Positions 1-64,000 of a stretch of 64,000 nucleotides of DNA are shown piece after piece. The stretch is taken from the NCBI RefSeq assembly GCF_004799685.1, contig NZ_CP031312.1, positions 62,001-126,000 of the forward strand, in the 5' to 3' direction. Positions within the stretch are counted from its first letter, which is position 1, and every line of letters starts with the position of its first letter. A program made the translations under genes and the position numbers. The notes beneath the pieces were generated by a model. That model did no database searches. It saw nothing but the letters and a program-made list of their open reading frames with translations, and was not told the origin of the DNA. Source of the stretch: Halobellus limi. Lineage in GTDB: Archaea; Halobacteriota; Halobacteria; Halobacteriales; Haloferacaceae.

Positions 1-1177
1 GCCCGCCCAGGAACTCGTTCGGTTGGTCGAAGGCCTCGGACTCGTAGGTCGTCTCCAGCGCCGGGAACAGGCCGTACTCGCGGTACATCGTGAGCTGACT
101 CTCCTCGCGGCCGAGGGCGTACTTCATGAAGTCCCACGCGCGCTTCGCCTTCTCGTCGGAGATCTGTGCCGGGATCGTCAGGTTCGAGCCGCCCCAGTTG
201 GTCGCTCGCGATCCCCCGGATTCGACCGCCGGGGGCTTGAACACGCCCCAGTCGCCGGACGTATCGCCGAGTTCGGCCTTCAGCGTCCCCTCCATCCACG
301 CGCCCGCGGTGAGGCTCGCTGTGGTCCCGTCGCCGAACGCGGTGAACCAGCCGGAGGACCACGAGGCGAGGTCGTTGGCGATCCCCGAGTCGCGGATCTC
401 CTTGAGGATGCGGGCGACCTGCAGGCTCTTGTCCGAGGCGACGTTGACCGCGCCGTTCGCGGTGAACGGCTGCCCGCCGATCTGTCGGAGCATCATCCGC
501 CAGAGGCCGTCGTAGTCGTTCGACGGGAGGTTCAGGAGGTACTGACCGTCGGGGAGTTTCTGTCCCTCCTCGATGTACTGGTCCCAGGTTTCGACGGTGC
601 TCACGTCGATGTCGTGCTCCTCCAGGACGCTGCGGCGGTAGAAGGTCACGACGGGGCCGATGTCCCACGGGAGCGCGTACGTGCCGCCGTCCTTCTCGAG
701 CGGCCCCCACTTGCCCTCGACGAAGTCACCCTTGATTCCCGAGTCTTCGAGCCACCCCGAAATGTCGCGGAGTCCGCCCGTGTCCACCCAGGAAGCGGCG
801 TCGACGCTCTCCATCATCGAGGCGGCCGGCGCGCCCGTCCCCGAGAGCAGCCGCGATTTGAACCGGTCTTTCAGGTCCGAGCGACCGATCTGGTTGATCG
901 AGACGTCGCCGCCGTTGGCCTCCTCGTAGGGGTCGTCGATGAGGTCCATCGCCCGCGCGGCCACGTCCCAGCCCCAGACCTCTGCCGACCCCGCGAGCTG
1001 TGACTGCGGCGTCGACGTCGCGTCGCCGGAGTCGGTACTGCCACCGCTCGATTGCGTCGTGTCCGTCGGCTCGGGGTCACCCGTTCCGACACACCCGGCG
1101 AGTCCCGCGAGACCCGCGATTCCAGCACCTTTGAGAACAGTTCGCCGTCCGACCGAGCGTCCATCATTATTTGTCAT
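1..1177 (-). CDS. ABC sugar-type substrate-binding lipoprotein, C-terminus cut by window start
   Basis: This is an extracellular solute-binding protein of the carbohydrate-uptake type (family 1), which would deliver a sugar or sugar derivative to an ABC permease at the outer membrane face. The N-terminus reads MTNNDGRSVGRRTVLKGAG, a twin-arginine signal, followed by LAGLAGC, a lipobox whose Cys would be lipidated. A Ser/Thr/Asp-rich linker follows, then the periplasmic-binding-protein fold with stretches such as WGWDVAARAMD and YALPWDIGPV. The start at 1177 is chosen because the Tat motif lies directly behind it and a TATA-like A/T stretch lies near 1203-1220. The gene runs off the left edge at about residue 392, so only the very end is missing. 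It is divergent from the IclR gene at 1489, which probably regulates it. The cognate permeases are presumably to the left of the window. The exact substrate is not readable. Confidence 0.88.
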   Translation of the reverse strand, partial: MTNNDGRSVGRRTVLKGAGIAGLAGLAGCVGTGDPEPTDTTQSSGGSTDSGDATSTPQSQLAGSAEVWGWDVAARAMDLIDDPYEEANGGDVSINQIGRSDLKDRFKSRLLSGTGAPAASMMESVDAASWVDTGGLRDISGWLEDSGIKGDFVEGKWGPLEKDGGTYALPWDIGPVVTFYRRSVLEEHDIDVSTVETWDQYIEEGQKLPDGQYLLNLPSNDYDGLWRMMLRQIGGQPFTANGAVNVASDKSLQVARILKEIRDSGIANDLASWSSGWFTAFGDGTTASLTAGAWMEGTLKAELGDTSGDWGVFKPPAVESGGSRATNWGGSNLTIPAQISDEKAKRAWDFMKYALGREESQLTMYREYGLFPALETTYESEAFDQPNEFLGG

Positions 1178-1245
1178 ATCGAGGCTCACGTTCAACATAG
1201 GAAATAATTAACTTAAATCTTTGGAATGATTGTATCTAAAACGAC

Positions 1246-1264
1246 GTTAGAAGCCGTCTAGACG
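1246..1264. promoter_or_regulatory. Candidate IclR operator, copy 1
   Basis: The sequence GTTAGAAGCCGTCTAGACG contains the perfect palindrome CGTCTAGACG at 1255-1264. It resembles the site at 1355-1372 (shared GTTAGA...CGT.CTA.ACG) and lies between a binding-protein gene and a divergent IclR gene, where such operators are expected. That the local IclR binds it is inference. Confidence 0.35.
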
Positions 1265-1349
1265 TGTTTTCGTTGAATAGTGGGTGAGTATTCATAACAA
1301 AATCGTTTATTCATAGTGAACAAATTCGGACTGTAGAAAAGTACCTCAA

Positions 1350-1375
1350 CTGCGGTTAGAGACGTTCTAACGCAG
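1350..1375. promoter_or_regulatory. Candidate IclR operator, copy 2 (inverted repeat)
   Basis: The arms CTGCG-TTAGA and TCTAA-CGCAG pair over 10 bp with one bulged G and a 5-nt centre. The core GTTAGAGACGTTCTAACG (1355-1372) matches the motif at 1246-1264. Either an operator of the IclR protein encoded at 1489 or a hairpin in the leader of the leftward transcript. Confidence 0.35.
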
Positions 1376-1488
1376 CTTTAATCCCGATTTGGGCCTTTCC
1401 CGGAAATCGTCATCATTTATCACTATTTACAAAGATCGTTTGTCGATGCTGAACAGTATTTAAGTGATTCCGGAACGTACCTTCGGCC

Positions 1489-2244
1489 GTGACCGAGTAT
1501 CCAGTCGGTGCGACCCGGACGTCCGGTCGCATCGTTCGCGCGCTGGAAGGTGGCAGAGAGGCCGGCGTCACCGAACTGGCCGACGAGTTGGACCTGTCGA
1601 AGGCGTCCGTGCACAACCACCTCGTGACGCTCGAACGGCTGGGTGTCGTCATCTCCGCCGACGGACGGTACCGCCTCGGTCTGCGGTTCCTCGACCTCGG
1701 GATGTCGGTCCGCGACGGAATGCCGCTGTACGAGGTGGCCCGGTCCGAACTCAGGGGACTCGCGGAATCGACCGGCGAATCGACGGCGCTGGTGGTAGCC
1801 GAGGACGGGCGGGCCGTCCACGCGGCGGTCGAGGACCCCGATCGGAACGGTCGGCGGGTCCGGCTCGGGGACCGTCTCCCGCTGCACGCGACGGCCGCGG
1901 GGAAGTTGATCCTCGCCTACCGGTCCCGAGAGGCCGTCGAAGAGTACGTCGAGGCGTACGGGCTGGACCGCCACACCGACCGGACGATCCGGTCTCGGGC
2001 CGATCTCCGGGACGAACTGCGGTCGATCACCGACCGCGGGTTGGCGTTCGATCGGGGCGAACTGGCCGAGGATATGCGGTCGGTGGCCGCACCGATCAGG
2101 CGCGAGGACCGGACGGAGGAGCTCGCGGGCGTGCTCGCCGTGCTCGGTCCCGCGGAGCGCCTCTCGGGAAAGCGCCTGGAGGAGGACCTCCCGGGACTGG
2201 TTCTCAGCGCGGCCAAGCGGATCGAACTCGACCTCGCCGAGTGA
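1489..2244 (+). CDS. IclR family transcriptional regulator
   Basis: A 251-residue DNA-binding regulator. The N-terminal winged HTH spans about residues 8-65 and includes VTELADELDLSKASVHNHLVTL and the wing GRYRLGLRF. The C-terminal IclR effector domain (about 80-250) contains the conserved LPLHATAAGKLILAY and FDRGELAEDMRSVAAPI stretches. The start is GTG, about 27 bp behind a TATA-like element near 1456-1463, which suggests a leaderless mRNA. It is divergent from the binding-protein gene and lies 131 bp upstream of a KDPG-type aldolase gene, so it probably controls uptake and breakdown of a sugar or sugar acid. Haloarchaeal IclR proteins are known as regulators of sugar catabolism; the effector here cannot be read from sequence. 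Confidence 0.92.
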   Translation: MTEYPVGATRTSGRIVRALEGGREAGVTELADELDLSKASVHNHLVTLERLGVVISADGRYRLGLRFLDLGMSVRDGMPLYEVARSELRGLAESTGESTALVVAEDGRAVHAAVEDPDRNGRRVRLGDRLPLHATAAGKLILAYRSREAVEEYVEAYGLDRHTDRTIRSRADLRDELRSITDRGLAFDRGELAEDMRSVAAPIRREDRTEELAGVLAVLGPAERLSGKRLEEDLPGLVLSAAKRIELDLAE

Positions 2245-2375
2245 CTTCGGCAGGTTCGTTTGGTATCGGTGAACGCGAGTGCGTTTCGCGAACTCGTTTT
2301 TCATAACTGAACGGGACGGCGAACCGAAGCGTCGTTCGTCGGGTCATTTATCAGCGTCTCACGAGAGCCCCGGGT

Positions 2376-3029
2376 ATGAGCCGACAGCGGAACGCAGACC
2401 TCGATCGCCTGTTCGAGACCGGAATCGTCGGGATCCTCCGCGGAGTCCCGGCAGAGAAGACGATAGACGTCGCCGCGGCCCTCGCCGACGGCGGCGTCGA
2501 CGTGATCGAAGTGACGGCCGACACGGACGGCGCGCTCAACACCATCGACCGCCTCTCTTCGGCCTTCGATCGCTCGGAGGTGCTCGTCGGCGCGGGGACC
2601 GTCCTCGACGGCGAGACCGCGGGCGCGGCGCTGCGGGCGGGCGCGGAGTTCGTGGTCACGCCCAGTTTCGACGCCGAAGTGGTGCGCACCTGCAACCGCT
2701 ACGGGGCCGTGGTCGCGCCGGGTGTGATGACGCCGACGGAGGCGGTCGACGCGTACGAGGCGGGCGCGGACCTCCTGAAGGTCTTTCCCGCGTCGACGCT
2801 CGGCCCCGGGCACGTCGGCAGCCTGAAGGGACCGCTCGAACACCTCCCGCTGCTCCCGACCGGAGGGGTCTCGCTCGACAACGTCGAGGCGTTCGTCGAG
2901 GCGGGGGCCGACGGCGTCGGCGTGGGGAGCTCGCTCGTCGACAGCGAGGCCGTCGCAGCCGGCGACTACGGCGTCCTGACCGAACGCGCGGAGGCGTTCC
3001 GCGAGAGCGTCGAGAACGCCCGAAAATAG
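2376..3029 (+). CDS. 2-dehydro-3-deoxy-phosphogluconate (KDPG/KDPGal) aldolase family
   Basis: A 217-residue class I aldolase of the Eda/KdgA family, which splits 2-keto-3-deoxy-6-phosphogluconate (or the galactonate epimer, or 4-hydroxy-2-oxoglutarate) into pyruvate and an aldehyde. Family motifs are in order: GIVGILRG (16-23), IEVT with the catalytic Glu45, GAGTVLDG (72-79), VVTPSFD, PGVMTPTEA (115-123), LLKVFPAS with Schiff-base Lys135, and PTGGVS (161-166). Length matches the family. It follows the IclR gene on the same strand and would use products of dehydratases such as the galactonate dehydratase at 47417. Whether gluconate- or galactonate-derived substrate is preferred cannot be told. 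Confidence 0.93.
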   Translation: MSRQRNADLDRLFETGIVGILRGVPAEKTIDVAAALADGGVDVIEVTADTDGALNTIDRLSSAFDRSEVLVGAGTVLDGETAGAALRAGAEFVVTPSFDAEVVRTCNRYGAVVAPGVMTPTEAVDAYEAGADLLKVFPASTLGPGHVGSLKGPLEHLPLLPTGGVSLDNVEAFVEAGADGVGVGSSLVDSEAVAAGDYGVLTERAEAFRESVENARK

Positions 3030-3516
3030 ACCGCTACAACATCGTCCCCGGGAAAGCGCGGGCGGCGTGGCCGACGACGGCGGTCCGCTCACCGCCCGCG
3101 CGGCGAACCGCGGCCTCCGGACGGGCGGACCCCAGTCCCGGCGGATCAGTCCCGACAGCACCGTCGCCGTCGGCGCTGTCGGCGCTGCGACGGGCACAGG
3201 CGGTGGCGCGGTGCGGGTGACCGCCCGTGGTGGAAACGTCCACGGCGGAGACCGTCACAGCGGTCACTGGGGGGTCCCCATCCGAGTGAGCCGGCGGAGT
3301 AGCGCGGTCGAGTCGTACGTCGAAAACAATAGTTTGTTTTCTGAGGTATTCTCGTCAATCCGTGCGAGATAGGAGTACCAGGAGTCGCCGGAGAATACGT
3401 GTAGTAGCTTCTTCGGGAGCTAAGCCAGCCGGAATGGATCGGATTTTTAGGTGGTGCGAAAAGTTGTCCCACTATTGATAAATTATAAGTGTGTGGCGCA
3501 CGTAGGGGGAGACGAG
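3030..3516. other. Intergenic region before dpsA
   Basis: No convincing gene. The left part is G/C-rich; the right part is A/T-rich and carries a short hairpin (3322-3341) and a TATA-like element (ATAAATTATAAG, about 3477-3488) some 30 bp before the dpsA start. A TTTTTAGG half-site near 3441-3448 resembles half an iron box but has no partner arm. Confidence 0.5.
3322..3341. repeat. Short perfect inverted repeat
   Basis: GAAAACAA and TTGTTTTC are 8-bp complementary arms around TAGT. It lies about 175 bp upstream of dpsA and 290 bp beyond the aldolase stop. It could be a protein-binding dyad; it is too A/T-rich to be a strong terminator. Confidence 0.4.
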
Positions 3517-4062
3517 ATGAACACAGAAAAGCAGATCCAGCAGCAGGCCGGAACGGTCGAAGAGAACGCACTCCGCCTCGAGACGGAGAAGGCCGAGCAG
3601 ATCGTCGACGCACTGAACAGCGACCTCGCGGACGCGTACGTCCTATACCACCAGCTCCACAAGCACCACTGGAACGTCGAGGGCGCGGAGTTCCTCGACA
3701 TCCACGTGTTCCTCCAGGAGGTCTACGAGGACGTCGAGGACGCCGCCGACGAACTGGCCGAGCGCCTGCAGGCGCTCGGCGGCGTCCCGCACGCCAGTAT
3801 GACGACGCTCGCGGAGAACGCGACAGTCGAACCAGAGGACGAGGACGTCTACGACATCCGGACGTCGCTCTCGAACGACCTCGAGATGATGGGCGACATC
3901 ATCGAGAGCTACCGCCAGCACATCGAACTGGCCGACGGGCTCGGTGACCACGCGACCGCCCAGATGCTCCGCGAACAGCTGGAAACGATCGAGGAACACG
4001 CCCACCACGTCGAACACTACCTCGAAGACGACACGCTCGTCCTCGAGTCGGCGACGAAGTAA
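3517..4062 (+). CDS. dpsA: DNA-protecting ferritin-like protein DpsA
   Basis: A 181-residue Dps/ferritin-like protein that oxidises ferrous iron with peroxide, stores ferric iron in a dodecamer and protects DNA. The ferroxidase signature is visible: HKHHWNVEG with His51, His63 in DIHVFLQE, and Asp78 and Glu82 in ADELAERLQALGG. These fall at the same numbers as the E. coli Dps ligands; position 67 is Gln rather than Asp. Segments such as VPHAS, EDVYDIRTSL and HYLEDDTLV are near-identical to Halobacterium DpsA as I recall it. The start at 3517 is preferred over upstream in-frame codons because GGGGGA lies 6 nt before it and homology begins there. Its iron role fits the DtxR/iron-box block next door. 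Confidence 0.96.
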   Translation: MNTEKQIQQQAGTVEENALRLETEKAEQIVDALNSDLADAYVLYHQLHKHHWNVEGAEFLDIHVFLQEVYEDVEDAADELAERLQALGGVPHASMTTLAENATVEPEDEDVYDIRTSLSNDLEMMGDIIESYRQHIELADGLGDHATAQMLREQLETIEEHAHHVEHYLEDDTLVLESATK

Positions 4063-4089
4063 CGTCCTCGGCCTCGATCGAGCGATCGA

Positions 4090-4473
4090 CTAACGGACGT
4101 CGGGCGCGGTTTCGTCGGTGCGCCCGGGAAGCTCCAGTTCGATTTCGAGTTCTGGTTCGCCCGTCCCCTCGTAGTCGATCTCCAGACCGGCCGGTTCGCC
4201 GAACGCGAACGGCAGTTCCCACTCGTCGGTGACGAGACTGAGGTCGTCACCGTCGCGGAGTTGCTCGCCGAGAGCGATCAGGAACGCCCCCGCTTCGCTC
4301 GCGTCGAGGCGGTACTCCTCCTCGAAGTTCCGACCGGGACGGATCGTCGTCCGGTCCGATTCCGGAGCCGATTCAGCACCGGAGTCCGGTTCGGACTCGA
4401 CCGCCGGCTCCGGGTCGGCGTCCGATTCGGTCGTCTCCGCCGGTTCGGTCTCTGAGGTGTTAGTGTCAGTCAT
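4090..4473 (-). CDS. amphi-Trp domain protein
   Basis: A 127-residue acidic protein. Residues 1-45 are a low-complexity Asp/Glu/Ser/Thr/Pro linker. Residues about 48-118 form the amphi-Trp domain, a small haloarchaeal and bacterial domain of unknown function with an amphipathic strand-helix pattern and conserved Trp; here EEEYRLDASEAGAFLIALGE and DEWELPFAF are visible. The gene lies 5 bp behind a 55-codon gene (4479-4646) on the same strand, and the pair sits behind an iron box at 4655-4670, so it is likely derepressed under low iron. No catalytic residues are apparent. Confidence 0.85.
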   Translation of the reverse strand: MTDTNTSETEPAETTESDADPEPAVESEPDSGAESAPESDRTTIRPGRNFEEEYRLDASEAGAFLIALGEQLRDGDDLSLVTDEWELPFAFGEPAGLEIDYEGTGEPELEIELELPGRTDETAPDVR

Positions 4474-4478
4474 ATCGC

Positions 4479-4646
4479 TTATCGACGCACGTCGACGGTG
4501 AGATCGCTCGCGATCCAGCCGTCCGTGTTGTCGGCCTCGATGAACACGGAACGACTCGGGCCGCTTGCACAGACGGTTATCGTCGGAGAGTGGTCGGGTT
4601 CGCCCGCCGATTCCTGGTCGGTACGCGACTGAGCGCCTACGGACAT
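4479..4646 (-). CDS. Small haloarchaeal protein (55 aa), iron-box controlled
   Basis: A 55-residue frame beginning MSVGAQSRTDQESAGEPDHS and ending SDLTVDVRR. It contains TITVCASGPSRSVFIEADN and DGWIASD, a pattern I associate with short conserved haloarchaeal proteins of unknown function. It has no signal peptide or membrane segment. The ATG lies 8 bp from the iron-box palindrome at 4655-4670, and its stop is 5 bp from the start of the amphi-Trp gene, so the two probably form one transcript. Support comes from the compact operon placement and haloarchaeal composition; function is unknown. Confidence 0.72.
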   Translation of the reverse strand: MSVGAQSRTDQESAGEPDHSPTITVCASGPSRSVFIEADNTDGWIASDLTVDVRR

Positions 4647-4654
4647 TAGCTTCG

Positions 4655-4670
4655 TTTAGGCAAACCTAAA
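4655..4670. promoter_or_regulatory. Iron box 1 (DtxR-family operator)
   Basis: TTTAGGCAAACCTAAA has perfect TTTAGG/CCTAAA arms around a 4-nt centre, the form expected for a DtxR/SirR/Idr operator. It lies just upstream of the 55-aa gene and just downstream of the dtxR-like gene. Binding in the promoter would repress the 55-aa and amphi-Trp genes when iron is ample. Confidence 0.75.
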
Positions 4671-4711
4671 ATAAAAAGGGACCGGTCCGCGCCCACTCGC
4701 GTCGGCGAGCA

Positions 4712-5119
4712 CTATCGGTGATCGTCCCGCGGGAGGGAGACGTCCTCGGCCTCGACGCCGTCTAAGTCCTCGAACACCAGTCCGCAGAGCCGCTCGGCCA
4801 CGGCGGGGCGGAGCAGACCGGCGATCTCCATCGCCTCCCGCTCGTGGTCGTCCAGTTCGAGGACGACGCGAAAGAACCACGACAGTGCGACGTACGACTC
4901 GTGTAGCTCTTCGGCTCGTGCCCGCCCGTCCTCGGTGAGCGTGGCGCCGGCGTACGGTTCGTGCGTGAGGAGACCGTCCGCCTCGAGCCGCCCGAACATC
5001 TCCGTCGCCGTCGACGCCGAGCGGTCGAGACGCTCCGCGATCCGACCCGAAGAGACCGGCGGCGGCGACCGCTGTTCTTCGATGTACAGCGCGAGGAGGT
5101 ACTGGGACTTCCGTGTCAC
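4712..5119 (-). CDS. DtxR/SirR-family metal-dependent transcriptional repressor
   Basis: A 135-residue regulator with an N-terminal winged HTH (about 2-65: SQYLLALYIEEQ, SSGRIAERLDRSASTATEMFGRL, GATLTEDGRARAEEL) and a C-terminal metal-binding and dimerisation domain (about 66-135: LELDDHEREAMEIAGLL, AVAERLC). This is the DtxR/MntR/SirR arrangement; haloarchaeal members (Idr, SirR) repress iron uptake genes when ferrous iron is bound. The start is GTG at 5119. The gene lies 18 bp behind the conserved protein at 5138 and four DtxR-type palindromes lie within 3.5 kb, so it most likely governs this iron block. The family also includes manganese sensors, so the metal is inferred from context. Confidence 0.9.
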   Translation of the reverse strand: MTRKSQYLLALYIEEQRSPPPVSSGRIAERLDRSASTATEMFGRLEADGLLTHEPYAGATLTEDGRARAEELHESYVALSWFFRVVLELDDHEREAMEIAGLLRPAVAERLCGLVFEDLDGVEAEDVSLPRDDHR

Positions 5120-5137
5120 TGGACGTGGCTCGCGGGA

Positions 5138-6076
5138 TCAGGTCACCGCCGGTGCGATCGAGGCCTCTCGATCCCCCGTCGCGATCGCCTCCGCAGCGGG
5201 GACGAGTTCGATGCGCCACTCGCGCTTCGGACCGGTCGCGGCGGCCGAGACGGGAAGCCACTCCCGACCATACCGGTGGAGTTCGACGAGAACCGGGAGC
5301 AGCGGGAGGCGGTCGGCGTGACGGGACAGCGCGTAGTCGGCGAGTTCGATCCGATGGGCCGTGGCGTCGGGGTCGTCCGGGCCGACGTGACGGGTGTTCT
5401 CGACGATCCCGACCGCCCGCAGTCTCGAGAGCGCGGCGTCGGCAGGGTCCAGTTCCGAGCCCCACCGAGCGTCCGCATCACTGTCCAATCGCGCCGCCGC
5501 CTCCGAAAGGACGGCCGCCTGATCGGTGGGCGGGAGTCCGGTGGCTATCTCGCCCGCCATACATTCCAGCAGACAGAGACAGAGGCCGTCGGGGGTCGAA
5601 CGGCGCTCGGCGAACTCGAGGTAGGCGTCCATCACGGCCGATTCCACCCGCTCGTGACCGCGCACAGAGAGCGCCTCGAATACCGACGCCGCCACCCGGT
5701 GGCAGAACTCGACGAGCCGACGGTCGCTCGCGGTCTGCCGAGGGACGGCCGGCTCCGAGAGCGTCCACGTTCCCGGGTGATCGGCCCGACAGCGGGAGTG
5801 ACCGCGTTCCCGCGGCCGAGCGGTCTCCCCCGGCGGGCAGTCCTGATAGACGACCACCTCGTGGTAGGGGAGCCGCGGGTCGTAGCGGCGGAGCGCGGCG
5901 CGGTACTGCTCGGTCATCCGAGCGGCCACGCGGGCGGTCCGGCGACTGTCGAACCTGAGGCCGGACGCGGGTACGGGCCGGTCACCGTAGCGCGCGCAGA
6001 CGAGGTAGTACTCACCGGTCTCGCTCGCGAGGTCGGCGAGTCGGTCGCGGATGTCCTGCAGCGTCGTGCCGATCAT
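5138..6076 (-). CDS. Conserved haloarchaeal protein of the iron block (unknown function)
   Basis: A 312-residue protein that I recognise only as a haloarchaea-specific family often found by siderophore and DtxR genes. The conserved N-terminal part (about 1-90) contains MIGTTLQDIRDRLADLAS, GEYYLVCARYGDRPVPASGL and AALRRYDPRLPYHEVVVYQDCPPG. The rest is a helical C-terminal region with FCHRVAASVFEALS, LECMAGEIA and ELHRYGREWLPV. The start at 6076 is chosen because homology-like sequence begins there and the upstream in-frame stretch is Arg-rich and unlike protein. It is followed 18 bp later by the DtxR gene and preceded by the binding-protein gene, so the three probably share an iron-responsive transcript. 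No enzyme motif or membrane segment is seen. Confidence 0.75.
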   Translation of the reverse strand: MIGTTLQDIRDRLADLASETGEYYLVCARYGDRPVPASGLRFDSRRTARVAARMTEQYRAALRRYDPRLPYHEVVVYQDCPPGETARPRERGHSRCRADHPGTWTLSEPAVPRQTASDRRLVEFCHRVAASVFEALSVRGHERVESAVMDAYLEFAERRSTPDGLCLCLLECMAGEIATGLPPTDQAAVLSEAAARLDSDADARWGSELDPADAALSRLRAVGIVENTRHVGPDDPDATAHRIELADYALSRHADRLPLLPVLVELHRYGREWLPVSAAATGPKREWRIELVPAAEAIATGDREASIAPAVT

Positions 6077-6218
6077 CGGCGGCCACTGCCCGCGTGGCGA
6101 ATCGGTCGACGGCGTCGGCGGACGACGTCGACGGACGCGGTGTCGTCCGCCGAGACGGCACCGTCGGCGGCTGTTCGCACCGCCGAGCACGGTATCGACT
6201 GTGGTGCGTCGAGCACGG

Positions 6219-7418
6219 TCAGATCTCTCCCTTCACGATGTCCGCCACCCGCTGACGGTCGAACAGCTCCCGGTCACCGGTCACGTCACCGAACTCGGCG
6301 GGGTAGAGCTGTTTCGCCGCGCGCTCGGTCAAGAAGAGGTTGTGGATCGGCCCCTGATAGAGGTAGCCACCGCGGTAGACCCGACCGTTCCGTACCGCCC
6401 GGAGTTCGCCGCCGACGGGGTGGTCTCTCATATACGCGAGCACGGTCTCTCGGAACTCCTCAGCGGTCTTCCGTTCGTGACCGCGGACGAGGATCACTTC
6501 GGGGTCGATTTCGAGCAGGTTTTCGTAGTCGAGTTCGCCGCGGTTCGTGGTGCTGAGATTCTCGACGTCCGTTCCCGCGAGGGCGTCGGTCATGCCGAGA
6601 TCGAGCCACTGTTTCTTGCTCGTCCCCCCGTCGACCAGTCGGTACGGCGAGAACGTCGACGGCTCGTCGGTCCCCTCGAAGGTGAGGAACACGCTCGGTC
6701 GTTCGTCCGCCGGGGGGAGCCGCCTCTGGAGGCCGGCGATGAACTCGTCGTGGAGTTCGGCGAACGCCTCGAAGCGGTCGCGTTCACGGAACACCGCTGC
6801 GACCCTCTCGAAGGCTTCGTACAGCGTGTAGTACCGGTAGTCGTGCCAGCCGTCGGACCGACGGAAGATCAGGTTCCCGAAGAACGGAGCGACCTCCTCG
6901 GAGATCTCCGCGACGTCCGCCTCGTCCCAGTCGAACCAGTTGATCAGCATCTGTGGGTCATAAAGGTGGACGTCGCCGTCGAGTTCGTAGAACTCCTCTT
7001 TCGTTCGGACCTTCGGGTGCGCCTCCACCGCGCTCCGATCGAACTCGACGCCCGGGAGCTCGTCGTAGACGTACGTGTAGTAGCGGTCGGCCCCGCCGAT
7101 GCCGGTCAGGCCGTCGGCCCGTCCCAGCGCGACCGCCATATCGGCGTAGCCGCCGTCGTAGGCGACCCACCGCTCTGGAGCGGTCTCGAACGTCACCTCG
7201 CCGACCGGTTCCATCGAGACGGCGTACGGTTCGGTACCGCGCTGGGTCCCCGTCGGCTCGCCGGTCACCGTCGATCGGGTGGTCGTGGCGTCCGACCGCG
7301 AGCCGCCCCGACCCGCACAGCCGCTCAAGAGCCCGCCGGTGGCGATCGCGCCGCCGTATCGGACGACGTCTCTCCGGGTCGATACATCGCGTGTCGTCTC
7401 GGTTTTGTCGTTGTCCAT
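6219..7418 (-). CDS. Fe(III)-siderophore-type ABC substrate-binding lipoprotein
   Basis: A 399-residue secreted binding protein. The N-terminus contains TRRDVVRYGG (twin-arginine motif) and GGLLSGC (lipobox, Cys near 34), then a Thr/Ser linker. The mature part has the class III periplasmic-binding layout of iron-siderophore proteins: ERWVAYDGGYADMAVALG near 83-100, a long middle helix, and a second lobe with NLLEIDPEVILVRGHE near 300. An internal MLINWFDWDEADV stretch is typical of haloarchaeal members. No FecCD-type permease or ATPase gene lies next to it, so it must borrow a transporter encoded elsewhere. The tandem iron boxes at 7798-7850 lie upstream of its transcript. Confidence 0.88.
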   Translation of the reverse strand: MDNDKTETTRDVSTRRDVVRYGGAIATGGLLSGCAGRGGSRSDATTTRSTVTGEPTGTQRGTEPYAVSMEPVGEVTFETAPERWVAYDGGYADMAVALGRADGLTGIGGADRYYTYVYDELPGVEFDRSAVEAHPKVRTKEEFYELDGDVHLYDPQMLINWFDWDEADVAEISEEVAPFFGNLIFRRSDGWHDYRYYTLYEAFERVAAVFRERDRFEAFAELHDEFIAGLQRRLPPADERPSVFLTFEGTDEPSTFSPYRLVDGGTSKKQWLDLGMTDALAGTDVENLSTTNRGELDYENLLEIDPEVILVRGHERKTAEEFRETVLAYMRDHPVGGELRAVRNGRVYRGGYLYQGPIHNLFLTERAAKQLYPAEFGDVTGDRELFDRQRVADIVKGEI

Positions 7419-7427
7419 ATGTCTCGG

Positions 7428-7601
7428 TTACCGTCGTACTTTCATCGGCCGCTCGGCGGCGATGAACGGTTCCGCGTCGTCGTCCGCGAGCGCCAGTCCG
7501 CCGCAGTCGGGTCGACACACCCGCCAGGCGGGCAGTCGCGGTATCCCGTACTCCTCGGGGGCCCCGTAGCGGGCGGCGATCAGCCACGTGCGCGCCCGCA
7601 T
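7428..7601 (-). CDS. Small cysteine-containing protein (57 aa) of the iron operon
   Basis: A 57-residue frame, MRARTWLIAARYGAPEEYG at the start and EPFIAAERPMKVRR at the end, with VCRPDCGGLALADDD between. The AERPM-VRR ending and the CRPDCGG pair look like a conserved haloarchaeal small protein rather than chance frame, and the stop lies 9 bp before the binding-protein start. The two cysteines could bind metal, but two alone are not diagnostic. The ATG lies about 197 bp downstream of iron box 2, with a possible 63-codon frame in between. Function is unknown. Confidence 0.6.
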   Translation of the reverse strand: MRARTWLIAARYGAPEEYGIPRLPAWRVCRPDCGGLALADDDAEPFIAAERPMKVRR

Positions 7602-7603
7602 AG

Positions 7604-7795
7604 TCAGGCATCTCCGCCGGTGGCGGCAACGGTCCGCCGACGGTCGGACAGCCGTTCGTCCCCGGAAGCGGAGTTCAGCTTCCGGGTTCCCGCCCTCATC
7701 GTGGGGCTCGCGTCGACGTCGGTGACGAGGGCGGTCGACCCGGGTCCCGCCGGTTTCGCGATCGGTGCACCGCGCGTTCTGTCTGTACTCGCCAT
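7604..7795 (-). CDS. Possible small leader gene (63 aa) at an iron box
   Basis: A 63-codon frame starts with ATG 2 bp from the iron-box palindrome (7798-7815) and ends 2 bp before the start of the 57-aa gene. The predicted peptide, beginning MASTDRTRGAPIAKPAGPGS, is basic and low in acidic residues, unlike neighbours. It may be a true short gene, or just the untranslated leader of the iron operon. It is listed because of its exact placement. Confidence 0.3.
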   Translation of the reverse strand: MASTDRTRGAPIAKPAGPGSTALVTDVDASPTMRAGTRKLNSASGDERLSDRRRTVAATGGDA

Positions 7796-7797
7796 AA

Positions 7798-7815
7798 TTT
7801 TAGGCTAGCCTAAAA
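7798..7815. promoter_or_regulatory. Iron box 2 (perfect 18-bp palindrome)
   Basis: TTTTAGGCTAGCCTAAAA is its own reverse complement over 18 bp. It lies at the head of the leftward iron operon (63-aa frame, 57-aa gene, siderophore-binding lipoprotein) and matches the DtxR/Idr operator form. Confidence 0.8.
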
Positions 7816-7833
7816 GTTCATAACCGTTCCGGT

Positions 7834-7850
7834 TTTTAGGCTAGCCAAAA
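7834..7850. promoter_or_regulatory. Iron box 3 (near-palindrome)
   Basis: TTTTAGGCTAGCCAAAA differs from box 2 only by one missing T in the right arm. Its centre is about 36 bp from that of box 2, so two repressor dimers could sit on successive helical faces around the leftward promoter. Confidence 0.7.
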
Positions 7851-8114
7851 TAATTTGGCCGGTAGTCAGCAGAGTAAGTTACCCGTCGACAACGGCCACG
7901 AACCCGTCGATTCGGTCGAATTCCGGTCGAACCTCCAATCGAACCTCCGATCGGACAGCCAGGCGCATCGTGGCGCGGGGAACCTGCGGTCGGTCTCGCG
8001 TCGCAGTCGACCACTCCCTGTTCAGCGGCTCTCTCCCGGCTCCGCGTCCGAGGCGGTGCGGCCCGCAGTCGTACCCAGTAGAGCCACGTAACCGTTCAAA
8101 AGAGTGTCGATTTT

Positions 8115-8128
8115 TTAGGCTTACCTAA
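8115..8128. promoter_or_regulatory. Iron box 4 (orphan)
   Basis: TTAGGCTTACCTAA has TTAGG/CCTAA arms with a 4-nt centre. It lies downstream of the dehydrogenase stop (8274, leftward gene) and no gene start is visible in either direction close by. Confidence 0.65.
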
Positions 8129-8273
8129 CACCCGGGGTGCACGTACCGCTCGCCGTGCAGTCGTGAGAACAGTGGGACCGAAGACCGGCGGTCGGGTCCA
8201 CTGCGCGTCTCGGTTGCCATCGGAACGGCGACGGGAAGGCCGGCGACGTCCATCTCGGCGCCGACGCGCGCGA

Positions 8274-9203
8274 TCACAGGACCCTGTTGACGGGGTCCGA
8301 ACCCGCTCGGATCCGTCGGACGCCCTCCCGAACGACGTCGGCGACGTTCCGGTAGTAGTCCCTCGTGATCGAACCCGCGTGCGGCGTGAGGATCACCTCG
8401 TCCATCTCCCACAGCGGCGACGACTCGGGGAGCGGCTCCGTCTCGAAAACGTCCAGCGCTGCCCCGGCGATCGTACCCTCCTCGAGCGCCGTCACCAGCG
8501 CGTCCTGATCGACGACGTCCCCGCGGGCGACGTTCAGGAGATACGCGTCCTCGCGCATCGCCGCCAGGACGTCACCATCGATCAGCCCCCGGGTCTCGTC
8601 GGTGAGCGGAACCGCCAGCGCGACGAACTTCGCGTCGGAGACCGCTCGTTCCAGCTCTGACGGCGTGTAAACCCGTCCGACGCCCGGTTCGGGCACCGGC
8701 GTCCGGCGGACACCGTCGACGTCGAGCCCGAGTCCCGTCAGTCGGTCGACGATGCCCCGTCCGAGGCTCCCGAGACCGACGACGCAGGCCCGTTCGCCCG
8801 CGACCGTCCAGGCCTCGTCCCAGGCCGGCTGTGACCAGCGGTTCCGCCGTTGGTTCGCCGCGTGTTCGTGGAGGCGCCGTGCGAAGGAGAGGACGTACCC
8901 CGCGACGGTCTCGCCGATCGCGTCCCCGTGGATTCCGGTGCTGTTCGTCAGGACGACCCCCTCCTCGCGGAGCCGGTCCCGCGGAAAGCGATCGACACCC
9001 GCCAGAACGGAGTGGATCCACTCGACGTCGAGAAACCGCTCCCGGTACTGGAACGTCACGACCGCGTCGCAGTCGACGACCGGATCGGTCGAGCCGTCGA
9101 TCACGGTCGTTTCGACCGGCGAGTCTCGGAGGGCGTCGAGCAGTCGCTCCGGCGGGAACAGCGCCGAGACCGACTCGTCGATTGCGAGCGCGTCGAGTTG
9201 CAT
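8274..9203 (-). CDS. D-isomer-specific 2-hydroxyacid dehydrogenase
   Basis: A 309-residue NAD(P)-dependent oxidoreductase interconverting a 2-hydroxyacid and a 2-oxoacid in the cytoplasm. The Rossmann motif VVGLGSLGRGI is at 141-151. Catalytic residues of the family are present: Arg227 in NVARGDVV, Glu256 in DVFETEPLP and His275 in TPHAGS. The substrate-domain signature NSTGIHGDAIGETV is at 87-100. The start MQLDALAIDE at 9203 is preferred to an in-frame codon 75 bp upstream because homology begins there. Haloarchaea carry many such paralogues and the substrate (for example lactate, glyoxylate or phosphoglycerate) cannot be assigned. It stands alone between the iron region and the phosphoesterase. 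Confidence 0.92.
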   Translation of the reverse strand: MQLDALAIDESVSALFPPERLLDALRDSPVETTVIDGSTDPVVDCDAVVTFQYRERFLDVEWIHSVLAGVDRFPRDRLREEGVVLTNSTGIHGDAIGETVAGYVLSFARRLHEHAANQRRNRWSQPAWDEAWTVAGERACVVGLGSLGRGIVDRLTGLGLDVDGVRRTPVPEPGVGRVYTPSELERAVSDAKFVALAVPLTDETRGLIDGDVLAAMREDAYLLNVARGDVVDQDALVTALEEGTIAGAALDVFETEPLPESSPLWEMDEVILTPHAGSITRDYYRNVADVVREGVRRIRAGSDPVNRVL

Positions 9204-9376
9204 ACCCCCCAGTGAGTCGAGACACCAGCTAACAGTTTCCCTTCGAAGGGCGCGATCGGAGCGTGTGTGAGTCCTCAACCGCGGGGCGAAACCTGTCGGC
9301 GCTCACGCCGCCGGCGTCCGACTCGTCGGGTTGATCGGGAACCGGGGTTCGGTGCGGACTCCCGATGCGGCGCCGC

Positions 9377-10144
9377 TCAGTCGGAGAGTCTGACCCGATG
9401 CTCCGTCCCGTCGCCCGCGTGGTGCTCGCAGACGGTCGTCTCGCCGGTTCGAAGCACGGCGAACGCGCCCGTTTCGCCGCGCGGGTTACGGCGCTTGTTG
9501 AACGAGTCGACGGTGAAGTGTGGGAGGCCGTCGACGTCGTCGTAGTGCCAAGCGTGGAGGTGTCCGTTCACGACGGCGTCGATCCGGTCCGAGGCGGGGT
9601 CGAGAAGCGCTCGAACGTCTCGCTTGTTGCCGCAGAAGGCCTCTTCGGGGTGTTCGCCGAACCAGTAGTTGTCCCCCACGGGCCGGTAGTGGACGGGGTG
9701 GTGGACGAAGACGACGGCGTCGCGGAGGCGCGCCGCGGCGTCCGCCAGGGCGTCGAGTTGGACGGCGTCGACCTCGCCGCGGCTCCCGGAGAGTCGCGGG
9801 GCCGAGGAGTCGAGGAAGACGCGGTCGTCGTCGGAGCCGATCCGCCAGCGGTCGTTCCCCACGAGTTCCTCGAACGTCTCGAGGTCGAGGTGGTCGACGT
9901 CGTGGTTACCCGGGACGACGCGGTAGGGGACCGGGAGGTCGTCGAGGCGGTCGACGAAGCGGGCGAGCAGACGGCGGTCGGCGTCCGGGCCGGCCCCCGC
10001 GACGACGTCGCCGAGGATGACGAGTTCGTCGGGGTCGTGCGCGAGAAACCGCTCTGTGGCCGCCTCGAAGGCGTCGAACAGCGGACCTGCGCTCTCGGGA
10101 GCGAGGTGGAGATCCGAGACGACAGCGACGGTGTCGCCGGTCAT
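9377..10144 (-). CDS. Calcineurin-like metallophosphoesterase
   Basis: A 255-residue phosphoesterase with the full dinuclear metal motif set: DLH (Asp11, His13), GDVV (Asp46), GNHD (Asn80, His81), HHPVH (148-152) and NGHLHAWH (His195, His197). The pattern resembles 3',5'-cyclic-nucleotide phosphodiesterase (CpdA-like) and Icc-type proteins, as well as general metallophosphatases. The gene ends the leftward run that begins with the cyclase-methyltransferase gene and the GNAT gene, with 25 bp between it and GNAT. That position next to a nucleotide cyclase makes cyclic-nucleotide hydrolysis an attractive, but unproved, role. Confidence 0.9.
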   Translation of the reverse strand: MTGDTVAVVSDLHLAPESAGPLFDAFEAATERFLAHDPDELVILGDVVAGAGPDADRRLLARFVDRLDDLPVPYRVVPGNHDVDHLDLETFEELVGNDRWRIGSDDDRVFLDSSAPRLSGSRGEVDAVQLDALADAAARLRDAVVFVHHPVHYRPVGDNYWFGEHPEEAFCGNKRDVRALLDPASDRIDAVVNGHLHAWHYDDVDGLPHFTVDSFNKRRNPRGETGAFAVLRTGETTVCEHHAGDGTEHRVRLSD

Positions 10145-10169
10145 CGGCCCGAGGCAAAGAGGCGGGAGG

Positions 10170-10721
10170 TCATCGGTCCGAGCCGTCGTAGTCGTCGACG
10201 GCGATCCCGTAGTACACCGTGTCGACGCCCTCGCCCCTGTCGTCCTCGATGCGGGTGAGGAGCTCGAACCCGAGGTCCTCGAGGAGGTCGAGGTGGCGGT
10301 CGTTCGAGTCCCACGTGCGGGTCGTCACGTACGGTTCCCGAGCGTCCTCGGGGACGTCGGTCAACAGTTCGTGGTACAGTCTCCGAGCGTAGCCCTCACG
10401 TCGGTGTGCGGGGTCGACGATGATCGTCGAGACGTAGTCGGAGGGCGTGTACGCGCCGAGTTCGTCGATGGCGTAGCCGGGACGGAACGAGAGGAATCCC
10501 AGGACGTCCTCGCCGTCGTACGCGAGGACGAACGACTGGTCGATGCACTGCTCGAAGTACTCGTCGAGCGCGTCGTTCCGCTGTTCGTCGAGGCCGTCGG
10601 TCTGGGTCGTTCCCTGGCGGGCCGAGAGCGGCGGCACGAACTCGTCCTCGGCGGCCGCGAGCAGCCGCCGGATCTCGTCGGCGTACTCGCGCGGATCGGC
10701 CACGTATTCGACAGTCGTCAT
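10170..10721 (-). CDS. GNAT family N-acetyltransferase
   Basis: A 183-residue acetyl-CoA-dependent acetyltransferase. The core acetyl-CoA-binding segment is VSTIIVDPAHRREGYARRLYHELL (about 98-121), with the R/Q-x-x-G-x-G/A type loop RREGYA. A preceding strand FVLAYDGEDVLGFLSFRPGY and the C-terminal GFELLTRIED complete the fold. The ATG at 10721 lies 2 bp after the stop of the cyclase-methyltransferase gene, so the two are surely co-transcribed and probably translationally coupled. The acceptor substrate is unknown; possible partners are a small molecule, or a protein of the same system. Confidence 0.9.
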   Translation of the reverse strand: MTTVEYVADPREYADEIRRLLAAAEDEFVPPLSARQGTTQTDGLDEQRNDALDEYFEQCIDQSFVLAYDGEDVLGFLSFRPGYAIDELGAYTPSDYVSTIIVDPAHRREGYARRLYHELLTDVPEDAREPYVTTRTWDSNDRHLDLLEDLGFELLTRIEDDRGEGVDTVYYGIAVDDYDGSDR

Positions 10722-10723
10722 CG

Positions 10724-12286
10724 TTACGCCTCGGTTGGAGCCGCGATCACGTATATCCGGTGGACTGTGACGTCGGTGGGGTCGAGTTGCTTTCGCGCGC
10801 GCTGCTTGAACTGCTCGCGGAAGATCTCCCGCTGGGACTCGCTCTGCAGGCGTTCGCAGTAGGCGTTCAGACTCGCCTCCGCGAAGTCGTCGACGATGGT
10901 GTCGGGGGCGGTGTCGTTGTCGTCTTTCATCCGGATGGGATCGAACCCGTGCCCCTCCAGTAAGTCCCCCATCTCGTCGGTGTTGTAGTAGATGAGATCC
11001 AGCGGCGGATTGAGGTTCTCGAAGTAGGCGTCGTAGTCGAAGTCGTCGAGCACCTCGACCGCGACCTGGTGGAGTTCCTTGTAGGTGCCCTCGTGACCCT
11101 GGTGGACGGCCAAGAGCCCGTCGGAGTCGATAAGCTTCCGGAGGTTGGCGTACGCCTCGTGTTGGCCCTCGACCCAGTGCATCGCCGCGTTCGAGAAGAT
11201 CAGGTCGTAGCGGCCGATCTCCTCGTCCGGGCAGTACTTCTCGATCTTCTCGTAGCTGTACTCGATGTCGAGGTGCTCGGGGCTGTGTTCGGTCCGGGCC
11301 TTCGCGATCGCCGATCGGGAGGAGTCGATCCCGACGACCGACGCGTCGGGGTACCGCTCGGCCAGTCGCTCGGTCACCTTGCCGGTGCCGCAGCCGACGT
11401 CGAGGATGTGCTCGGGGTCGAACTCCCGAGTCACCGTCGCCGACTCGATGAATCCGAGGAGTTGGACCGACTGCTGTTCCTGGATCGTCGAGTGCTCCTC
11501 GTAGCGGTCGGGGTTGCGGAACAGCGCCCGGTCGTCGTTGATCCGCTCCAGACAGGCGTTCGTGAAGTGGTTGAGAAGCGCCCCGTCCATGTAGCGCTCG
11601 TCCTGCGTGTACGCCTGCGTGAACGCGTTGAGCGCCTCCTCGTAGTTCTGGTTGGCGAACTCGCGCGTCCCCTCGTTGAACAGGTGGATGTACTTCTCGC
11701 TGAACTTCGTCGTATCGCAGAGGTGGAAGACGTCGAGGTTCCGGCGGATTCCCCGGAGGCTCTGATCGGGGATCCGCCGCCCGACGTAGCCGTCGGGGAG
11801 TTCGTGGACCGACGTCGAGTTGTACGTGGTCTCGTCGGCCAGGATCGAGGCGTCGTACTCCTTGCACAGCCCTTCGAGTCTGGCCGCGATGTTCACGCTG
11901 CGGCCGATGACGGTCGAATCGATGTCGGCGAGCGTGGTCTCGTTGACCGGGCCCGTCGCGATGCCGATACCGACGTTGACGGATCCGAACCGACGGTCCA
12001 TACCGTTCTGGTCGTTCGTGTGCCGGTGGATCTCCGTCGCCGCGTTCAGCGCGCTCTGACCGGGGGAATCGCCCCGAAAGACGGCCATAATCCCGTCGCC
12101 GACGACCTTGTCGATCACCCCGCTGTGTTTCTCGACCACGGTGCGGACGTGCCCGAAGAGCTCGTCGAGCATCTCGCTGATCTCGTCGTCGCCGTAGTTG
12201 TCCAAGAGAAGCGTGAAGTTCCGCACGTCGAGAAAGAGCACCGAGACGGGATCTCCCCCGTCGTCGGGCGGCGAGTCGGCAGTCAT
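10724..12286 (-). CDS. Class III (IIIb-type) nucleotide cyclase - TPR-like - SAM methyltransferase fusion
   Basis: A 520-residue protein with two catalytic domains. Residues about 12-190 are a class III cyclase homology domain: metal Asp20 in FLDVRNFT and Asp64 in VVGDGIMAVF, adenine-specifying Lys60 with Thr125 (TVIG, the class IIIb pair), and transition-state Asn132 and Arg136 in SVNIAARLEGL. Residues 203-249 are a TPR-like helical pair (FNEGTREFANQNYEEALNAF). Residues about 285-415 form a class I SAM methyltransferase with motif I ILDVGCGTG (294-302), an acidic strand-2 end in VVGIDSS, and DLIFSNAAMHWV, resembling trans-aconitate methyltransferase types. The C-terminus is helical. The start at 12286 is preferred because the longer frame has no conserved sequence. 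No membrane segment is seen. It would make cyclic AMP and methylate an unknown acceptor. Confidence 0.88.
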   Translation of the reverse strand: MTADSPPDDGGDPVSVLFLDVRNFTLLLDNYGDDEISEMLDELFGHVRTVVEKHSGVIDKVVGDGIMAVFRGDSPGQSALNAATEIHRHTNDQNGMDRRFGSVNVGIGIATGPVNETTLADIDSTVIGRSVNIAARLEGLCKEYDASILADETTYNSTSVHELPDGYVGRRIPDQSLRGIRRNLDVFHLCDTTKFSEKYIHLFNEGTREFANQNYEEALNAFTQAYTQDERYMDGALLNHFTNACLERINDDRALFRNPDRYEEHSTIQEQQSVQLLGFIESATVTREFDPEHILDVGCGTGKVTERLAERYPDASVVGIDSSRSAIAKARTEHSPEHLDIEYSYEKIEKYCPDEEIGRYDLIFSNAAMHWVEGQHEAYANLRKLIDSDGLLAVHQGHEGTYKELHQVAVEVLDDFDYDAYFENLNPPLDLIYYNTDEMGDLLEGHGFDPIRMKDDNDTAPDTIVDDFAEASLNAYCERLQSESQREIFREQFKQRARKQLDPTDVTVHRIYVIAAPTEA

Positions 12287-13207
12287 ACGCACTCGGTTCT
12301 CCCGGGGGAAGCAAAAGTCATCGGGATGCGTCGCGAGTACCGTGTGGTCCGAAGCGAAACCGCTGATGAGGAACAAGCGGGTCTCTATCAGCTCCGTGTC
12401 GATGTGTCGGAACGGATGGGCACCTCGCTCGTGGCGTCCCTGCGATAGATATCAGCAGCCGCAATGCCTAATTGATAAATTTTGTATACTATTTCGATTT
12501 TTGATTTGTTGGTGCACAGAACGGTTAGTCGCGATTCGAACGAATCACTTCTAAGAAGCGGTATCCGGCGACAAGACCTCTTTATTGCGTATTCTCTATC
12601 TGCCTCGAGAAACACGACATCGATGAGGCCGTATTTCTCGTTGATACCTCTACACTGCTTTTAGACGCTGATAGCACCCGTTTTTAGATACGAACGCCAC
12701 CAAGATCACAAAGGACGCCAATAATATTGATTAAAAAGTATGTATCTATATTTTTCAACTATCGTATTGTTCTGCCGCCCCGAGCGAGTTACAACTGACG
12801 AGTGGATGCAGTCGTTCGCCTTCACACAGGGTCAGCTATAGTAGCGTTTGCAACTAATTGCTCATCCGATCGCACGCTGTCGTGCGATTGAGTGAGTGAA
12901 GACTTGCAAACACTACTATAATTCGAACGACTCCGGGACATCGTTTGGGCGGGGACGAAAGAACGCAAGCAGGGTATGAACTCCTGAGAGCACCACGCGG
13001 ACTCGCCGCCATCGCTTCAAGACGCTCCCGTCGACGATCGGAGGGAGGCAGGCGTCGCTACAGCGTCTCCGCTCGTATGTGCGCCGGTCCGTATTCAAAG
13101 AATATATATGTTGTTGTCGTGTGAATCCGGAACGAGGGGTCGGAAAGTTCCCAATCCCATGATTGTCGTGCCGATCCCTCTCCCCCCTTTAGAAGCGTAC
13201 CTCGCTA
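12287..13207. other. A/T-rich gap with a MITE-like element
   Basis: About 920 bp with no convincing gene. Short open frames here lack any protein-like character. The stretch 12440-12780 is strongly A/T-rich. The only clear structure is the 84-bp inverted-repeat element at 12837-12920. Confidence 0.5.
12837..12920. mobile_element. MITE-like palindromic element, copy A
   Basis: An 84-bp unit (including flanking TA) with terminal inverted repeats TAGTAGYGTTTGCAA. It matches the reverse complement of the unit at 25822-25905 almost throughout, including inner blocks CTTCACTCACTC and GATCGGATGAG. Each copy is bordered by TA, which would fit a TA target duplication of the kind made by IS630/Tc1-like transposases. 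It encodes no protein. Confidence 0.65.
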
Positions 13208-13870
13208 TTAGCCGATGATCTTGCTCGCAGACGGGGAGTGAATGTTTGCATCGATCATATATCGGCGTACGGTCTCGCTCGAAACCTCCATATCGATTTT
13301 CTCGCTCATCTCGGCGAACGTCTCACAAGAGTTGTACAAACACCGAAGGTAACCGCTGTCTTCGAACGGAGGCACCGATTCGTCCCGAACGGCTTCGGGA
13401 TCTGTGAGATCGCTCGGCCCGCCATCCGACGCGGGTGCGTCCGACTCACGAGACGTTGCGCCACCGTAACGAGCGTCCGTCAGGCTCTGCCCGCGGTTCA
13501 CTATCTTTAGCGTGACCCGCAACACCCCGTTTTCAAAACGCGTCTCGGTGGGCACTACCCCCGGATTCTGATCACTGGGTCGACGGTCACTGCCGCACTC
13601 CGCCGGGGTGAACTCCGAACATATCGACGATCGGAACGTGAGCGACAGCCCCTGGTCGTCGATCGAAGACGAACTGAGTTCGAGAGTCGATTCGCCGCCC
13701 ATCGAGGGGAGATTGTGAAACGGCGTCGAGATCTCTATGGTACCCGCGAGCGGATCAGAACCCCTCCTTTCGGCGACGACGTCGACGTGGTGGACTGCCC
13801 ACCCATCCGAATCCAACTGCTCGACGACATCCGCAAGCGCCCCGAACCACGAAGACATCTGTGTCGACAT
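13208..13870 (-). CDS. Hypothetical protein with C-terminal HTH-like segment
   Basis: A 220-residue protein I cannot assign to a named family. The N-terminal part (about 1-125) alternates strands and short acidic loops (SWFGALADVVEQLDSDGWAV, GTIEISTPFHNLPS). A Ser/Asp/Pro-rich linker follows (about 135-165). The C-terminus PPFEDSGYLRCLYNSCETFAEMSEKIDMEVSSETVRRYMIDANIHSP reads like a DNA-binding helix-turn-helix in which SSETVRRYMID would be the recognition helix; similar ends occur in haloarchaeal proteins of unknown role. The ATG at 13870 is chosen, but a TTG six codons upstream is nearer the TATA-like TTATTTAAAC around 13926-13939. It stands alone. Confidence 0.7.
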   Translation of the reverse strand: MSTQMSSWFGALADVVEQLDSDGWAVHHVDVVAERRGSDPLAGTIEISTPFHNLPSMGGESTLELSSSSIDDQGLSLTFRSSICSEFTPAECGSDRRPSDQNPGVVPTETRFENGVLRVTLKIVNRGQSLTDARYGGATSRESDAPASDGGPSDLTDPEAVRDESVPPFEDSGYLRCLYNSCETFAEMSEKIDMEVSSETVRRYMIDANIHSPSASKIIG

Positions 13871-14060
13871 CTCCTCGATTCCACTCAATCAGCAGGATCA
13901 GTTACCCATACGTACCCAATAGTGAAGTTGTTTAAATAAGGATCGCGGCCTTATCCACGCGTTCGATCCAGTCTGCGTCCGATATCCCCCTCAGTAATCC
14001 TCTCAGTACAACCGAACTATCCCCACGTCGATAGAGAAACCGAGACCGGAGGTCGTCCAG

Positions 14061-15026
14061 CTACTCGGAGTGGCCGCGCGCTTCCAGTTCCTCTGCGATC
14101 GCCGGCGCCACCTCGTGGAGGTCCGCGATCACCGCCCAATCGGCCTTCTGGATGATCGCCGCCTCCGGGTCCGTGTTGATCGCTAGGATGTTCTCCGCCC
14201 CCTTACACCCCACCATGTGCTGGACCGCACCGCTGATCCCCGCGGGGATGTAGATTTCCGGCGCGATCTTCGCTCCCGTCTGCCCGATCTGGTCGTCGTG
14301 CGGCCGCCATCCCTCGTTGACCGCCGCGCGCGAGGACCCCAGCGCCGCGTTCGGCACCCGCTCGACCAGCGCTTCCAGTTCCGAGAAGTCCCCGTCGGTT
14401 CCACGACCTCCGGAGACCACCACCCGGGCCTCCCCGAGCGGCACGCCCTCCACGTCGGATTCCTCGACCGACGTCAGTTGCACCCGCAGGTCGCCGTCCG
14501 CGAGGTCCGGCGCGAACGCCTCGACAGCGGCCGCGTCGCCGCCGGTCGCCGAGGCCGATACCTCGTTAGCCGCCACCGTCAGCAGGTTCGTCTCCGCCGT
14601 GAGCCTCGAATGCTCGATCAGCGTCCCGCCCCACCGCTGGCGGGTCAGCTCGTAGGAGTCGCCCACTTCCACGTCCGTGACCTCCGCCGCCATCGTCACG
14701 TCCAGCTTCGAGGCCGCGTGCGCCAGCTTCTCCGCGCCTCGATCAGTCCCCGGCGCGATCACCGCTTCCGTGCCGACCTCTTCAGCGCACTGCACGACCG
14801 CGCGACCGTACGCTTCCGGCGCGTACTCCTCGAGGCTGTCGACGGCGTGCAGCGTCTCGACCCCGTGGTCGCCGGCCTCGCCAGCGACGTCTTCGGCACC
14901 AGCCCCGAACGCGATCGCTTCCAGCGGTTCGCCGGCCTGGTCGGCGACGTCACGCGCCAAAGCCAGCGCCTGCAACGACACGTCGTCCAGTCCTTCCTCG
15001 TCGTGTTCGACGAGCGTGAGTACCAT
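14061..15026 (-). CDS. etfA: Electron transfer flavoprotein, alpha subunit
   Basis: A 321-residue ETF alpha subunit that binds FAD and passes electrons from flavin dehydrogenases towards the respiratory chain. The C-terminal FAD domain is clear: RVVVSGGRGTDG, GWRPHDDQIGQTGAKIAPEIY, IPAGISGAVQHMVG and ILAINTDPEAAIIQKADWAVIADL. The N-terminal domain (1-190) is the usual open alpha/beta unit. The start lies 1 bp after the etfB stop, so the subunits are translationally linked. Being downstream of the dimethylglycine/sarcosine dehydrogenase-like gene, it is the likely dedicated electron acceptor for that enzyme. Confidence 0.96.
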   Translation of the reverse strand: MVLTLVEHDEEGLDDVSLQALALARDVADQAGEPLEAIAFGAGAEDVAGEAGDHGVETLHAVDSLEEYAPEAYGRAVVQCAEEVGTEAVIAPGTDRGAEKLAHAASKLDVTMAAEVTDVEVGDSYELTRQRWGGTLIEHSRLTAETNLLTVAANEVSASATGGDAAAVEAFAPDLADGDLRVQLTSVEESDVEGVPLGEARVVVSGGRGTDGDFSELEALVERVPNAALGSSRAAVNEGWRPHDDQIGQTGAKIAPEIYIPAGISGAVQHMVGCKGAENILAINTDPEAAIIQKADWAVIADLHEVAPAIAEELEARGHSE

Positions 15027-15027
15027 C

Positions 15028-15783
15028 TCAGACCACCTCCAGTTCTTCGAGCACGTCCACGACGTCCTCGGCCGCCTCCGGGCTCTCCCCGAGGATCTCC
15101 GCCGGACTGTCGTCCGTCTCCGGCACTTCCAACTCGACCAGTTCCAGATCGTCCTCGCGCGGGTCGGGCTCGCTCTGTGCGACGGAGGCCTTCCGCGCCT
15201 GCATCTTCGCCCGCATCGACGGATACCGCGGCTCGTTCAGGCCCTCTTTCACCGTGATCACCGCGGGCAGGTCCACCTCGTAGACTTCCGACCCGCCCGG
15301 AATCTCCCGTTTGGCCGTCGCCGTCCCGCCGTCGACGTCGAGGTCTTTGATGCCCGTCACGCAGGGCAGGCCGAGTTCTTCCGCGACGCGAACGCCCACC
15401 TGGTGGTTCGCCGCGTCCGCCGACTCGTTGCCGAACAGCAGCAGGTCGAACTCCGTGTCGCTCTCCTCGACCGCTTCAGCGATGGCTTCCGCCGTCCCCG
15501 CGGGACCCCACTCGGCGTCCCCGCCATCCAGCAGAATCCCGTCGTCGGCCCCCATCGCGATCGCCGAGCGGAGTTGCTCGGTCGCTTCCTCCTCGCCCAG
15601 CGTCAGCACGGTCACGTTCCCCCCGTGCTCTTCGACGAGTTGGACGCCCTCCTCGACCGCGCACTCCTCGTGGGGGCTGAACGTGAACCCCAGCGACGTC
15701 GTGTCGATGTCGAGGTTATCGTCAGTGAGCGATACCTTCGCGCCCGTCTCCGGTACGCGCTTGATTGCTGTGAGTATCTCCAT
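15028..15783 (-). CDS. etfB: Electron transfer flavoprotein, beta subunit
   Basis: A 251-residue ETF beta subunit. Recognisable stretches are MEILTAIKRVPETGAKVSL at the N-terminus, FSPHEECAVEEGVQL, AIAMGADDGILL, DLLLFGNESADAANHQVGV (the nucleotide-binding loop region) and the family signature LPAVITVKEGLNEPRYPSMR near 175-195. Length matches the family. It forms an operon with the oxidoreductase upstream (24 bp gap) and etfA downstream (1 bp gap). ETF beta normally carries AMP and forms the heterodimer with EtfA in the cytoplasm. Confidence 0.96.
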   Translation of the reverse strand: MEILTAIKRVPETGAKVSLTDDNLDIDTTSLGFTFSPHEECAVEEGVQLVEEHGGNVTVLTLGEEEATEQLRSAIAMGADDGILLDGGDAEWGPAGTAEAIAEAVEESDTEFDLLLFGNESADAANHQVGVRVAEELGLPCVTGIKDLDVDGGTATAKREIPGGSEVYEVDLPAVITVKEGLNEPRYPSMRAKMQARKASVAQSEPDPREDDLELVELEVPETDDSPAEILGESPEAAEDVVDVLEELEVV

Positions 15784-15807
15784 AAGTGTGTGCTCCGTCT
15801 CCTCCCG

Positions 15808-18345
15808 TTAGTACTCGTTGCGGAACAGCCGGTCGTTCTCCGGATCGAAGACCCCGCCGTTGCCCGCGACCTCGACTTCCACCGGGTAGTGCTGGCCGAA
15901 GTACTCCACCTGCAGTTCCCGGCCCTCTTCGGCGTACTCCTGAGGCAGGTACGACAGCAGCAGGTGCTTGCCCACCGACGGGCCCGTCCCCGCCGACGTC
16001 ACGTACGAGCGACGGCCCTCCTCGTCGATGAGCACCTCGCCGTCCTGATCGAGGATCGGCTCGCCGCCCGTCATAAACCGCGGCTCGCCGCCCTCCGGCG
16101 CGTGGTCCGTGACGGACAGCGTACACAGCGTCGCCGCGTTCTCCTCGTCGATCGCTTCCGCGTACGCGTCCTTCCCGATGAAGTCCGCGTCCTTCACCCC
16201 GTGGAACGTCAGCCCCGCTTCCGCGGGGTTGTAATCGATTTCGAGCTCCGCGCCCATCAGCCGGTAGCCCTTCTCCATCCGACCCGTCTCGCCGTAGACG
16301 CCCGTCCCGACCGGCCGGATGTCGTGCTCTTGGCCCGCCTCGTAGACCGTGTCCCAGAGGCGCTGGCCCCGGTCCATCGGCGCGTAGATCTCCCACCCGA
16401 ACTCGCCCACGTAGGAGATCCGCAGCGCTTTCGCGGACACGCCGTTGATCGTGACGTCCTTCATCTCCGCGAAGTCGAAGGAGTCGGCCGTCATCGGCTC
16501 CTCACTGATGGAGTCCATCAGCGCTTCCGCGTTCGGCCCCCACACGCCCAGCGTGCACAGTTCCGAGGAGCGACCGATGAGTTCGGCGTCGCCTTCCAAG
16601 TGGTCGCCGAACCACGTCTTGTCCTGGCCCGCGTGCGAACCGCCGGTGATCACCCGGTAGTGATTCTTCCCGAGACGCGCGACGGTCAGGTCCGCGACGA
16701 ACCCCGCGTTCGGCGCCAGAATCGGCGTGTACGACGCATCCCCGACCTCGATGTCCATCGACGCGACGCAGAGCCGCTCCATATTCTCGTAGGCGTCGCT
16801 CCCGATGATGTCGAAGATCCCGAAGCCGGTATCGCCGATCATCCCGACGTTGTTCCGCAAGTGCAGGTGCTCACCGAGGATGATGTCCGACCACCACCGA
16901 TTGTCCCACTCGTTCGGACGTTGAAGATCCTCGATCTGATCTTCGTATTTGTCGACCAGATCCGCGTTCGACTCGAACCAGCGCGGGCGCTCCCAACCGC
17001 CAGCCTCGAAGAACTCGGCGTCGAGATCCTCTTGACGGTTGTAGAAGGCGCTCGTCCGGAGCGGGCGAGTGGACTGCCACTGCTCGCGGGGGTGGACGAT
17101 GTCGTAGATCTTCTGGAACCCCTCGTGAGCGCGGCTCTCGACGAACTGGTCGGTCTCGCCGTACTCGTCGAAGCGGGCGACGTGGTCGTGGGCGACGATG
17201 TCGATGTCGGGGTGGCCCTTCGTCATCCACTTCGAGACCTCCCGCGCGATCGCGGGCGCTTCCTTGATCCAGATGGCCGCACACGACCACAACCCGTCGA
17301 CCTCGGGAATCGGACCCAAGAGCGGGTGGCCGTCCGGCGTGACGGAGAGCAGCCCGTCGATGGAGTGTCGGATACCCGCGTCCGGATCATCGAGAAGGTC
17401 CGGAATGATCTCCAGAGCGTGCTCCATAGACTTCTCGAAGGCATCCTCGGTCAGGGGCGGTTGGGTGGGCGAGAGCGGCGACTCCTCGATGGAGGGGACG
17501 TCCTCAACGTCCCAGAGGATGGGCCGGTGCTCGTAGGAGCCGACCTCGATGTCGTTGCCGTGCTGGCGCTCGTACATCTGGGTGTCCATGTCCCGGACGA
17601 CCGGGTAGTTGATCTCGCCTTCCGGACCCTCTTCGAAGCGTTCGATGGGTCCGACAGAGACCATCTGGTGGACGGCGGGAGTCAGGGGAATGTCGACGCC
17701 GGCCATATCTGCGATTTTGGGGCTCCAGAGGCCGGCGGCGATGACGACCTCGTCGGCCTCGACGGTTCCTTTCTCGGTCTCGACGGCGGTGATCTCGCCG
17801 TCCTCGACGCGGAGGTCCGTCACTTCCGTGTTGGGTGCGGTACGGAGCGCACCGGCGTCCTTCGCCTGCTGGCGGTAGAGTTCGCCGGCGCGGAGCGGGT
17901 CACAGGTGCCGGCATCCGTGCTGTAGAAGCCGCCCTTGATGATGTCGGTGTTGACGTAGGGGACGAGTTCCTCGACCTCCTCGGGCGTGAGGAGTTCGGC
18001 GTCTTCACCGAAGGCCTTCGCGGAGACGACGCGGCGCTTGAGTTCCTCCATCCGCTCCTCGGTTCGAGCGACCTCGATCCCGCCGGAGTTGGTAAACACC
18101 CCGAACTCGCGGTAGATGTCCCGGCTGTCGGAGGTGATCTTGGTCATATCCTTGCTGTGTTCGACGGGGAAGATGAAGTTGGAGGCGTGGCCGGTCGAGC
18201 CGCCGGGGTCCGATAGGGGCCCCTTGTCGATCAGGAGGATGTCGTCTCTGCCGCGTTCGGCGAGTTCGCCTACGAGGGAGCTGCCGACGATGCCGGCTCC
18301 GATCACTACGGTACCTGCCGTCGAAGGAAAGTCGCTACGACTCAT
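15808..18345 (-). CDS. Dimethylglycine/sarcosine dehydrogenase-like flavoprotein with GcvT domain
   Basis: An 845-residue fusion that oxidatively demethylates an N-methyl amino acid and passes the one-carbon unit to folate. Residues about 1-380 are a DAO-type FAD domain: the dinucleotide motif VVIGAGIVGSSL at 13-24, GHASNFIFP with a His in the position used for covalent flavin in related enzymes, and VVIAAGLWSPKIA. Residues about 430-845 are the aminomethyltransferase (GcvT) N- and C-terminal domains, with RISYVGEFGWEIYAP, GRMEKGYRLMGAEL and GKDAYAEA. The order and length match dimethylglycine and sarcosine dehydrogenases. The etfB and etfA genes directly downstream provide the electron acceptor. 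Dimethylglycine versus sarcosine cannot be decided from sequence; nearby hydantoinase and creatininase genes favour sarcosine. Confidence 0.92.
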   Translation of the reverse strand: MSRSDFPSTAGTVVIGAGIVGSSLVGELAERGRDDILLIDKGPLSDPGGSTGHASNFIFPVEHSKDMTKITSDSRDIYREFGVFTNSGGIEVARTEERMEELKRRVVSAKAFGEDAELLTPEEVEELVPYVNTDIIKGGFYSTDAGTCDPLRAGELYRQQAKDAGALRTAPNTEVTDLRVEDGEITAVETEKGTVEADEVVIAAGLWSPKIADMAGVDIPLTPAVHQMVSVGPIERFEEGPEGEINYPVVRDMDTQMYERQHGNDIEVGSYEHRPILWDVEDVPSIEESPLSPTQPPLTEDAFEKSMEHALEIIPDLLDDPDAGIRHSIDGLLSVTPDGHPLLGPIPEVDGLWSCAAIWIKEAPAIAREVSKWMTKGHPDIDIVAHDHVARFDEYGETDQFVESRAHEGFQKIYDIVHPREQWQSTRPLRTSAFYNRQEDLDAEFFEAGGWERPRWFESNADLVDKYEDQIEDLQRPNEWDNRWWSDIILGEHLHLRNNVGMIGDTGFGIFDIIGSDAYENMERLCVASMDIEVGDASYTPILAPNAGFVADLTVARLGKNHYRVITGGSHAGQDKTWFGDHLEGDAELIGRSSELCTLGVWGPNAEALMDSISEEPMTADSFDFAEMKDVTINGVSAKALRISYVGEFGWEIYAPMDRGQRLWDTVYEAGQEHDIRPVGTGVYGETGRMEKGYRLMGAELEIDYNPAEAGLTFHGVKDADFIGKDAYAEAIDEENAATLCTLSVTDHAPEGGEPRFMTGGEPILDQDGEVLIDEEGRRSYVTSAGTGPSVGKHLLLSYLPQEYAEEGRELQVEYFGQHYPVEVEVAGNGGVFDPENDRLFRNEY

Positions 18346-18653
18346 TTGGATGTATCGCTTCGGAGAGTTTGTCTGTGAGAACCGTTGCTATCCGACAGGA
18401 AACCGCTATTGCCGGCCGAGGACCGGCCGTCCGATGTATCGAGTGCCATACGCCGATGAGTACCGTGTCCATTAGTAACTAACATCACCCTCAATGCTGA
18501 AGGAGTATATATACTCTGGCGGTGACGACGAACGGCAATCGGATCGGCTACCGAGATGGGGGCAGTGAAATTCGAGACCGACCGCGATCTGGGGGGTTGA
18601 TGATCCGTGGGCATAGCCCGAGCGCACGGTCCGTCCGGCTAGCACCGGATAGT

Positions 18654-18670
18654 GTTCGTATATTCCAAAC
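18654..18670. promoter_or_regulatory. GTTYG-N7-CAAAC dyad, copy 1
   Basis: GTTCGTATATTCCAAAC, an imperfect inverted repeat. The core TATTCCAAAC is found four times in the window, always between genes of the catabolic island. Candidate operator for the IclR protein at 32922; inference. Confidence 0.45.
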
Positions 18671-18871
18671 AGTATTTGAAGAACGGCGGCCACGAGGGTG
18701 AATTGTGACGAAGACGATAGCATAATCACCGTTGAGGCGGTCTGTTAGTCCCATTACAAACCTATTCTTGTAATTTCTTGAGTGAGGGTGACGTATCGAG
18801 TCAAATCTGTCACGAACGACCGCGACCCGGTCGATTGCGTACGGGCACTGCTCGAATGGTGGTGCGTTCTG

Positions 18872-18888
18872 ATTCGGATATTCCAAAC
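18872..18888. promoter_or_regulatory. GTTYG-N7-CAAAC dyad, copy 2
   Basis: ATTCGGATATTCCAAAC, 218 bp from copy 1 and in the same orientation, between the flavoprotein and hyuB genes. Confidence 0.45.
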
Positions 18889-19199
18889 ACTAACCGAAGA
18901 ACCGAAGGGCTCTCTGGATCGTAGATGCTCAAGAGTCTACAAACTCATAATACAGGTAATATTCGTTTTTGTATAGTTCTGGAGACGAACAGCGAACGAA
19001 AATCGACGGTCCCGGGAGGCGATGAGGCATAAGTTGAGATCGTGCGTTTTGATAACACAAACGAATGTAGCTGCCTGTATTTTGTTCGTGATCCGTGGTT
19101 CCCATCGGTAATACGAGCGGAAAACCGTCCAACCCGGTGTGCATTGGATCTGTGCCACACCATACATTTAAATATGGTTAGAGAGTAACAAGCCCGTGT

Positions 19200-20981
19200 A
19201 TGACAATGGATGCCGAAGAAGTAATACAGGAACGACAGATCGACCCGGTGACGCTGCAGGTCATCGGTGGCGAACTCGATACGATCGCCCAGGAGATGGG
19301 ACACAAACTGATTCGGTCAGCGTACTCGTCGATCATCCGGGAGAGCGAGGACATTGGATCCGGGATCCTGACCGCCGAGGGAAAGCAGATCGCGGAGGGC
19401 GATTTCACGCCGATGCAGGTGGGAACGCTCATCGCGTCCGTCGAGGGGATGTTCGAGACCTTCGAGGAACGCGGTCAGGATCCCGACGAGGTCATCAACG
19501 AGGGCGACGTGTTCATTCACAACCACCCTCACTACGGTGCGGCCCACTCGCCCGACATCGCGGTCATTACGCCGGTTTTCTACGAGGGAGAGCACATTGC
19601 GTGGACGGCGACGAACGCACACCACCTCGATATCGGGGCGGCGACGCCCGGTCTGGCGGTCGACCTCGAGGACGTCTACGCCGAGGGGACACTGTTCAAG
19701 GCGACGAAGGTCTACGATCAGGGCGAGCGAGTCGACGAGATCTGGAACCTGATCGAAGAGAACGTGCGGACGCCCCGCGTGGTTTTGGGCGACCTCCAGG
19801 CGCAGATCTCCTCGTGTGAGGTCGGTAAAGAGCGGTTCCTCGGGCTGGTCGAAGAGCACGGCTACGAGCACATTCTCCAGGCCAGCGAGGACCTGATGCA
19901 TTACGGCGAATCGCTGATGCGCAAAGAGATCGAGAAGGTCCCCGACGGAACGTACCACGAGACGGGGTACCTCGACGACGACGGTCGAAACCGAGACGAG
20001 CGTCTGAAGGTGGACGTAGAACTCACCGTCGACGGCGGTGACCTCACGATAGACCTCAGCGGATCCGAAGACGAGGTCATGACGGGGTACAACGTCCCGT
20101 TCAGGGGATCCGCCGAACCGGCCTCGTACTTCATCGTTCGAGCGATCCTGACAGATACGGCCACTCACGACGAGTACATCCCACAGAACTCGGGGACGTT
20201 CGCACCGATACACGTAGAAGCGAGAGAGGGCAGTCTGTTCAACCCGAGTATGCCTCGGTCGGCGTTCGCCCGAATCAATCAGGTGGATCTGTTAGGCGAT
20301 CTCATTCTGAAGGCGTTCAGCAACGCGGTTCCAGAGAAGACCGCCGCCGGGTCGGGACCGCACTGCTACTTCATCAGTTACTCGGGCGTGGACGAGAACG
20401 ACGAGTACTGGGTGTACATCGAGGTCAACGAGAGCGCGTACGGTGGACGCCCCGAATCCGACGGACTCGACGCCGTCGACGCGCTGGTACACAACACCCA
20501 AAATCGGCCGGTCGAGGACATAGAGCTCTCACATCCCCTCCGGATCGAACATTACCGCCTCCGCGAGGAAACGGCCGGCGCCGGCGAACACCGCGGCGGT
20601 CACGGTCACGAGCGGATGGTGAAGTTCCTGAGCGACTCGACGATCACGATCGAGGGAGACGGGAACAAATACGGCTCCTGGGGATTCGACGGCGGGAAGG
20701 GCGCCCCGTCCGGCGAGCTCAAACACATCAAACCCGACGGAGAAGAGATCACCTTGCCGTCGAAGGTCTCCGGGTACAAGTTCGAGTCCGGCGACAAGTT
20801 CTCCATCAAGAGCATTAGCGGCGGGGGCTACGGCGATCCGTACGATCGGCCCGAACAGAAGGTCTACGAGGACTACCGTGACGGGTACATCACGAAAGAG
20901 TCCGCACGCGAGGAGTACGGTGTCGTGATCGAGGACGGTGAGGTGGACTCCGAAGCGACGCGGCGCCTCCGAAACGCCTGA
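19200..20981 (+). CDS. hyuB: Hydantoinase B / oxoprolinase-type subunit (N-methylhydantoinase beta)
   Basis: A 593-residue HyuB-family protein, the partner subunit of ATP-dependent hydantoinase, 5-oxoprolinase and acetophenone-carboxylase-type enzymes. Family stretches visible are IDPVTLQVIGGELDTIAQEMG (15-35), SAYSSIIRESEDIGSGIL, GDVFIHNHPHYGAAHSPDIAV, DLSGSEDEVMTGYNVPF, and the Gly-rich ending GGGYGDPYDRP. Length is typical for the subunit. The start at 19200 lies about 27 bp after a TATA element, fitting a leaderless mRNA; a second Met two codons on is possible. The companion hyuA is 2.7 kb downstream, unusually split by an amidohydrolase and an ABC permease gene. Confidence 0.93.
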   Translation: MTMDAEEVIQERQIDPVTLQVIGGELDTIAQEMGHKLIRSAYSSIIRESEDIGSGILTAEGKQIAEGDFTPMQVGTLIASVEGMFETFEERGQDPDEVINEGDVFIHNHPHYGAAHSPDIAVITPVFYEGEHIAWTATNAHHLDIGAATPGLAVDLEDVYAEGTLFKATKVYDQGERVDEIWNLIEENVRTPRVVLGDLQAQISSCEVGKERFLGLVEEHGYEHILQASEDLMHYGESLMRKEIEKVPDGTYHETGYLDDDGRNRDERLKVDVELTVDGGDLTIDLSGSEDEVMTGYNVPFRGSAEPASYFIVRAILTDTATHDEYIPQNSGTFAPIHVEAREGSLFNPSMPRSAFARINQVDLLGDLILKAFSNAVPEKTAAGSGPHCYFISYSGVDENDEYWVYIEVNESAYGGRPESDGLDAVDALVHNTQNRPVEDIELSHPLRIEHYRLREETAGAGEHRGGHGHERMVKFLSDSTITIEGDGNKYGSWGFDGGKGAPSGELKHIKPDGEEITLPSKVSGYKFESGDKFSIKSISGGGYGDPYDRPEQKVYEDYRDGYITKESAREEYGVVIEDGEVDSEATRRLRNA

Positions 20982-21341
20982 ACGGTTCAGATCGGAGGTC
21001 CTGATCGATCGGCGGCCGGTCAGCAAGTCGGGCGGCCGGATATCGAGTTCGCGGGTGGCGGTCCTCCCGACGGCCGAGGCGACTCGTTTCCGAGTTGCCA
21101 GAGAGATCGTGACGGCGTGCCAGCGAGTGAGCGGGGTGTCGAGCCAACGACGAACCGCTGTTGGGCCGGGGTGTCGGCCGTCAGCGCTCTGTCTCCACCG
21201 TAGATGGCGGACGAGCGCATTTCCCCTTTTTCAGCGAAAAATTAATATAATTAGTTAAATTATATCACACCGTATGCCAGTGTATAGCTGCGTATGTCGG
21301 ATGGTCGGTGCCAGAGAAACGACGATTCACGGAGCAAAATA
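20982..21341. other. Intergenic region between hyuB and amidohydrolase
   Basis: No gene seen. An A/T-rich block with a strong TATA-like element lies at 21236-21266, so the amidohydrolase probably has its own promoter. Confidence 0.5.
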
Positions 21342-22514
21342 ATGAGCGAGTACGAGTTGTTGCTGTACGGTGACGTGTGGGACGCAAAGCGTGGTCGACA
21401 GCGTGGCAAGTGGGTCGCCGTCGAAGGTGACGAGATCGAGGGCGTGTACGACGAAAAGCCCGGTCCCGCGGCGGAGGTCAAGGAGGTTGAACTCGTCACA
21501 CCGGGCCTCATCGACCTTCACGTCCACCTCGTGTGGGACGGCACCGGCGATCCCGTCGAAACCCTCAGGCGGCAGTCCGAACAGGAACAGACGATTCACG
21601 CGGTCGCGATGGCCCGCGAACAGGTCGAAGGCGGCGTGACGACCGTCAGGGACATCGGAAGCACGCACGACATCGCCATCAGCGTCGCCGACGCCTCCCG
21701 CCGAGGGGACATCACGGGACCGAGGATCTACGCGAGCGGCCAGACGATCATCATCAGCGGCGGCCACGATCCGTTCTGGGGAATGGAAAGCGACGGGGTC
21801 GACGCCGTTCGCTCCAGCGTCCGAAAGCAGCGTGACAAGGGCGCGCGTGTGATCAAGATCAGCGCGACCGGGGGCGTGTACGGGCAGGCCGTCGGCGAGG
21901 ATCCCGGGATGTCGGAACTCTCACGCGAGGAGGTCATCGCTGCCGTCGAGGAGGCTCACCGGTTCGATATCCCCGTCGCCGTCCACGCCGTCGGGACCGA
22001 AGGGATCGAGAACTCCATCGAGGCGGGCGTGGACACCCTCGAACACGGGAATCTGATGACGAGCGAGAGTCTGGAGAAGATGGTCGAGAAGGACATCGCC
22101 TACGAACCGACCCTCTACATCTACAAGACCGTGGCCGAGGGCGAGGGCGACATCCCTCAGTACGCCTACGAGAACGCGCAGAGGGTGTCCGACCGTCACT
22201 GGGAAGTGTTCGAGGAGGCGATCGAAAGCGACGTTCGCATCCTGGCGGGGAGCGACGCCGGCTCGCCCAACATTCCGCATCCGGCGCTGCACCACGAACT
22301 GCGGTGTCTGGTCGACGGCGGGATGACGGAGGAAGAGGCGCTCACCGCTGCGACGAGCACGCCCGCGGAGGAACTCGGCCGCCCCGAACTGGGCGTCCTG
22401 GAGGAAGGAACGCCGGCGGACATCGTCGGATTCGCCGACGACCCCCTCGCCGACATCGACGTCACCGGGTCGCCCTCGGTGGTCGTCGCAGACGGCGACG
22501 TAGTGACGGAGTAG
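21342..22514 (+). CDS. Amidohydrolase (imidazolonepropionase/prolidase-like)
   Basis: A 390-residue metal-dependent hydrolase of the amidohydrolase superfamily. Metal motifs appear in order: DLHVH near residues 57-61, RVIKISATGG with the probable carbamylated Lys near 169, AVHAVG, TLEHGNL and AGSDAGSP with the final metal Asp. This is the binuclear layout of the Xaa-Pro dipeptidase and imidazolonepropionase-related group. The start at 21342 has GGAG 7 bp upstream; an earlier ATG at 21294 is nearer to the TATA but would add an unconserved tail. It lies between hyuB and hyuA, so it could cleave a ring or a carbamoyl intermediate of the same pathway, for example N-carbamoylsarcosine. That assignment is inference. 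Confidence 0.88.
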   Translation: MSEYELLLYGDVWDAKRGRQRGKWVAVEGDEIEGVYDEKPGPAAEVKEVELVTPGLIDLHVHLVWDGTGDPVETLRRQSEQEQTIHAVAMAREQVEGGVTTVRDIGSTHDIAISVADASRRGDITGPRIYASGQTIIISGGHDPFWGMESDGVDAVRSSVRKQRDKGARVIKISATGGVYGQAVGEDPGMSELSREEVIAAVEEAHRFDIPVAVHAVGTEGIENSIEAGVDTLEHGNLMTSESLEKMVEKDIAYEPTLYIYKTVAEGEGDIPQYAYENAQRVSDRHWEVFEEAIESDVRILAGSDAGSPNIPHPALHHELRCLVDGGMTEEEALTAATSTPAEELGRPELGVLEEGTPADIVGFADDPLADIDVTGSPSVVVADGDVVTE

Positions 22515-22692
22515 GGTACGTCGAGAGACCTCCGAACGGGGCATCGCGGTTTTTTGTCGTCGTGGCCCGGACGCGTCGAGTCAGATCCGTCCACGGAGCG
22601 GAGAGACTGGGTAGTCGTCGTGACGTCTCCCCCGACGACGCGCCGACGAGAGGCATAGACTTATTACCCTTGATGTGTGTTGTCATCACAAG

Positions 22693-23556
22693 ATGGCGAG
22701 CGCATCCTACGCGGAGACGGCCAGTGATTCGTCCACAGGAGGGGCACTCCGGAACGGCTTCGAGAAGGTCTCGGCAGCAGTATCGTTGCGAACCGTTCTG
22801 ATCGCCTACGCGGTACTGATCGCGGCGTATATTTACGTCCCGATCGTCTCGCTCATCGCGTTCTCGTTCAACGAGGGTGGTCTGACGTTCCCGTTCGTAG
22901 CCGTCACGACCTCGTGGTACGCCGAACTGTTCGCTAACGAGGCGGTAGTGTCCTCGATCGTGCGATCGCTCAAAGTGGCACTCGTCGTGACGGTAATCAC
23001 GACCGCGTTGAGTACGGCGGCCGCCCTCGCGTACCGCTACGAGTTCCGGGGGCGGAAGACGATTCTCTACATACTGCTTCTGGGAATCATTACCCCCGGT
23101 ATCACGTACGGCGTCGGCGCGACGTTGTTCTTCAACGAACTACTCGGATTGGACAAGAGCCTGTGGCTCGCGATTCCGGTGCACGTGGTCTGGGCGCTCC
23201 CGTTCGCCGTCATCGTACTGCTGGCGGGTATCCCGCCCCATCTGGCCCGCAACGAGCAGGCGGCGCGGGTGATGGGGGCGTCGAACTGGACGGTGTTCCG
23301 TGAGGTGATTCTCCCACAGATCGGACCGACTGTGCTCGGGGCAGCCGTCTTCGCGTTCACGCTCTCCTACAACGAGGCGACCCGGAGCCTCCTCGTCGTC
23401 GGACAGGCGAACACGATGCCGATCCAGATATTCAGCATCGCGGCATCGAAGAGAGCGACCCCGGAACTCTTCGCACTCGGGAGCTTCACGACCGTGATGT
23501 CGACGCTGTTGCTCGTCGGTGCGAGTCTCTTGATATTCTACGGCGGTCAGAAGTGA
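22693..23556 (+). CDS. ABC transporter permease (spermidine/putrescine PotC type)
   Basis: A 287-residue inner-membrane permease with six predicted transmembrane segments (first at about 36-58, last near the C-terminus LLLVGASLLIFYGG). The coupling loop that docks on the ATPase reads EQAARVMGASNWTVFREVILP, the EAA motif of the family. The start at 22693 is taken at MASASYAE; a GTG 18 bp upstream is in frame but adds CCHHK. It lies between amidohydrolase and hyuA. Its likely partners are the other permease (28064), binding protein (28971) and two ATPases (30546, 31685), making a split PotABCD-like importer for a nitrogenous substrate. Confidence 0.9.
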   Translation: MASASYAETASDSSTGGALRNGFEKVSAAVSLRTVLIAYAVLIAAYIYVPIVSLIAFSFNEGGLTFPFVAVTTSWYAELFANEAVVSSIVRSLKVALVVTVITTALSTAAALAYRYEFRGRKTILYILLLGIITPGITYGVGATLFFNELLGLDKSLWLAIPVHVVWALPFAVIVLLAGIPPHLARNEQAARVMGASNWTVFREVILPQIGPTVLGAAVFAFTLSYNEATRSLLVVGQANTMPIQIFSIAASKRATPELFALGSFTTVMSTLLLVGASLLIFYGGQK

Positions 23557-23682
23557 CCGTCGGGTAAGCGTCTCGGTGCGGTCGATTCACCGTCGTGTGC
23601 GATCGGACCACCCGGTCCATTTCTCCGACACATTTATTATGTAGGTCTTTGTGGGATAGAATGTCGAACATATTGAGAGACT

Positions 23683-25764
23683 ATGACAGAGAGTACTATT
23701 CGCATTGGCGCAGACGTCGGTGGAACGAATACCGACATTATCCTCGTCGACGGCACGAAAGAGCACACGTACAAGCTTCCGACGACTGACGATCCCTCGA
23801 AGTCGACTGCGGACGGGGTTCTCGAAGTCTGCGAGCGGGCCGGCATCGCCCCCGGGGAGGTCGACACCGTCCTGCACGGGACCACTGTCGGGACGAACGC
23901 CGTGATCGAGCACGAGGGTGCGAAGACCGGGATGATAACCACGGAGGGGTTCCGAGACACGGTCCACATCGGACGACACCGGAAGTCCCACACGTTCTCG
24001 GTACAACACGAAATAAAACACCAAAAGGAGCCGCTGGTGGAACGTCGCTACCGGAAAACGGTCGACGAGCGGATCTACCCGCCGGGGAAGGTCGTCGAGC
24101 CGTTAGACGAGTCCGAAGTACGCGAAGCGGCCGCGGAACTGGTCGAGGAGGGCGTCGAGTCCATCGCCGTCTGCTACCTCCACTCGTATCTGAACACGAC
24201 ACACGAGGATCGCACAAAAGAAATCATCCAGGAGGAGTTCCCCGACGTCTTCGTCTCGACGTCGAACGAAGTCGTGGCGCAGTTCCGCGAATACGAACGC
24301 TTCTCGACGACGGCGATAAACGCACGCATCGCGCCCGTGATGTCGAGTTACCTGAACCGGTTACAGGAGCGGCTCGACGACTACGGGTTCGAGGACGCGG
24401 ACGTGCTCATCATGCAGTCCAACGGCGGCGTGGCCAGTATCAGAGAAGCCAGTCAGCGGCCGGTGACGACCCTCCTCTCCGGGCCCGCAGCCGGTGTACT
24501 CTCCGGGCAGTACACGGGGAAATCGACCGACGAAGAGAAGATCATCACGTTCGATATGGGCGGGACGAGTGCGGACATTTCGGTCTTGCCCGGACGTCTC
24601 TTAGAGCGGGATCCGCGCGATAGCGAGATCGGCGAGTACCCCGCCATCACACCGATGCTGGACATCGAAGCCATCGGTAGCGGGGGCGGCTCCATCGCGT
24701 GGTTCGATCAGGCGCAGGGGTTCAACGTCGGACCGAAGAGCGCCGGAGCCAACCCGGGGCCCGCGTGTTACGGGCGGGGGAACGACGAACCGACCATCGC
24801 CGATGCGCAGGTCGTGCTCGGGCGCATCGATCCGGAGACCTTCCTGGGTGGCGAACTCGACATCGACCCCAGCCTCTCCGAGCAGGCGATCGAGGAGAAG
24901 CTGGTCGATGCGGTCGATCAGGAGCGGTTCAGCACCGTCGAGAAAGCGGCGCTCGCCGTGCTCGACGTCGCGAACAGCAACATGTACCAGTCGGTTCGCG
25001 AGCAGACGATGCAGCGGGGGTACGACCCCCGCGACTACTCGCTCGTCGGGTTCGGTGGAGCGGGCCCGATGCACTCGGTCGACCTCGCCGAATCGCTCGA
25101 GAGTTCCAAGGTCCTGATTCCGCCGTCTCCCGGGATCGGCTCCGCGCGGGGGCTCATGACCGGGGACATTCAGTACGACAACCAGGTCACGCTGAGCAAG
25201 CGGCTGGAGAACGTCGAGGCGGACGAGCTCGAAGACCGTATCGAATCGCTGACGCAGCGCGGAGCCGATCAGTTGCGCTCCGACGGAATCGACGTCGAGG
25301 AGGACGCGGTCTTCCGGAAGTCGATCGACTGCCTGTACGAGGGACAGGGCTACGAGCTCAACATCGAATACACGGGGACCGACGGCGACTGGCGCTCCCG
25401 AATTCGAGAGCAGTTCGAAGAGAAGCACGAACAGGAGTACGGGCACTACTTCGAGAACGATCCCGTCGAGGTCTTGAACCTCCGCGTCGCCGCGTCGGCC
25501 GACAGCGTGGAGTACGATCCCGTCGAGATCGAGAGCGGGTCCGAAGACCCCTCGCACGCCGAAACGAAGTCGCATCCCGTCTACTTCGGGACGTCGCTCG
25601 AGCCCGAGGAATACGAGACGCCGAGGTACGCACGCGAGGAACTCCGGGCGGGGAACGTGATCGACGGCCCCGCTATCGTCGACGAGTTCGACAGCACCGT
25701 CGTCATCAACCCCGAGTGGGAGGCGGAGGTGCTCCCGAGCGGAACGCTCCGGATCACCCGCTGA
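23683..25764 (+). CDS. hyuA: Hydantoinase A / oxoprolinase-type subunit (N-methylhydantoinase alpha)
   Basis: A 693-residue HyuA-family protein. It belongs to the ASKHA ATPase fold: phosphate-1 loop RIGADVGGTNTDIILVDG (7-24), phosphate-2 region ITFDMGGTSADISVL near 288-302, and the adenosine region GFGGAGPMHSVDLA near 457-470. A HGTTVGTNAVIE stretch (65-76) is typical of hydantoinase/oxoprolinase. With HyuB it would open a five-membered lactam ring at the expense of ATP; related enzymes act on N-methylhydantoin, 5-oxoproline or, in carboxylase relatives, acetone and acetophenone. Creatininase- and deaminase-like genes in the same island favour N-methylhydantoin. It begins about 50 bp after a TATA element (ACATTTATTATG). 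Confidence 0.93.
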   Translation: MTESTIRIGADVGGTNTDIILVDGTKEHTYKLPTTDDPSKSTADGVLEVCERAGIAPGEVDTVLHGTTVGTNAVIEHEGAKTGMITTEGFRDTVHIGRHRKSHTFSVQHEIKHQKEPLVERRYRKTVDERIYPPGKVVEPLDESEVREAAAELVEEGVESIAVCYLHSYLNTTHEDRTKEIIQEEFPDVFVSTSNEVVAQFREYERFSTTAINARIAPVMSSYLNRLQERLDDYGFEDADVLIMQSNGGVASIREASQRPVTTLLSGPAAGVLSGQYTGKSTDEEKIITFDMGGTSADISVLPGRLLERDPRDSEIGEYPAITPMLDIEAIGSGGGSIAWFDQAQGFNVGPKSAGANPGPACYGRGNDEPTIADAQVVLGRIDPETFLGGELDIDPSLSEQAIEEKLVDAVDQERFSTVEKAALAVLDVANSNMYQSVREQTMQRGYDPRDYSLVGFGGAGPMHSVDLAESLESSKVLIPPSPGIGSARGLMTGDIQYDNQVTLSKRLENVEADELEDRIESLTQRGADQLRSDGIDVEEDAVFRKSIDCLYEGQGYELNIEYTGTDGDWRSRIREQFEEKHEQEYGHYFENDPVEVLNLRVAASADSVEYDPVEIESGSEDPSHAETKSHPVYFGTSLEPEEYETPRYAREELRAGNVIDGPAIVDEFDSTVVINPEWEAEVLPSGTLRITR

Positions 25765-25821
25765 GGGACGAACCGCCGTCCGGTCGAGACCGCGGTCCCG
25801 TCACTCCGGGATCGGCTCCGA

Positions 25822-25905
25822 TACAGTAGCGTTTGCAAGTCTTCACTCACTCGACCGTTCGACGGCATACGATCGGATGAGTAATCAGTTGCAAACGCTA
25901 CTGTA
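25822..25905. mobile_element. MITE-like palindromic element, copy B
   Basis: The 84-bp sister of the unit at 12837-12920, in the opposite orientation, with terminal inverted repeats CAGTAGCGTTTGCAA and bordering TA on both sides. The two copies differ at scattered positions, mostly in the centre, so they are not a recent duplication. It lies between hyuA and the zinc-ribbon gene. Confidence 0.65.
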
Positions 25906-25930
25906 GTTCGATCACACGGCGACGATACAT

Positions 25931-26116
25931 ATGCCCAGATACCCCGACGACGCACCCGAGTATACGTTCCGGTGTGAGGACTGTGGCGCCGTCATTCCGC
26001 CCTTTCAGGGCCTGTACTGGATCAGCGATCGTCGCGAACGAGACGGAGAGACGATCGACCTCCCGCGTTGCCCCGAGTGTGGCGCACACGAGATAAGCGC
26101 CGTACGGGATCACTGA
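25931..26116 (+). CDS. Small zinc-ribbon protein (61 aa)
   Basis: A 61-residue protein with two CxxC pairs, CEDCGAVIPPF at 15-25 and CPECGAHEIS near 47-56, which together form a typical four-cysteine zinc ribbon. The middle carries GLYWISDRRERDGET. It is probably a soluble accessory or nucleic-acid/protein-binding factor; small zinc-ribbon proteins of this size are common in haloarchaea and rarely characterised. It starts 25 bp after the MITE-like element and is followed 141 bp later by the chaperonin-like gene. Placement hints at a role with the hydantoinase island but nothing in the sequence shows it. Confidence 0.78.
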   Translation: MPRYPDDAPEYTFRCEDCGAVIPPFQGLYWISDRRERDGETIDLPRCPECGAHEISAVRDH

Positions 26117-26257
26117 CCGATCACGGCGATAGCTGATCGGTACTCCGCCGTTCGCACGCGTTTCTGCGCTCGGCCATGTAACCGTCCGTGGCTGACTGCG
26201 AATACGTCGTTGGGCCAAACATTTATTACGATGTACCGAGGGATAGAACCCGTATCG

Positions 26258-28012
26258 ATGGAGCCGAACCCGTCAGCCCAGTCGCGGCGTTTTCCCGAAG
26301 AAGCCGAGAGTTCGATCAGGTTTCCCCACGCGAATATAACGGCGGTCGACGCGATCTCGGACGTGTTCAGATCGACGGTCGGCCCCCGGTCGATGGACGT
26401 GTTGGTACTCGACACTTCCGCTGCGGGCGACAGCGACGACGCGGGGGTAGCCGTCGACGAGTACGCCGTGACCGGAGACGGGGCACGCCTCCTGCAGTCC
26501 CTCTCGGTCGAACACCCCGTCGGTGAACTACTGGAGCGGTCCATCGGTCCGTACCGACCGGGTGACACGGACATCGACGGGAAAGACGTCTTCGACGGCG
26601 TCGGCTCGAAGGTCGTATTTGCGAGCGAACTGCTCGCGAACTCCCTCGGCCTGCTGGAACGGGGAGTGCACCCACAGGAGATCGTCAGCGGATACCGCTC
26701 GGGTCTCGCCGTGGTCGAGGAGACGCTTCGCTCCGCCAGCGTCACACCGGAGACAGACGGGCGGGTTTCTGCCGCCGACGCGGCCCGGACGGCGCTTACG
26801 GGGAACGACTTCGGAAGGATGCGGGAGGAACTCGCGGAACTCGCCGCGACTGCTGCTCGGGAGATAGGGGAACCGAACGAGCGTTCGTTCGACGTCACGA
26901 CGGTGCGGCACGGCTCGATCCGCGATAGCCGTCTGATCGAGGGGACAGTCCTCGACCGCAATACCGTGGTTCACCGGGAGATGCCTCGACGCGTCGAGGA
27001 CGCCAACGTGTTACTGCTGGGCGGCCACGACCAGGGCGGACTACAGGATCCGGACGTCGTGGACGACTTCGAGGTCCAACTGGAATCACCGGACGCGCTC
27101 GGCGCGTTCGAACGAACGGCGGCGAACGAGCGGCGGGAACTCGTCGACCGGATCGTCCGGGTCGGTGCCGACGTCGTCCTCACGCAGATGGGCATAAACA
27201 GTCATTACCAGCAGCTGTTGGCCGATCGGGGAATAATGGCGATTCGACGCGTCCATCCCCGCAACCTCCAGCGGTTGTCCCTGGCGACCGGAGCGACCGT
27301 CGTGAAGCACAACGACGATGTCGGGCCGGAGCATCTCGGTCGCTGCGGCACCGTCGTCGAGCGAGAGATCGAACAGCGAAAGCACCGGAGAAAACACAGG
27401 CGTATCGTCGTGTTCGAGGGGTGTACCGATCCCGACTCGGTCACGATGCTGCTGTGTGGAACGTTCGGACAGCTCGAATCGCAAGCGCCACGTGAGGTCC
27501 GGAAGGCCGTACTGGCGGCCGCACAGTCTATGAGGGACGGACCGTCCGAAGGCGTCGTTCCGGGCGGCGGAGCTACGGAGACGGCGATCGCACGTCGAAT
27601 TAGGCAGGAAGCACAAACACGGGGCTCGAAAAGCCAGCTCGCGATGAACGAGTACGCCGCAGCGCTCGAAGGGCTGGTCAAAACGCTCGTCGAAAACGCC
27701 GGACTGGATCCGCTGGCCACCGTCACGGACCTTCGGACAGCGAACCGAACGAACGCGAACGTCGGTGTCGTCCTTCCCGACGGAGAGATCACCGACACGC
27801 TCGAAGCCGGAGTCGTCGATACGGCTGCAACGAAGAAGGAGGTCTACAGGAGCGGCACCGACCTCGCGACGTCGATCCTCCGCGTCGACGACGCGTTGGA
27901 TGCGACGTTCGAGGGGAAAACGGTGGACACGGGCGAAGCGATCCACCGAGAGCCGGCGGAGCGACACCGGGAGTACGTCGAAGACGCCGATTCTCGAACG
28001 ATCTGGGAGTGA
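26258..28012 (+). CDS. Divergent group II chaperonin (thermosome/TCP-1-like) with degenerate ATPase site
   Basis: A 584-residue chaperonin-family protein. Family landmarks are retained: NITAVDAISDVFRSTVGPRSMD (26-47), TGDGA (72-76), HPVGELL, GVHPQEIVSGYRSG (136-149), GVVPGGGATE (432-441), GLDPLATVTDLR (482-493) and SILRVDDALDA (539-549). Two nucleotide sites are changed. The P-loop GDGTTT of thermosomes reads FDGVGS (112-117), and the catalytic Asp of the HDAL segment is Lys416 by my alignment. It should fold as a chaperonin subunit but is unlikely to hydrolyse ATP as a normal thermosome. The start at 26258 is chosen because a TATA element (TTTATTAC, about 26222-26229) overlaps the longer frame. 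It may be a scaffold, or a subunit mixed with true thermosome subunits. Confidence 0.87.
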   Translation: MEPNPSAQSRRFPEEAESSIRFPHANITAVDAISDVFRSTVGPRSMDVLVLDTSAAGDSDDAGVAVDEYAVTGDGARLLQSLSVEHPVGELLERSIGPYRPGDTDIDGKDVFDGVGSKVVFASELLANSLGLLERGVHPQEIVSGYRSGLAVVEETLRSASVTPETDGRVSAADAARTALTGNDFGRMREELAELAATAAREIGEPNERSFDVTTVRHGSIRDSRLIEGTVLDRNTVVHREMPRRVEDANVLLLGGHDQGGLQDPDVVDDFEVQLESPDALGAFERTAANERRELVDRIVRVGADVVLTQMGINSHYQQLLADRGIMAIRRVHPRNLQRLSLATGATVVKHNDDVGPEHLGRCGTVVEREIEQRKHRRKHRRIVVFEGCTDPDSVTMLLCGTFGQLESQAPREVRKAVLAAAQSMRDGPSEGVVPGGGATETAIARRIRQEAQTRGSKSQLAMNEYAAALEGLVKTLVENAGLDPLATVTDLRTANRTNANVGVVLPDGEITDTLEAGVVDTAATKKEVYRSGTDLATSILRVDDALDATFEGKTVDTGEAIHREPAERHREYVEDADSRTIWE

Positions 28013-28063
28013 TCTCCGGAGGGCGGGTCGTCAGCGGCGGGGACTCGAAAACGCATTAGGCGG

Positions 28064-28936
28064 CTATCCGCGGGCGAGTTCGGTGATGTCCACTCGGCGA
28101 AGAGAGAGGTAGACGATCCCGAATATGACGACCAAGAGCGTGAGCGAGAGCGCGGCGGCAGCGGGGTAGTCCAGCCCCTGGTTCACCGTCGTGTAAATCA
28201 GCGTGGAAATCGTGCTGCTCCCGCCACTGAGAAACTGCGGGACGGCGAAGTTTCCGATCGAGAGGACGAACACGAAGATCGAGCCGATCACCACGCCCGG
28301 GAGGCTGAGCGGCCACGTCACGTTTCTGAACGTCGCTACCGGGCCGCCTCGAAGCGTTTCCGAGGCGTCGAGCAACCCCTCGTCGACCTGTGTGAGCGCG
28401 ATGTAGATCGGAGCAGCCATAAAGACCACGTAATTCTGTAGGTACCCCAGGATCTGCGAGACGGGTGAAAAAAGCAGCCAGGAGAGCGGTTGGTCGATGA
28501 TGCCGACCAGGAGAAGCACCTGGTTGATCACGCCCTCTTTGCCGAGAACCGGAATCCACCCCAGGGTCCGAATGACCCCCGAGGTCCAGAACGGGATGAT
28601 GAGGAACAACAGGAGGATGATGCCGCCGTTCTGACTGGTGTAAAAACGAAGGTAGTACGCCAGCGGGTACCCGAAGACGAGGGTGAGAAGCGTCACGACC
28701 GCGCCGGTGAGAAGCGTTTCGAGGAACACCTCACGGATCGTAGCGGACGTAGCCACGTTGATCCAGGGCTCCAGCGTGAGGGTGTGCTGCACCGAGAACG
28801 AACTGTAGGTGAGAACACTGTAGTAGCTGATAACGCCGAGCGGAATCAGCAGGAATACGCCGAACCAGAGCAGCGAGGGCCCGGCGAGCAGGTAGGACTC
28901 GTGTATCGATACGGAATCTCGTGATATCTTGCTCAT
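28064..28936 (-). CDS. ABC transporter permease (spermidine/putrescine PotB type)
   Basis: A 290-residue membrane permease with about six transmembrane helices, beginning SYLLAGPSLLWFGVFLLIPLG (16-36). The EAA-type loop reads DASETLRGGPVATFRNVTWPLSLPG and the last helix is LSLTLLVVIFGIVYLSL. This is the PotB half of a polyamine/opine-type importer; the PotC-type half is at 22693. It lies 34 bp behind the binding-protein gene on the same strand. The start MSKISRDSV at 28936 is preferred because upstream in-frame sequence overlaps the binding-protein gene and is not conserved. Confidence 0.9.
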   Translation of the reverse strand: MSKISRDSVSIHESYLLAGPSLLWFGVFLLIPLGVISYYSVLTYSSFSVQHTLTLEPWINVATSATIREVFLETLLTGAVVTLLTLVFGYPLAYYLRFYTSQNGGIILLLFLIIPFWTSGVIRTLGWIPVLGKEGVINQVLLLVGIIDQPLSWLLFSPVSQILGYLQNYVVFMAAPIYIALTQVDEGLLDASETLRGGPVATFRNVTWPLSLPGVVIGSIFVFVLSIGNFAVPQFLSGGSSTISTLIYTTVNQGLDYPAAAALSLTLLVVIFGIVYLSLRRVDITELARG

Positions 28937-28970
28937 AGTGTGTTGTCTGAATGTCTCGATCGTGCGACGC

Positions 28971-30344
28971 TCACGCGCTCTGGAACTCCTGCCAGCGGTC
29001 CAGCATGTACTCCGCGTTGTCGGGCCAGATCTGGAAGAACCCGATACGGTCGATCCGCTCTTCGATCGAACCGCAGTCCCGCTTCTGGCCGTCGGATGCG
29101 GGTGTCCCCTCTTCGGACGACCAGTCGTACGACTGTGGATCGAACAGCGCGGGGTTGTCGACCGACTCGTAGGTTTTCTTGCCTTCGTAGGCCCAGTCGT
29201 AGTACTCCGGACCCATCCCCTCACCACTGCTGTCGGAGCCGTCACGAACTAACTCCTTGTTCGGGTAGTGCGGAACCGAGTACCCCCAGTTTTGAATGTA
29301 GCCCGGGAACCACGCACCGAGGTGGACGTCGTTGTACAGCGAGTGGGCGGCCTCGAGGTTGTTTCGATCGGACGCACCGGGCTTGAGCGGGGCCATACCG
29401 ACGTACCAGAACCGATAGCCCTGCGTCCCCTCGCTCATCGTCGCGTACTCGCACGGCGTCCCGGAACGACGAACGTCGAGTGCCGCCGGCTGCCAGAGGT
29501 CTCCGATCACCGCCTCCTCGCCGGCCATCAAGTTGACCGAGTTCCCGTACGCGGTCCACGTGGACCGGAACTGCCCGTTGGACTTCTGTTCGACCAGGTA
29601 ATCGATGACCGTGTCGAGTTGGTCTTCCGTGGGGTTGTTCAGCTCGCCGACCGATCCGTCGATCAGGTCGTTGTCGAGGAGGTGCATCATCGTCTGCGGG
29701 ATCTGGATCGGGGCGGCACCGTTGACGAGCACCTCGCCCTCGTATTGGTCGTCGAACAGCGCGCTCCACTTCGAGACGTCGTCGACGTACTTCGGATTGT
29801 ACCCGATCGCGTCGAAGTTGTACGCGTACGGAGGCAGCCGGAGCGACCCGTCCGATTTGTCCTCCCACACCTCCTGATCGATGGTCTCCGTTTGCTCTTC
29901 TAGCTGTGGAATCCGCTCGCTGGGGTTCAAAAAGAGGTCCGAGATGGCGCTCTCGGACCAGTTGTCCAGATCGGCCGTATCAACCGGATAACTGGCGTCG
30001 TTATCCACCGTGAGCGCCGACGCGGTCGACGTGTCCAGTGAAAACACGTCCATCGATTCTCGACCGCCGCTCAGGACCTGTTGTTGGACGGTCGAACCGG
30101 TGGCCGTGGTCAGTTCTATCTCGTTTTCGGTCACTTCGGTGTACTTTTCGCCTTGACCGTCTCTCACCCCGTAAGCGGGGCCGATCCACTGGAGCGTGGA
30201 TCCGCTGCTGTCAGTGCTCTCTTGGCCACTGGAGTCGCCGGTGCTCTCCTGCCCGCCGCCGCCGAGACAGCCGCTCATTCCAGCCGCCGCAGCCGCGGCA
30301 CCACCGTACTTGACAAAGTTACGCCTGCTGAGTGATTCTCGCAT
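28971..30344 (-). CDS. ABC transporter substrate-binding lipoprotein (PotD/opine type)
   Basis: A 457-residue secreted binding protein. MRESLSRRNFVKYGG is a twin-arginine signal and GMSGC (ending near residue 27) the lipobox, followed by a Gly/Ser/Asp linker. The mature part has the spermidine/putrescine-binding layout with LPPYAYNFDAIGYNPKYV, ALFDDQYEGEVLVNG and GNSVNLMAGEEAVIGDLW. The start at 30344 is about 26 bp from the TATA element in TTTATATATTTG (about 30370-30381), so the mRNA is probably leaderless. It is divergent from the two ATPase genes at 30546. The transported compound is unknown; polyamine-like or N-methylated amines fit the island. Confidence 0.9.
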   Translation of the reverse strand: MRESLSRRNFVKYGGAAAAAAGMSGCLGGGGQESTGDSSGQESTDSSGSTLQWIGPAYGVRDGQGEKYTEVTENEIELTTATGSTVQQQVLSGGRESMDVFSLDTSTASALTVDNDASYPVDTADLDNWSESAISDLFLNPSERIPQLEEQTETIDQEVWEDKSDGSLRLPPYAYNFDAIGYNPKYVDDVSKWSALFDDQYEGEVLVNGAAPIQIPQTMMHLLDNDLIDGSVGELNNPTEDQLDTVIDYLVEQKSNGQFRSTWTAYGNSVNLMAGEEAVIGDLWQPAALDVRRSGTPCEYATMSEGTQGYRFWYVGMAPLKPGASDRNNLEAAHSLYNDVHLGAWFPGYIQNWGYSVPHYPNKELVRDGSDSSGEGMGPEYYDWAYEGKKTYESVDNPALFDPQSYDWSSEEGTPASDGQKRDCGSIEERIDRIGFFQIWPDNAEYMLDRWQEFQSA

Positions 30345-30545
30345 GGCTTTCACTAACAAGGTTCTCCGCAAATATATAAATGTGTTGGATATTTTCACCA
30401 AATTCCCTTATACACAGAAGAGGTGTATAAATTAGCCTCCGATCGACCGAGATTGTGGAAAGACACCACATCACATAAAATAAAAATAGTATATTTTAGT
30501 ATATTATTAGGAACAATTTTGTACTGGAGTGTCGAACGGAGACCT

Positions 30546-31688
30546 ATGGCGGCCCATCCAGCGATACGCATCGATTCACTGAGAAAGACGTTCGCCGACG
30601 AGGTCGTCTTAGACCACATCGATCTCTCGGTCACCGACGGGGAGTTCTGTGTAGTCATCGGACCCAGCGGATGTGGAAAGAGCACGCTATTGAAGTGCAT
30701 TGCCGGGATTTCCGATCCGGACGGGGGAGAGATCCACCTCCGAGGACGGGACACCGAATCGGTCCCGACCCGCGACAGAAACGTCGGTCTCGTGTTTCAG
30801 GAGTTCGAGGAGACGCTCTTTCCACACAAGACGGTGGAGGAGAACATCGAGTTCGGTCTCAGACAACAGTCCGACACTCCACCAGCGGAACAAATCGAAG
30901 ACCGAATCGACGAGGTTCTCGACCTCCTCGCCATCTCCCACACCAAATCGAGTTATCCGGACGAACTGAGCGGGGGACAACAGCAGCGCGTCGAACTGGC
31001 ACGCCAGCTCGTTCGCGACTGCGATATCACGTTGTTCGACGACCCGTTGGCGGATCTGGATTACAAACTCCAAAAGCGGATGGAGATCGAGATGAGGAGG
31101 CTCCACGAGGAGCTGGAGAGCACGTTCCTGTACGTGACGCACAACCAGGATCAGGCACTGAAACTCGCAGACAGGCTGATCGTGATGAACGACGGGGAAA
31201 TAGAACAGATCGGGACGCCCGAGGAAGTGTACACGAACCCGGCGAACGCGTTCGTCGGTCGGTTCGTCGGGGATTCCAATCTGCTGATAGGGGAGGTCGT
31301 TCGACGGACCGACGACGAAATCCGAGTCGAAACCCCGATAGGAGAACTCTCCGTCGCGAGTAGTGGCGATCAGCCGGCGACGACCGTCGAGGGCGCTGTG
31401 CTGGTTCGTCCCGAGGACGTCGTCATCGGAGAGGGCGCGGCCCGGTGTCGAAACAGCGTCGACGTCGTACTCGAAGGGGAGACCTACACCGGAGAGGTGA
31501 CGGAGTATTCGGTCTCGGTATCCGGGTACGACAACGAGATTCAGGTCGTCAAGCCCGGCAAGCCGGACGATGTCGGGGACAACAACGAGACGAAGATCGG
31601 CTTCGATCCGGACGCGGCCAAGTTCTTCGAGGAGATGAGCGTTACCGGACAACTGCAGGTCAGAGACCTATTAGAGGCAGAACAATGA
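30546..31688 (+). CDS. ABC transporter ATP-binding protein 1 (PotA type, Asp at catalytic Glu position)
   Basis: A 380-residue ATPase. Walker A is GPSGCGKST (39-47), Q-loop Gln85 (VFQEF), signature LSGGQQQR (141-148) and H-loop His199. Walker B reads ITLFDDP (161-167), so the usual catalytic Glu after the Asp is Asp166. That change normally slows hydrolysis in ABC ATPases. The C-terminal part (about 240-380) is a TOBE-like regulatory domain as in PotA/MalK. The start at 30546 is preferred as homology begins there; TATA-like A/T sequence precedes it. Its stop overlaps the start of the next ATPase gene (ATGA), so the two are translationally coupled and may form a mixed dimer. Confidence 0.9.
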   Translation: MAAHPAIRIDSLRKTFADEVVLDHIDLSVTDGEFCVVIGPSGCGKSTLLKCIAGISDPDGGEIHLRGRDTESVPTRDRNVGLVFQEFEETLFPHKTVEENIEFGLRQQSDTPPAEQIEDRIDEVLDLLAISHTKSSYPDELSGGQQQRVELARQLVRDCDITLFDDPLADLDYKLQKRMEIEMRRLHEELESTFLYVTHNQDQALKLADRLIVMNDGEIEQIGTPEEVYTNPANAFVGRFVGDSNLLIGEVVRRTDDEIRVETPIGELSVASSGDQPATTVEGAVLVRPEDVVIGEGAARCRNSVDVVLEGETYTGEVTEYSVSVSGYDNEIQVVKPGKPDDVGDNNETKIGFDPDAAKFFEEMSVTGQLQVRDLLEAEQ

Positions 31689-32875
31689 GTGACACGAACG
31701 ATCCGTTGACCCGATCCGAGCAGCCGGGAGAGTCCGGATCCAGCAGGCCGATGCTGGAGGTGTCCGGACTCACCAAGATATACCCCGACGGAACGCTCGC
31801 CGTCGACGATATCGACTTCACGGTCGAGGCGGGTGATTTCTGCGTGATCATCGGCCCGAGCGGGTGCGGTAAATCGACGACGCTTCACTCGCTCGTCGGG
31901 AACCTCGACGTGACTGCCGGGGCAGTCAGCCTCGACGGCGTGGAGATCACCGATCAGCCGACCCACAACAGAGACATCGGTCTCGTCTTCCAGGACTTCC
32001 AGCTCTTCCCGCATCTCTCCGTGTCGGAGAACGTCGAGTACGGACTGAGTCAACTGGGGATCGACGACCGGGAGAAACGGCGGCGGACGGAGCGCCTCCT
32101 GAAGATGATGCAGTTGGAGGGTCTCGCAGACCGCGAGCCGGAGGAACTCTCCGCCGGACAAAAACAGCGGGTAGCGCTCGCACGGAGCCTCGTCCTCGAA
32201 CCGAAACTACTCCTCTTGGACGAACCGCTGGGGGACATGGATTATAAGCTCCAAAAGCGGATGGAGCGTGAACTACTCCGCGTCCACAGGGAGTTCGACA
32301 CCACGTTCGTGTACGTCACCCACGACCAGACGCAGGCGATGAGACTCGCCGATCAGATCATCGTGATGAACGACGGACAGGTCGAACAGTCCGGGTCGGT
32401 CGCGGAGATCTACAACTCGCCGAACACCGCCTTCGTCTCGGCGTTCGTGGGAGATTCGAACACGTTTACTGGGACACTCGAGGAGGAACACCTCGATGGC
32501 AGCGTAACGATCGGTACCGCCCTCGGCTCGTTCGAGGCCTCGCCCGATAACCTCCACTCTCCGGTCGGCGGGCTGCTCGGATCCGAAATGTCGTTCTCTG
32601 TTCGGCCCCAGCATATGAGCCTGTCCGGAGAATACGCGAACACCCTCGACTGCCGGGTGAAAGACGTCCTGTGGAATCCCGGATCCAGTACGCAGGTGTT
32701 GTTGGAAGTGCAAGCGGAGGGCGTCGACAAGGAACTCAGTCTGAAGTCGTGGGAGTTGGCCGAGGTACCGGAAGGGAACGTACAGGTGAGTTGGAAGCCG
32801 GAACACACGATACTGCTCGAACGGACGAGCGTCGTAGACGGGATCGATCTCCAGAAGGACATCCTCGGGAGCTAA
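31685..32875 (+). CDS. ABC transporter ATP-binding protein 2 (PotA type)
   Basis: A 396-residue ATPase with Walker A GPSGCGKST (57-65), Q-loop in VFQDFQLFPH, signature LSAGQKQR (155-162, Ala replacing the first Gly), Walker B LLLLDEP with Asp179 and Glu180, and the H-loop in VTHDQTQAM. The C-terminal TOBE-like domain spans about 265-396. Unlike its upstream neighbour it keeps the catalytic Glu, so a heterodimer would have one canonical and one weakened Walker B site. It overlaps the preceding gene by 4 bp. With the permeases at 22693 and 28064 and the binding protein at 28971 it completes the split importer. Confidence 0.92.
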   Translation: MSDTNDPLTRSEQPGESGSSRPMLEVSGLTKIYPDGTLAVDDIDFTVEAGDFCVIIGPSGCGKSTTLHSLVGNLDVTAGAVSLDGVEITDQPTHNRDIGLVFQDFQLFPHLSVSENVEYGLSQLGIDDREKRRRTERLLKMMQLEGLADREPEELSAGQKQRVALARSLVLEPKLLLLDEPLGDMDYKLQKRMERELLRVHREFDTTFVYVTHDQTQAMRLADQIIVMNDGQVEQSGSVAEIYNSPNTAFVSAFVGDSNTFTGTLEEEHLDGSVTIGTALGSFEASPDNLHSPVGGLLGSEMSFSVRPQHMSLSGEYANTLDCRVKDVLWNPGSSTQVLLEVQAEGVDKELSLKSWELAEVPEGNVQVSWKPEHTILLERTSVVDGIDLQKDILGS

Positions 32876-32921
32876 CCGACAGTCGGTCTGGAGGGGACGG
32901 AATCCGGCCGTTCCCGGCCTT

Positions 32922-33719
32922 TCAGTGTTCGATATTTTCGTTCCGCATCGTCTGAATATTGACTTCTATGACGTTCGCCGCGCTGGTGACGAGGTTCGGA
33001 ACTGCCTCGTGAAAGTCGTCGCCTTGCATCCGACTGGTCGGCTTGGTGAGACTCACAGCACCCAGCACTGTTTCGTTTTTGTCTAAAATCGGAGCGCCGA
33101 CCGCTCGCGTACCGAATATCTCCTCCTCGTCGTTCAGGGCGTACCCCTGTTCGCGGATCGACGCTAACTCCTCGAAGAGTTCGTCTCTGGAGGTGATGGT
33201 CTTTTCAGTTCGCTGTGGGAGTCCCGATTCCGCGATGATCTCCTCGACACGGTCCTCGGGGAGATATGCCAGTATGGCCTTTCCGTACGCTGAACTGTGT
33301 AAGTACCCCGGTTTTTCCAGTTTTTTCTCGAAGTAGTTTTTCCCCACGGCGTTCTGCCCGCGAGCCTCGTGCAGGTAGATGAGGTCGCCGTGCTCTTCGG
33401 TGACCAGATGAACGTATTCGTCGGTTTCTTCGGCCAGTCGCTCGATCTCTGATCGTCCCGCCTTGAAGAGGACGTTGTGCTTTTTGACGAACTCACCGAG
33501 GTTGAGAAAATGCAGCCCGAGGTGGTATTTCCCGTCCCGCTTGACCACGTACTTTTGCTCTTTCAGCGTCGCGAGGTGGGTGTAAACCGTCCCCTTCGGC
33601 ATATCCAGGTGGTCCGCTAACTCCGTAACGCCGGCACCCTGTAACTTCTCGAGCGTGCGGATTATCTCCCAACTCGTCGCGACGGTCGTCATCGTTCGAG
33701 GGGAGCGTTGGTTAGTCAT
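32922..33719 (-). CDS. IclR family transcriptional regulator
   Basis: A 265-residue IclR-type regulator. The HTH covers about residues 10-70 (WEIIRTLEKLQGAGVTELADH, MPKGTVYTHLATLKEQKYV) and the effector-binding domain about 85-262 (EYVHLVTEEHGDLIYLHEA, HSSAYGKAILAYLPED, LNDEEEIFGTRAVGAPI). The ATG at 33719 follows a TATA-like element near 33746-33756. It is convergent with the ATPase genes, and the upstream spacer carries GTTYG-N7-CAAAC dyads that also occur between the flavoprotein and hyuB genes. It is therefore the best candidate for regulator of the catabolic island. Its effector is unknown. Confidence 0.92.
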   Translation of the reverse strand: MTNQRSPRTMTTVATSWEIIRTLEKLQGAGVTELADHLDMPKGTVYTHLATLKEQKYVVKRDGKYHLGLHFLNLGEFVKKHNVLFKAGRSEIERLAEETDEYVHLVTEEHGDLIYLHEARGQNAVGKNYFEKKLEKPGYLHSSAYGKAILAYLPEDRVEEIIAESGLPQRTEKTITSRDELFEELASIREQGYALNDEEEIFGTRAVGAPILDKNETVLGAVSLTKPTSRMQGDDFHEAVPNLVTSAANVIEVNIQTMRNENIEH

Positions 33720-33879
33720 TTGCAAACACGTACCAACCAGAAATACTTAAAATTATCTATCTGTGACTCGAAAAGGCCGACGTGGATCCAATTTTCTGAA
33801 CGATAATTGTGTATTCTCCACGATATCGGCGGTCAAGTGGTATTTGATTCAGGGTAGAATTACACGACGGAGCAATATC

Positions 33880-33896
33880 GTTCGTGTATTCCAAAC
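33880..33896. promoter_or_regulatory. GTTYG-N7-CAAAC dyad, copy 3
   Basis: GTTCGTGTATTCCAAAC, about 160 bp upstream of the IclR start. It matches copy 1 at 15 of 17 positions. Confidence 0.45.
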
Positions 33897-34045
33897 ATTT
33901 GTCTCACGTGCTATTGTACCAGTATGACGGGGATAGGGACGTACAGGGGCGATATCCGCATCCGCTCTCGTTGATGGACATTACACCACTACTTGTGTAA
34001 TAGAAATGCTCCCACGGACGCGGTTGGCTTCAGTACCCAGAATTT

Positions 34046-34062
34046 GTTTTGTTATTCCAAAC
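34046..34062. promoter_or_regulatory. GTTYG-N7-CAAAC dyad, copy 4 (weaker left arm)
   Basis: GTTTTGTTATTCCAAAC shares the TATTCCAAAC core exactly but has a degenerate left arm. It is about 190 bp upstream of the Usp gene. Confidence 0.35.
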
Positions 34063-34251
34063 GTCTCCGAGAGAGAAGTTTCAGTGCGATCTCCGGGGGA
34101 CGAAACCAGACCGACTGGTCAAACTACGAATAGGGACTCTTCGCCCGGACGCTCGCGGGTCTTCACGGGAATCACTTGTGACGGGTCCGCCGGCGCCGAG
34201 GTGCGTGCGTGGCACTAAAATTATATAACTGATGAACCTCATAGACCTCGT

Positions 34252-34680
34252 ATGGTTATCGTGGCTGCAGTCGACCGGTCAGATCAAGCCAGTGCTGTAC
34301 TGGAAGAAGCCGAGACCCTCGCACAGCGATTCGACGACGTCGTACACGTCCTGCACGTGATGGAGCGGTCGGAGGCGATTCAGGGGGCAGAAGACGGAAA
34401 CGAGAGGTTGCCGAACCTCCAGGACCGGGCGGCAGCGGTCGCATCGGAACTGATCGAGGAACACCGGCTCAGCACCGACGTGGACGCCGTCGGTCGTATC
34501 GGCGATCCGGCGAACAAAATCGTCGAGTACGCCGACGCAGAGGACGCACGGTACGTCGTCGTGAGCCCACAGCAACGCAGTAAGACCGGGAAGGTGCTCT
34601 TCGGGAGCGTCGCCCAGTCGGTTCTTTTGAACGCGCACTGCCCGGTGGTTTCCCTGCGGGCACGGTCTCTAGACCAGTAA
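34252..34680 (+). CDS. Universal stress protein (UspA family)
   Basis: A 142-residue single-domain Usp protein: strand 1 MVIVAAVDRSDQASAVL, HVLHVMERSE, and the C-terminal RYVVVSPQQRSKTGKVLFGSVAQSVLLNAHCPVVSL. The usual ATP-binding pattern G-x2-G-x9-G-S/T is only partly kept; the first two Gly positions read S and Q (SPQQ), while GSVAQ remains. Nucleotide binding is therefore doubtful. The start is leaderless by position, about 30 bp after a TATA element. Usp genes often accompany transporters in haloarchaea, and this one precedes the BCCT carrier gene by 285 bp. Confidence 0.88.
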   Translation: MVIVAAVDRSDQASAVLEEAETLAQRFDDVVHVLHVMERSEAIQGAEDGNERLPNLQDRAAAVASELIEEHRLSTDVDAVGRIGDPANKIVEYADAEDARYVVVSPQQRSKTGKVLFGSVAQSVLLNAHCPVVSLRARSLDQ

Positions 34681-34965
34681 CGTCGAGCGTTCGGATCGAA
34701 AGCGATACGAACAGAACATCGGGAGAAGAGAGGTCCACGACGTAGAACGCCTCTCGGTATCCGGAGATCCGAGCGGACGGCACTTCCCGCCCGCGCTCTC
34801 CACGTTCTTTCACGAGAGCAATTTGTGGCCGGGTGGGACTCTCGTCGAACTAACATCAATTATATTTAGGTATGTTTATATGTTATGAAGCTGTTCGATG
34901 TTCTGTGTCAAGTCAGACGTTGACACGGTAGCAATCAGACCAATCCGACGAACTCAATACAAATT

Positions 34966-36561
34966 ATGACTGATGATACCGTTCGAACATCGTTGAAACA
35001 GTTCGTAGACGAGTTAGATCAGGTGATCTTTGGCATCGGAATAACAGTCACCGCCCTCGCTGTGCTCGGTTTCGTTTTCTGGGAGGAAGCGGCGACGACG
35101 TTGACGAGTAGTATCAACACGTTCCTGTGGACGGAACTCAGTTGGGCGTATCTCCTGATCATGTTCTGCGCGGTGGTGTTTGTCCTCTTTCTCATATTGG
35201 GCCCGTGGGGAAGCATCAAGCTCGGGAAAGAAGACGACGAGCCCGAGTTCGGATACCTGACGTACTTCGTGATGCTGTACTCTGCGGGAACCGCGGCGGG
35301 CGTCGTGTTCTGGGGGCCGGCCGAAGCGATCTTCCACTATCAAACCCCCTCGCCGTTCTTCGACGTGGCAGCGGGGAGTTCGCAAGCGGCCGTCGGCGCG
35401 ATACAGTACAGTTACTTCCACTGGGGGCTCTCGGCCTGGTCGGCGTACATGGTGATCGCGATTCCGATCGCCTACCTGGCCTACAGGTACGACGCCCCGC
35501 TGCGCGTTTCCACGCTCATCGCTCCGTTGGTCGGCTTAGACAACCTAGATAACGTGTGGGCGAAGCTGATCGACGTCGTCGCGGTGTTTGCCACTATCGG
35601 CGGCGTCGCGACTACTCTCGGACTGGTGGGAAGCCAGTTCCTCGTCGGACTCGACTACGTCACAGGAATCCAGTTGGGCGACGCGGGAACTGTGCTCATG
35701 ATAACCGGCCTGACGGTCGCGTTCACTCTCTCGGTTTCAGCGGGGATCAAGAAGGGGATACTTCGGATTTCGTACTTCAACATGACGCTGTTTTCGGTTC
35801 TCACCGTCGCGGCGTTTGTTTTGGGACCGACGTCCTACATCCTCCTGACCGGAACGCAGGCCCTCGGGAATTACATCGACCAGTTCATCGCGATGAGTTT
35901 CTACACCAGCGCCGGGACCGACTCCGGAGCGTGGGTCGGAAACTGGACGATCTTCTTCTGGGCCTGGTGGTTCTCGTGGGCACCGTTCGTCGGGCTGTTC
36001 ATCGCCCGGATCTCCCGCGGCCGAACGATCCGTGAAGTATCGATTATCGGAGTGTTCGCGTCGACGGGGATCACGGTCCCCTGGTATGCGACGATGGGTG
36101 GATCGGCGATCTTCTTCCAGAGCACGGGCGTAGCGGACATCCTCGGCACGATCAGTCAATACGGGGGCGACGAGGCCGCCGCGGGGTATCCCCTGTTCGA
36201 TGCGCTGCCGTTCGGCGAGGTCCTGATGGTGATGTTTCTGGTCCTCGTCACGACGTTCTTCGTGACCTCTGCGGACTCCTCCACGTTGGCGCTTGGGATG
36301 CTGACGACGGGCGGAGAGGAGTCCCCGTCGCTGATCAACCGGGTCATCTGGGGCGGGATCATCGGCCTTCTCGCGTCGGTGCTGATGGTCGCCGGGGGAG
36401 TGAACGCGCTGCAGGCCGCAGCGATTATCACGGGCGGTCCGTTCGGGATCGTCGTCCTCGTCTCGATCTATTCGATGATGAAACTGTTCAGTAGTCACTT
36501 CGAGGCGATCGATACGAGTTCGACCGCTGTGCGGAGGGAATCGATCGCACAAGACGATTGA
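34966..36561 (+). CDS. BCCT family (betaine/carnitine/choline) transporter
   Basis: A 531-residue membrane carrier with about twelve transmembrane segments. The BCCT tryptophan-rich signature is FFWAWWFSWAPFVGLFIARISRGRTIRE near 327-354. The unwound TM3 loop that coordinates sodium in BetP (GMGIG) reads GTAAG at 108-112 here, lacking the Met, so strict sodium coupling is uncertain. BCCT carriers move quaternary amines such as glycine betaine, choline or carnitine. Next to the dimethylglycine/sarcosine dehydrogenase-type operon and hydantoinase genes it could import betaine, creatine-like or N-methyl compounds. The first residues MTDDTVRTSLKQFVDELD are cytoplasmic. Confidence 0.94.
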   Translation: MTDDTVRTSLKQFVDELDQVIFGIGITVTALAVLGFVFWEEAATTLTSSINTFLWTELSWAYLLIMFCAVVFVLFLILGPWGSIKLGKEDDEPEFGYLTYFVMLYSAGTAAGVVFWGPAEAIFHYQTPSPFFDVAAGSSQAAVGAIQYSYFHWGLSAWSAYMVIAIPIAYLAYRYDAPLRVSTLIAPLVGLDNLDNVWAKLIDVVAVFATIGGVATTLGLVGSQFLVGLDYVTGIQLGDAGTVLMITGLTVAFTLSVSAGIKKGILRISYFNMTLFSVLTVAAFVLGPTSYILLTGTQALGNYIDQFIAMSFYTSAGTDSGAWVGNWTIFFWAWWFSWAPFVGLFIARISRGRTIREVSIIGVFASTGITVPWYATMGGSAIFFQSTGVADILGTISQYGGDEAAAGYPLFDALPFGEVLMVMFLVLVTTFFVTSADSSTLALGMLTTGGEESPSLINRVIWGGIIGLLASVLMVAGGVNALQAAAIITGGPFGIVVLVSIYSMMKLFSSHFEAIDTSSTAVRRESIAQDD

Positions 36562-36993
36562 GGGGGTTTCCCGGCATACTAATTCACGGTCAGGTAGCAG
36601 ATTGCGTCGTGGGACGGTGCGGCGCGTCTGAACTAGCAGTCCACTGATTTCTCGGAGTTGTCACGGGCGGCTGAATGACGGAGTGACGCAGCACGAAAGA
36701 CCGTATCGGCTTTTGACACGGAGTGGCCCGACGTATGAGCTGCTGACGGCGAGGGTCACAGTATCATCGTTGCCGCCCCGATCACTACGCTGACCCCATC
36801 AGAGTGCCTATGTGACCAGCACGCGGTCCTGAAATCCCCGCCACTCATTCGAATCGACCAACACCAGCATAATTCGGACTGTCACCGAAATAAAAGTAAT
36901 TTTCTTACTGTCTCTAAATTGAATTAATCCTAATAATTTGCTTTACTCACCGTTGCATTTAATTAGTTTTTGTCAGTCAGTATAACCCGGAGT
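36562..36993. other. Spacer before the SSS symporter genes
   Basis: About 430 bp, no gene seen. The right end is A/T-rich with a TATA element (TTTAATTA, 36958-36965) about 29 bp before the next start. Confidence 0.5.
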
Positions 36994-37278
36994 ATGTTAG
37001 CGAAAAGCATACGCACCAGGATTTGGATCGGAGTGTCGCTCTTATTCAACGCCTTCCTCGTTGGGTACGTTTACACGTACACGAACGGAGGGGGTACCGG
37101 CCGATTCGTTGCCGGCCTCCCGGAGGCGTTCGTCGTGTTTGTGGTGTTCGTCTTCGGCGTGACCGCTTTCAACACGGCGTACGCGTGGTATTTCCTCGGT
37201 AAACCCCCCGTGTCGGAACTGTTCACTCCGGAAGCGCCGGTATCGGAACAGCAGACCTCGCCGGAGAGTGGTGATTAA
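36994..37278 (+). CDS. Small two-helix membrane protein paired with SSS symporter
   Basis: A 94-residue protein with two predicted transmembrane helices, about 9-29 (WIGVSLLFNAFLVGYVY) and 44-66 (AFVVFVVFVFGVTAFNTAYAW), and a short acidic tail. It ends 2 bp before the symporter start, so the genes are coupled. Small membrane partners encoded just ahead of SSS carriers are common in prokaryotes; this may be the equivalent. The ATG at 36994 is preferred to an upstream in-frame GTG because of the TATA spacing. No catalytic motif. Confidence 0.75.
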   Translation: MLAKSIRTRIWIGVSLLFNAFLVGYVYTYTNGGGTGRFVAGLPEAFVVFVVFVFGVTAFNTAYAWYFLGKPPVSELFTPEAPVSEQQTSPESGD

Positions 37279-37280
37279 GT

Positions 37281-38789
37281 ATGCCTTCGTTCTGGGTTTC
37301 GATAGGGCTCGTTGTAACGACATTCTACCTGCTATTTCTGTTGTATCTCTCCCACTACGGGTCGAAACTGACGATGGCCGACGTGAGTGACTACTTCGTC
37401 GCAGACGGGTCACTGAGTACGCTCATCGTCTTTCTGACCGGGATCGGTACTGCACTCAGTTCGCTCACCTTCCTCGGAAGCGGCGGTCTCACGTACAGTA
37501 TCGGTATCGCCGGAATCGTCATCCTCGGTGGAATCGTTGTGACCGACTTTCCGGCGATAGTGATCGTCGGCGAGAAGTTCTGGAAGATGAGCCAGAAAGA
37601 CGAGAAGGACTACGTGACACCGTCGGATCTGCTGTGTGATCGATTCGACGACAGTTCGACAATTCGCGTTATTGTGGCCGCCGTCGCCGTGTTCACTTCC
37701 TTCTTTTATATCTCCGTTCAGTTCAAAGGGATGGGCCTCGTGCTTAATCTTCTCAGTGAGGGATTCGTTTCTACCAATATGGGTATCGCGTACGTGGGGC
37801 TCTTTATGGGCGTTTATATCGCTATCGGCGGGATGCGCGGGGTCGCTTACACCGACGCACTACAGGCAATATTGCTCTTCGGGGGTATGGCTGTCATCGC
37901 TGCTTACGTCGTTATGACCGTCCCGGGCAACATCTACATCCAGGCGGCTCAACAGGCCGAAAAAGTGGCTACGCTAACCTCGAACCCGATTAACCTCTAT
38001 ACCACCGCAGCGGGGTTCGGTCTCTCGATTCCCGTGTGGCCCCATATGTGGGAACGATACTACGCTGCTCGTCGGAAATCCGGTGTCTGGGGGCTCGGGT
38101 TTGCCGAAGGCATCGGGGACACCTTCCTCCTGACGCTCTTTGCCGGCCTGATCGGGCTCGCGGGGATCCTCATATTCCCCGGGCTCGAAGGTTCGAGTGC
38201 TGACACGGTCATTCTTCGGTTCATTCAGGATATGCCGGGGCCCTTCCTGGGGGTTATGATGGCGGCGGCAGTCGCCGCCGCGATGTCGACGGCCGACTCG
38301 ATCATTCTGATGCTCGGGTCCATCATCTCGCGTGACATCTATCAGGTGCTCATACAGGGCGATATGCCCGAACAACAGTTGTCGAAATACTCGAAAATCA
38401 CGTCCGGACTCATCGCGTTCGCCGCACTCCTGTTTGCGACGCGACCGCTCGGTGAGTTCTTCACTTTCCTGCTCGATCTCACCTTCCCGGGATACTTCAT
38501 ACTGCTTCCGGTCGCCATCGCGACGTTCTGGTGGGCGCGCGCGAACAAATACGGTGTCATCGCGGGGCTGATCGCCGGTCTGGGTACTCTGTCATACCTC
38601 ATATGGACCGGTCAAACTCCACTCGAAGTGTGGATCGGTTTCTGGGGCGGATTGAGTATGACGATCGCACTCATCGTCGTCAGTCTCGCGACGCCGTCAC
38701 CGCCTGAAGACCGCGTGCAGGAGTTCGTCTACGAGATGCAGGAAACCTCACCGGATCTATCTTCGCAAGTAGATCCAGCGGACGACTGA
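37281..38789 (+). CDS. Sodium:solute symporter (SSS/SSF family)
   Basis: A 502-residue carrier with about thirteen transmembrane segments. Family stretches include YFVADGSLSTLIVFLTGIGTALSSLTFLG (38-66), GGMRGVAYTDALQAILLFGG near 183-202 and AAAVAAAMSTADSIILMLGSIISRDIY near 332-358, the latter the SSF signature with the sodium-site Ser. SSS carriers import sugars, amino acids, vitamins, urea or allantoin-like compounds with sodium. In this island it may supply a nitrogenous substrate for the deaminase or hydantoinase steps. It is preceded by a coupled small membrane protein. Confidence 0.93.
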   Translation: MPSFWVSIGLVVTTFYLLFLLYLSHYGSKLTMADVSDYFVADGSLSTLIVFLTGIGTALSSLTFLGSGGLTYSIGIAGIVILGGIVVTDFPAIVIVGEKFWKMSQKDEKDYVTPSDLLCDRFDDSSTIRVIVAAVAVFTSFFYISVQFKGMGLVLNLLSEGFVSTNMGIAYVGLFMGVYIAIGGMRGVAYTDALQAILLFGGMAVIAAYVVMTVPGNIYIQAAQQAEKVATLTSNPINLYTTAAGFGLSIPVWPHMWERYYAARRKSGVWGLGFAEGIGDTFLLTLFAGLIGLAGILIFPGLEGSSADTVILRFIQDMPGPFLGVMMAAAVAAAMSTADSIILMLGSIISRDIYQVLIQGDMPEQQLSKYSKITSGLIAFAALLFATRPLGEFFTFLLDLTFPGYFILLPVAIATFWWARANKYGVIAGLIAGLGTLSYLIWTGQTPLEVWIGFWGGLSMTIALIVVSLATPSPPEDRVQEFVYEMQETSPDLSSQVDPADD

Positions 38790-39147
38790 GAAGGATCCGT
38801 GTAGCCGGTCGGGACAGGACAGAGCAGAACGAGATCGGACGGGTCTCGATCCATCAGGACGATTGCGCCTCACGAACCGAGGTGTGAAATTCTACGCTAC
38901 TCCTTGTGAGTCACCCCGTGCGTCACGATTCCCGGCGGAGTAAGCGGGGAGTGTAATTTTGCCTGCGACAGCGATCCGTCTGAACAATATGATCAAATCG
39001 ACGCCCGCCGGTTCTGCCGATTTCAACGAGTGGAGTGAACGACTCGGCTGATGCTTCCAAGTGGCTCTGATACTGCCGCTGGAACTTCGCAGAGGCCCCC
39101 GGTGGATCGGTGCCCGGACTGTTTCACGGACTTCTGTCCGACGGCAA
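38790..39147. other. Convergent spacer
   Basis: About 360 bp between the symporter and the creatininase-family gene, which converge. No gene, repeat or clear terminator was seen. Confidence 0.5.
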
Positions 39148-39918
39148 CTACTCGAATTCCGTCTCGATCGCGTTGATGAGCGCGCCGATGACGTCGTCGA
39201 CGACCCGCCGACCGACGTCGGCGGTTCCATACGTGGCTCGGTAGAAAACGCCACTGTCCGGGATCGTCTCCGCGGGTGCCGGCTTGACGATGTGCGGTGG
39301 GGTCCTCTCCGCCTCGTCGTCCACTATTTCGTCCTCTCGCACGAGCTCCGGTCGGAAGTGACGCATCAGCGCCGTCTCGATGACCCCGGCGTGTTCTTTC
39401 TCCCAGCCCGGAAACCCACCGGGAACCTCTTCGAATATCTCGTCTCGGAGCGACGGCGACAGCAGATCCCACCAGCTCGCGATGAGGAACGTCGCCTGCG
39501 TGCCGCGTTCGATCTGGCGGTCGATGGCTTCTCGGATCGGGTACTCGTTCTCGTAGTGCCCGTTGAAGAAGACGATTTTCCTCGCCCCATCGCGTTCGAG
39601 GTCACCGATGACGTCCTGGATCTGTCGTCGGAGGGTCCCCCCGTGAACGCTCGTCGTCCCGACGAACTCGGATCCACCGCCGCTTCCGGGCTGGGACTTC
39701 GCACCGTACTGTATCGTCGGCGCGACGATGCCGTCTACGCGCTCGGCCGTCCGCTCCGAGAATTCGGTCGGGATTATCGAATCAACGTTCATCGGCAGTC
39801 CCGGACCGTGCTGTTCGGTACTCCCCACGGGGACGAAAATGGGGACGCGTTCGATCCTTCGATCGTACTCCTCCCACGTCATATCGCTCATACGGACCGC
39901 TGAGTGGCCAGTAGTCAT
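39148..39918 (-). CDS. Creatininase (creatinine amidohydrolase) family protein
   Basis: A 256-residue binuclear metal hydrolase. Ligands typical of creatininase are visible: Glu35 and His37 in GSTEQHGPGLP, Asp46 in NVDS, His121 in NGHYEN and Glu181 in HAGVIETALM. Length matches the family. The start at 39918 lies about 25 bp after a TATA element (TTTTATTAG). The family contains true creatininases, arginine- or guanidine-related hydrolases, a formylaminopyrimidine hydrolase and mycofactocin MftE, so the name does not fix the substrate. The adjacent CodA-type deaminase and the hydantoinase pair support creatinine or a related cyclic ureide. Confidence 0.88.
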   Translation of the reverse strand: MTTGHSAVRMSDMTWEEYDRRIERVPIFVPVGSTEQHGPGLPMNVDSIIPTEFSERTAERVDGIVAPTIQYGAKSQPGSGGGSEFVGTTSVHGGTLRRQIQDVIGDLERDGARKIVFFNGHYENEYPIREAIDRQIERGTQATFLIASWWDLLSPSLRDEIFEEVPGGFPGWEKEHAGVIETALMRHFRPELVREDEIVDDEAERTPPHIVKPAPAETIPDSGVFYRATYGTADVGRRVVDDVIGALINAIETEFE

Positions 39919-40005
39919 ACGACAGAAGTGTATCGTTCTTTCTAATAAAATCTGGTGTGGAGTTCGGACCGCGCGCCGATGGTTGCGGGTTGGATTCGGC
40001 TCGAA

Positions 40006-41292
40006 TCAGGGGCGGTGAAAGTCGATATCGGTACTCTCCGCTCCGAACTGGACCGTCGTTTCGCTCGGCTGAGTCCGTGCGACCGGGACCCCGTCTTTCA
40101 AGACCAGCCGCCGGGGAGGTCGCGTTCGCAACGTATCGAACGCGCTGAAACTGTCATACACGACGAGTGATCCTTCGTCGCCCGGTTCGAGCCCGTAGTT
40201 TTCTGCGCCGAAGATGCTCGAGTTCGCCACCGTCAGCATATCCCAGATCGTCTGGACGTCGTCGTACCCGCTCATCTGCGCGTAGTGAATCAAGACGTAC
40301 GCGGCGTCGAGAGGGTCGGCCTTCCCGTAGTGATACCAGGGGTCCATAACGGAATCGTGCCCGAGGCCGACCGTGACTCCCGCCTCGTGGAGTTCATCGA
40401 TACGGGTGTGTCCCCGTCGTCGCGGGTAATCGTCGTATCGACCCTGCAATACGCTGTTGTCCGGCGGGTTAGTGATCACACTTACGCCGCTCTCTGCGAG
40501 GAGCGAGATCACCTTGCTCGCGTACGGATTCGGGTACGAGTGGAGCGCGGCGGCGTGGCTCGCCGTCGTTCGCTCCCCCCAGCCGTGTCGCCGAGCCTCG
40601 TGTGCGAGTACCTCCGTGAACCGGGACCCGGGGTCGTCCGTTTCGTCGATGTGCATATCGATTTTCAGGTCTTTCTCCCTGGCGACGTCGAACGCGGTTC
40701 GGATCGATTCTACCCCCGTCTCCCGGGTCGGTTCGGCGTGAGGGATCGCTCCGACGACGTCGACGTCCAGTTCGACCGCCTCCCGGAGTGCGGCCTCGTT
40801 TCCGTCCGCGGTGTAGATTCCGTCCTGCGGGAACGCGACGACCTCGATGTCGATGAACTCCCGGAGTTCCCGACGCAACTCGACGAGCGCCTCGACCGTC
40901 GAGAGGGTGCTCTCGGTCGCATCGGCGTGGGTTCTGACCCTCGTGACGCCGTTTGCGACCAACCACTGTATCGTCCGCTGAGCCCGCTCTTTTACGTCGT
41001 CCTTGGTCAGTTCCCGCTTGTATTCGGCCCAGATGTCGATCCCCTCCGAGAGGGTTCCTTTCTCGTTCCAACGGGGGTCCCCCGCCGCGAGGGCGTAGTC
41101 CAAATGAATGTGCGGTTCGGTGAGCGAGGGGGTGACCAACCGCCCGTCGGCATCGAAGACGCGTTCCTCCTCGGCAGAACCACCGGAAAGGGTCCCGGCT
41201 TCGGTCACGTCGCTGATCACTCCGTCTCGGATCCGAACGTCCACACGTCGATCCGCCACAGTCGTGGCGTTCAGTATGGTGAACTCTCCCAT
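40006..41292 (-). CDS. Cytosine deaminase (CodA) family amidohydrolase, D314S variant; candidate creatinine deaminase
   Basis: A 428-residue protein clearly of the CodA family and collinear with E. coli cytosine deaminase. Metal ligands fall at the same numbers: His61 and His63 (EPHIHLDYA), His214 (DMHIDE) and Asp313 (GHDSVMDPWY). Catalytic Gln156, Glu217 and His246 are also kept. Position 314, which is Asp and contacts cytosine in E. coli, is Ser here, so cytosine is unlikely to be the best substrate. Creatinine deaminase and isocytosine-type deaminases lie in the same superfamily. The start at 41292 is about 30 bp after a TATA element (AAATATTATATG). It is encoded 87 bp upstream of the creatininase-family gene on the same strand. 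Confidence 0.9.
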   Translation of the reverse strand: MGEFTILNATTVADRRVDVRIRDGVISDVTEAGTLSGGSAEEERVFDADGRLVTPSLTEPHIHLDYALAAGDPRWNEKGTLSEGIDIWAEYKRELTKDDVKERAQRTIQWLVANGVTRVRTHADATESTLSTVEALVELRRELREFIDIEVVAFPQDGIYTADGNEAALREAVELDVDVVGAIPHAEPTRETGVESIRTAFDVAREKDLKIDMHIDETDDPGSRFTEVLAHEARRHGWGERTTASHAAALHSYPNPYASKVISLLAESGVSVITNPPDNSVLQGRYDDYPRRRGHTRIDELHEAGVTVGLGHDSVMDPWYHYGKADPLDAAYVLIHYAQMSGYDDVQTIWDMLTVANSSIFGAENYGLEPGDEGSLVVYDSFSAFDTLRTRPPRRLVLKDGVPVARTQPSETTVQFGAESTDIDFHRP

Positions 41293-41509
41293 AGTACGCC
41301 ATCCCGTGTCGTTCATATAATATTTGGTGATTGACCGTCGGTACTGTTTAGTTAGGGTGAAACCGTCGGGCCGGCTGGGGTGAAGACTTCGGATGCCCCC
41401 TTCCATTCCCGCCCGCCGGCGGTTCTCTGCGCAGTCATCGCGTAACTAACGCGACCTCTGGATCGCCCGAAGAGGTAATGTTGATGTGTACGCCCCGCTA
41501 AGCCGTACT

Positions 41510-42181
41510 ATGTCGATTATAACGCGAGTCTACTTTTCTCATCCCAGAATGGCGCTGGCGCACGTGATCGAATCGGTGCCACACGTCGAAATACGGGCGC
41601 TACAGGAGGTGAGCACGGACCCAACACATAATATGCATTACTTCATTGTGAACAGAGGTAGCACTCGGCAGTTCGAAGAGAGCGTCGAAGCCGATCACAC
41701 GGTCGCGACCGCTCAGCGGGTTCCGAGTTACGAAGATCAGCCCGTCTACCGCATCGAATTCACCCCCGATACGCTGTTGCTCGGGTCTATCGTCACCGAA
41801 GAGAACGGATTCGCACTGAACGCGTACAGACACGGCGACGGTTGGATCGAGCGGTGGCAGCTACCGGACCACGAGTCCCTCCAGAAGATCTGGAACTTCG
41901 CGGACGAACGGTCGTTCACGTTCGAGATCTTCGAGATCCACCAGGTGTCAAACTACAGCAGAGGCAACGGTCACGGACTCACCGAAAAGCAACAGGAACT
42001 GTTGGCGATAGCCTATCGAAACGGGTACTTCGACAAACCCCGCGGAATGACGCTCGAAGAGATCGCCGAGAGGCTAGACATATCGACGTCCGCTGCGAGT
42101 GGGCGCCTCCGAAGGGGCGTAAAACAGCTCATCGAACGGTCGGACATCGATGCCTCGATCGGCCCAGACATCGAAGAGTAA
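41510..42181 (+). CDS. Bat-type HTH_10 family transcriptional regulator
   Basis: A 223-residue haloarchaeal regulator. The N-terminal ligand/sensor half (about 1-160) has strands such as MSIITRVYFSH and PVYRIEFTPDTLLLGSIV. The C-terminal HTH_10 domain is unmistakable: GLTEKQQELLAIAYRNGYFDKPRGMTLEEIAERLDISTSAASGRLRRGVKQLI (about 165-215). Family members such as Bat regulate specific metabolic genes. It is divergent from the deaminase gene (217 bp apart) and is a candidate regulator of the deaminase-creatininase unit. A short in-frame extension upstream exists; ATG 41510 is preferred. Confidence 0.92.
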   Translation: MSIITRVYFSHPRMALAHVIESVPHVEIRALQEVSTDPTHNMHYFIVNRGSTRQFEESVEADHTVATAQRVPSYEDQPVYRIEFTPDTLLLGSIVTEENGFALNAYRHGDGWIERWQLPDHESLQKIWNFADERSFTFEIFEIHQVSNYSRGNGHGLTEKQQELLAIAYRNGYFDKPRGMTLEEIAERLDISTSAASGRLRRGVKQLIERSDIDASIGPDIEE

Positions 42182-42948
42182 CGCCGGTAGTGATTTTTTG
42201 AACTCCCCCAACGTCGTCGCCTCGGTCGGAATGCCGGCCGGGAGTCGGCGGGGCAGTTCCCCGACTCCGGCCCCGTCTAAGTCCCCTCGAGACGACCGCC
42301 GGACTCGCTCGGAGGCTCCGCCTGGATCGGTCGCAACGACACGAAGTCCGAGCTTTCGCCGACGCCTCCACCGCTTCGGGAGGCCGAGAGAGTTGTGGCG
42401 GCGAGTTGGGATGGTCAGCGGGAACTCGGATCGCGGGGATCCCCCACTGAATCCAGACAGATATAATATACATTCGAAAATTTAGTTTTATATTATTATC
42501 AGATGAAGTATAAGCAATTTAACTCTGTTCGAGGCCGTCTAGAATCTAAAAGGCCCGCAATAAGGGGCTCTTGCCGCGCAAAAGCCGCTAACGGAATTTG
42601 TTCGACTACTCGAAATCTCGTTCTACGGTCGATACTATATTCTAACTTATAATTATTTTAACTTACATAATTATTTCTATCTTAGTGCTGGATCGAATTT
42701 CTATATGGGATATTTTAATTTTATTCGTTGTTTTTGTGCCACTATTATATTCAAATATTCATAATTATTTGTTTTTATTAAATATATTTAAATTGTTCCA
42801 GGGTCGAAGCAGGCGGCGAACGGCGAGTCGGTTCGTCCAAGGGAACAGGGAGGCCCTTCGAGCGGGTCCGTGATCTGAAAAATACTACCGGTTGATGTCG
42901 GGTTTACTCGACGATCTGGTTAGAAACGGGGATCGCCGACGGGGCGCA
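42182..42948. other. A/T-rich boundary region
   Basis: About 770 bp with no convincing gene, very A/T-rich at 42460-42800. A 62-codon hydrophobic frame at 42685-42873 starts at GTG and ends in unrelated Arg-rich sequence; it is not called. The stretch marks a change from the nitrogen island to the sugar region and may be a past insertion point. Confidence 0.5.
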
Positions 42949-43752
42949 TCAGGCGTCCCAGACGTCGTCGACGGACTTCCCTTCGTGGATGATGCCGTCG
43001 AGCGCGCGCACGACGCTCGTGGGGTCCTCGGTCTTCCAGATCGACCGGCCGATCATAATCCCGCGGGCACCCGATGCGATCGCGCCCTCGACGTTCGAGA
43101 GCATCGCCGCCGTGCTCCCGGACTTCGGGCCGCCGAGGATCATCACCGGGACCGGCGAGTGCTCGACGATCGGTTCAAACGTCTCGACGTCGCCGGTGTA
43201 GGGCAGTTTCAAGACGTCCGCGCCGTACTCCCAGGCCATCCGCGCCGCCCGCGCGACGTACTCCGGATGCGTCTCCAGTTCCGCGGGCACCCGGCCCCCC
43301 CACATCACTGGTTCGACGACGAGCGGAACGCCGGTCCCGCGGAGCGCCTCGGCCATCTCGGCGACGTACGAGAGGTTGCGGACGAACATCTCCCGGTCGT
43401 CCCGGCCGAAGACGAGCACGATCTTCACGCCCGCCGGATCCACGTCCAGCAGGAGCTCGGGATCGAACGCCGGCGTCCACACGTCCTGGCCGTCGTCGAA
43501 GCCGGGGCGCGTGGAGTTCGTCACGATATCGGCGGTGACGACGACGTCCGCGTCGGCCTCGGCGATCACGCCGCCGTACCGACGCGCGAAGTGCGGCCCC
43601 ACGAGGACGGCGTCGGGACCGCCGTCGAGGACGGCCCGCAGGGTCGCCTCCGGATCGCGAAATCCCTCGGTCGCGCCGAGAGCGAGGCCGTGATCGATCG
43701 CCGTGACGAGTGCGTTGCCGGATGCAGTCTCCAGAAGGTCGTAGTCGCTCAT
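42949..43752 (-). CDS. Class I aldolase of the DhnA/FbaB-LsrF family
   Basis: A 267-residue class I Schiff-base aldolase. Visible motifs are TAIDHG with Asp20, ADIVTNSTRPG, the long VLVFGRDDREMFVRN, VEPVMWGG, the Schiff-base Lys182 in ADVLKLPYTGD, MILGGPKSG and ARGIMIGRSIW. Family members split fructose 1,6-bisphosphate or other ketose phosphates, or make aminodeoxyheptulosonate. Because a PfkB kinase gene lies 128 bp upstream on the same strand, a kinase-then-aldolase route for a ketose is likely. The start MSDYDLLE at 43752 is preferred as the longer frame is Arg-rich and antisense-like. Confidence 0.88.
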   Translation of the reverse strand: MSDYDLLETASGNALVTAIDHGLALGATEGFRDPEATLRAVLDGGPDAVLVGPHFARRYGGVIAEADADVVVTADIVTNSTRPGFDDGQDVWTPAFDPELLLDVDPAGVKIVLVFGRDDREMFVRNLSYVAEMAEALRGTGVPLVVEPVMWGGRVPAELETHPEYVARAARMAWEYGADVLKLPYTGDVETFEPIVEHSPVPVMILGGPKSGSTAAMLSNVEGAIASGARGIMIGRSIWKTEDPTSVVRALDGIIHEGKSVDDVWDA

Positions 43753-43880
43753 CGTGGTTTCCTCGACGGAAAGGACACGCAGCGCCGACAAAGAGTTTGG
43801 GGTGCGATCGCAGCGTCCGAAGCGCGAGCGGAACGAGGTTTCGCTCGACGGTGAGTCCGGACCGTCCGTGACGACTTCGC

Positions 43881-45017
43881 TCAGTCCGAGAGCAGGTCGT
43901 CGTACTCGTTCACGGTCGCGGTGATCTCCTCGAAAGACGGCGGCGATCCGGTCCGGACGAACCGGTTCGCGACGGCGTTCCCGAGCGTCAGAGCGGCCCC
44001 GTCGTCGAGCCCGTAGAGGAGCCCGAGCGCGAAGCCCGCGTTGAAGTGATCGCCCGCGCTGGTCGTGAGCGCCGGATCGGGCACCTTCGGAACGTCGACG
44101 CGGGCCGTGCCGGCCTCCGAGAGCGCGAGTGAGAAGTCCACGTTGTGGCCGACGAAGCGCGTCACGTCCAGGTTGTCGTACACGACGGCCGCGGCCTCGG
44201 CGAACGAGCGGTCCGGCTCCGCCGTCGTCAACCGATCCGCCAGCGCGAGCGTCTCGACGCGGTTCGCGCTCAGCGTGAAGTCCGCGACCGCCGCGAGTCC
44301 CTCGAGCGGCCCGATCCCGCGCTCGACCTGTTCGGCGGTCAGCTGCCGGATGTCGCCGGGGTCGAAGAGGATTCGTTCGGGGGGGTCCGAGAGCCTCGGC
44401 CAGAGGTCCTCGCGGAGCCCCGAGAGGACCGACGGGAGCCGGGGCATCACCGTCCAGTAGCCGATCCCGAGGAGTTCTGTACCGTCGACGTGCGCCGCGA
44501 GCTCGTCCAGCGGAATCGTCTCGACGACGGTCTCCCAGTCGAATCGCAGGTAGCTGCCCGGTTCGATGAACATACACTTCCCGTCGTCGAACTCGACGGC
44601 GTGGGTCTCGCCGGGTTCGCCGAGCGAGGCCATCTCGTAGGCGCCGAACTCCTCCGCGAAGACGTCTCTGATCGGTCGCCCGAAGGTACCGATCATCGCC
44701 GGATCGTAGCCGATCCCGCCGAAGAATCGGGCGAGATGAGACGTGTGACCGCCCGTTCGGGTCCCGTTTCGGACCCACTCGACCGCGAGCGAACTGTTCT
44801 CGTCGGCCGAGTCCCGGAAGCGATCCGCGAGCGAGTCCAGCGTCCGGATCGGCGTGTACGACTCCGGGCCGTGGCGGGTGTCGACCATCTCCTGGACGGC
44901 GTCGATCATTCCGTCGAACCCGAAGACGACGTCGCCGCCGTCGACGGACGCCGGCAGCTGTCGCTGGCAGGCGCGGACCGCCGCCTCCGTGGTGACGTCC
45001 GGGTGCGTGACTGACAT
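43881..45017 (-). CDS. PfkB family carbohydrate kinase
   Basis: A 378-residue sugar kinase related to the PfkB (ribokinase) superfamily. The C-terminal signature with the catalytic Asp is TTSAGDHFNAGFALG (about 329-343), and the substrate lobe has TGGHTSHLARFFGGIGYDP near 89-107. It is longer than usual PfkB proteins and its first 40 residues contain VFGFDGMIDAVQEMV. It would phosphorylate a ketose or related sugar for the aldolase at 42949. Ketohexokinase, tagatose kinase and sulfofructose kinase are possible but not distinguishable here. The start at 45017 is chosen since the upstream extension is short and unconserved. Confidence 0.82.
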   Translation of the reverse strand: MSVTHPDVTTEAAVRACQRQLPASVDGGDVVFGFDGMIDAVQEMVDTRHGPESYTPIRTLDSLADRFRDSADENSSLAVEWVRNGTRTGGHTSHLARFFGGIGYDPAMIGTFGRPIRDVFAEEFGAYEMASLGEPGETHAVEFDDGKCMFIEPGSYLRFDWETVVETIPLDELAAHVDGTELLGIGYWTVMPRLPSVLSGLREDLWPRLSDPPERILFDPGDIRQLTAEQVERGIGPLEGLAAVADFTLSANRVETLALADRLTTAEPDRSFAEAAAVVYDNLDVTRFVGHNVDFSLALSEAGTARVDVPKVPDPALTTSAGDHFNAGFALGLLYGLDDGAALTLGNAVANRFVRTGSPPSFEEITATVNEYDDLLSD

Positions 45018-45087
45018 ACCCGAAGTCGAATCGAGCGGCATAAATCAGTTTTGTCAGTGGTCCGTTTTTTCACTGGTTCGTCGACGC

Positions 45088-45169
45088 ATACTGATTACTC
45101 TCACTTTGTACCACCGAGCACCACCCCCGTTACCGGCGCTCGGAGGGAGGAGACGAGAGTAATCAGTAT
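45088..45169. repeat. Long inverted repeat between kinase and dehydrogenase genes
   Basis: Perfect 15-nt arms ATACTGATTACTCTC (45088-45102) and GAGAGTAATCAGTAT (45155-45169) enclose 52 nt. The right arm ends at the first base of the leftward dehydrogenase stop codon. It could form a long hairpin behind that gene, or be a short mobile relic with terminal inverted repeats. Confidence 0.55.
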
Positions 45170-46194
45170 CAGCGGCCGGGAGAGACGATCTTCTTCAGCC
45201 CCTCGCTGTCGGCCATCCGGTCGAATGCGGTCTCCAGTCCGGAGAGGTCGAACCTGCCGGTGACGAGCGGGTCGACCTCGACGCGGCCGCCCCGCAGGAA
45301 CGTCACCGCCCGGGAGAACGTGTTCGGCGTGAGCGCGAACGTGCCGACCAGTTCGAGTTCCCGGTAGTACACGTCGAACGGGTCGATCTCGATCGTCTCG
45401 TTCTGCGGTGGCACGCCGAAGACGAGCGTCGTGCCGCCGGCGGAGGTGATCGAGTGCGCCGTCTCGATGGTGTCGGGGAGTCCGACGGCCTCGACCGCCA
45501 CGTCGACCCGATCGACGAGATCCCCGACCCGCTCCGGGAGGGGCGTCGCGGTGGGGTCGACGACGTGGTCCGCGCCGAGGTCGGCCGCCGTCTCCCGCCG
45601 ATGATCGACCGGTTCGGAGACGACGGTCGTGCCCGCGCCGCTGGCGCGGAAGGCCTGCAGCAACAGGAGGCCGATCGGGCCCGCGCCGACGATGACGACG
45701 GTGTCGCCGGTCTCGATGTCGGCCTGATCCACCCCGCGGATGCAACACCCGAGCGGTTCCGCGAAGGTCGCCTTCTCGTAGGAGAGGTCGCCGATCGGTT
45801 CGAGGCTGGCCGCCGGAACGCGGACGTACTCGGCGAACGCCCCGTCGAGGATCTCGTCGCCGGCGCCGCCGATGGCGACGAGGTCCTCACAGAGGTTCTG
45901 CCGGCCCGTATCGCAGAACCGACAGTCGCCGCAGGGGCGTCCGGGATAGACGGCGACCCGGTCGCCCGCCTCGACGCCGGTGACCCCCTCGCCGACCTCG
46001 ACGACCTCGCCGGCGCTCTCGTGGCCGGGGACGAGCGGGAACTCGGCGGGGAACGTCCCCCGATACAGGTGGTAGTCGGTCATACAGACGCCGCAGGCGC
46101 CGACCCGGACCACCGCCTCGTCGGGGCCGGCCGCGGGTCGCTCGCGCTCCTCGACCGAGACCTCGTCGCGGTCGGTGATGACGGCCGCTCTCAT
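45169..46194 (-). CDS. Zinc-dependent alcohol/polyol dehydrogenase (MDR)
   Basis: A 341-residue medium-chain dehydrogenase. Catalytic zinc ligands are Cys37, His58 and Glu59 (GVCMTDYH, GHES); structural zinc Cys88, Cys91, Cys94 and Cys102; and the NAD(P)-binding motif VGAGPIG at 169-175. It is close in sequence to the gene product of 56708 (both contain RVGACGVCMTDYH and FGVP.QE/NET.EI.PFDVYY). The two may oxidise related sugar alcohols, lactaldehyde-derived diols or aldoses. It lies 102 bp beyond the sorbitol-dehydrogenase-like gene on the same strand. Confidence 0.92.
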   Translation of the reverse strand: MRAAVITDRDEVSVEERERPAAGPDEAVVRVGACGVCMTDYHLYRGTFPAEFPLVPGHESAGEVVEVGEGVTGVEAGDRVAVYPGRPCGDCRFCDTGRQNLCEDLVAIGGAGDEILDGAFAEYVRVPAASLEPIGDLSYEKATFAEPLGCCIRGVDQADIETGDTVVIVGAGPIGLLLLQAFRASGAGTTVVSEPVDHRRETAADLGADHVVDPTATPLPERVGDLVDRVDVAVEAVGLPDTIETAHSITSAGGTTLVFGVPPQNETIEIDPFDVYYRELELVGTFALTPNTFSRAVTFLRGGRVEVDPLVTGRFDLSGLETAFDRMADSEGLKKIVSPGR

Positions 46195-46296
46195 CGTCGA
46201 CCCCGCCGGGAGGGCGCGTTCGCGTAGTCGGACTCGCCGCCGCGTCGCGTGTCGTCCGAACCGTGTCCAACGGGTGGAACGCTGGATCGAGGCGTC

Positions 46297-47331
46297 TCAC
46301 GCATCGTCGAGCGAGATCATCCCTTTGATCACGGTCGGTTCCATCGCGCGGTCGAACGCGTCGTCGACGTCCTCCAGCGAGGACCGGAAGTCGACCATCC
46401 CCTCGACGTCGACGACGCCGTCGGCCAGCAGGTCGATCGCGGCCGGGTAGGTGTTCGCGTAGCGGAACGACCCGTGGACGTCGATCTCGTTGTCGATCAC
46501 CTCCAGGACGTCGAAGGGCACCTCCGCCTCCTCCGAGAGGCCGACGAGCACCACGGTCCCGCCGCGTCGAACCCCCTCGAGCGTCGACCGGATCGACGGC
46601 TCTGCCCCCGAGGCCTCGACGACGACGTCCGCACCGACGCCGTCGGTGTACTCGTCGACGGCCGTCGCGAGATCCGTCTCTCTGACGTCGATCGCGCGGT
46701 CGACGCCGCGTTCGCGAGCGAATGCCAGTTTCTCCGGGACGACGTCGGTGATGAGGACGTCGGTGGCCCCGGCCGCGCGAACGGCCTCCGCGACCGTCAG
46801 TCCGATGGGGCCGGCACCCGTCACGAGGACGGTGTCGCCGGTGCCGACGTTCCCGCGCTGCGCGGCGTGGAGGCCCACCGAAAGCGGTTCACAGAGCGCT
46901 CCCTCGACCGTCGAAACGGTCTCGGGGAGTCTGTACGCGAAGTCCGCCGGCCAGGAGACGTACTCGGCGAACGCCCCGTCGTGCGGGGGCGTCGCCATGA
47001 ACTCGACCGACTCGCAGAGGTGGTACTCCCCCCGCTTGCAGTGGCCACATCGCCGACACGGCACGCCGGGTTCGAGGGCGACGCGGTCGCCCGCCTCCAG
47101 TCCGGAGACGTTCTCGCCGACTTCGACCACCTCGCCGGCGCTCTCGTGGCCGAGGACGAGGGGCTCTTCGACGACGTAGTCGCCGATCCGGCCGTGTTCG
47201 TAGTAGTGGATATCGGAGCCACAGATGCCGACGTCGCGTATCGCGACGAGCACGTCGTCCGGTCCGGGCGTCGGACGTTCCCGATCCTGCAGTTCGAACT
47301 CCGTCGGTTCGACTAACACAGCGGTTCGCAT
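46297..47331 (-). CDS. Zinc-dependent sorbitol/xylitol dehydrogenase-like (MDR)
   Basis: A 344-residue medium-chain dehydrogenase with the polyol-type signature DVGICGSDIHYYEHG. Zinc ligands: catalytic Cys37, His62 and Glu63; structural Cys92, Cys95, Cys98 and Cys106. The NAD-binding motif is VTGAGPIGL, and the acidic strand end in LITDVVPEKL suggests NAD preference. This type oxidises sorbitol, xylitol, L-iditol or threonine-like substrates. It lies just beyond the galactonate dehydratase gene on the same strand, so it may feed sugar acids or ketoses to the kinases and aldolases nearby. The start at 47331 follows a conserved MRTAVLVEP. Confidence 0.92.
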   Translation of the reverse strand: MRTAVLVEPTEFELQDRERPTPGPDDVLVAIRDVGICGSDIHYYEHGRIGDYVVEEPLVLGHESAGEVVEVGENVSGLEAGDRVALEPGVPCRRCGHCKRGEYHLCESVEFMATPPHDGAFAEYVSWPADFAYRLPETVSTVEGALCEPLSVGLHAAQRGNVGTGDTVLVTGAGPIGLTVAEAVRAAGATDVLITDVVPEKLAFARERGVDRAIDVRETDLATAVDEYTDGVGADVVVEASGAEPSIRSTLEGVRRGGTVVLVGLSEEAEVPFDVLEVIDNEIDVHGSFRYANTYPAAIDLLADGVVDVEGMVDFRSSLEDVDDAFDRAMEPTVIKGMISLDDA

Positions 47332-47416
47332 ACGGGAAATCACGGCAATCGACTACAAAAATGTACGGGTCACAGCGGGTGGCGACGGCTGCGACCAGGC
47401 GCGCCGACCGGGCCGG

Positions 47417-48568
47417 TCACCACTCGGCGACGCTGCTGTCCTCGTGGTGCCAGACCGGGTTGTACCAGTTGACCTCGGCCTCGGCCTGCTCGCGGACGCG
47501 CTCCTCGTCGATCTCGATCCCGAGGCCCGGGCCGGTCGGGCGCTCGACGTAGCCGTCCGCGAACTCGAACGTCGCCGGGTCTTCGAGGAACGCCAGGCGC
47601 TGGCTCTCCTCGGGCGCGTCCAGCCCGAGGTCCTGCTCCTGCATCACGACGTTCTGCGAGCAGAAGCCGACCTGGAGGCTGGCGGCGAAGGCGATCGGTC
47701 CCAGCGGGCAGTGGGGGATGACGGCGACGTCGAACGACTCCGCGAGCGAGGCCACCTTCCTGAGTTCGCTGATGCCGCCGACGTGGGTGACGTCGGGCTG
47801 GATGACCGAGACCGCGTCGTCGACGAACAGCCGCTTGAAGTCGTACCGGGAGTAGAACCGCTCGCCGGTGGCGATCGGGATGGTCGTCCGGTCGCTGATC
47901 GCGGCGAACCCGTCGCTGTGCTCGGGGAGGAGCGGCTGGTCGACGAACATCAGGTCGTACGGTTCGAGTCGGCGGACGAGTTCGGCGGCCATCGGCTTCG
48001 AGACCCGGCCGTGGAAGTCGACGCCGAGGAAGGCGTCGTCGCCGACGGCCTCTCTGACCGCCGCGACCCGGTCGACCGCCCGGTCGACGACGGCGGGCGT
48101 CTCGATCGGCCGGAACTCGCGGGCGAAGTTGAGCTTGAACGCCCGGTACCCCTTCTCGTAGTCCTCGCGGGCCGACCTAGCGATGTTCTCGGGGCTCTCG
48201 CCGCCGAGCCACTGGTAGACGAGCATCCGCTCGCGGACGTGGCCTCCGAGCAGTTCGTGCACGGGAGCGCCGTAGTGTCTCCCCTTGATGTCCCAGAGGG
48301 CGTGATCGATGCCCGCCAGTGCGCTCATCAGGATCGGCCCGCCGCGGAAGTAGCCGCTCTGATAGAGCTTTCGCCACTGGTACTCGGTGCGGAGCGGGTC
48401 GGTTCCGAGGAGGTACCCCTCGACCAGTTCGCCGACCGCCGTCCGGACGGTGTCGAGCCGGCCCTGGATGATCGGTTCGCCCCACCCGACGACGCCCTCG
48501 TCGGTCTCCAGTTTCAGGAGTAACCACCGCGGGGGCACGGCGAACAGTTCGTAGTCCGTGATTTGCAT
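47417..48568 (-). CDS. dgoD: D-galactonate dehydratase-like enolase superfamily enzyme
   Basis: A 383-residue mandelate-racemase-type dehydratase that would turn galactonate into 2-keto-3-deoxygalactonate. Family segments are FAVPPRWLLLKLETDEG, RGGPILMSALAGIDHALWDIKG, GVDFHGRV and VIPHCPLGPIA. By alignment with E. coli DgoD, Asp184, His186, Glu236 and the general acid/base His286 are kept, but the second metal ligand (IEEP in DgoD) is Asp210 in FVDQPLLPE. Magnesium can still be bound, but rates or substrate range may differ. The product could be phosphorylated by a PfkB kinase and split by the KDPG-type aldolase at 2376. It is divergent from the SDR gene. Confidence 0.9.
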   Translation of the reverse strand: MQITDYELFAVPPRWLLLKLETDEGVVGWGEPIIQGRLDTVRTAVGELVEGYLLGTDPLRTEYQWRKLYQSGYFRGGPILMSALAGIDHALWDIKGRHYGAPVHELLGGHVRERMLVYQWLGGESPENIARSAREDYEKGYRAFKLNFAREFRPIETPAVVDRAVDRVAAVREAVGDDAFLGVDFHGRVSKPMAAELVRRLEPYDLMFVDQPLLPEHSDGFAAISDRTTIPIATGERFYSRYDFKRLFVDDAVSVIQPDVTHVGGISELRKVASLAESFDVAVIPHCPLGPIAFAASLQVGFCSQNVVMQEQDLGLDAPEESQRLAFLEDPATFEFADGYVERPTGPGLGIEIDEERVREQAEAEVNWYNPVWHHEDSSVAEW

Positions 48569-48698
48569 AGCCGTTTCAACTCCGAGCAGCCACTTGAATG
48601 GGCGGGCTACCGCCCGGTCGAGCGCGGAGGGTCCGGGAGGAGAGAGGCCGCGGTCGCATAGATTTAATTATCGGGGGAACGCGTGTACGAACGTCAGT

Positions 48699-49472
48699 AT
48701 GAGCGTACTGGAGAGCTTCTCCCTCGAGGGAGACGTGGCCGTCGTTACCGGTGCCGCACAGGGACTCGGCAAGCAGATGGCGGCGGCGCTCGCGGAGATG
48801 GGCGCCGACGTCGCGATCGCCGACGTGAACCACTCGAAAGCGTCCGAGACCGCGGCCGGTCTCGGCGGGGAGACGGAGGCCATCGCCGTGGAAGTGGACG
48901 TCACCGACGAGGCCTCCGTCGAGGCGATGGTCGAGGCGGTGACCGACCGACTGGGGCCGATCGACGTGCTGGTCAACAACGCCGGCATCGTCGAGAACTC
49001 GCCGGCCGAGGAGACGCCGATCGAGTCCTGGCGGCGCGTGCTCGCGGTCAACCTCGACGGCGTCTTCCTCTGCGCCAAGCACGTCGGTCAGCAGATGCTC
49101 GATCGCGGGGAGGGCCGGATCGTCAACATCTCCTCGATGTCGGGCTTCGACGTCAACGTCCCGCAGAAGCAGGCCAGTTACAACGCGACGAAGGCCGGGG
49201 TGTCGATGCTCACGAAGTCGCTGGCCGTCGAGTGGGCCGACCGCGGCGTCCGGGTCAACGCCATCGCGCCCGGCTACATGCGGACCGACCTCGTCGACGA
49301 GGTGCTCGAAGAGAACCCCGAGATGGAGGAGACGTGGCTCGAGAACACGCCGATGGGTCGACTCGGGCGACCCGAGGAGCTGCAGGAGCTGGTCGTCTAC
49401 CTCGCCTCCGACGCCTCCTCGTACATGACCGGCTCGACGGTCGTGATGGACGGCGGCTACACGTCGCGGTAA
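48699..49472 (+). CDS. Short-chain dehydrogenase/reductase (SDR)
   Basis: A 257-residue SDR of the classical type. The cofactor motif is TGAAQGLGKQ near 16-25, NNAG near 91-94, catalytic Ser in NISSMSG, and Tyr/Lys in ASYNATKAG. The C-terminal IAPGYMRTDL and MTGSTVVMDGGYTS are typical of FabG-like sugar dehydrogenases. The start at 48699 is about 30 bp after a TATA element (GATTTAATTA). It faces the galactonate dehydratase gene across a shared 130-bp promoter region, so a role as a sugar (for example galactose, fucose or rhamnose) dehydrogenase or gluconate-type reductase is plausible. Confidence 0.92.
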   Translation: MSVLESFSLEGDVAVVTGAAQGLGKQMAAALAEMGADVAIADVNHSKASETAAGLGGETEAIAVEVDVTDEASVEAMVEAVTDRLGPIDVLVNNAGIVENSPAEETPIESWRRVLAVNLDGVFLCAKHVGQQMLDRGEGRIVNISSMSGFDVNVPQKQASYNATKAGVSMLTKSLAVEWADRGVRVNAIAPGYMRTDLVDEVLEENPEMEETWLENTPMGRLGRPEELQELVVYLASDASSYMTGSTVVMDGGYTSR

Positions 49473-49502
49473 CGCCCCTCGACCCCCGAACCGCCCGGCG
49501 GG

Positions 49503-50996
49503 TTACCCCCCGCTCGGGAGGTTCCGCATCCGTTCTTTCGCGCGCCGCCAGTCGGCCGCCTCCGAGGGCTCGTACGTCGTGAGTTCGAAGGAATCGGCGA
49601 CCAGTCGACGCCCCGCCTCGACGTCGGGGAGAGTCCCGACCGCGACGGCCTGCGTCAGGACGTTGCCGACGGCCGTCGCCTCCACCGGCCCGGCCGTCAC
49701 CGGCCGGTCGGTGGCGTCCGCCAAGAGCCGACAGAACAGGTCGTTGCGGACGCCGCCGCCGCCGAGCGCGATCCGCTCGGGCGACCCGCCGACCGCCGCG
49801 GTCAACGCGTCGAACGCGAGCGCCGTCTTCGTCACCACGCTGTCCAGCAGACAGCGGACGACCTCGCCCCGGGAAGTCGGAACCGGCTGGTCCGTCCGCC
49901 GGCAGTACGAGCGGACCCGTTCCGGCATCGACCCCTCGATCGAGAACGCCTCGGCGTCAGGGTCCACGAGTGCGACCCGCGGCTCGGCCTCCCGGGCCGC
50001 CGAGAGGAGGCAGTCGTAACCGACCGGCTCGCCCGCCTCTCGCCAGGCCGCGCGGCACTCTTCGAGCAGGAAGAACCCGTTGACGTTCTTCAGGAGTCGG
50101 ACCGTCCCGTCGGCCCCGAGCTCGTTCGAGAACGCGCGCTCGAAGGCCGCGTCCGTCCGGACCGGATCGTCGCGCTCGACCCCGAGGATGAACCAGGAGC
50201 CGGTGTTGAGGAACGCGGCGTCCTCGGCGAGCGGGAGCCCCGCCACGGCGGCGGCGGTGTCGTGGCTGGCGGGCGTGAGGAGTTCGGGCGGGGAGTCGGC
50301 GTCTGGCGCGAACCGGTCGTCGACCGGGCCGAGCCGTTCGCCGGGTTCGGCGAGCGCCGGGAGGAGGTCGGTCGGCAGCCCCAGTTCGTCGAGGAGGTCC
50401 GTCGCCCACTCGCGGCGGCCGGCGTCGACCATCTGCGTCGTGGACGCGATCGTCACCTCGCCCGCCGGTCGACCACCCAGGAGGAACGAGAGCAACTGCG
50501 GCATCAGCAGCAGTCGATCGGCCCGGTCGAGCAGTTCGGGCTCCCGCTCGGCGATCGTGTGGAGCTGCCACAGCGTGTTCGGCGTGTTCCAGTTCGTGAG
50601 GCCGGTGGCCTCGAACAGCCGTCGCTTCCCGACCGCCTCGAACAGGTCCTCGCGGGTGGCCGTCGCCTCGGGATCGCGGTACGACGTCGGCGCGCGAAGC
50701 AGTTCGCCGTCCGCCAGGAGGCCGAAATCCAGCCCCCAGGTGTCGATGCCGACGGTGTCCACTCGGGCGGTCCGTTCGGCGCCGGCCCCCAGTCGGTCCG
50801 CGTGGCCGGCGGCGGCCGCCAGTCCGGACTCGATCTCGGCGACGAGCGCGTCGACGTCCCAGACGTACCGCCCGTCGCGCTCGACCGGCCGGTTGTCGAA
50901 CCGGTAGACCTCACGCACGTCGAACGTCGTCGGCGTGACGCGACCGAGATACACCGTTCCGCCGCTGGCGCCGAGGTCGATGGCAACGTGGTTCAT
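49503..50996 (-). CDS. rhaB: Rhamnulokinase-like FGGY sugar kinase
   Basis: A 497-residue FGGY kinase resembling L-rhamnulokinase. The phosphate loop is AIDLGASGGTVYLG (5-18), then VGIDTWGLDFGLL, GLTNWNTPNTLWQL, the ATPase-fold SHDTAAAVAGLPL, FLNTGSWFILGVE and the adenosine motif ALGGGGVRNDLFCRLLAD. These match the rhamnulokinase branch better than xylulo- or glycerol kinases. It lies 15 bp behind the class II aldolase gene, and together they form the standard kinase-aldolase pair for rhamnulose or fuculose. No rhamnose or fucose isomerase gene lies in the window. Confidence 0.88.
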   Translation of the reverse strand: MNHVAIDLGASGGTVYLGRVTPTTFDVREVYRFDNRPVERDGRYVWDVDALVAEIESGLAAAAGHADRLGAGAERTARVDTVGIDTWGLDFGLLADGELLRAPTSYRDPEATATREDLFEAVGKRRLFEATGLTNWNTPNTLWQLHTIAEREPELLDRADRLLLMPQLLSFLLGGRPAGEVTIASTTQMVDAGRREWATDLLDELGLPTDLLPALAEPGERLGPVDDRFAPDADSPPELLTPASHDTAAAVAGLPLAEDAAFLNTGSWFILGVERDDPVRTDAAFERAFSNELGADGTVRLLKNVNGFFLLEECRAAWREAGEPVGYDCLLSAAREAEPRVALVDPDAEAFSIEGSMPERVRSYCRRTDQPVPTSRGEVVRCLLDSVVTKTALAFDALTAAVGGSPERIALGGGGVRNDLFCRLLADATDRPVTAGPVEATAVGNVLTQAVAVGTLPDVEAGRRLVADSFELTTYEPSEAADWRRAKERMRNLPSGG

Positions 50997-51011
50997 CGGA
51001 TCAGTTCCCGG

Positions 51012-51665
51012 TCACTGCCCGTAGCTGTCGAGTTTCCCGCTCAGGCGGTCGATCTCGTCGTCCGGGAGGATCTCCGGATCGCCGATGGCGCGGGCCTGGT
51101 AGTGGATGCGGGCGCAGTACTCGACCATCAGCGCGACGTCGTAGGCGTCTCCCAGAGACTCGTCCGCGGTCAACACGCCGTGGTTGCGGAGCAGCGCCGC
51201 GTTGTACTCGTCACCGAGGGCGTCGACGGCCGCCTCGCCCAGTTCCGCCGTCGCGTGCGTCCGATACTCCGCGACCGGAACCGCCGAACCGGTGAACGCG
51301 ATGAGGTAGTGGGAGGCCGGGATCGACTCCCCGAGGGAGGCGAACGTCGTCGCGTACGGCGAGTGGGTGTGGACCACGCCGCCGACGTCGGGGCGCTCGC
51401 GGTAGACCGCCAGGTGCATCGGGACCTCAGTCGAGGGCTCGACGTCGCCCTCGACGACGTTCCCGTCGGTGTCGACGATCGGGACGTCGACGGGATCAAT
51501 CTCCTCGTAGGGGATCCCCGAGGGACTGATCGCGATGTGATCCTCGTCGAGTCGGGCACTGAGGTTACCGCCGGTGCCGGTCGTCAGGTCGTCCTCCAGC
51601 AGACTGCGGCCGTACTCGCAGATGGCCTTTCGCGTCTCGTAGTGGGTGATGTCCGTGTCTGACAT
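51012..51665 (-). CDS. Class II aldolase (fuculose/rhamnulose-1-phosphate aldolase type)
   Basis: A 217-residue zinc aldolase. Zinc ligands are His99 and His101 in GGVVHTHSP and His162 in LRNHGVLT; the catalytic Glu80 is in EPSTEVPMH. GTGGNLSARLD (31-40) binds phosphate. The family includes L-fuculose-1-P and L-rhamnulose-1-P aldolases and ribulose-5-P epimerases. Given rhamnulokinase next door, splitting rhamnulose- or fuculose-1-phosphate into DHAP and lactaldehyde is the likely reaction. It begins 122 bp after the ABC ATPase stop, in the same leftward run. Confidence 0.9.
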   Translation of the reverse strand: MSDTDITHYETRKAICEYGRSLLEDDLTTGTGGNLSARLDEDHIAISPSGIPYEEIDPVDVPIVDTDGNVVEGDVEPSTEVPMHLAVYRERPDVGGVVHTHSPYATTFASLGESIPASHYLIAFTGSAVPVAEYRTHATAELGEAAVDALGDEYNAALLRNHGVLTADESLGDAYDVALMVEYCARIHYQARAIGDPEILPDDEIDRLSGKLDSYGQ

Positions 51666-51786
51666 GGTTCGTAGCGTGGAAGTGTTATCGTGAGTTAGTA
51701 AGTCGTTCGGTGCGTCGAGGCCGCGCCGCACCCTCGGCGTCGGGAGCGGTCGGAGACCGGCTCTCGGTCTCCGAGTCAGCCGCGGC

Positions 51787-52935
51787 TTACAGTTGGCCTT
51801 CGAGTTCGACCTCGGCGTCCTCGCCGAGTCTGCGCTGGTGGATCGTCTCGCCGTCCTCGGCGTCGAACAGGTGGACGTCGTCGTCGGGGATCTCGACGTA
51901 CACCGTCTGGCCCTCGTCGATCGCGCGCTGGCCGTCCGTTTCGACGATGAACGTCCGGTCGCCCTCCTGCTCCGTCGCACGGAGGTAGACGTAGGAGATG
52001 CTGCCCATCGGTTCGACGACGTCGACCTCGGCCTCCAGTTCGTGGCTGGGCCGGGTCGTCTCGTGGATCTTCGCGTCCTCCGGACGGATCCCCAACACGA
52101 ATTCGTTGCGGCTGCCGACCGCCGACTGCATCTCCTGGGTCAGATCGAAGTCGAACCCGTCGAGGCGGAGCGTCCCGCCCTCCGTCTGGCCCTCGAAGAA
52201 GTTCATCGACGGCGAGCCGAGGAAGCCGGCGACGAACCGGTTGGCCGGGCGGTAGAAGCACTCAAGCGGCGTACCGACCTGCTGGAGTTCGCCGTAGTTG
52301 AGGACGACGAGCCGGTCGCCCATCGTCATCGCCTCGGTCTGGTCGTGGGTGACGTACAGCGTCGTCACGTCCAGTTCGTTCTGGAGGCGGTTGATCTCGG
52401 TCCGCATCTCCGTTCGGAGCTTCGCGTCGAGGTTCGAGAGCGGCTCGTCCATCAGGAAGACGTCCGGGTTGCGGACGATCGCCCGCCCGAGCGCGACGCG
52501 CTGCTGCTGGCCGCCGGACATCTCGCCGGGCGTGTTGTCCAGCAGCCGACCGATCCCCATCTTCTCGGCCGTCTCGGTGACGCGGGTCTCGATCTCGTCG
52601 TCGGACATGTCGGTCGACATCTTGAGACCGAACGCCATGTTCTCCTCGACGGTCATGTTGGGGTACAGCGCGTAGTTCTGGAACACCATCGCGATGTCCC
52701 GGGCCCGCGGTCCAAGCTCGTTGACGACGGTGTCGCCGATGACGACGTCGCCCTCGGTCTGCTTTTCGAGGCCGGCGACGATGCGAAGCAGCGTCGACTT
52801 CCCGCTGCCGGAGGGCCCGACGAACACGACGAACTCGCCGTCCTCGATCTCGAGGGAGACGTCGTCGACGGCGACGACCCCGTCGCCGCCGGAGCCGAAC
52901 CGCTTCGTGACGTCGTCGAGATCTACTTTCGCCAT
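51787..52935 (-). CDS. Sugar ABC transporter ATP-binding protein (MsmX/UgpC type)
   Basis: A 382-residue ATPase with Walker A GPSGSGKST (40-48), Q-loop in VFQNYALYPNMT, signature MSGGQQQRVALGRA, Walker B VFLMDEPLSNLD and H-loop in VTHDQTEAMT. The C-terminal MalK-like domain (about 240-382) contains FVLGIRPEDAKI. It powers the carbohydrate importer whose permeases and binding protein lie upstream (53021-56325). All catalytic residues appear normal. Confidence 0.95.
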   Translation of the reverse strand: MAKVDLDDVTKRFGSGGDGVVAVDDVSLEIEDGEFVVFVGPSGSGKSTLLRIVAGLEKQTEGDVVIGDTVVNELGPRARDIAMVFQNYALYPNMTVEENMAFGLKMSTDMSDDEIETRVTETAEKMGIGRLLDNTPGEMSGGQQQRVALGRAIVRNPDVFLMDEPLSNLDAKLRTEMRTEINRLQNELDVTTLYVTHDQTEAMTMGDRLVVLNYGELQQVGTPLECFYRPANRFVAGFLGSPSMNFFEGQTEGGTLRLDGFDFDLTQEMQSAVGSRNEFVLGIRPEDAKIHETTRPSHELEAEVDVVEPMGSISYVYLRATEQEGDRTFIVETDGQRAIDEGQTVYVEIPDDDVHLFDAEDGETIHQRRLGEDAEVELEGQL

Positions 52936-53020
52936 CGGTTCCCTCCCGTCCGTCGGTCGGTTCCCGCCGCTGCGGGACGGTGGTTCGGAGGCGATTCGGC
53001 CGATCGTCTGTGTGGAGCGT

Positions 53021-53896
53021 TCATTCTTTGATCACCACGCCGAAGCTGAGTCCGGCAGCGAGATACTTGTTGACCGCGATGACGAAGATGACGACGGGGA
53101 TGATCGTCGCGGTGGTCGCCGCGGCGAGCATCCCCCACTCGATCTGGCGCACCCCGATGAACTGGTACACCTGCATCGTCACCGTCACCGCGTTGTTGTT
53201 CGTCAGCACCAGCGAGAACAGCAGTTCGATCCAGGCGAAGATGAAGCTGATGATCGCGACCGAGAAGATCCCGGGTTTCGCCGCCGGCAGGATCACCTTT
53301 CGGAACGCCTGGAACCGCGTCGCGCCGTCGACGCGCGCGGCCTCCTCCAGCGTCTCGGGAATCCCGTCGAAGAAGGCCTTCATCACCCACACGACCAGCG
53401 AGATGTTGATCGTGATGTACATGAAGATCATCCCGACCCGCGTGTCGTAGAGGTTCAGCGCCCTGAAGATCACGAAGAACGGGATGATGACGGCGACGGG
53501 CGGGAGCATCCGCGAGGAGAGGATCCACACGAGGACGTCCCGCTGTTTCGGGATGTCGTACCGTGAGAGCACGTACGCCGCCGGGACCCCGATCAGGAGG
53601 ACGAGAATCACCGACGCGCTGACCATGAACACGCTGTTGAAGAACGCGTAGACGAAACTGGACTGCTGGAGCAGCTGGAGGTAGTTGTACACCGTCGGCA
53701 GGAAGATCCAGTCCGGCGGCAGCGAGATGGCCGCGCTGGGCGGCTTCAGCGACATCGAGACGATCCAGTACAGCGGGAAGAGGACGACGAAAGACCACAC
53801 CAAGAGCGCGGCGTGTCGGCCGACGGAGACGAGTCGCTCCCGAGTCGTCTTCGACAGTCGGCTGTCGGGCTGCTGTGGGCCGTCAGCGGTCGCCAT
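53021..53896 (-). CDS. Sugar ABC transporter permease (MalG type)
   Basis: A 291-residue inner-membrane permease with six predicted helices. The first is LLVWSFVVLFPLYWIVSMSL near 29-48. The coupling loop reads EEAARVDGATRFQAFRKVILPAAKPG, the EAA motif. The start MATADGPQQ at 53896 overlaps the stop of the MalF-type gene (TGATG), so the two are translationally coupled. With the ATPase it forms a CUT1-type sugar importer. Confidence 0.93.
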   Translation of the reverse strand: MATADGPQQPDSRLSKTTRERLVSVGRHAALLVWSFVVLFPLYWIVSMSLKPPSAAISLPPDWIFLPTVYNYLQLLQQSSFVYAFFNSVFMVSASVILVLLIGVPAAYVLSRYDIPKQRDVLVWILSSRMLPPVAVIIPFFVIFRALNLYDTRVGMIFMYITINISLVVWVMKAFFDGIPETLEEAARVDGATRFQAFRKVILPAAKPGIFSVAIISFIFAWIELLFSLVLTNNNAVTVTMQVYQFIGVRQIEWGMLAAATTATIIPVVIFVIAVNKYLAAGLSFGVVIKE

Positions 53897-54831
53897 CAGT
53901 CCCACACCCCCTCGAACCCGACCTTGATGATCAGGATGTTACACAGCGCGATGATGCCGACGAGGTAGACGATGGCGATGGCGGCCGCCCCGCCGAGGTC
54001 GACGAACGTGAACCCCGTCTGGAAGATGTTGATGCTCACGAGCTCCGTCGCCGTCCCGGGGCCCCCGCTGGTGAGGCTGAACACCAGGCCGAACGTCCGG
54101 AAGAGGTCGATCAGCCGGATCAGGATCGCGACGAACAGCACCGGCTTCATGTACGGGATGATGACGTGGACGTACCGCCGCCACAGCGGCGCGCCGTCGA
54201 CCTTCGACGCCTCGAGGAGCGTCGTCGGGACGGAGGACATCCCCGCGTAGAAGATGATGAACATGAACGGCGTCCAGTTCCAGGTGTCGACCAGAATCAC
54301 CGTCAGCAGCGGCACGTCGCTGAGGAAGTTCGGGGCCACGAACGGCGTGAGTTCCCGAACGAGATAGGGGACGATCCCGATCTCGGTGTTCAGCATAATC
54401 CGTCCGATGGTCGCGAGCGAGACGGGCGCGACGGCCATCGGGATGATGAAGATGATCCGGTAGAACGCCTTCATACGGTCCGATTTGACGCCCGTCACGA
54501 GCGCCGCGAGGACGAACCCGATACCGGTCTCCAGCGCCAGCGCGCCGGCGACGAACGTGATCGTGATCACGAACGAGTTGATCGCCCCGCCGCTCGTGAA
54601 CACCCGCTCGTAGTTCGCCAGGCCGTTGAACTGGCCGATCGTGTTCGGGTCCGTGAGCTGGTACTTCACGAGGCTCAGATACAGGTCGTAGGCCCCGGGG
54701 AAGATGGTGATCAGGAGCATCACGAGCACCATCGGCGTGATGAACCAGTAGGGGAGGTAGGCGTTCCACAGCTCCCGCAGCCTGGCCAGTCCGGACGGCC
54801 CCTGTGATGTGGTTTGGGTCGGTGTGCTCAT
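53896..54831 (-). CDS. Sugar ABC transporter permease (MalF/UgpA type)
   Basis: A 311-residue permease with six predicted helices, the first WFITPMVLVMLLITIFPGAYDL near 29-50. The EAA-type loop is LLEASKVDGAPLWRRYVHVIIPYMKP. The gene is 27 bp after the binding-protein stop and its stop overlaps the MalG-type start. It is the second transmembrane half of the importer. Confidence 0.93.
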   Translation of the reverse strand: MSTPTQTTSQGPSGLARLRELWNAYLPYWFITPMVLVMLLITIFPGAYDLYLSLVKYQLTDPNTIGQFNGLANYERVFTSGGAINSFVITITFVAGALALETGIGFVLAALVTGVKSDRMKAFYRIIFIIPMAVAPVSLATIGRIMLNTEIGIVPYLVRELTPFVAPNFLSDVPLLTVILVDTWNWTPFMFIIFYAGMSSVPTTLLEASKVDGAPLWRRYVHVIIPYMKPVLFVAILIRLIDLFRTFGLVFSLTSGGPGTATELVSINIFQTGFTFVDLGGAAAIAIVYLVGIIALCNILIIKVGFEGVWD

Positions 54832-54858
54832 TGGGTGTCTTGAGGGTGTCCCATCGGG

Positions 54859-56325
54859 TTATTCGCCGGCGATGTCTTCGGCCGCCGACGCGGCGCTCGT
54901 CATCGCTTCCTCCGCGCTCTGCGAGCCGCCGATGGCGGTCTGCAGTTCCTCGGAGTAGGTCTGGCCCCACTCGGGGTACTGGCTGTCGAACGGGTCGGGC
55001 GCGGCCTCCTGCAGCGACTCCAGCGTGACGTCCGCGAAGTTGTCGCCGACGCGGGAGCGGAACTCGTCGTTCTCCCAGACGGACTGCCGCACCGAGAACG
55101 CCGCGCTGCTGTTGAGGTGCATCCAGGTGTTGGTCGGCTGCGAGGAGGCCCACAGCATGAACAGGAACGCCTCCTCGGAGTTCTCGGCGTTCTTCGAGGT
55201 GGAGATCTGCCAGGCGTAGGCGTTCGGTGAGAACTGGCCGTCCGCCGGGGCCGGCGCCTTCGCGATGCCGACGTTGTCGGCGACGTCGGAGGCCTCGGGG
55301 TCGGTCAGGCCGGGCCAGAACAGGTTCGCGTCCGAGACGATGTGACCGGCGCGCCCGGACTGCATCGTCGAGAGGACGTCCGACCACGTCTGACTGGACG
55401 CCCCCTCCGGACCGTAGTCCTGGAGGAGGTTCACGTACCACTCGGCCGCGGAGATGGCACCCTCGGAGTCCAGCCCGGAGTTGCCCGGGTAGCTGTCCCA
55501 GAGTTCGGCACCGAACTGACGGATGAACGTGTTGAGGATGTAGATGTTCATCCCGTAGCCCTGCTGGCCGCGACCGACCGTCCCGACGACGTCCGATTCG
55601 TTCTCGTGGATGGCCTGCGCGTTCGCGACGAATTCCTCCAGCGTCTCGGCGACTTCCAGGTCGTGTTTCTCGTAGAGGTCGGTCCGGTAGAACTGGGTCT
55701 GGACCTCCACCGTGATCGGAATGCCCGTCCAGGTATCGCTGTAGCCCCCACCGTGGCCCTGCCAGCGCGTGGCCTCGAAGAGGTCGTCCATCTGATACCA
55801 GTCCTCGTCGTACATACTGTCGTCCTCGAAGTACGGATCGAGCGCCTGGAGCCATCCGGACTCCCGGAACTGGTTGACGACCTGATCGAGGAAGAACACG
55901 TCCCACTCGCCCGCGCCGGTGCTCACGTCGGTCAGCCGCTTCGTCCGGAACTCCTGTTCGGGCAGCACGTTCCAGACGACGTCGATGCCGGTCAGTTCCT
56001 CGAAGACCGGGATCGCGGGGTCGATCGCGTCGACCCAGGGGTGCTGGACGGCGCCGATGTTGATCTCGGATCCCTCGAACTGCCGCCAGTCGATGTCGGC
56101 GCTCTCGTACTCGCTCAGGGGGATCGCGAGCTCGTCCGATCCGCCGTCGCCCGATCCACCGTCGCCGTCACCGCCGCTGTCCCCGCCGGAATCCCCCGAG
56201 GTCCCGTCACCGGAGCCGCCGCCGCTGTCGCCACCCCGCGTACAACCCGCGAGACCACCGAGAAGTCCGACGCCCGTCGCTTTGAGGAAATTACGCCGTC
56301 TCTGCCTGTTGCGTTTGCTTGTCAT
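54859..56325 (-). CDS. Sugar ABC transporter substrate-binding lipoprotein
   Basis: A 488-residue secreted binding protein. RRRNFLKATG is the twin-arginine signal and GGLAGC (ending near 28) the lipobox, followed by a Gly/Ser/Asp spacer of about 35 residues. The mature domain has the family 1 sugar-binding fold: IPVFEELTGIDVVWNVLPEQEF, TGIPITVEVQTQFYRTDLYE and GRAGHIVSDANLFWPG. The start at 56325 is preferred over an upstream GTG-like extension. It begins the leftward run transporter, aldolase, kinase, so the transported sugar is probably the one broken down by those enzymes. Confidence 0.92.
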   Translation of the reverse strand: MTSKRNRQRRRNFLKATGVGLLGGLAGCTRGGDSGGGSGDGTSGDSGGDSGGDGDGGSGDGGSDELAIPLSEYESADIDWRQFEGSEINIGAVQHPWVDAIDPAIPVFEELTGIDVVWNVLPEQEFRTKRLTDVSTGAGEWDVFFLDQVVNQFRESGWLQALDPYFEDDSMYDEDWYQMDDLFEATRWQGHGGGYSDTWTGIPITVEVQTQFYRTDLYEKHDLEVAETLEEFVANAQAIHENESDVVGTVGRGQQGYGMNIYILNTFIRQFGAELWDSYPGNSGLDSEGAISAAEWYVNLLQDYGPEGASSQTWSDVLSTMQSGRAGHIVSDANLFWPGLTDPEASDVADNVGIAKAPAPADGQFSPNAYAWQISTSKNAENSEEAFLFMLWASSQPTNTWMHLNSSAAFSVRQSVWENDEFRSRVGDNFADVTLESLQEAAPDPFDSQYPEWGQTYSEELQTAIGGSQSAEEAMTSAASAAEDIAGE

Positions 56326-56707
56326 AGTCGTCGACCTCATCCCGTATCGAATTATCCATTAATAATAAAACTAATCATTAATCAACTGTGCTACATATAG
56401 TGGTATAGAGCGGTTTGCCACACGCTGGAATAGAGCGCGGTCGGTACCGGTGAGCAGTCGGTACCGGCGGTTGGCGGTCCCAGCGGTTCAGCTCGGGCGG
56501 CTTCGGCGACAGTCGGAGAAATATTTTAATAGGAGGTGCGAATACGTTGGGCCAGCGGCAGACGCGGGCGGAGCGCCCCTCGTCCGAAGGTACCGATCGG
56601 AACTGACGGAACCGGTGCGTCGATTTCAACAGTATGCCAAGAGACCGTACACGCAACACGAATCGAAGCACAGCCACACCCGAACAGCAGCGGAGCGCGG
56701 ATCGCTG
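56326..56707. other. Divergent promoter region
   Basis: About 380 bp between the binding-protein gene and a zinc dehydrogenase gene. No gene seen. It carries A/T-rich promoter-like sequence on both sides (about 56355-56390 leftward; AATATTTTAATAGG near 56519-56532 rightward), implying a leader of about 150 nt for the dehydrogenase mRNA. Confidence 0.5.
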
Positions 56708-57742
56708 ATGCGCGCCGCAACGCTAACAGACGTCGGAGCGGTCGAGGTGCGGGAACGCGACCGCCCGACTCCGGGCGACGACGAGTTGCTGGTCCGCGTC
56801 GGCGCCTGCGGCGTCTGTATGACCGACTACCACATGTACCGCGGGTCGTTCGACGTCGAAACCCCGATGGTTCCGGGCCACGAGACCGCGGGGACCGTCA
56901 CGGAGGTCGGCGCCGACGTCACCGGCTACGCGGCCGGCGACCGGGTCGCGATCAACCCGACGGTCCCGTGCAACACCTGCACGTACTGTAAGCGGGGGGA
57001 GACGCACCTCTGCGAGAACAACACCAGTATCGGCGGGGCGGCGGACAACGTCATCGACGGGGCCTTCGCCGAGTACGTTCGGGTGCCCGAGACGAACGTG
57101 GAGGACATCGGCCAACTGTCGTTCACGCGGGCGTCCCTGGCCGAACCCCTCGCCTGCGCGCTCCACGGCGTCTCGCAGGTCGAGTGTAGGCCCGGCGACA
57201 GCGTGGCGATAATCGGCGCGGGACCGATCGGCCTCCTGTTGCTGCAGGCGTTCCGCAACGTCGGTGCCGCGCCGATCGTCGTCTCCGAACTCGACGAGAC
57301 CCGGCGGGCGCTGGCAGCCGAGATGGGGGCCGACGAGGTCGTCGACCCGGACGCCGTCGACGATCCGGTCGCCGCAATCGCGGACGCGGCCGGCGGGCCG
57401 GTCGACGTCGGGGTCGAGGCGATCGGACTCGTTCCGACGATCAGGCAGGCCAACGCGGTGACGGCGAAGGGCGGGTCCACGCTCGTGTTCGGCGTTCCGG
57501 CGCAAGAGGAGACGATGGAGATCAGTCCCTTCGACGTGTACTACGACGAGGTGGACTACCGCGGATCCTACTCGCTGACGACCGAGGACTTCGAGCGTGC
57601 GGTGACGCTACTGAAACACGACCGTATCGAGGCGGATCGGCTCGTGACCGATCGGATCGGCCTGGGAGACCTCCCCTCGGCGTTCGACCGGATGGCGAAC
57701 GCCGACGGGCTGAAGCACGTCGTCGTGCCGGACTCCGAGTGA
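56708..57742 (+). CDS. Zinc-dependent alcohol/sugar dehydrogenase (MDR)
   Basis: A 344-residue medium-chain dehydrogenase. Catalytic zinc: Cys37, His58, Glu59; structural zinc: Cys88, Cys91, Cys94, Cys102; nucleotide motif IIGAGPIGLLLLQ. It is a paralogue of the enzyme at 45169. It is divergent from the sugar transporter operon and followed by an IclR gene, so it probably acts in the same sugar pathway, for example on lactaldehyde or the free sugar. The upstream in-frame extension of about 86 codons lacks conserved residues, so ATG 56708 is used. Confidence 0.92.
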   Translation: MRAATLTDVGAVEVRERDRPTPGDDELLVRVGACGVCMTDYHMYRGSFDVETPMVPGHETAGTVTEVGADVTGYAAGDRVAINPTVPCNTCTYCKRGETHLCENNTSIGGAADNVIDGAFAEYVRVPETNVEDIGQLSFTRASLAEPLACALHGVSQVECRPGDSVAIIGAGPIGLLLLQAFRNVGAAPIVVSELDETRRALAAEMGADEVVDPDAVDDPVAAIADAAGGPVDVGVEAIGLVPTIRQANAVTAKGGSTLVFGVPAQEETMEISPFDVYYDEVDYRGSYSLTTEDFERAVTLLKHDRIEADRLVTDRIGLGDLPSAFDRMANADGLKHVVVPDSE

Positions 57743-58108
57743 GCGACGCGTCCCCGGCCACCGATTCGACGGGGCGCACCGGGGAGGCCTCAGCGAGAAG
57801 CGAACGCGAGTGCTCTGTTCTGTGTACCCTGAGAGCAACCGACAACCTGAGCCGATCAGCGGCGGTCGCGGAGCGTACCTCGAAGAGGGCGTGCGAGATC
57901 GTCTTCGACGGATACGGAGAGGTACCGCGGCTCCCCGGAATCGTTCTGTAAAGAAGAACGAATAAAATACACGCGAACCTTCGTCGATATTTGGTGTTGT
58001 GTTAACAATCATTATATACTACAGCACGCCCCACATATCGTCGGTGATGACGGTTGTTCTGCTCTAGTGAACAGATATTAGTGGGCCGCGATCGTAGACT
58101 GCGGGGAG
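57743..58108. other. Spacer before IclR gene
   Basis: About 370 bp; no gene seen. The last 150 bp is A/T-rich and contains TGTTAACA (a palindrome near 57999-58006) and promoter-like ATTATATACTAC close to 58015, about 95 bp before the IclR start. Confidence 0.45.
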
Positions 58109-58876
58109 ATGGACGAGAAACCGCGGTACGCTGTCGAGGCGACCGGGACGTCGCTACGGATACTGGAGACGCTGGTCGAGGCGTCGGAACCGACGGGAGT
58201 CACCGCCCTCTCGCGGGAGGTGGGCGTCGCCAAGAGCGTCGTGCACAACCACCTTTCGACGCTCCGCGCGCACGGCTACGTTGCGAAGCGGGACGGTCGA
58301 TACGAACCGTCACTGGGGCTCCTGCGACTCGGGGCGCGAGTCCGCCGTGACGTGCCGATCTACCGGGACGCCAGGGAGGCGGTGGACAATCTGGCGGCGG
58401 CGACCGGCGAAACGGCGACGCTGTACGTCCGAGAGGAGGGGGACGCGATTCCGATCCACATCGCGGCGGGGGACGCGGAGTGGACGCCGCCGTTCGGCGT
58501 CGGCGACAGGATCCCGCTTCACGTCAACGCACCGGGGAAGTGCCTCCTGGCGTCTCTCTCCGACGAGGCCCTCGAGGCGGTTCTCGACGGGGAGGAGCGT
58601 GAGGCGTTCACGGACGCGACGATCACCGACCGAGACGAACTCACGGCGGAGCTGAGACGGGTCCGGGACGACGGCATCGCGTTCTGCAGAGGTGAACACT
58701 TCGAGGGAGTCGTCGGCGTGGCCGCTCCGATCACGTCGACGGGGTCGTATCGGACCGCCGCACTCGGCGTCTGTGGACCGGTTGATCGGCTCAACGGTCG
58801 ATATCTGGAGGAAGACGTCACTGGACAGGTACTGAGCACGACGAAGTCGGTCCAGGTCGAACTGGCTTCCGGGTGA
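58109..58876 (+). CDS. IclR family transcriptional regulator
   Basis: A 255-residue regulator. HTH about 12-72 (LRILETLVEASEPTGVTALS, VGVAKSVVHNHLSTLRAHGYV) and effector domain about 85-250 (LPL-like IPLHVNAPGKCLLASLSD and FCRGEHFEGVVGVAAPI). It resembles the IclR protein at 1489 more than the one at 32922. It lies downstream of the zinc dehydrogenase and near the divergent sugar transporter operon, and is the natural candidate regulator for them. Confidence 0.93.
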   Translation: MDEKPRYAVEATGTSLRILETLVEASEPTGVTALSREVGVAKSVVHNHLSTLRAHGYVAKRDGRYEPSLGLLRLGARVRRDVPIYRDAREAVDNLAAATGETATLYVREEGDAIPIHIAAGDAEWTPPFGVGDRIPLHVNAPGKCLLASLSDEALEAVLDGEEREAFTDATITDRDELTAELRRVRDDGIAFCRGEHFEGVVGVAAPITSTGSYRTAALGVCGPVDRLNGRYLEEDVTGQVLSTTKSVQVELASG

Positions 58877-59574
58877 TCGTAGTCCGCAGCCTCGTCTTCG
58901 AATCACTGCGCTAGACGCAAATAAATAACTAGCGTACGTTTGTTATCCTAACGGACGGTCGAGGCGGGCGCGACCTCCCAGGGACGGGACGAACGATGGC
59001 ATCGGCGGAGGCACACCGTCGCGATCGGATGATGATTGAAAATATAATCTTCCGTATAGTAATTTGGAAAGACTTCTTTCTTGATATACTATATTTCTAA
59101 GACTATTGTTTATTAACGGAGATCTCAAATATAATCGGTTCGGTATTGGCCGGTGGCGTTTGGTTTGTAGACCAGATTTTTACTGTTTAGACGTATTTTA
59201 TAGTTGGTTTTCGAATGCAATCAGACCGGTAACATTCTGTATAAAATATATTTTCGGTACTTGAAACGAGAAGGCGATCTTCTGACTGTCTTGAACGGAT
59301 ATTTATCAGTTTAGTTTATATATTTATAACTCGTGAGAAATCGTCTCTGGCTGCGAGGAACGGATGCCGAAGCGGATCATCGAACGACGAACGAGACGAC
59401 GACAAGAGCTAATAACGTCTGTCCGGAACCGGTACGCAATATGGAATCACTCGCAGCGCGGGGCGAGGTACTGTCGGGAGATCGCCGACGGGGATGGGTG
59501 ACGACACGAGCGAGGTCTGACCGCCGGTGTCGCGGTCGCCGTCGGCCCTCCGGCCGCAGGTCACAGAGCGAAGA
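58877..59574. other. A/T-rich spacer
   Basis: About 700 bp. The stretch 58918-59340 is strongly A/T-rich and holds no convincing gene; 59340-59574 is G/C-rich but its frames look antisense. No repeat or RNA gene recognised. Confidence 0.5.
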
Positions 59575-60531
59575 ATGACCGAGCGTTCGATACTCGTCGC
59601 CGGAGAGATGCTGGTCGATTTCATCCCGGCGACGGCCGGACCGCTGGGGGAGGTCGAGTCGTTCGACCGGCGGGCAGGCGGGGCACCGGCGAACGTGGCC
59701 GTCGCACTGGAGCGTCTCGACGAGCGGCCGTGGCTGTGTACGAACCTCTCGACCGACGGGTTCGGCGACTTCCTCGCGGCGACGCTCGAAGCGGAGGGCG
59801 TTCCCGACCGGTTCGTGACGCGGAGCGCTCACCCGACGGCGCTGGCGTTCGTGAGCCACGATCGGAACGGCGACCGGAGCTTCACCTTCTTTCGCGAGGA
59901 CACGGCCGATATGCACATCCGGACCGGCGGCGTCGACGAGACGGCGCTCGCGGACGCCGAATGGCTCGTCGTCGGGGGCGTGTCGCTCACGGACGACCCC
60001 TCGCGCTCGGCGGTGATCGACCTCGCCGAGCGTGCTCGGGACGCCGGCTGCCGGATCGTGTTCGACCCGAACACGCGTCCCGACCTCTGGTCTGAGGACT
60101 CCACGCGGACGCTCGAACGGATGCTCTCGTTGACCGACGTACTGAAAGCGACACCGGCCGATTTCGAGCCGACGAACGTCCCGGTCGACGGGGAGACGTT
60201 CGGCCGCCGACTGCTCGAAACGGGGCCCGACACGGTCCTCGTCACCCGGGGCGCAGCGGGCGCGAGAGCGGTGGCCGGACCGGACGCCCCGTGGGGTGCC
60301 GGCGAGTGGTCCCACGGGGGGTACGAACTCGACGCCGTCGTCGACGCGACCGGCGCGGGGGACGCGTTCCTCGCCGGCGCGCTGTCGGCACTGGTCGACG
60401 GGAGCGGCCCCGAGGAAACGCTCGCGTTCGCGAACGCCGTGGCTGCGGTCTCGACCACTGAGAGCGGCGCGATGGCCGCCGTGCCGAACCGCGAGGCCGT
60501 CGAGGAGTTCCGAACGCGACAGCGCGGGTGA
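59575..60531 (+). CDS. PfkB family sugar kinase (fructokinase-like)
   Basis: A 318-residue ribokinase-family enzyme. The first signature is RRAGGAPANVAVALERL (32-48) and the second, with the catalytic Asp, is DATGAGDAFLAGALSAL near residues 258-274. GEMLVDFIP near the start is typical of fructokinase and 2-keto-3-deoxygluconate kinase-like members. It could phosphorylate fructose or a 2-keto-3-deoxy sugar acid made by the dehydratase at 47417. The start at 59575 is used because the longer frame is Arg-rich. It stands alone on the plus strand. Confidence 0.88.
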   Translation: MTERSILVAGEMLVDFIPATAGPLGEVESFDRRAGGAPANVAVALERLDERPWLCTNLSTDGFGDFLAATLEAEGVPDRFVTRSAHPTALAFVSHDRNGDRSFTFFREDTADMHIRTGGVDETALADAEWLVVGGVSLTDDPSRSAVIDLAERARDAGCRIVFDPNTRPDLWSEDSTRTLERMLSLTDVLKATPADFEPTNVPVDGETFGRRLLETGPDTVLVTRGAAGARAVAGPDAPWGAGEWSHGGYELDAVVDATGAGDAFLAGALSALVDGSGPEETLAFANAVAAVSTTESGAMAAVPNREAVEEFRTRQRG

Positions 60532-60574
60532 CCGCCAACGAGCACGGACCTGCGGCGGATCGTTCGAGGACCGG

Positions 60575-61612
60575 CTACGAACTCCCGGACTCCCGGGCGT
60601 CGACCGCCCGCCTGACGGCGTCGAGCGGGAGCGCTTCGACGGCGGTCCCGTCTCCGCTCACAGTCGTCTCCGCTCGGGTGAGCGAGTTGTAGATCGCCTC
60701 CTCGGTGGCTTCGACGGCCGCCCTGAAAAGCGGCGTGAGCTCCCCGTCGGCGAACTCCTCGCCGCGGTCGTTGGCGAACCCGATCGCGAAGTCGCCGCTG
60801 CCGTGGTGGGCGATGCCCCCGACGCGGCCGAGTCCGAGTCCCGTCCGCTGCACCAACCGGCCCAGTTGGCGCGACGACAGCGCGGCGTCGGTACCGACGA
60901 GCATCATGATCGAGCCACCCGCCGAGGAGGCCTCGGTCGACCCGTCGACGTACCGATCGACGTGGAGCCCGTCGATCCGCAGATCCGCTGGTTTCCCCGT
61001 GTTCGTCAGGACGAGCGCCCCGACGACGTGTCCGTCGACGCGGCGTGAGGCGGTCCCGATTCCGGCCTTCCACCCGAAGCCGGTCGTTCCGGTCCCGGCA
61101 CCAACACACCCCTCCCGGGTGTTCGACGTCGACGCCGCCTCGAAGGCGTCATCGACGTGCACCGACGTGACGTGGCGCCCCCTGATGTCGTTGAGGACGC
61201 CGTCGTTGCACTCCCCGACGACGGGGTTGACGGACGTGGCGGACGCCTCACTATCCAGCACACGGCCCGCGATCTCGTCGGCGACGCCCCACACGTCGAG
61301 CGTGTTGGTCAGCCCGATCGGCGTCTCGATCCGGCCGAGTTCGTCGACCTGCGGGAGGCCGACGGACTTGCCGTACCCGTTCAGGACGTGCGTCGCGCCC
61401 GTGACCGGCGCGTCGTACACGTTCCGGTCGATCGCGGGATCGATCACCGTCACGCCGGTGCGGAGACAGGGTTCGTCGTCGGGACCGCCGCGACGGACGG
61501 TCCGGTGTCCGACGGCGACGCCGGGGACGTCCGTCAGCGCGTTTTCCCCGCCGGTCGGCAGTCGTCCGGGGTCGATTCCGAGGTCTCGCACGCGTGCTCG
61601 GGTTCCACTCAC
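60575..61612 (-). CDS. P1 family peptidase (DmpA/L-aminopeptidase-like)
   Basis: A 345-residue N-terminal-nucleophile-type hydrolase of the DmpA/BapA (P1, S58) family, which process themselves and cleave aminoacyl or beta-peptide bonds. Family segments are LTDVPGVAVGHRT near 26-38, THVLNGYGKSVGLPQ, EIAGRVL, GCVGAGTGTTGFGWKAGIG and AGGSIMMLVGTDAALSSRQL, the last with the probable autoprocessing Ser. The gene converges with the kinase gene and is divergent from the membrane-protein gene at 61797. Substrate unknown. Confidence 0.9.
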   Translation of the reverse strand: MSGTRARVRDLGIDPGRLPTGGENALTDVPGVAVGHRTVRRGGPDDEPCLRTGVTVIDPAIDRNVYDAPVTGATHVLNGYGKSVGLPQVDELGRIETPIGLTNTLDVWGVADEIAGRVLDSEASATSVNPVVGECNDGVLNDIRGRHVTSVHVDDAFEAASTSNTREGCVGAGTGTTGFGWKAGIGTASRRVDGHVVGALVLTNTGKPADLRIDGLHVDRYVDGSTEASSAGGSIMMLVGTDAALSSRQLGRLVQRTGLGLGRVGGIAHHGSGDFAIGFANDRGEEFADGELTPLFRAAVEATEEAIYNSLTRAETTVSGDGTAVEALPLDAVRRAVDARESGSS

Positions 61613-61796
61613 ACACCGCCGTACCGGGGCCGTTCAATTAATGTTGTCGCGGCGGTCGACACGGGAACGTGAACCTGGCCTGAACGCGTACCGGGCTTTG
61701 AGGGGGCACGCACGGGCGCGCACAGGAACCACCCGTCGAATCGTGCCGTCGATCCAACAGAATATTTATAGATACGACGTGAGGCGAGAGACGACA

Positions 61797-62426
61797 ATGG
61801 CGGACGACACCGACGGGAGCACGGGAGCGCGCGGCGAGTCGACCACGCTCGCGGTCGCGCGAATCGAGGGCAACGAGACATCCCGATCGATCGCGAACCT
61901 CGACAATATCGGGGACACCGCCATCGTCGGAATCACGTTCCTCCTGGCCGCGCTCGGCACGTGGGTGACGTTCGCCTACCCGCGACTGGCCTCGACGCCG
62001 GTGATCCGGAGCGTGTTCGTACTCCTGGCGCTGGCGTCGGTCTCCGCCACGCTTGCGAGTATGTACTACCTCGTCGACTCGCTCGCCCCCCGCCGGTTCT
62101 ACGGCGACGGCGTCGGCGACCGGTTCTTAGATCACAAGTGGTTCCCCTGGCTGAACGACGATCCCACGGACCTCGATCGGTTCAGCCGGACCGAGATCGA
62201 CTCGCCCGCGGACCTGGAGCGGGCGGTCGAGGAGTGGATCGAGGGGTACGACGAGGACACGAGAATCGACTCCGAGGAGGCCTTCCAGTACTCCCGGCTG
62301 TTGAACTACAAACTAGTGGCGCGTCACAAGGCGCGGAACACGGCGTACGGAATGGCGTTCCTCCGCCTCGCGGTCGTCTGTCTGGGACTCGTCATCACCG
62401 TCGGGATGCTCGGCGGCGTCTTCTGA
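61797..62426 (+). CDS. Membrane protein of unknown function (three TM)
   Basis: A 209-residue protein with predicted transmembrane helices at about 41-60, 68-92 and 187-208, and a cytoplasmic acidic loop in between containing FYGDGVGDRFLDHKWFPWLNDDP and an acidic-aromatic stretch. The N-terminal 30 residues are polar. I recognise no family. The start at 61797 follows a TATA element (AATATTTATAGAT, about 61761-61773) by about 25 bp, a leaderless pattern. It precedes a second membrane protein and a tubulin-like gene on the same strand, though each appears to have its own promoter. Confidence 0.75.
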   Translation: MADDTDGSTGARGESTTLAVARIEGNETSRSIANLDNIGDTAIVGITFLLAALGTWVTFAYPRLASTPVIRSVFVLLALASVSATLASMYYLVDSLAPRRFYGDGVGDRFLDHKWFPWLNDDPTDLDRFSRTEIDSPADLERAVEEWIEGYDEDTRIDSEEAFQYSRLLNYKLVARHKARNTAYGMAFLRLAVVCLGLVITVGMLGGVF

Positions 62427-62567
62427 GAGCGACCCCCTGACCGCGTCGCGGCGCTCAGAGCCGGTGAGCGAAGCGATCCGCCTCACCGACAGACCGCGCC
62501 GCCGGTTACGATTAGAATAATCACTGATTGAAAAAGTATTAAGCCGCATCCCCGGATGCAAACACGT

Positions 62568-63335
62568 ATGCGAAGCGCACGGCTGCTCACGATTATTCTC
62601 GCTGTGGTTCTGGCCGCCGGAATGGTCGCGCCGGTAATGGCCCAGTCGGGGCCTGTCAGTACAGACATCTCGACGTCGTACGACGGCGTGGCGGACGGCA
62701 GACAGGCGATCGACGTCGAGGCCACGTTCTCGGCGTCCAGCGACGTGACGGGGCTCGAGATCCAGTTCCGAGAGACCGAGAACTCCTTTATCGACTATCA
62801 GGATTCGTTCAACATAACGACGAGTTCGAACGTCGAGTCCGAACGGACGAACCGGCGGACGTTCCTCATCGAGGAACTGCCGGCGGGTGAAACGGTGACG
62901 ATCTCCTTCACGGCGTATCCGCGAACCCTCGACCAGGAAGAACTTCGCGCCGCCGTCATCGGAATGACCGCCGAGAACCCAAGAACGTTCGAGGACTCGG
63001 CCGTCGTCACGGCCGATACGTCTTCCTCGCCGCTCTTGGCGTATCAGAGTGCACAAGATCAGCTCGATCAGTTCGAGTTGCTCCGAACGGTCGGGATCGG
63101 GGGCGTCGTCGGGGCGGCCCTGATCGGGCTGCTCGGCCTCGTGACGGCCGGGTACACGTGGCGGATGAGACTGCCGAGCGAAATCGACGAGAAGGAAGAG
63201 GAGATCGCCAGCGATCTGGACAACCTCCTCGACGACGTCCAGGATCCGATCCTCGCCGACGAAATAGAACGAATCAAGAATAAATACGAATCCGAGGGTA
63301 TTCTGGCGTCGGACGACGACCTGGACGACCTCTGA
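62568..63335 (+). CDS. Secreted/membrane-anchored protein of unknown function
   Basis: A 255-residue protein. Residues 1-25 form a signal peptide (MRSARLLTIILAVVLAAGMV, cleavage near VMA-QS). A beta-rich extracellular domain follows (about 30-150: VEATFSASSDVTGLEIQFRE, GETVTISFTAYP). A single transmembrane helix lies near 174-196 (GIGGVVGAALIGLLGLVTAGY) and an acidic cytoplasmic tail follows (IDEKEEEIASDLDNLLDDV). This layout suits a receptor or anchor that links outside to inside. The start at 62568 is preferred to 62556 by distance from the TATA-like AAAAGTATTAAG. It lies 149 bp ahead of the tubulin-like gene. Confidence 0.75.
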   Translation: MRSARLLTIILAVVLAAGMVAPVMAQSGPVSTDISTSYDGVADGRQAIDVEATFSASSDVTGLEIQFRETENSFIDYQDSFNITTSSNVESERTNRRTFLIEELPAGETVTISFTAYPRTLDQEELRAAVIGMTAENPRTFEDSAVVTADTSSSPLLAYQSAQDQLDQFELLRTVGIGGVVGAALIGLLGLVTAGYTWRMRLPSEIDEKEEEIASDLDNLLDDVQDPILADEIERIKNKYESEGILASDDDLDDL

Positions 63336-63484
63336 CGCCGGCGTACCGGTGTGCGGTTGCTGGAAACGGCCGCGCCTGACATTGAGTGTCGGGTTGCGTC
63401 CGACAGTCGGAGGCTCACGCGGCTTTTTGCAGAGAGTGTGGGTATCCGAAATCACTATGTCGACGGGGTTAGGGATATGTTAAT

Positions 63485-64000
63485 ATGACACTGAATCCGA
63501 CGGTCGTCGTGGGGGTAGGGGAAGCAGGTGTCAAGATGACTTCCCAGGTCTACGAGGAGTTACTGGAGATGCACGACGTCGACGAGACGACGTCTTCGCC
63601 CGACTTCCTCGACGACTTCCTGTTCATCACGATCGACACTCGCGAACAGGACCTCGACCGGTTCGCGAGAGAAGAGTTTCACGACATTCTCTTAGAGCCG
63701 CAAAGCAGCGTCTGGGAGAAGAACAAAAAGGAATTCAGTTACATCCACGACGGAATCGACGACCTCGACCCCGCGGGGGGCGCCTCGCGCCAGCGTCCGA
63801 CGGCGCGGTTCTACATCGACAACGCCAGGAACTTCGACGACCTCTACTCGGAGCTGCAGACGGTCATACACACCTTCGCGGACAACGTCGCCGGCAACCC
63901 GAACCTCTGGATTATGAACTCCTACGGGGGCGGGACGGGGAGCGGTGCGTTCCCGCTTCTGACGGCGATCTTAGACGAAATCGCCGGCCGCCACGACAAG
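63485..64000 (+). CDS. Tubulin/FtsZ-superfamily protein, cut by window end
   Basis: The first 172 residues of a tubulin-like protein. The T1-type Gly loop VVVGVGEAGVKM is at 7-18 and the diagnostic T4 signature GGGTGSG is at 138-144, preceded by LWIMNSY. The middle has the strand FLFITIDTREQDLDRF. This differs from FtsZ and CetZ in its long insertions and resembles the less-studied tubulin-like proteins found with membrane or VWA partners. It would bind GTP and possibly polymerise. The start ATG at 63485 begins MTLNPTVVV. The rest of the gene is to the right of the window, so length and C-terminal domains are unknown. Confidence 0.85.
   Translation, partial: MTLNPTVVVGVGEAGVKMTSQVYEELLEMHDVDETTSSPDFLDDFLFITIDTREQDLDRFAREEFHDILLEPQSSVWEKNKKEFSYIHDGIDDLDPAGGASRQRPTARFYIDNARNFDDLYSELQTVIHTFADNVAGNPNLWIMNSYGGGTGSGAFPLLTAILDEIAGRHDK

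Follow-up and report, generated by a model that had tools for sequence, protein, structure and literature searches.

The fusion gene and its product

The window considered here, i.e., the whole stretch of 64,000 nucleotides of Halobellus limi DNA that was analysed, carries on its minus strand a frame of 520 codons opened by an ATG (12286..10724), in which a nucleotide cyclase and a methyltransferase are encoded as one protein; genes for an acetyltransferase, a phosphoesterase, a peptidase and a small membrane protein lie in the same window (Table 1).

Table 1 Positions in the window of the fusion gene, its domains and the associated genes
Feature	Position	Strand	Remarks
Calcineurin-type metallophosphoesterase, 255 aa	9377..10144	minus	Candidate cyclic-nucleotide phosphodiesterase; 25 bp beyond the GNAT gene
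GNAT acetyltransferase, 183 aa	10170..10721	minus	Start codon 2 bp after the fusion stop
Fusion protein P0001, 520 aa	10724..12286	minus	Class III nucleotide cyclase, TPR-like linker and class I SAM methyltransferase
Methyltransferase domain, aa 259-520	10727..11512	minus	Motif I LDVGCGTG (295-302), Asp321, 'SNAAMHWV' motif
TPR-like helical linker, aa about 193-258	11513..11710	minus	Sub-cut-off TPR_2 match and predicted helices
Cyclase domain, aa 12-192	11711..12253	minus	Metal Asp20/Asp64; base-contacting Lys60, Asp123, Thr125; catalytic Asn132/Arg136
Peptidase family S58 (DmpA-like) gene	60575..61612	minus	Beside the membrane-protein gene
3-TM membrane protein, 209 aa	61797..62426	plus	Family restricted to the nine fusion genomes; candidate receptor/effector

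The frame and its two catalytic domains, first proposed from the sequence in a first-pass annotation, proved to be real, as both give Pfam matches above cut-off: PF00211 (Guanylate_cyc) at residues 12-143 (E 3.2e-11, 43.6 bits vs a cut-off of 21.9) and Methyltransf_12/25 at residues 294-392 (E about 1e-17), with PF08242 scoring 65.2 bits against a cut-off of 30, as expected of a class I SAM methyltransferase. The motif I ILDVGCGTG named by that annotation is present at residues 294-302, but the TPR-like pair that it placed between the domains held only in part: an AlphaFold2 model does predict a pair of helices at 197-211 and 215-228, while TPR_2 matches residues 202-230 below its cut-off (E 0.019). 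The same model, built on an alignment of ten homologues (mean pLDDT 76), matched CyaB, OaPAC and CyaC in Foldseek searches with its first half, and 3ccf, JHAMT and trans-aconitate methyltransferase with its second. Comparison of the window copy with its two closest relatives gave dN/dS values of 0.05-0.27 in both catalytic domains, i.e., purifying selection, and the linker, at 0.00-0.04 among close relatives, had the lowest values of the three parts. Purifying selection on both catalytic domains, together with a model that matches solved cyclases and methyltransferases, excludes a chance origin of the fusion.

The cyclase domain

The site residues D20, K60, D64, D123, T125, N132 and R136 are invariant in all ten fusion homologues, on an alignment from which the integrity of the active site was judged. 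The two metal aspartates (D20, D64) and the catalytic Asn/Arg (N132, R136) are those of a class III cyclase (PF00211), and K60 with T125 forms the base-contacting Lys/Thr pair of class IIIb, a pair that is indecisive by itself since it also occurs in haloarchaeal PycCs. The six positions singled out earlier (all of the above except D123) were correctly numbered and are identical in 10/10 full-length homologues; we looked for relatives that had lost them, and the set held throughout. In the solved photoactivated cyclase bPAC, K197, T267 and R278 are substrate and catalytic residues (PMC8522238).

Among solved structures, a profile search of the PDB with the fusion cyclase found CyaB first (3r5g, 1e-23), then OaPAC (3e-22) and bPAC (about 1e-20), the match to PycC (7r65) being far weaker at 4.5e-11, and the fusion model aligned to CyaB 3r5g with a Foldseek E of 6e-13 and a TMt of 0.78. 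As the family profile is thus nearest to adenylate cyclases, cAMP made from ATP would be the likeliest product. The Lys/Thr pair, which had been taken as the mark of class IIIb, is indeed invariant in the fusion, but alone it is no mark of an adenylate cyclase in haloarchaea, because the six haloarchaeal Pycsar cyclases that we aligned keep the Lys in 6/6 and the Thr in 5/6 cases. They differ elsewhere: the position of D123 is R in all six, and R136 is mostly lost too. A tree of 24 cyclase domains, whose only PycC rows are six haloarchaeal ones (bacterial PycC clades A-E are absent from it), unites the fusion cyclases in a clade of their own (support 91/89), separated from the haloarchaeal PycCs by a 100/100 branch. 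On account of this separate clade and the different base-site residues we rejected the fusion cyclase as a PycC; PADLOC PycC models do match it (best E 1.5e-16), as is expected for related class III cyclases.

The fusion shares its fold and its metal, base-contacting and transition-state residues with class IIIb-type cyclases such as CyaC, CyaB, bPAC, OaPAC and soluble AC (ADCY10). However, those enzymes bear PAS, GAF, BLUF, CHASE or AAA-TPR regulators, whereas the fusion bears a C-terminal SAM methyltransferase and, unlike them, comes from haloarchaea together with dedicated partner genes. To judge by its intact catalytic set, the protein appears to be what had been proposed, a soluble, IIIb-like class III cyclase of a haloarchaeon that is joined to a SAM methyltransferase.

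Distribution of the fusion

A search for the same domain order in a sample of 391 Halobacteria genomes, one per species, showed that the fusion is not unique to Halobellus limi: it is present at full length in nine genomes (G000, G348, G217, G295, G333, G313, G033, G183 and G094, with two copies in G033) from six genera and five families, with homologues 29-95% identical over their length. Class III cyclases of any kind occur in only 17 of the 391 genomes, nine with the fusion and eight with stand-alone enzymes, and the fusion is the only one in the genome of the window. Outside Halobacteria it was not found in 375 genomes of the phylum, which gave methyltransferase matches only, nor was it found on plasmids at 80% coverage. 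Matches to class III cyclases in IMG/VR contigs (L097-L109) were set aside for their different architecture; these are CHASE2-like transmembrane proteins, about 595 aa long, in which K, D, S, N and R occupy the active-site positions, and the contigs may be truly viral or binned wrongly.

The cyclase tree cuts across families, e.g., the cyclase of G295 (family f3) is 68% identical to that of Halobellus (f1) but 37% to that of G183, also of f3. Together with the patchy spread this suggests horizontal transfer, and such a family-crossing distribution fits an accessory, transferable module. Two members, the second copy of G033 and the copy of G094, carry N-terminal TFIIB repeats (PF00382). In these paralogues (L038:12283-14523 and L040:8512-10779) the cyclin repeats of a basal transcription factor (TFB) are coupled to a cyclase, an unusual pairing. 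The G033 copies are also flanked by ADP-ribosylglycohydrolase-like genes, one confirmed by PF03747 (L038:10436-11497) and one by sequence resemblance only (L038:16432-17340).

Adjacent phosphoesterase and acetyltransferase genes

The genes downstream of the fusion were searched for in 78 genomes, i.e., the nine with the fusion and 69 for comparison (gene calls in loci other than the window are ORF choices made in the present analysis). The phosphoesterase subfamily adjoins the fusion in 8/9 genomes and the GNAT subfamily in 7/9, and both are absent from the 69 genomes without it; phosphoesterases beside the fusion scored over 90 bits per piece at 41-100% identity, whereas genomes lacking the fusion gave at best 88 bits at 30%. 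Both genes are missing in G183, and in G333 (G333:C1:2699352-2700078) the phosphoesterase runs over two overlapping frames beside an intact fusion and GNAT gene, perhaps by decay (a frameshift) or by sequencing error.

The metal-site motifs of the phosphoesterase (D11 and H13 of DxH, G45-D46 of GD, GNHD 79-82, HH 148-149 and GHLH 194-197) are invariant in seven sequences and are all shared with the class III (calcineurin-type) cAMP phosphodiesterases CpdA and Rv0805. Unlike these, however, the candidate lies far under the NCBIfam cut-off for CpdA (E 6.5e-5, 22.6 bits vs 225). Calcineurin-type phosphoesterases are promiscuous, which counts against assigning the messenger as its substrate; in Sinorhizobium, SpdA is encoded beside a cAMP system and yet has a preference for 2',3'-cyclic nucleotides (PMC4222275).

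In Halobellus the membrane-protein gene lies 48-50 kb from the fusion, with similar spacing in G217 and G348, and the two are close neighbours elsewhere. At locus L035 the order is membrane-protein gene, S58 peptidase, fusion, GNAT and phosphoesterase; set against this, Halobellus seems to have kept one such block but in two parts, about 48 kb apart. Equivalents of the S58 peptidase stand between the membrane-protein and fusion genes in both L035 and L036, and the peptidase is probably a passenger, kept as a trace of the original gene order. The intervening part of the window (12300-60500) suggests that DNA was inserted or rearranged in the ancestry of Halobellus. Directly downstream of the membrane-protein gene and of a gene for a 259-aa predicted secreted or membrane protein, the window ends in the start of a tubulin/FtsZ-like GTPase gene (63485-64000; Tubulin and Tubulin_2 domains).

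The membrane protein

The membrane family comprises proteins of 200-230 aa with three predicted TM segments. A profile search of the 391 genomes placed it in 9/9 genomes with the fusion and 0/382 of the others (Fisher 2e-18, phylogeny ignored), and in five of the six genera the sampled species without the fusion are also without the membrane protein. No match to it was found in viral contigs or plasmids, or outside Halobacteria in a 227-genome sample of the phylum. Its distances correlate with those of the cyclase at r = 0.97 when the single G033 membrane protein, which adjoins the TFIIB-type copy of the fusion and has its closest relative in G094 (62%), is paired with that copy, and at 0.88 with the other, though such a correlation is also expected from simple co-inheritance.

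No ligand-binding domain could be recognised in the protein, and confidence in the model is low for the soluble loop (pLDDT under 50 at 105-157). Foldseek searches with the model gave nothing below E 0.1, only common helical bundles, and the top VIA-align Z, 11.6, is a value for which caution is advised with helical bundles; the fold comparison was uninformative. Because no canonical cNMP-binding domain (PF00027) was found over cut-off in any fusion genome, the membrane protein is the leading receptor candidate.

The first-pass annotation had described a lone enzyme centred on methylation. The enzyme is real, but the neighbour and co-occurrence searches led us to reject it as the whole story, and the evidence points instead to a multi-gene module. 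They also bear on the idea that the fusion serves as a global cAMP synthase for the ordinary cAMP signalling of haloarchaea, with its neighbours as bystanders: there are reports of cAMP from Haloferax volcanii and Halobacterium salinarum (PMC6741144, PMC1906763), but the fusion is absent from 382 of the 391 genomes, a CYTH (class IV type) protein is present in 29/29 genomes tested, and the fusion is accompanied by its neighbour genes across six genera, so that this role strikes us as quite improbable.

The methyltransferase domain

The methyltransferase is closest to BioC, trans-aconitate and juvenile-hormone-acid methyltransferases, with PDB 3ccf as the best fold match. Its best NCBIfam match is BioC (E 2e-26), at 93.4 bits well below the cut-off of 184.95, and it is below the Tam cut-off as well. 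Motif I, Asp321 and MHW are shared with the BioC/Tam/JHAMT group, but here the domain sits behind a cyclase, and its motifs are partly lost in the TFIIB-fused members. Since that group methylates small carboxylates, a carboxylate is a possible methyl acceptor. Among fusion homologues G298, G302 and D321 are invariant; G300 is lost in the G094 copy, in which motif I reads GCEEG, and both TFIIB-fused members have lost the 'MHW' motif, while their partner genes persist in G033 and G094. An invariant cyclase set beside decaying methyltransferase motifs suggests that the methyltransferase may be accessory or SAM-sensing, and we take the cyclase as the core, and the SAM-binding domain as an input or tuning part, with modest confidence.

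The SAM-AMP messenger of type III CRISPR acts on a membrane effector. By analogy, a chain that holds both activities and has a dedicated phosphoesterase and a membrane partner recalls such signalling, which joins ATP and SAM (PMC10600005), and the methyltransferase might then act on the cyclase product or a linked nucleotide to give a modified, previously unknown messenger. We give this very little credence, as the domain is nearest to carboxyl O-methyltransferases of small acids and its motifs decay in the TFIIB-fused members even though the partners are kept there.

Comparison with Pycsar

The other eight genomes with a class III cyclase encode a stand-alone enzyme beside a PycTM-type protein, i.e., canonical Pycsar (PycC and PycTM; L068-L075), the PycTM neighbour in G267 and G236 having been recognised with a haloarchaeal PycTM profile. 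In G338 two different class III cyclases stand back to back. Pycsar is therefore found in the same archaeal class as the fusion and has in common with it a class III cyclase and a small 3-TM protein, even in the layout of the latter (a soluble loop between the second and third TM helices). The fusion module differs in its additional methyltransferase, phosphoesterase and GNAT, in its cyclase clade, and in the size of its membrane protein (about 200-230 aa vs about 160 aa for PycTM), whose homology to PycTM is unproven.

These resemblances raise the prospect of an antiviral system acting by abortive infection, in which infection would trigger cyclic-nucleotide synthesis and the 3-TM protein would damage the membrane. 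That the sample's eight remaining class III cyclase loci are without exception PycC and PycTM pairs speaks for it, as do the signs of horizontal transfer and the weak PycTM matches of individual members of the membrane family (PADLOC E 0.0096 and 0.019). The family as a whole, however, gives nothing over cut-off with the PF18967/PycTM models, hhalign against PycTM is not significant (probability 5%, P 0.0075), and in the reciprocal HMM search the family reaches only E 1.5, yet is the best non-PycTM match among 3389 ORFs. The cyclase is no PycC by residues or tree, and PADLOC found nothing specific to defence among 20 proteins flanking four fusion loci (L037-L040), only a generic HerA-like ATPase among housekeeping-type neighbours. 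A dedicated phosphoesterase is, to our knowledge, no usual Pycsar component, which also counts against this reading. We regard abortive infection of the Pycsar kind as a doubtful, though realistic, alternative.

A putative cyclic-nucleotide signalling module

The same membrane protein in every fusion genome, and nearly always the same phosphoesterase, look like a self-contained signalling module. We therefore consider it probable, if only moderately so, that the fusion is the synthase of a dedicated haloarchaeal cyclic-nucleotide module with its own phosphodiesterase and membrane receptor/effector. The class IIIb-like cyclase domain, as a dimer, would make a 3',5'-cyclic nucleotide, most likely cAMP, and this messenger would act on the 3-TM protein at the membrane, whereas the adjacent phosphoesterase would hydrolyse it and reset the system. 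The TPR-like linker and the methyltransferase domain would form the input or tuning side of the cyclase, which might respond to SAM or to a bound partner, or else methylate a protein or a small carboxylate, and so couple the state of the cell to cyclase output; the GNAT acetyltransferase may have a part in the module too. We think it unlikely, but worth stating, that this is an archaeal immune or stress system built on a SAM-coupled cyclase, whose cyclic nucleotide, perhaps methylated, opens or activates a new family of 3-TM effectors, with its own phosphodiesterase as off-switch and a TFIIB-repeat input in some lineages.

As the first-pass annotation had supposed, no description of a cyclase-methyltransferase fusion was found in the open literature searched, and the fusion with its partners looks like an undescribed module. 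Cyclic mononucleotide signalling is barely characterised in archaea; cAMP has been measured in haloarchaea, where its roles are unknown and no phosphodiesterase has been identified in Halobacterium salinarum (PMC1906763, PMC6741144). With a synthase, a putative off-switch and a putative membrane receptor, the fusion locus offers a compact candidate module in an archaeal class that is amenable to genetics, where it can be put to the test. Class III cyclase loci are paired with a small 3-TM protein, PycTM or the new family, in 17/17 genomes, so that control of membrane proteins by cyclic nucleotides can be tested as a theme common to haloarchaea.
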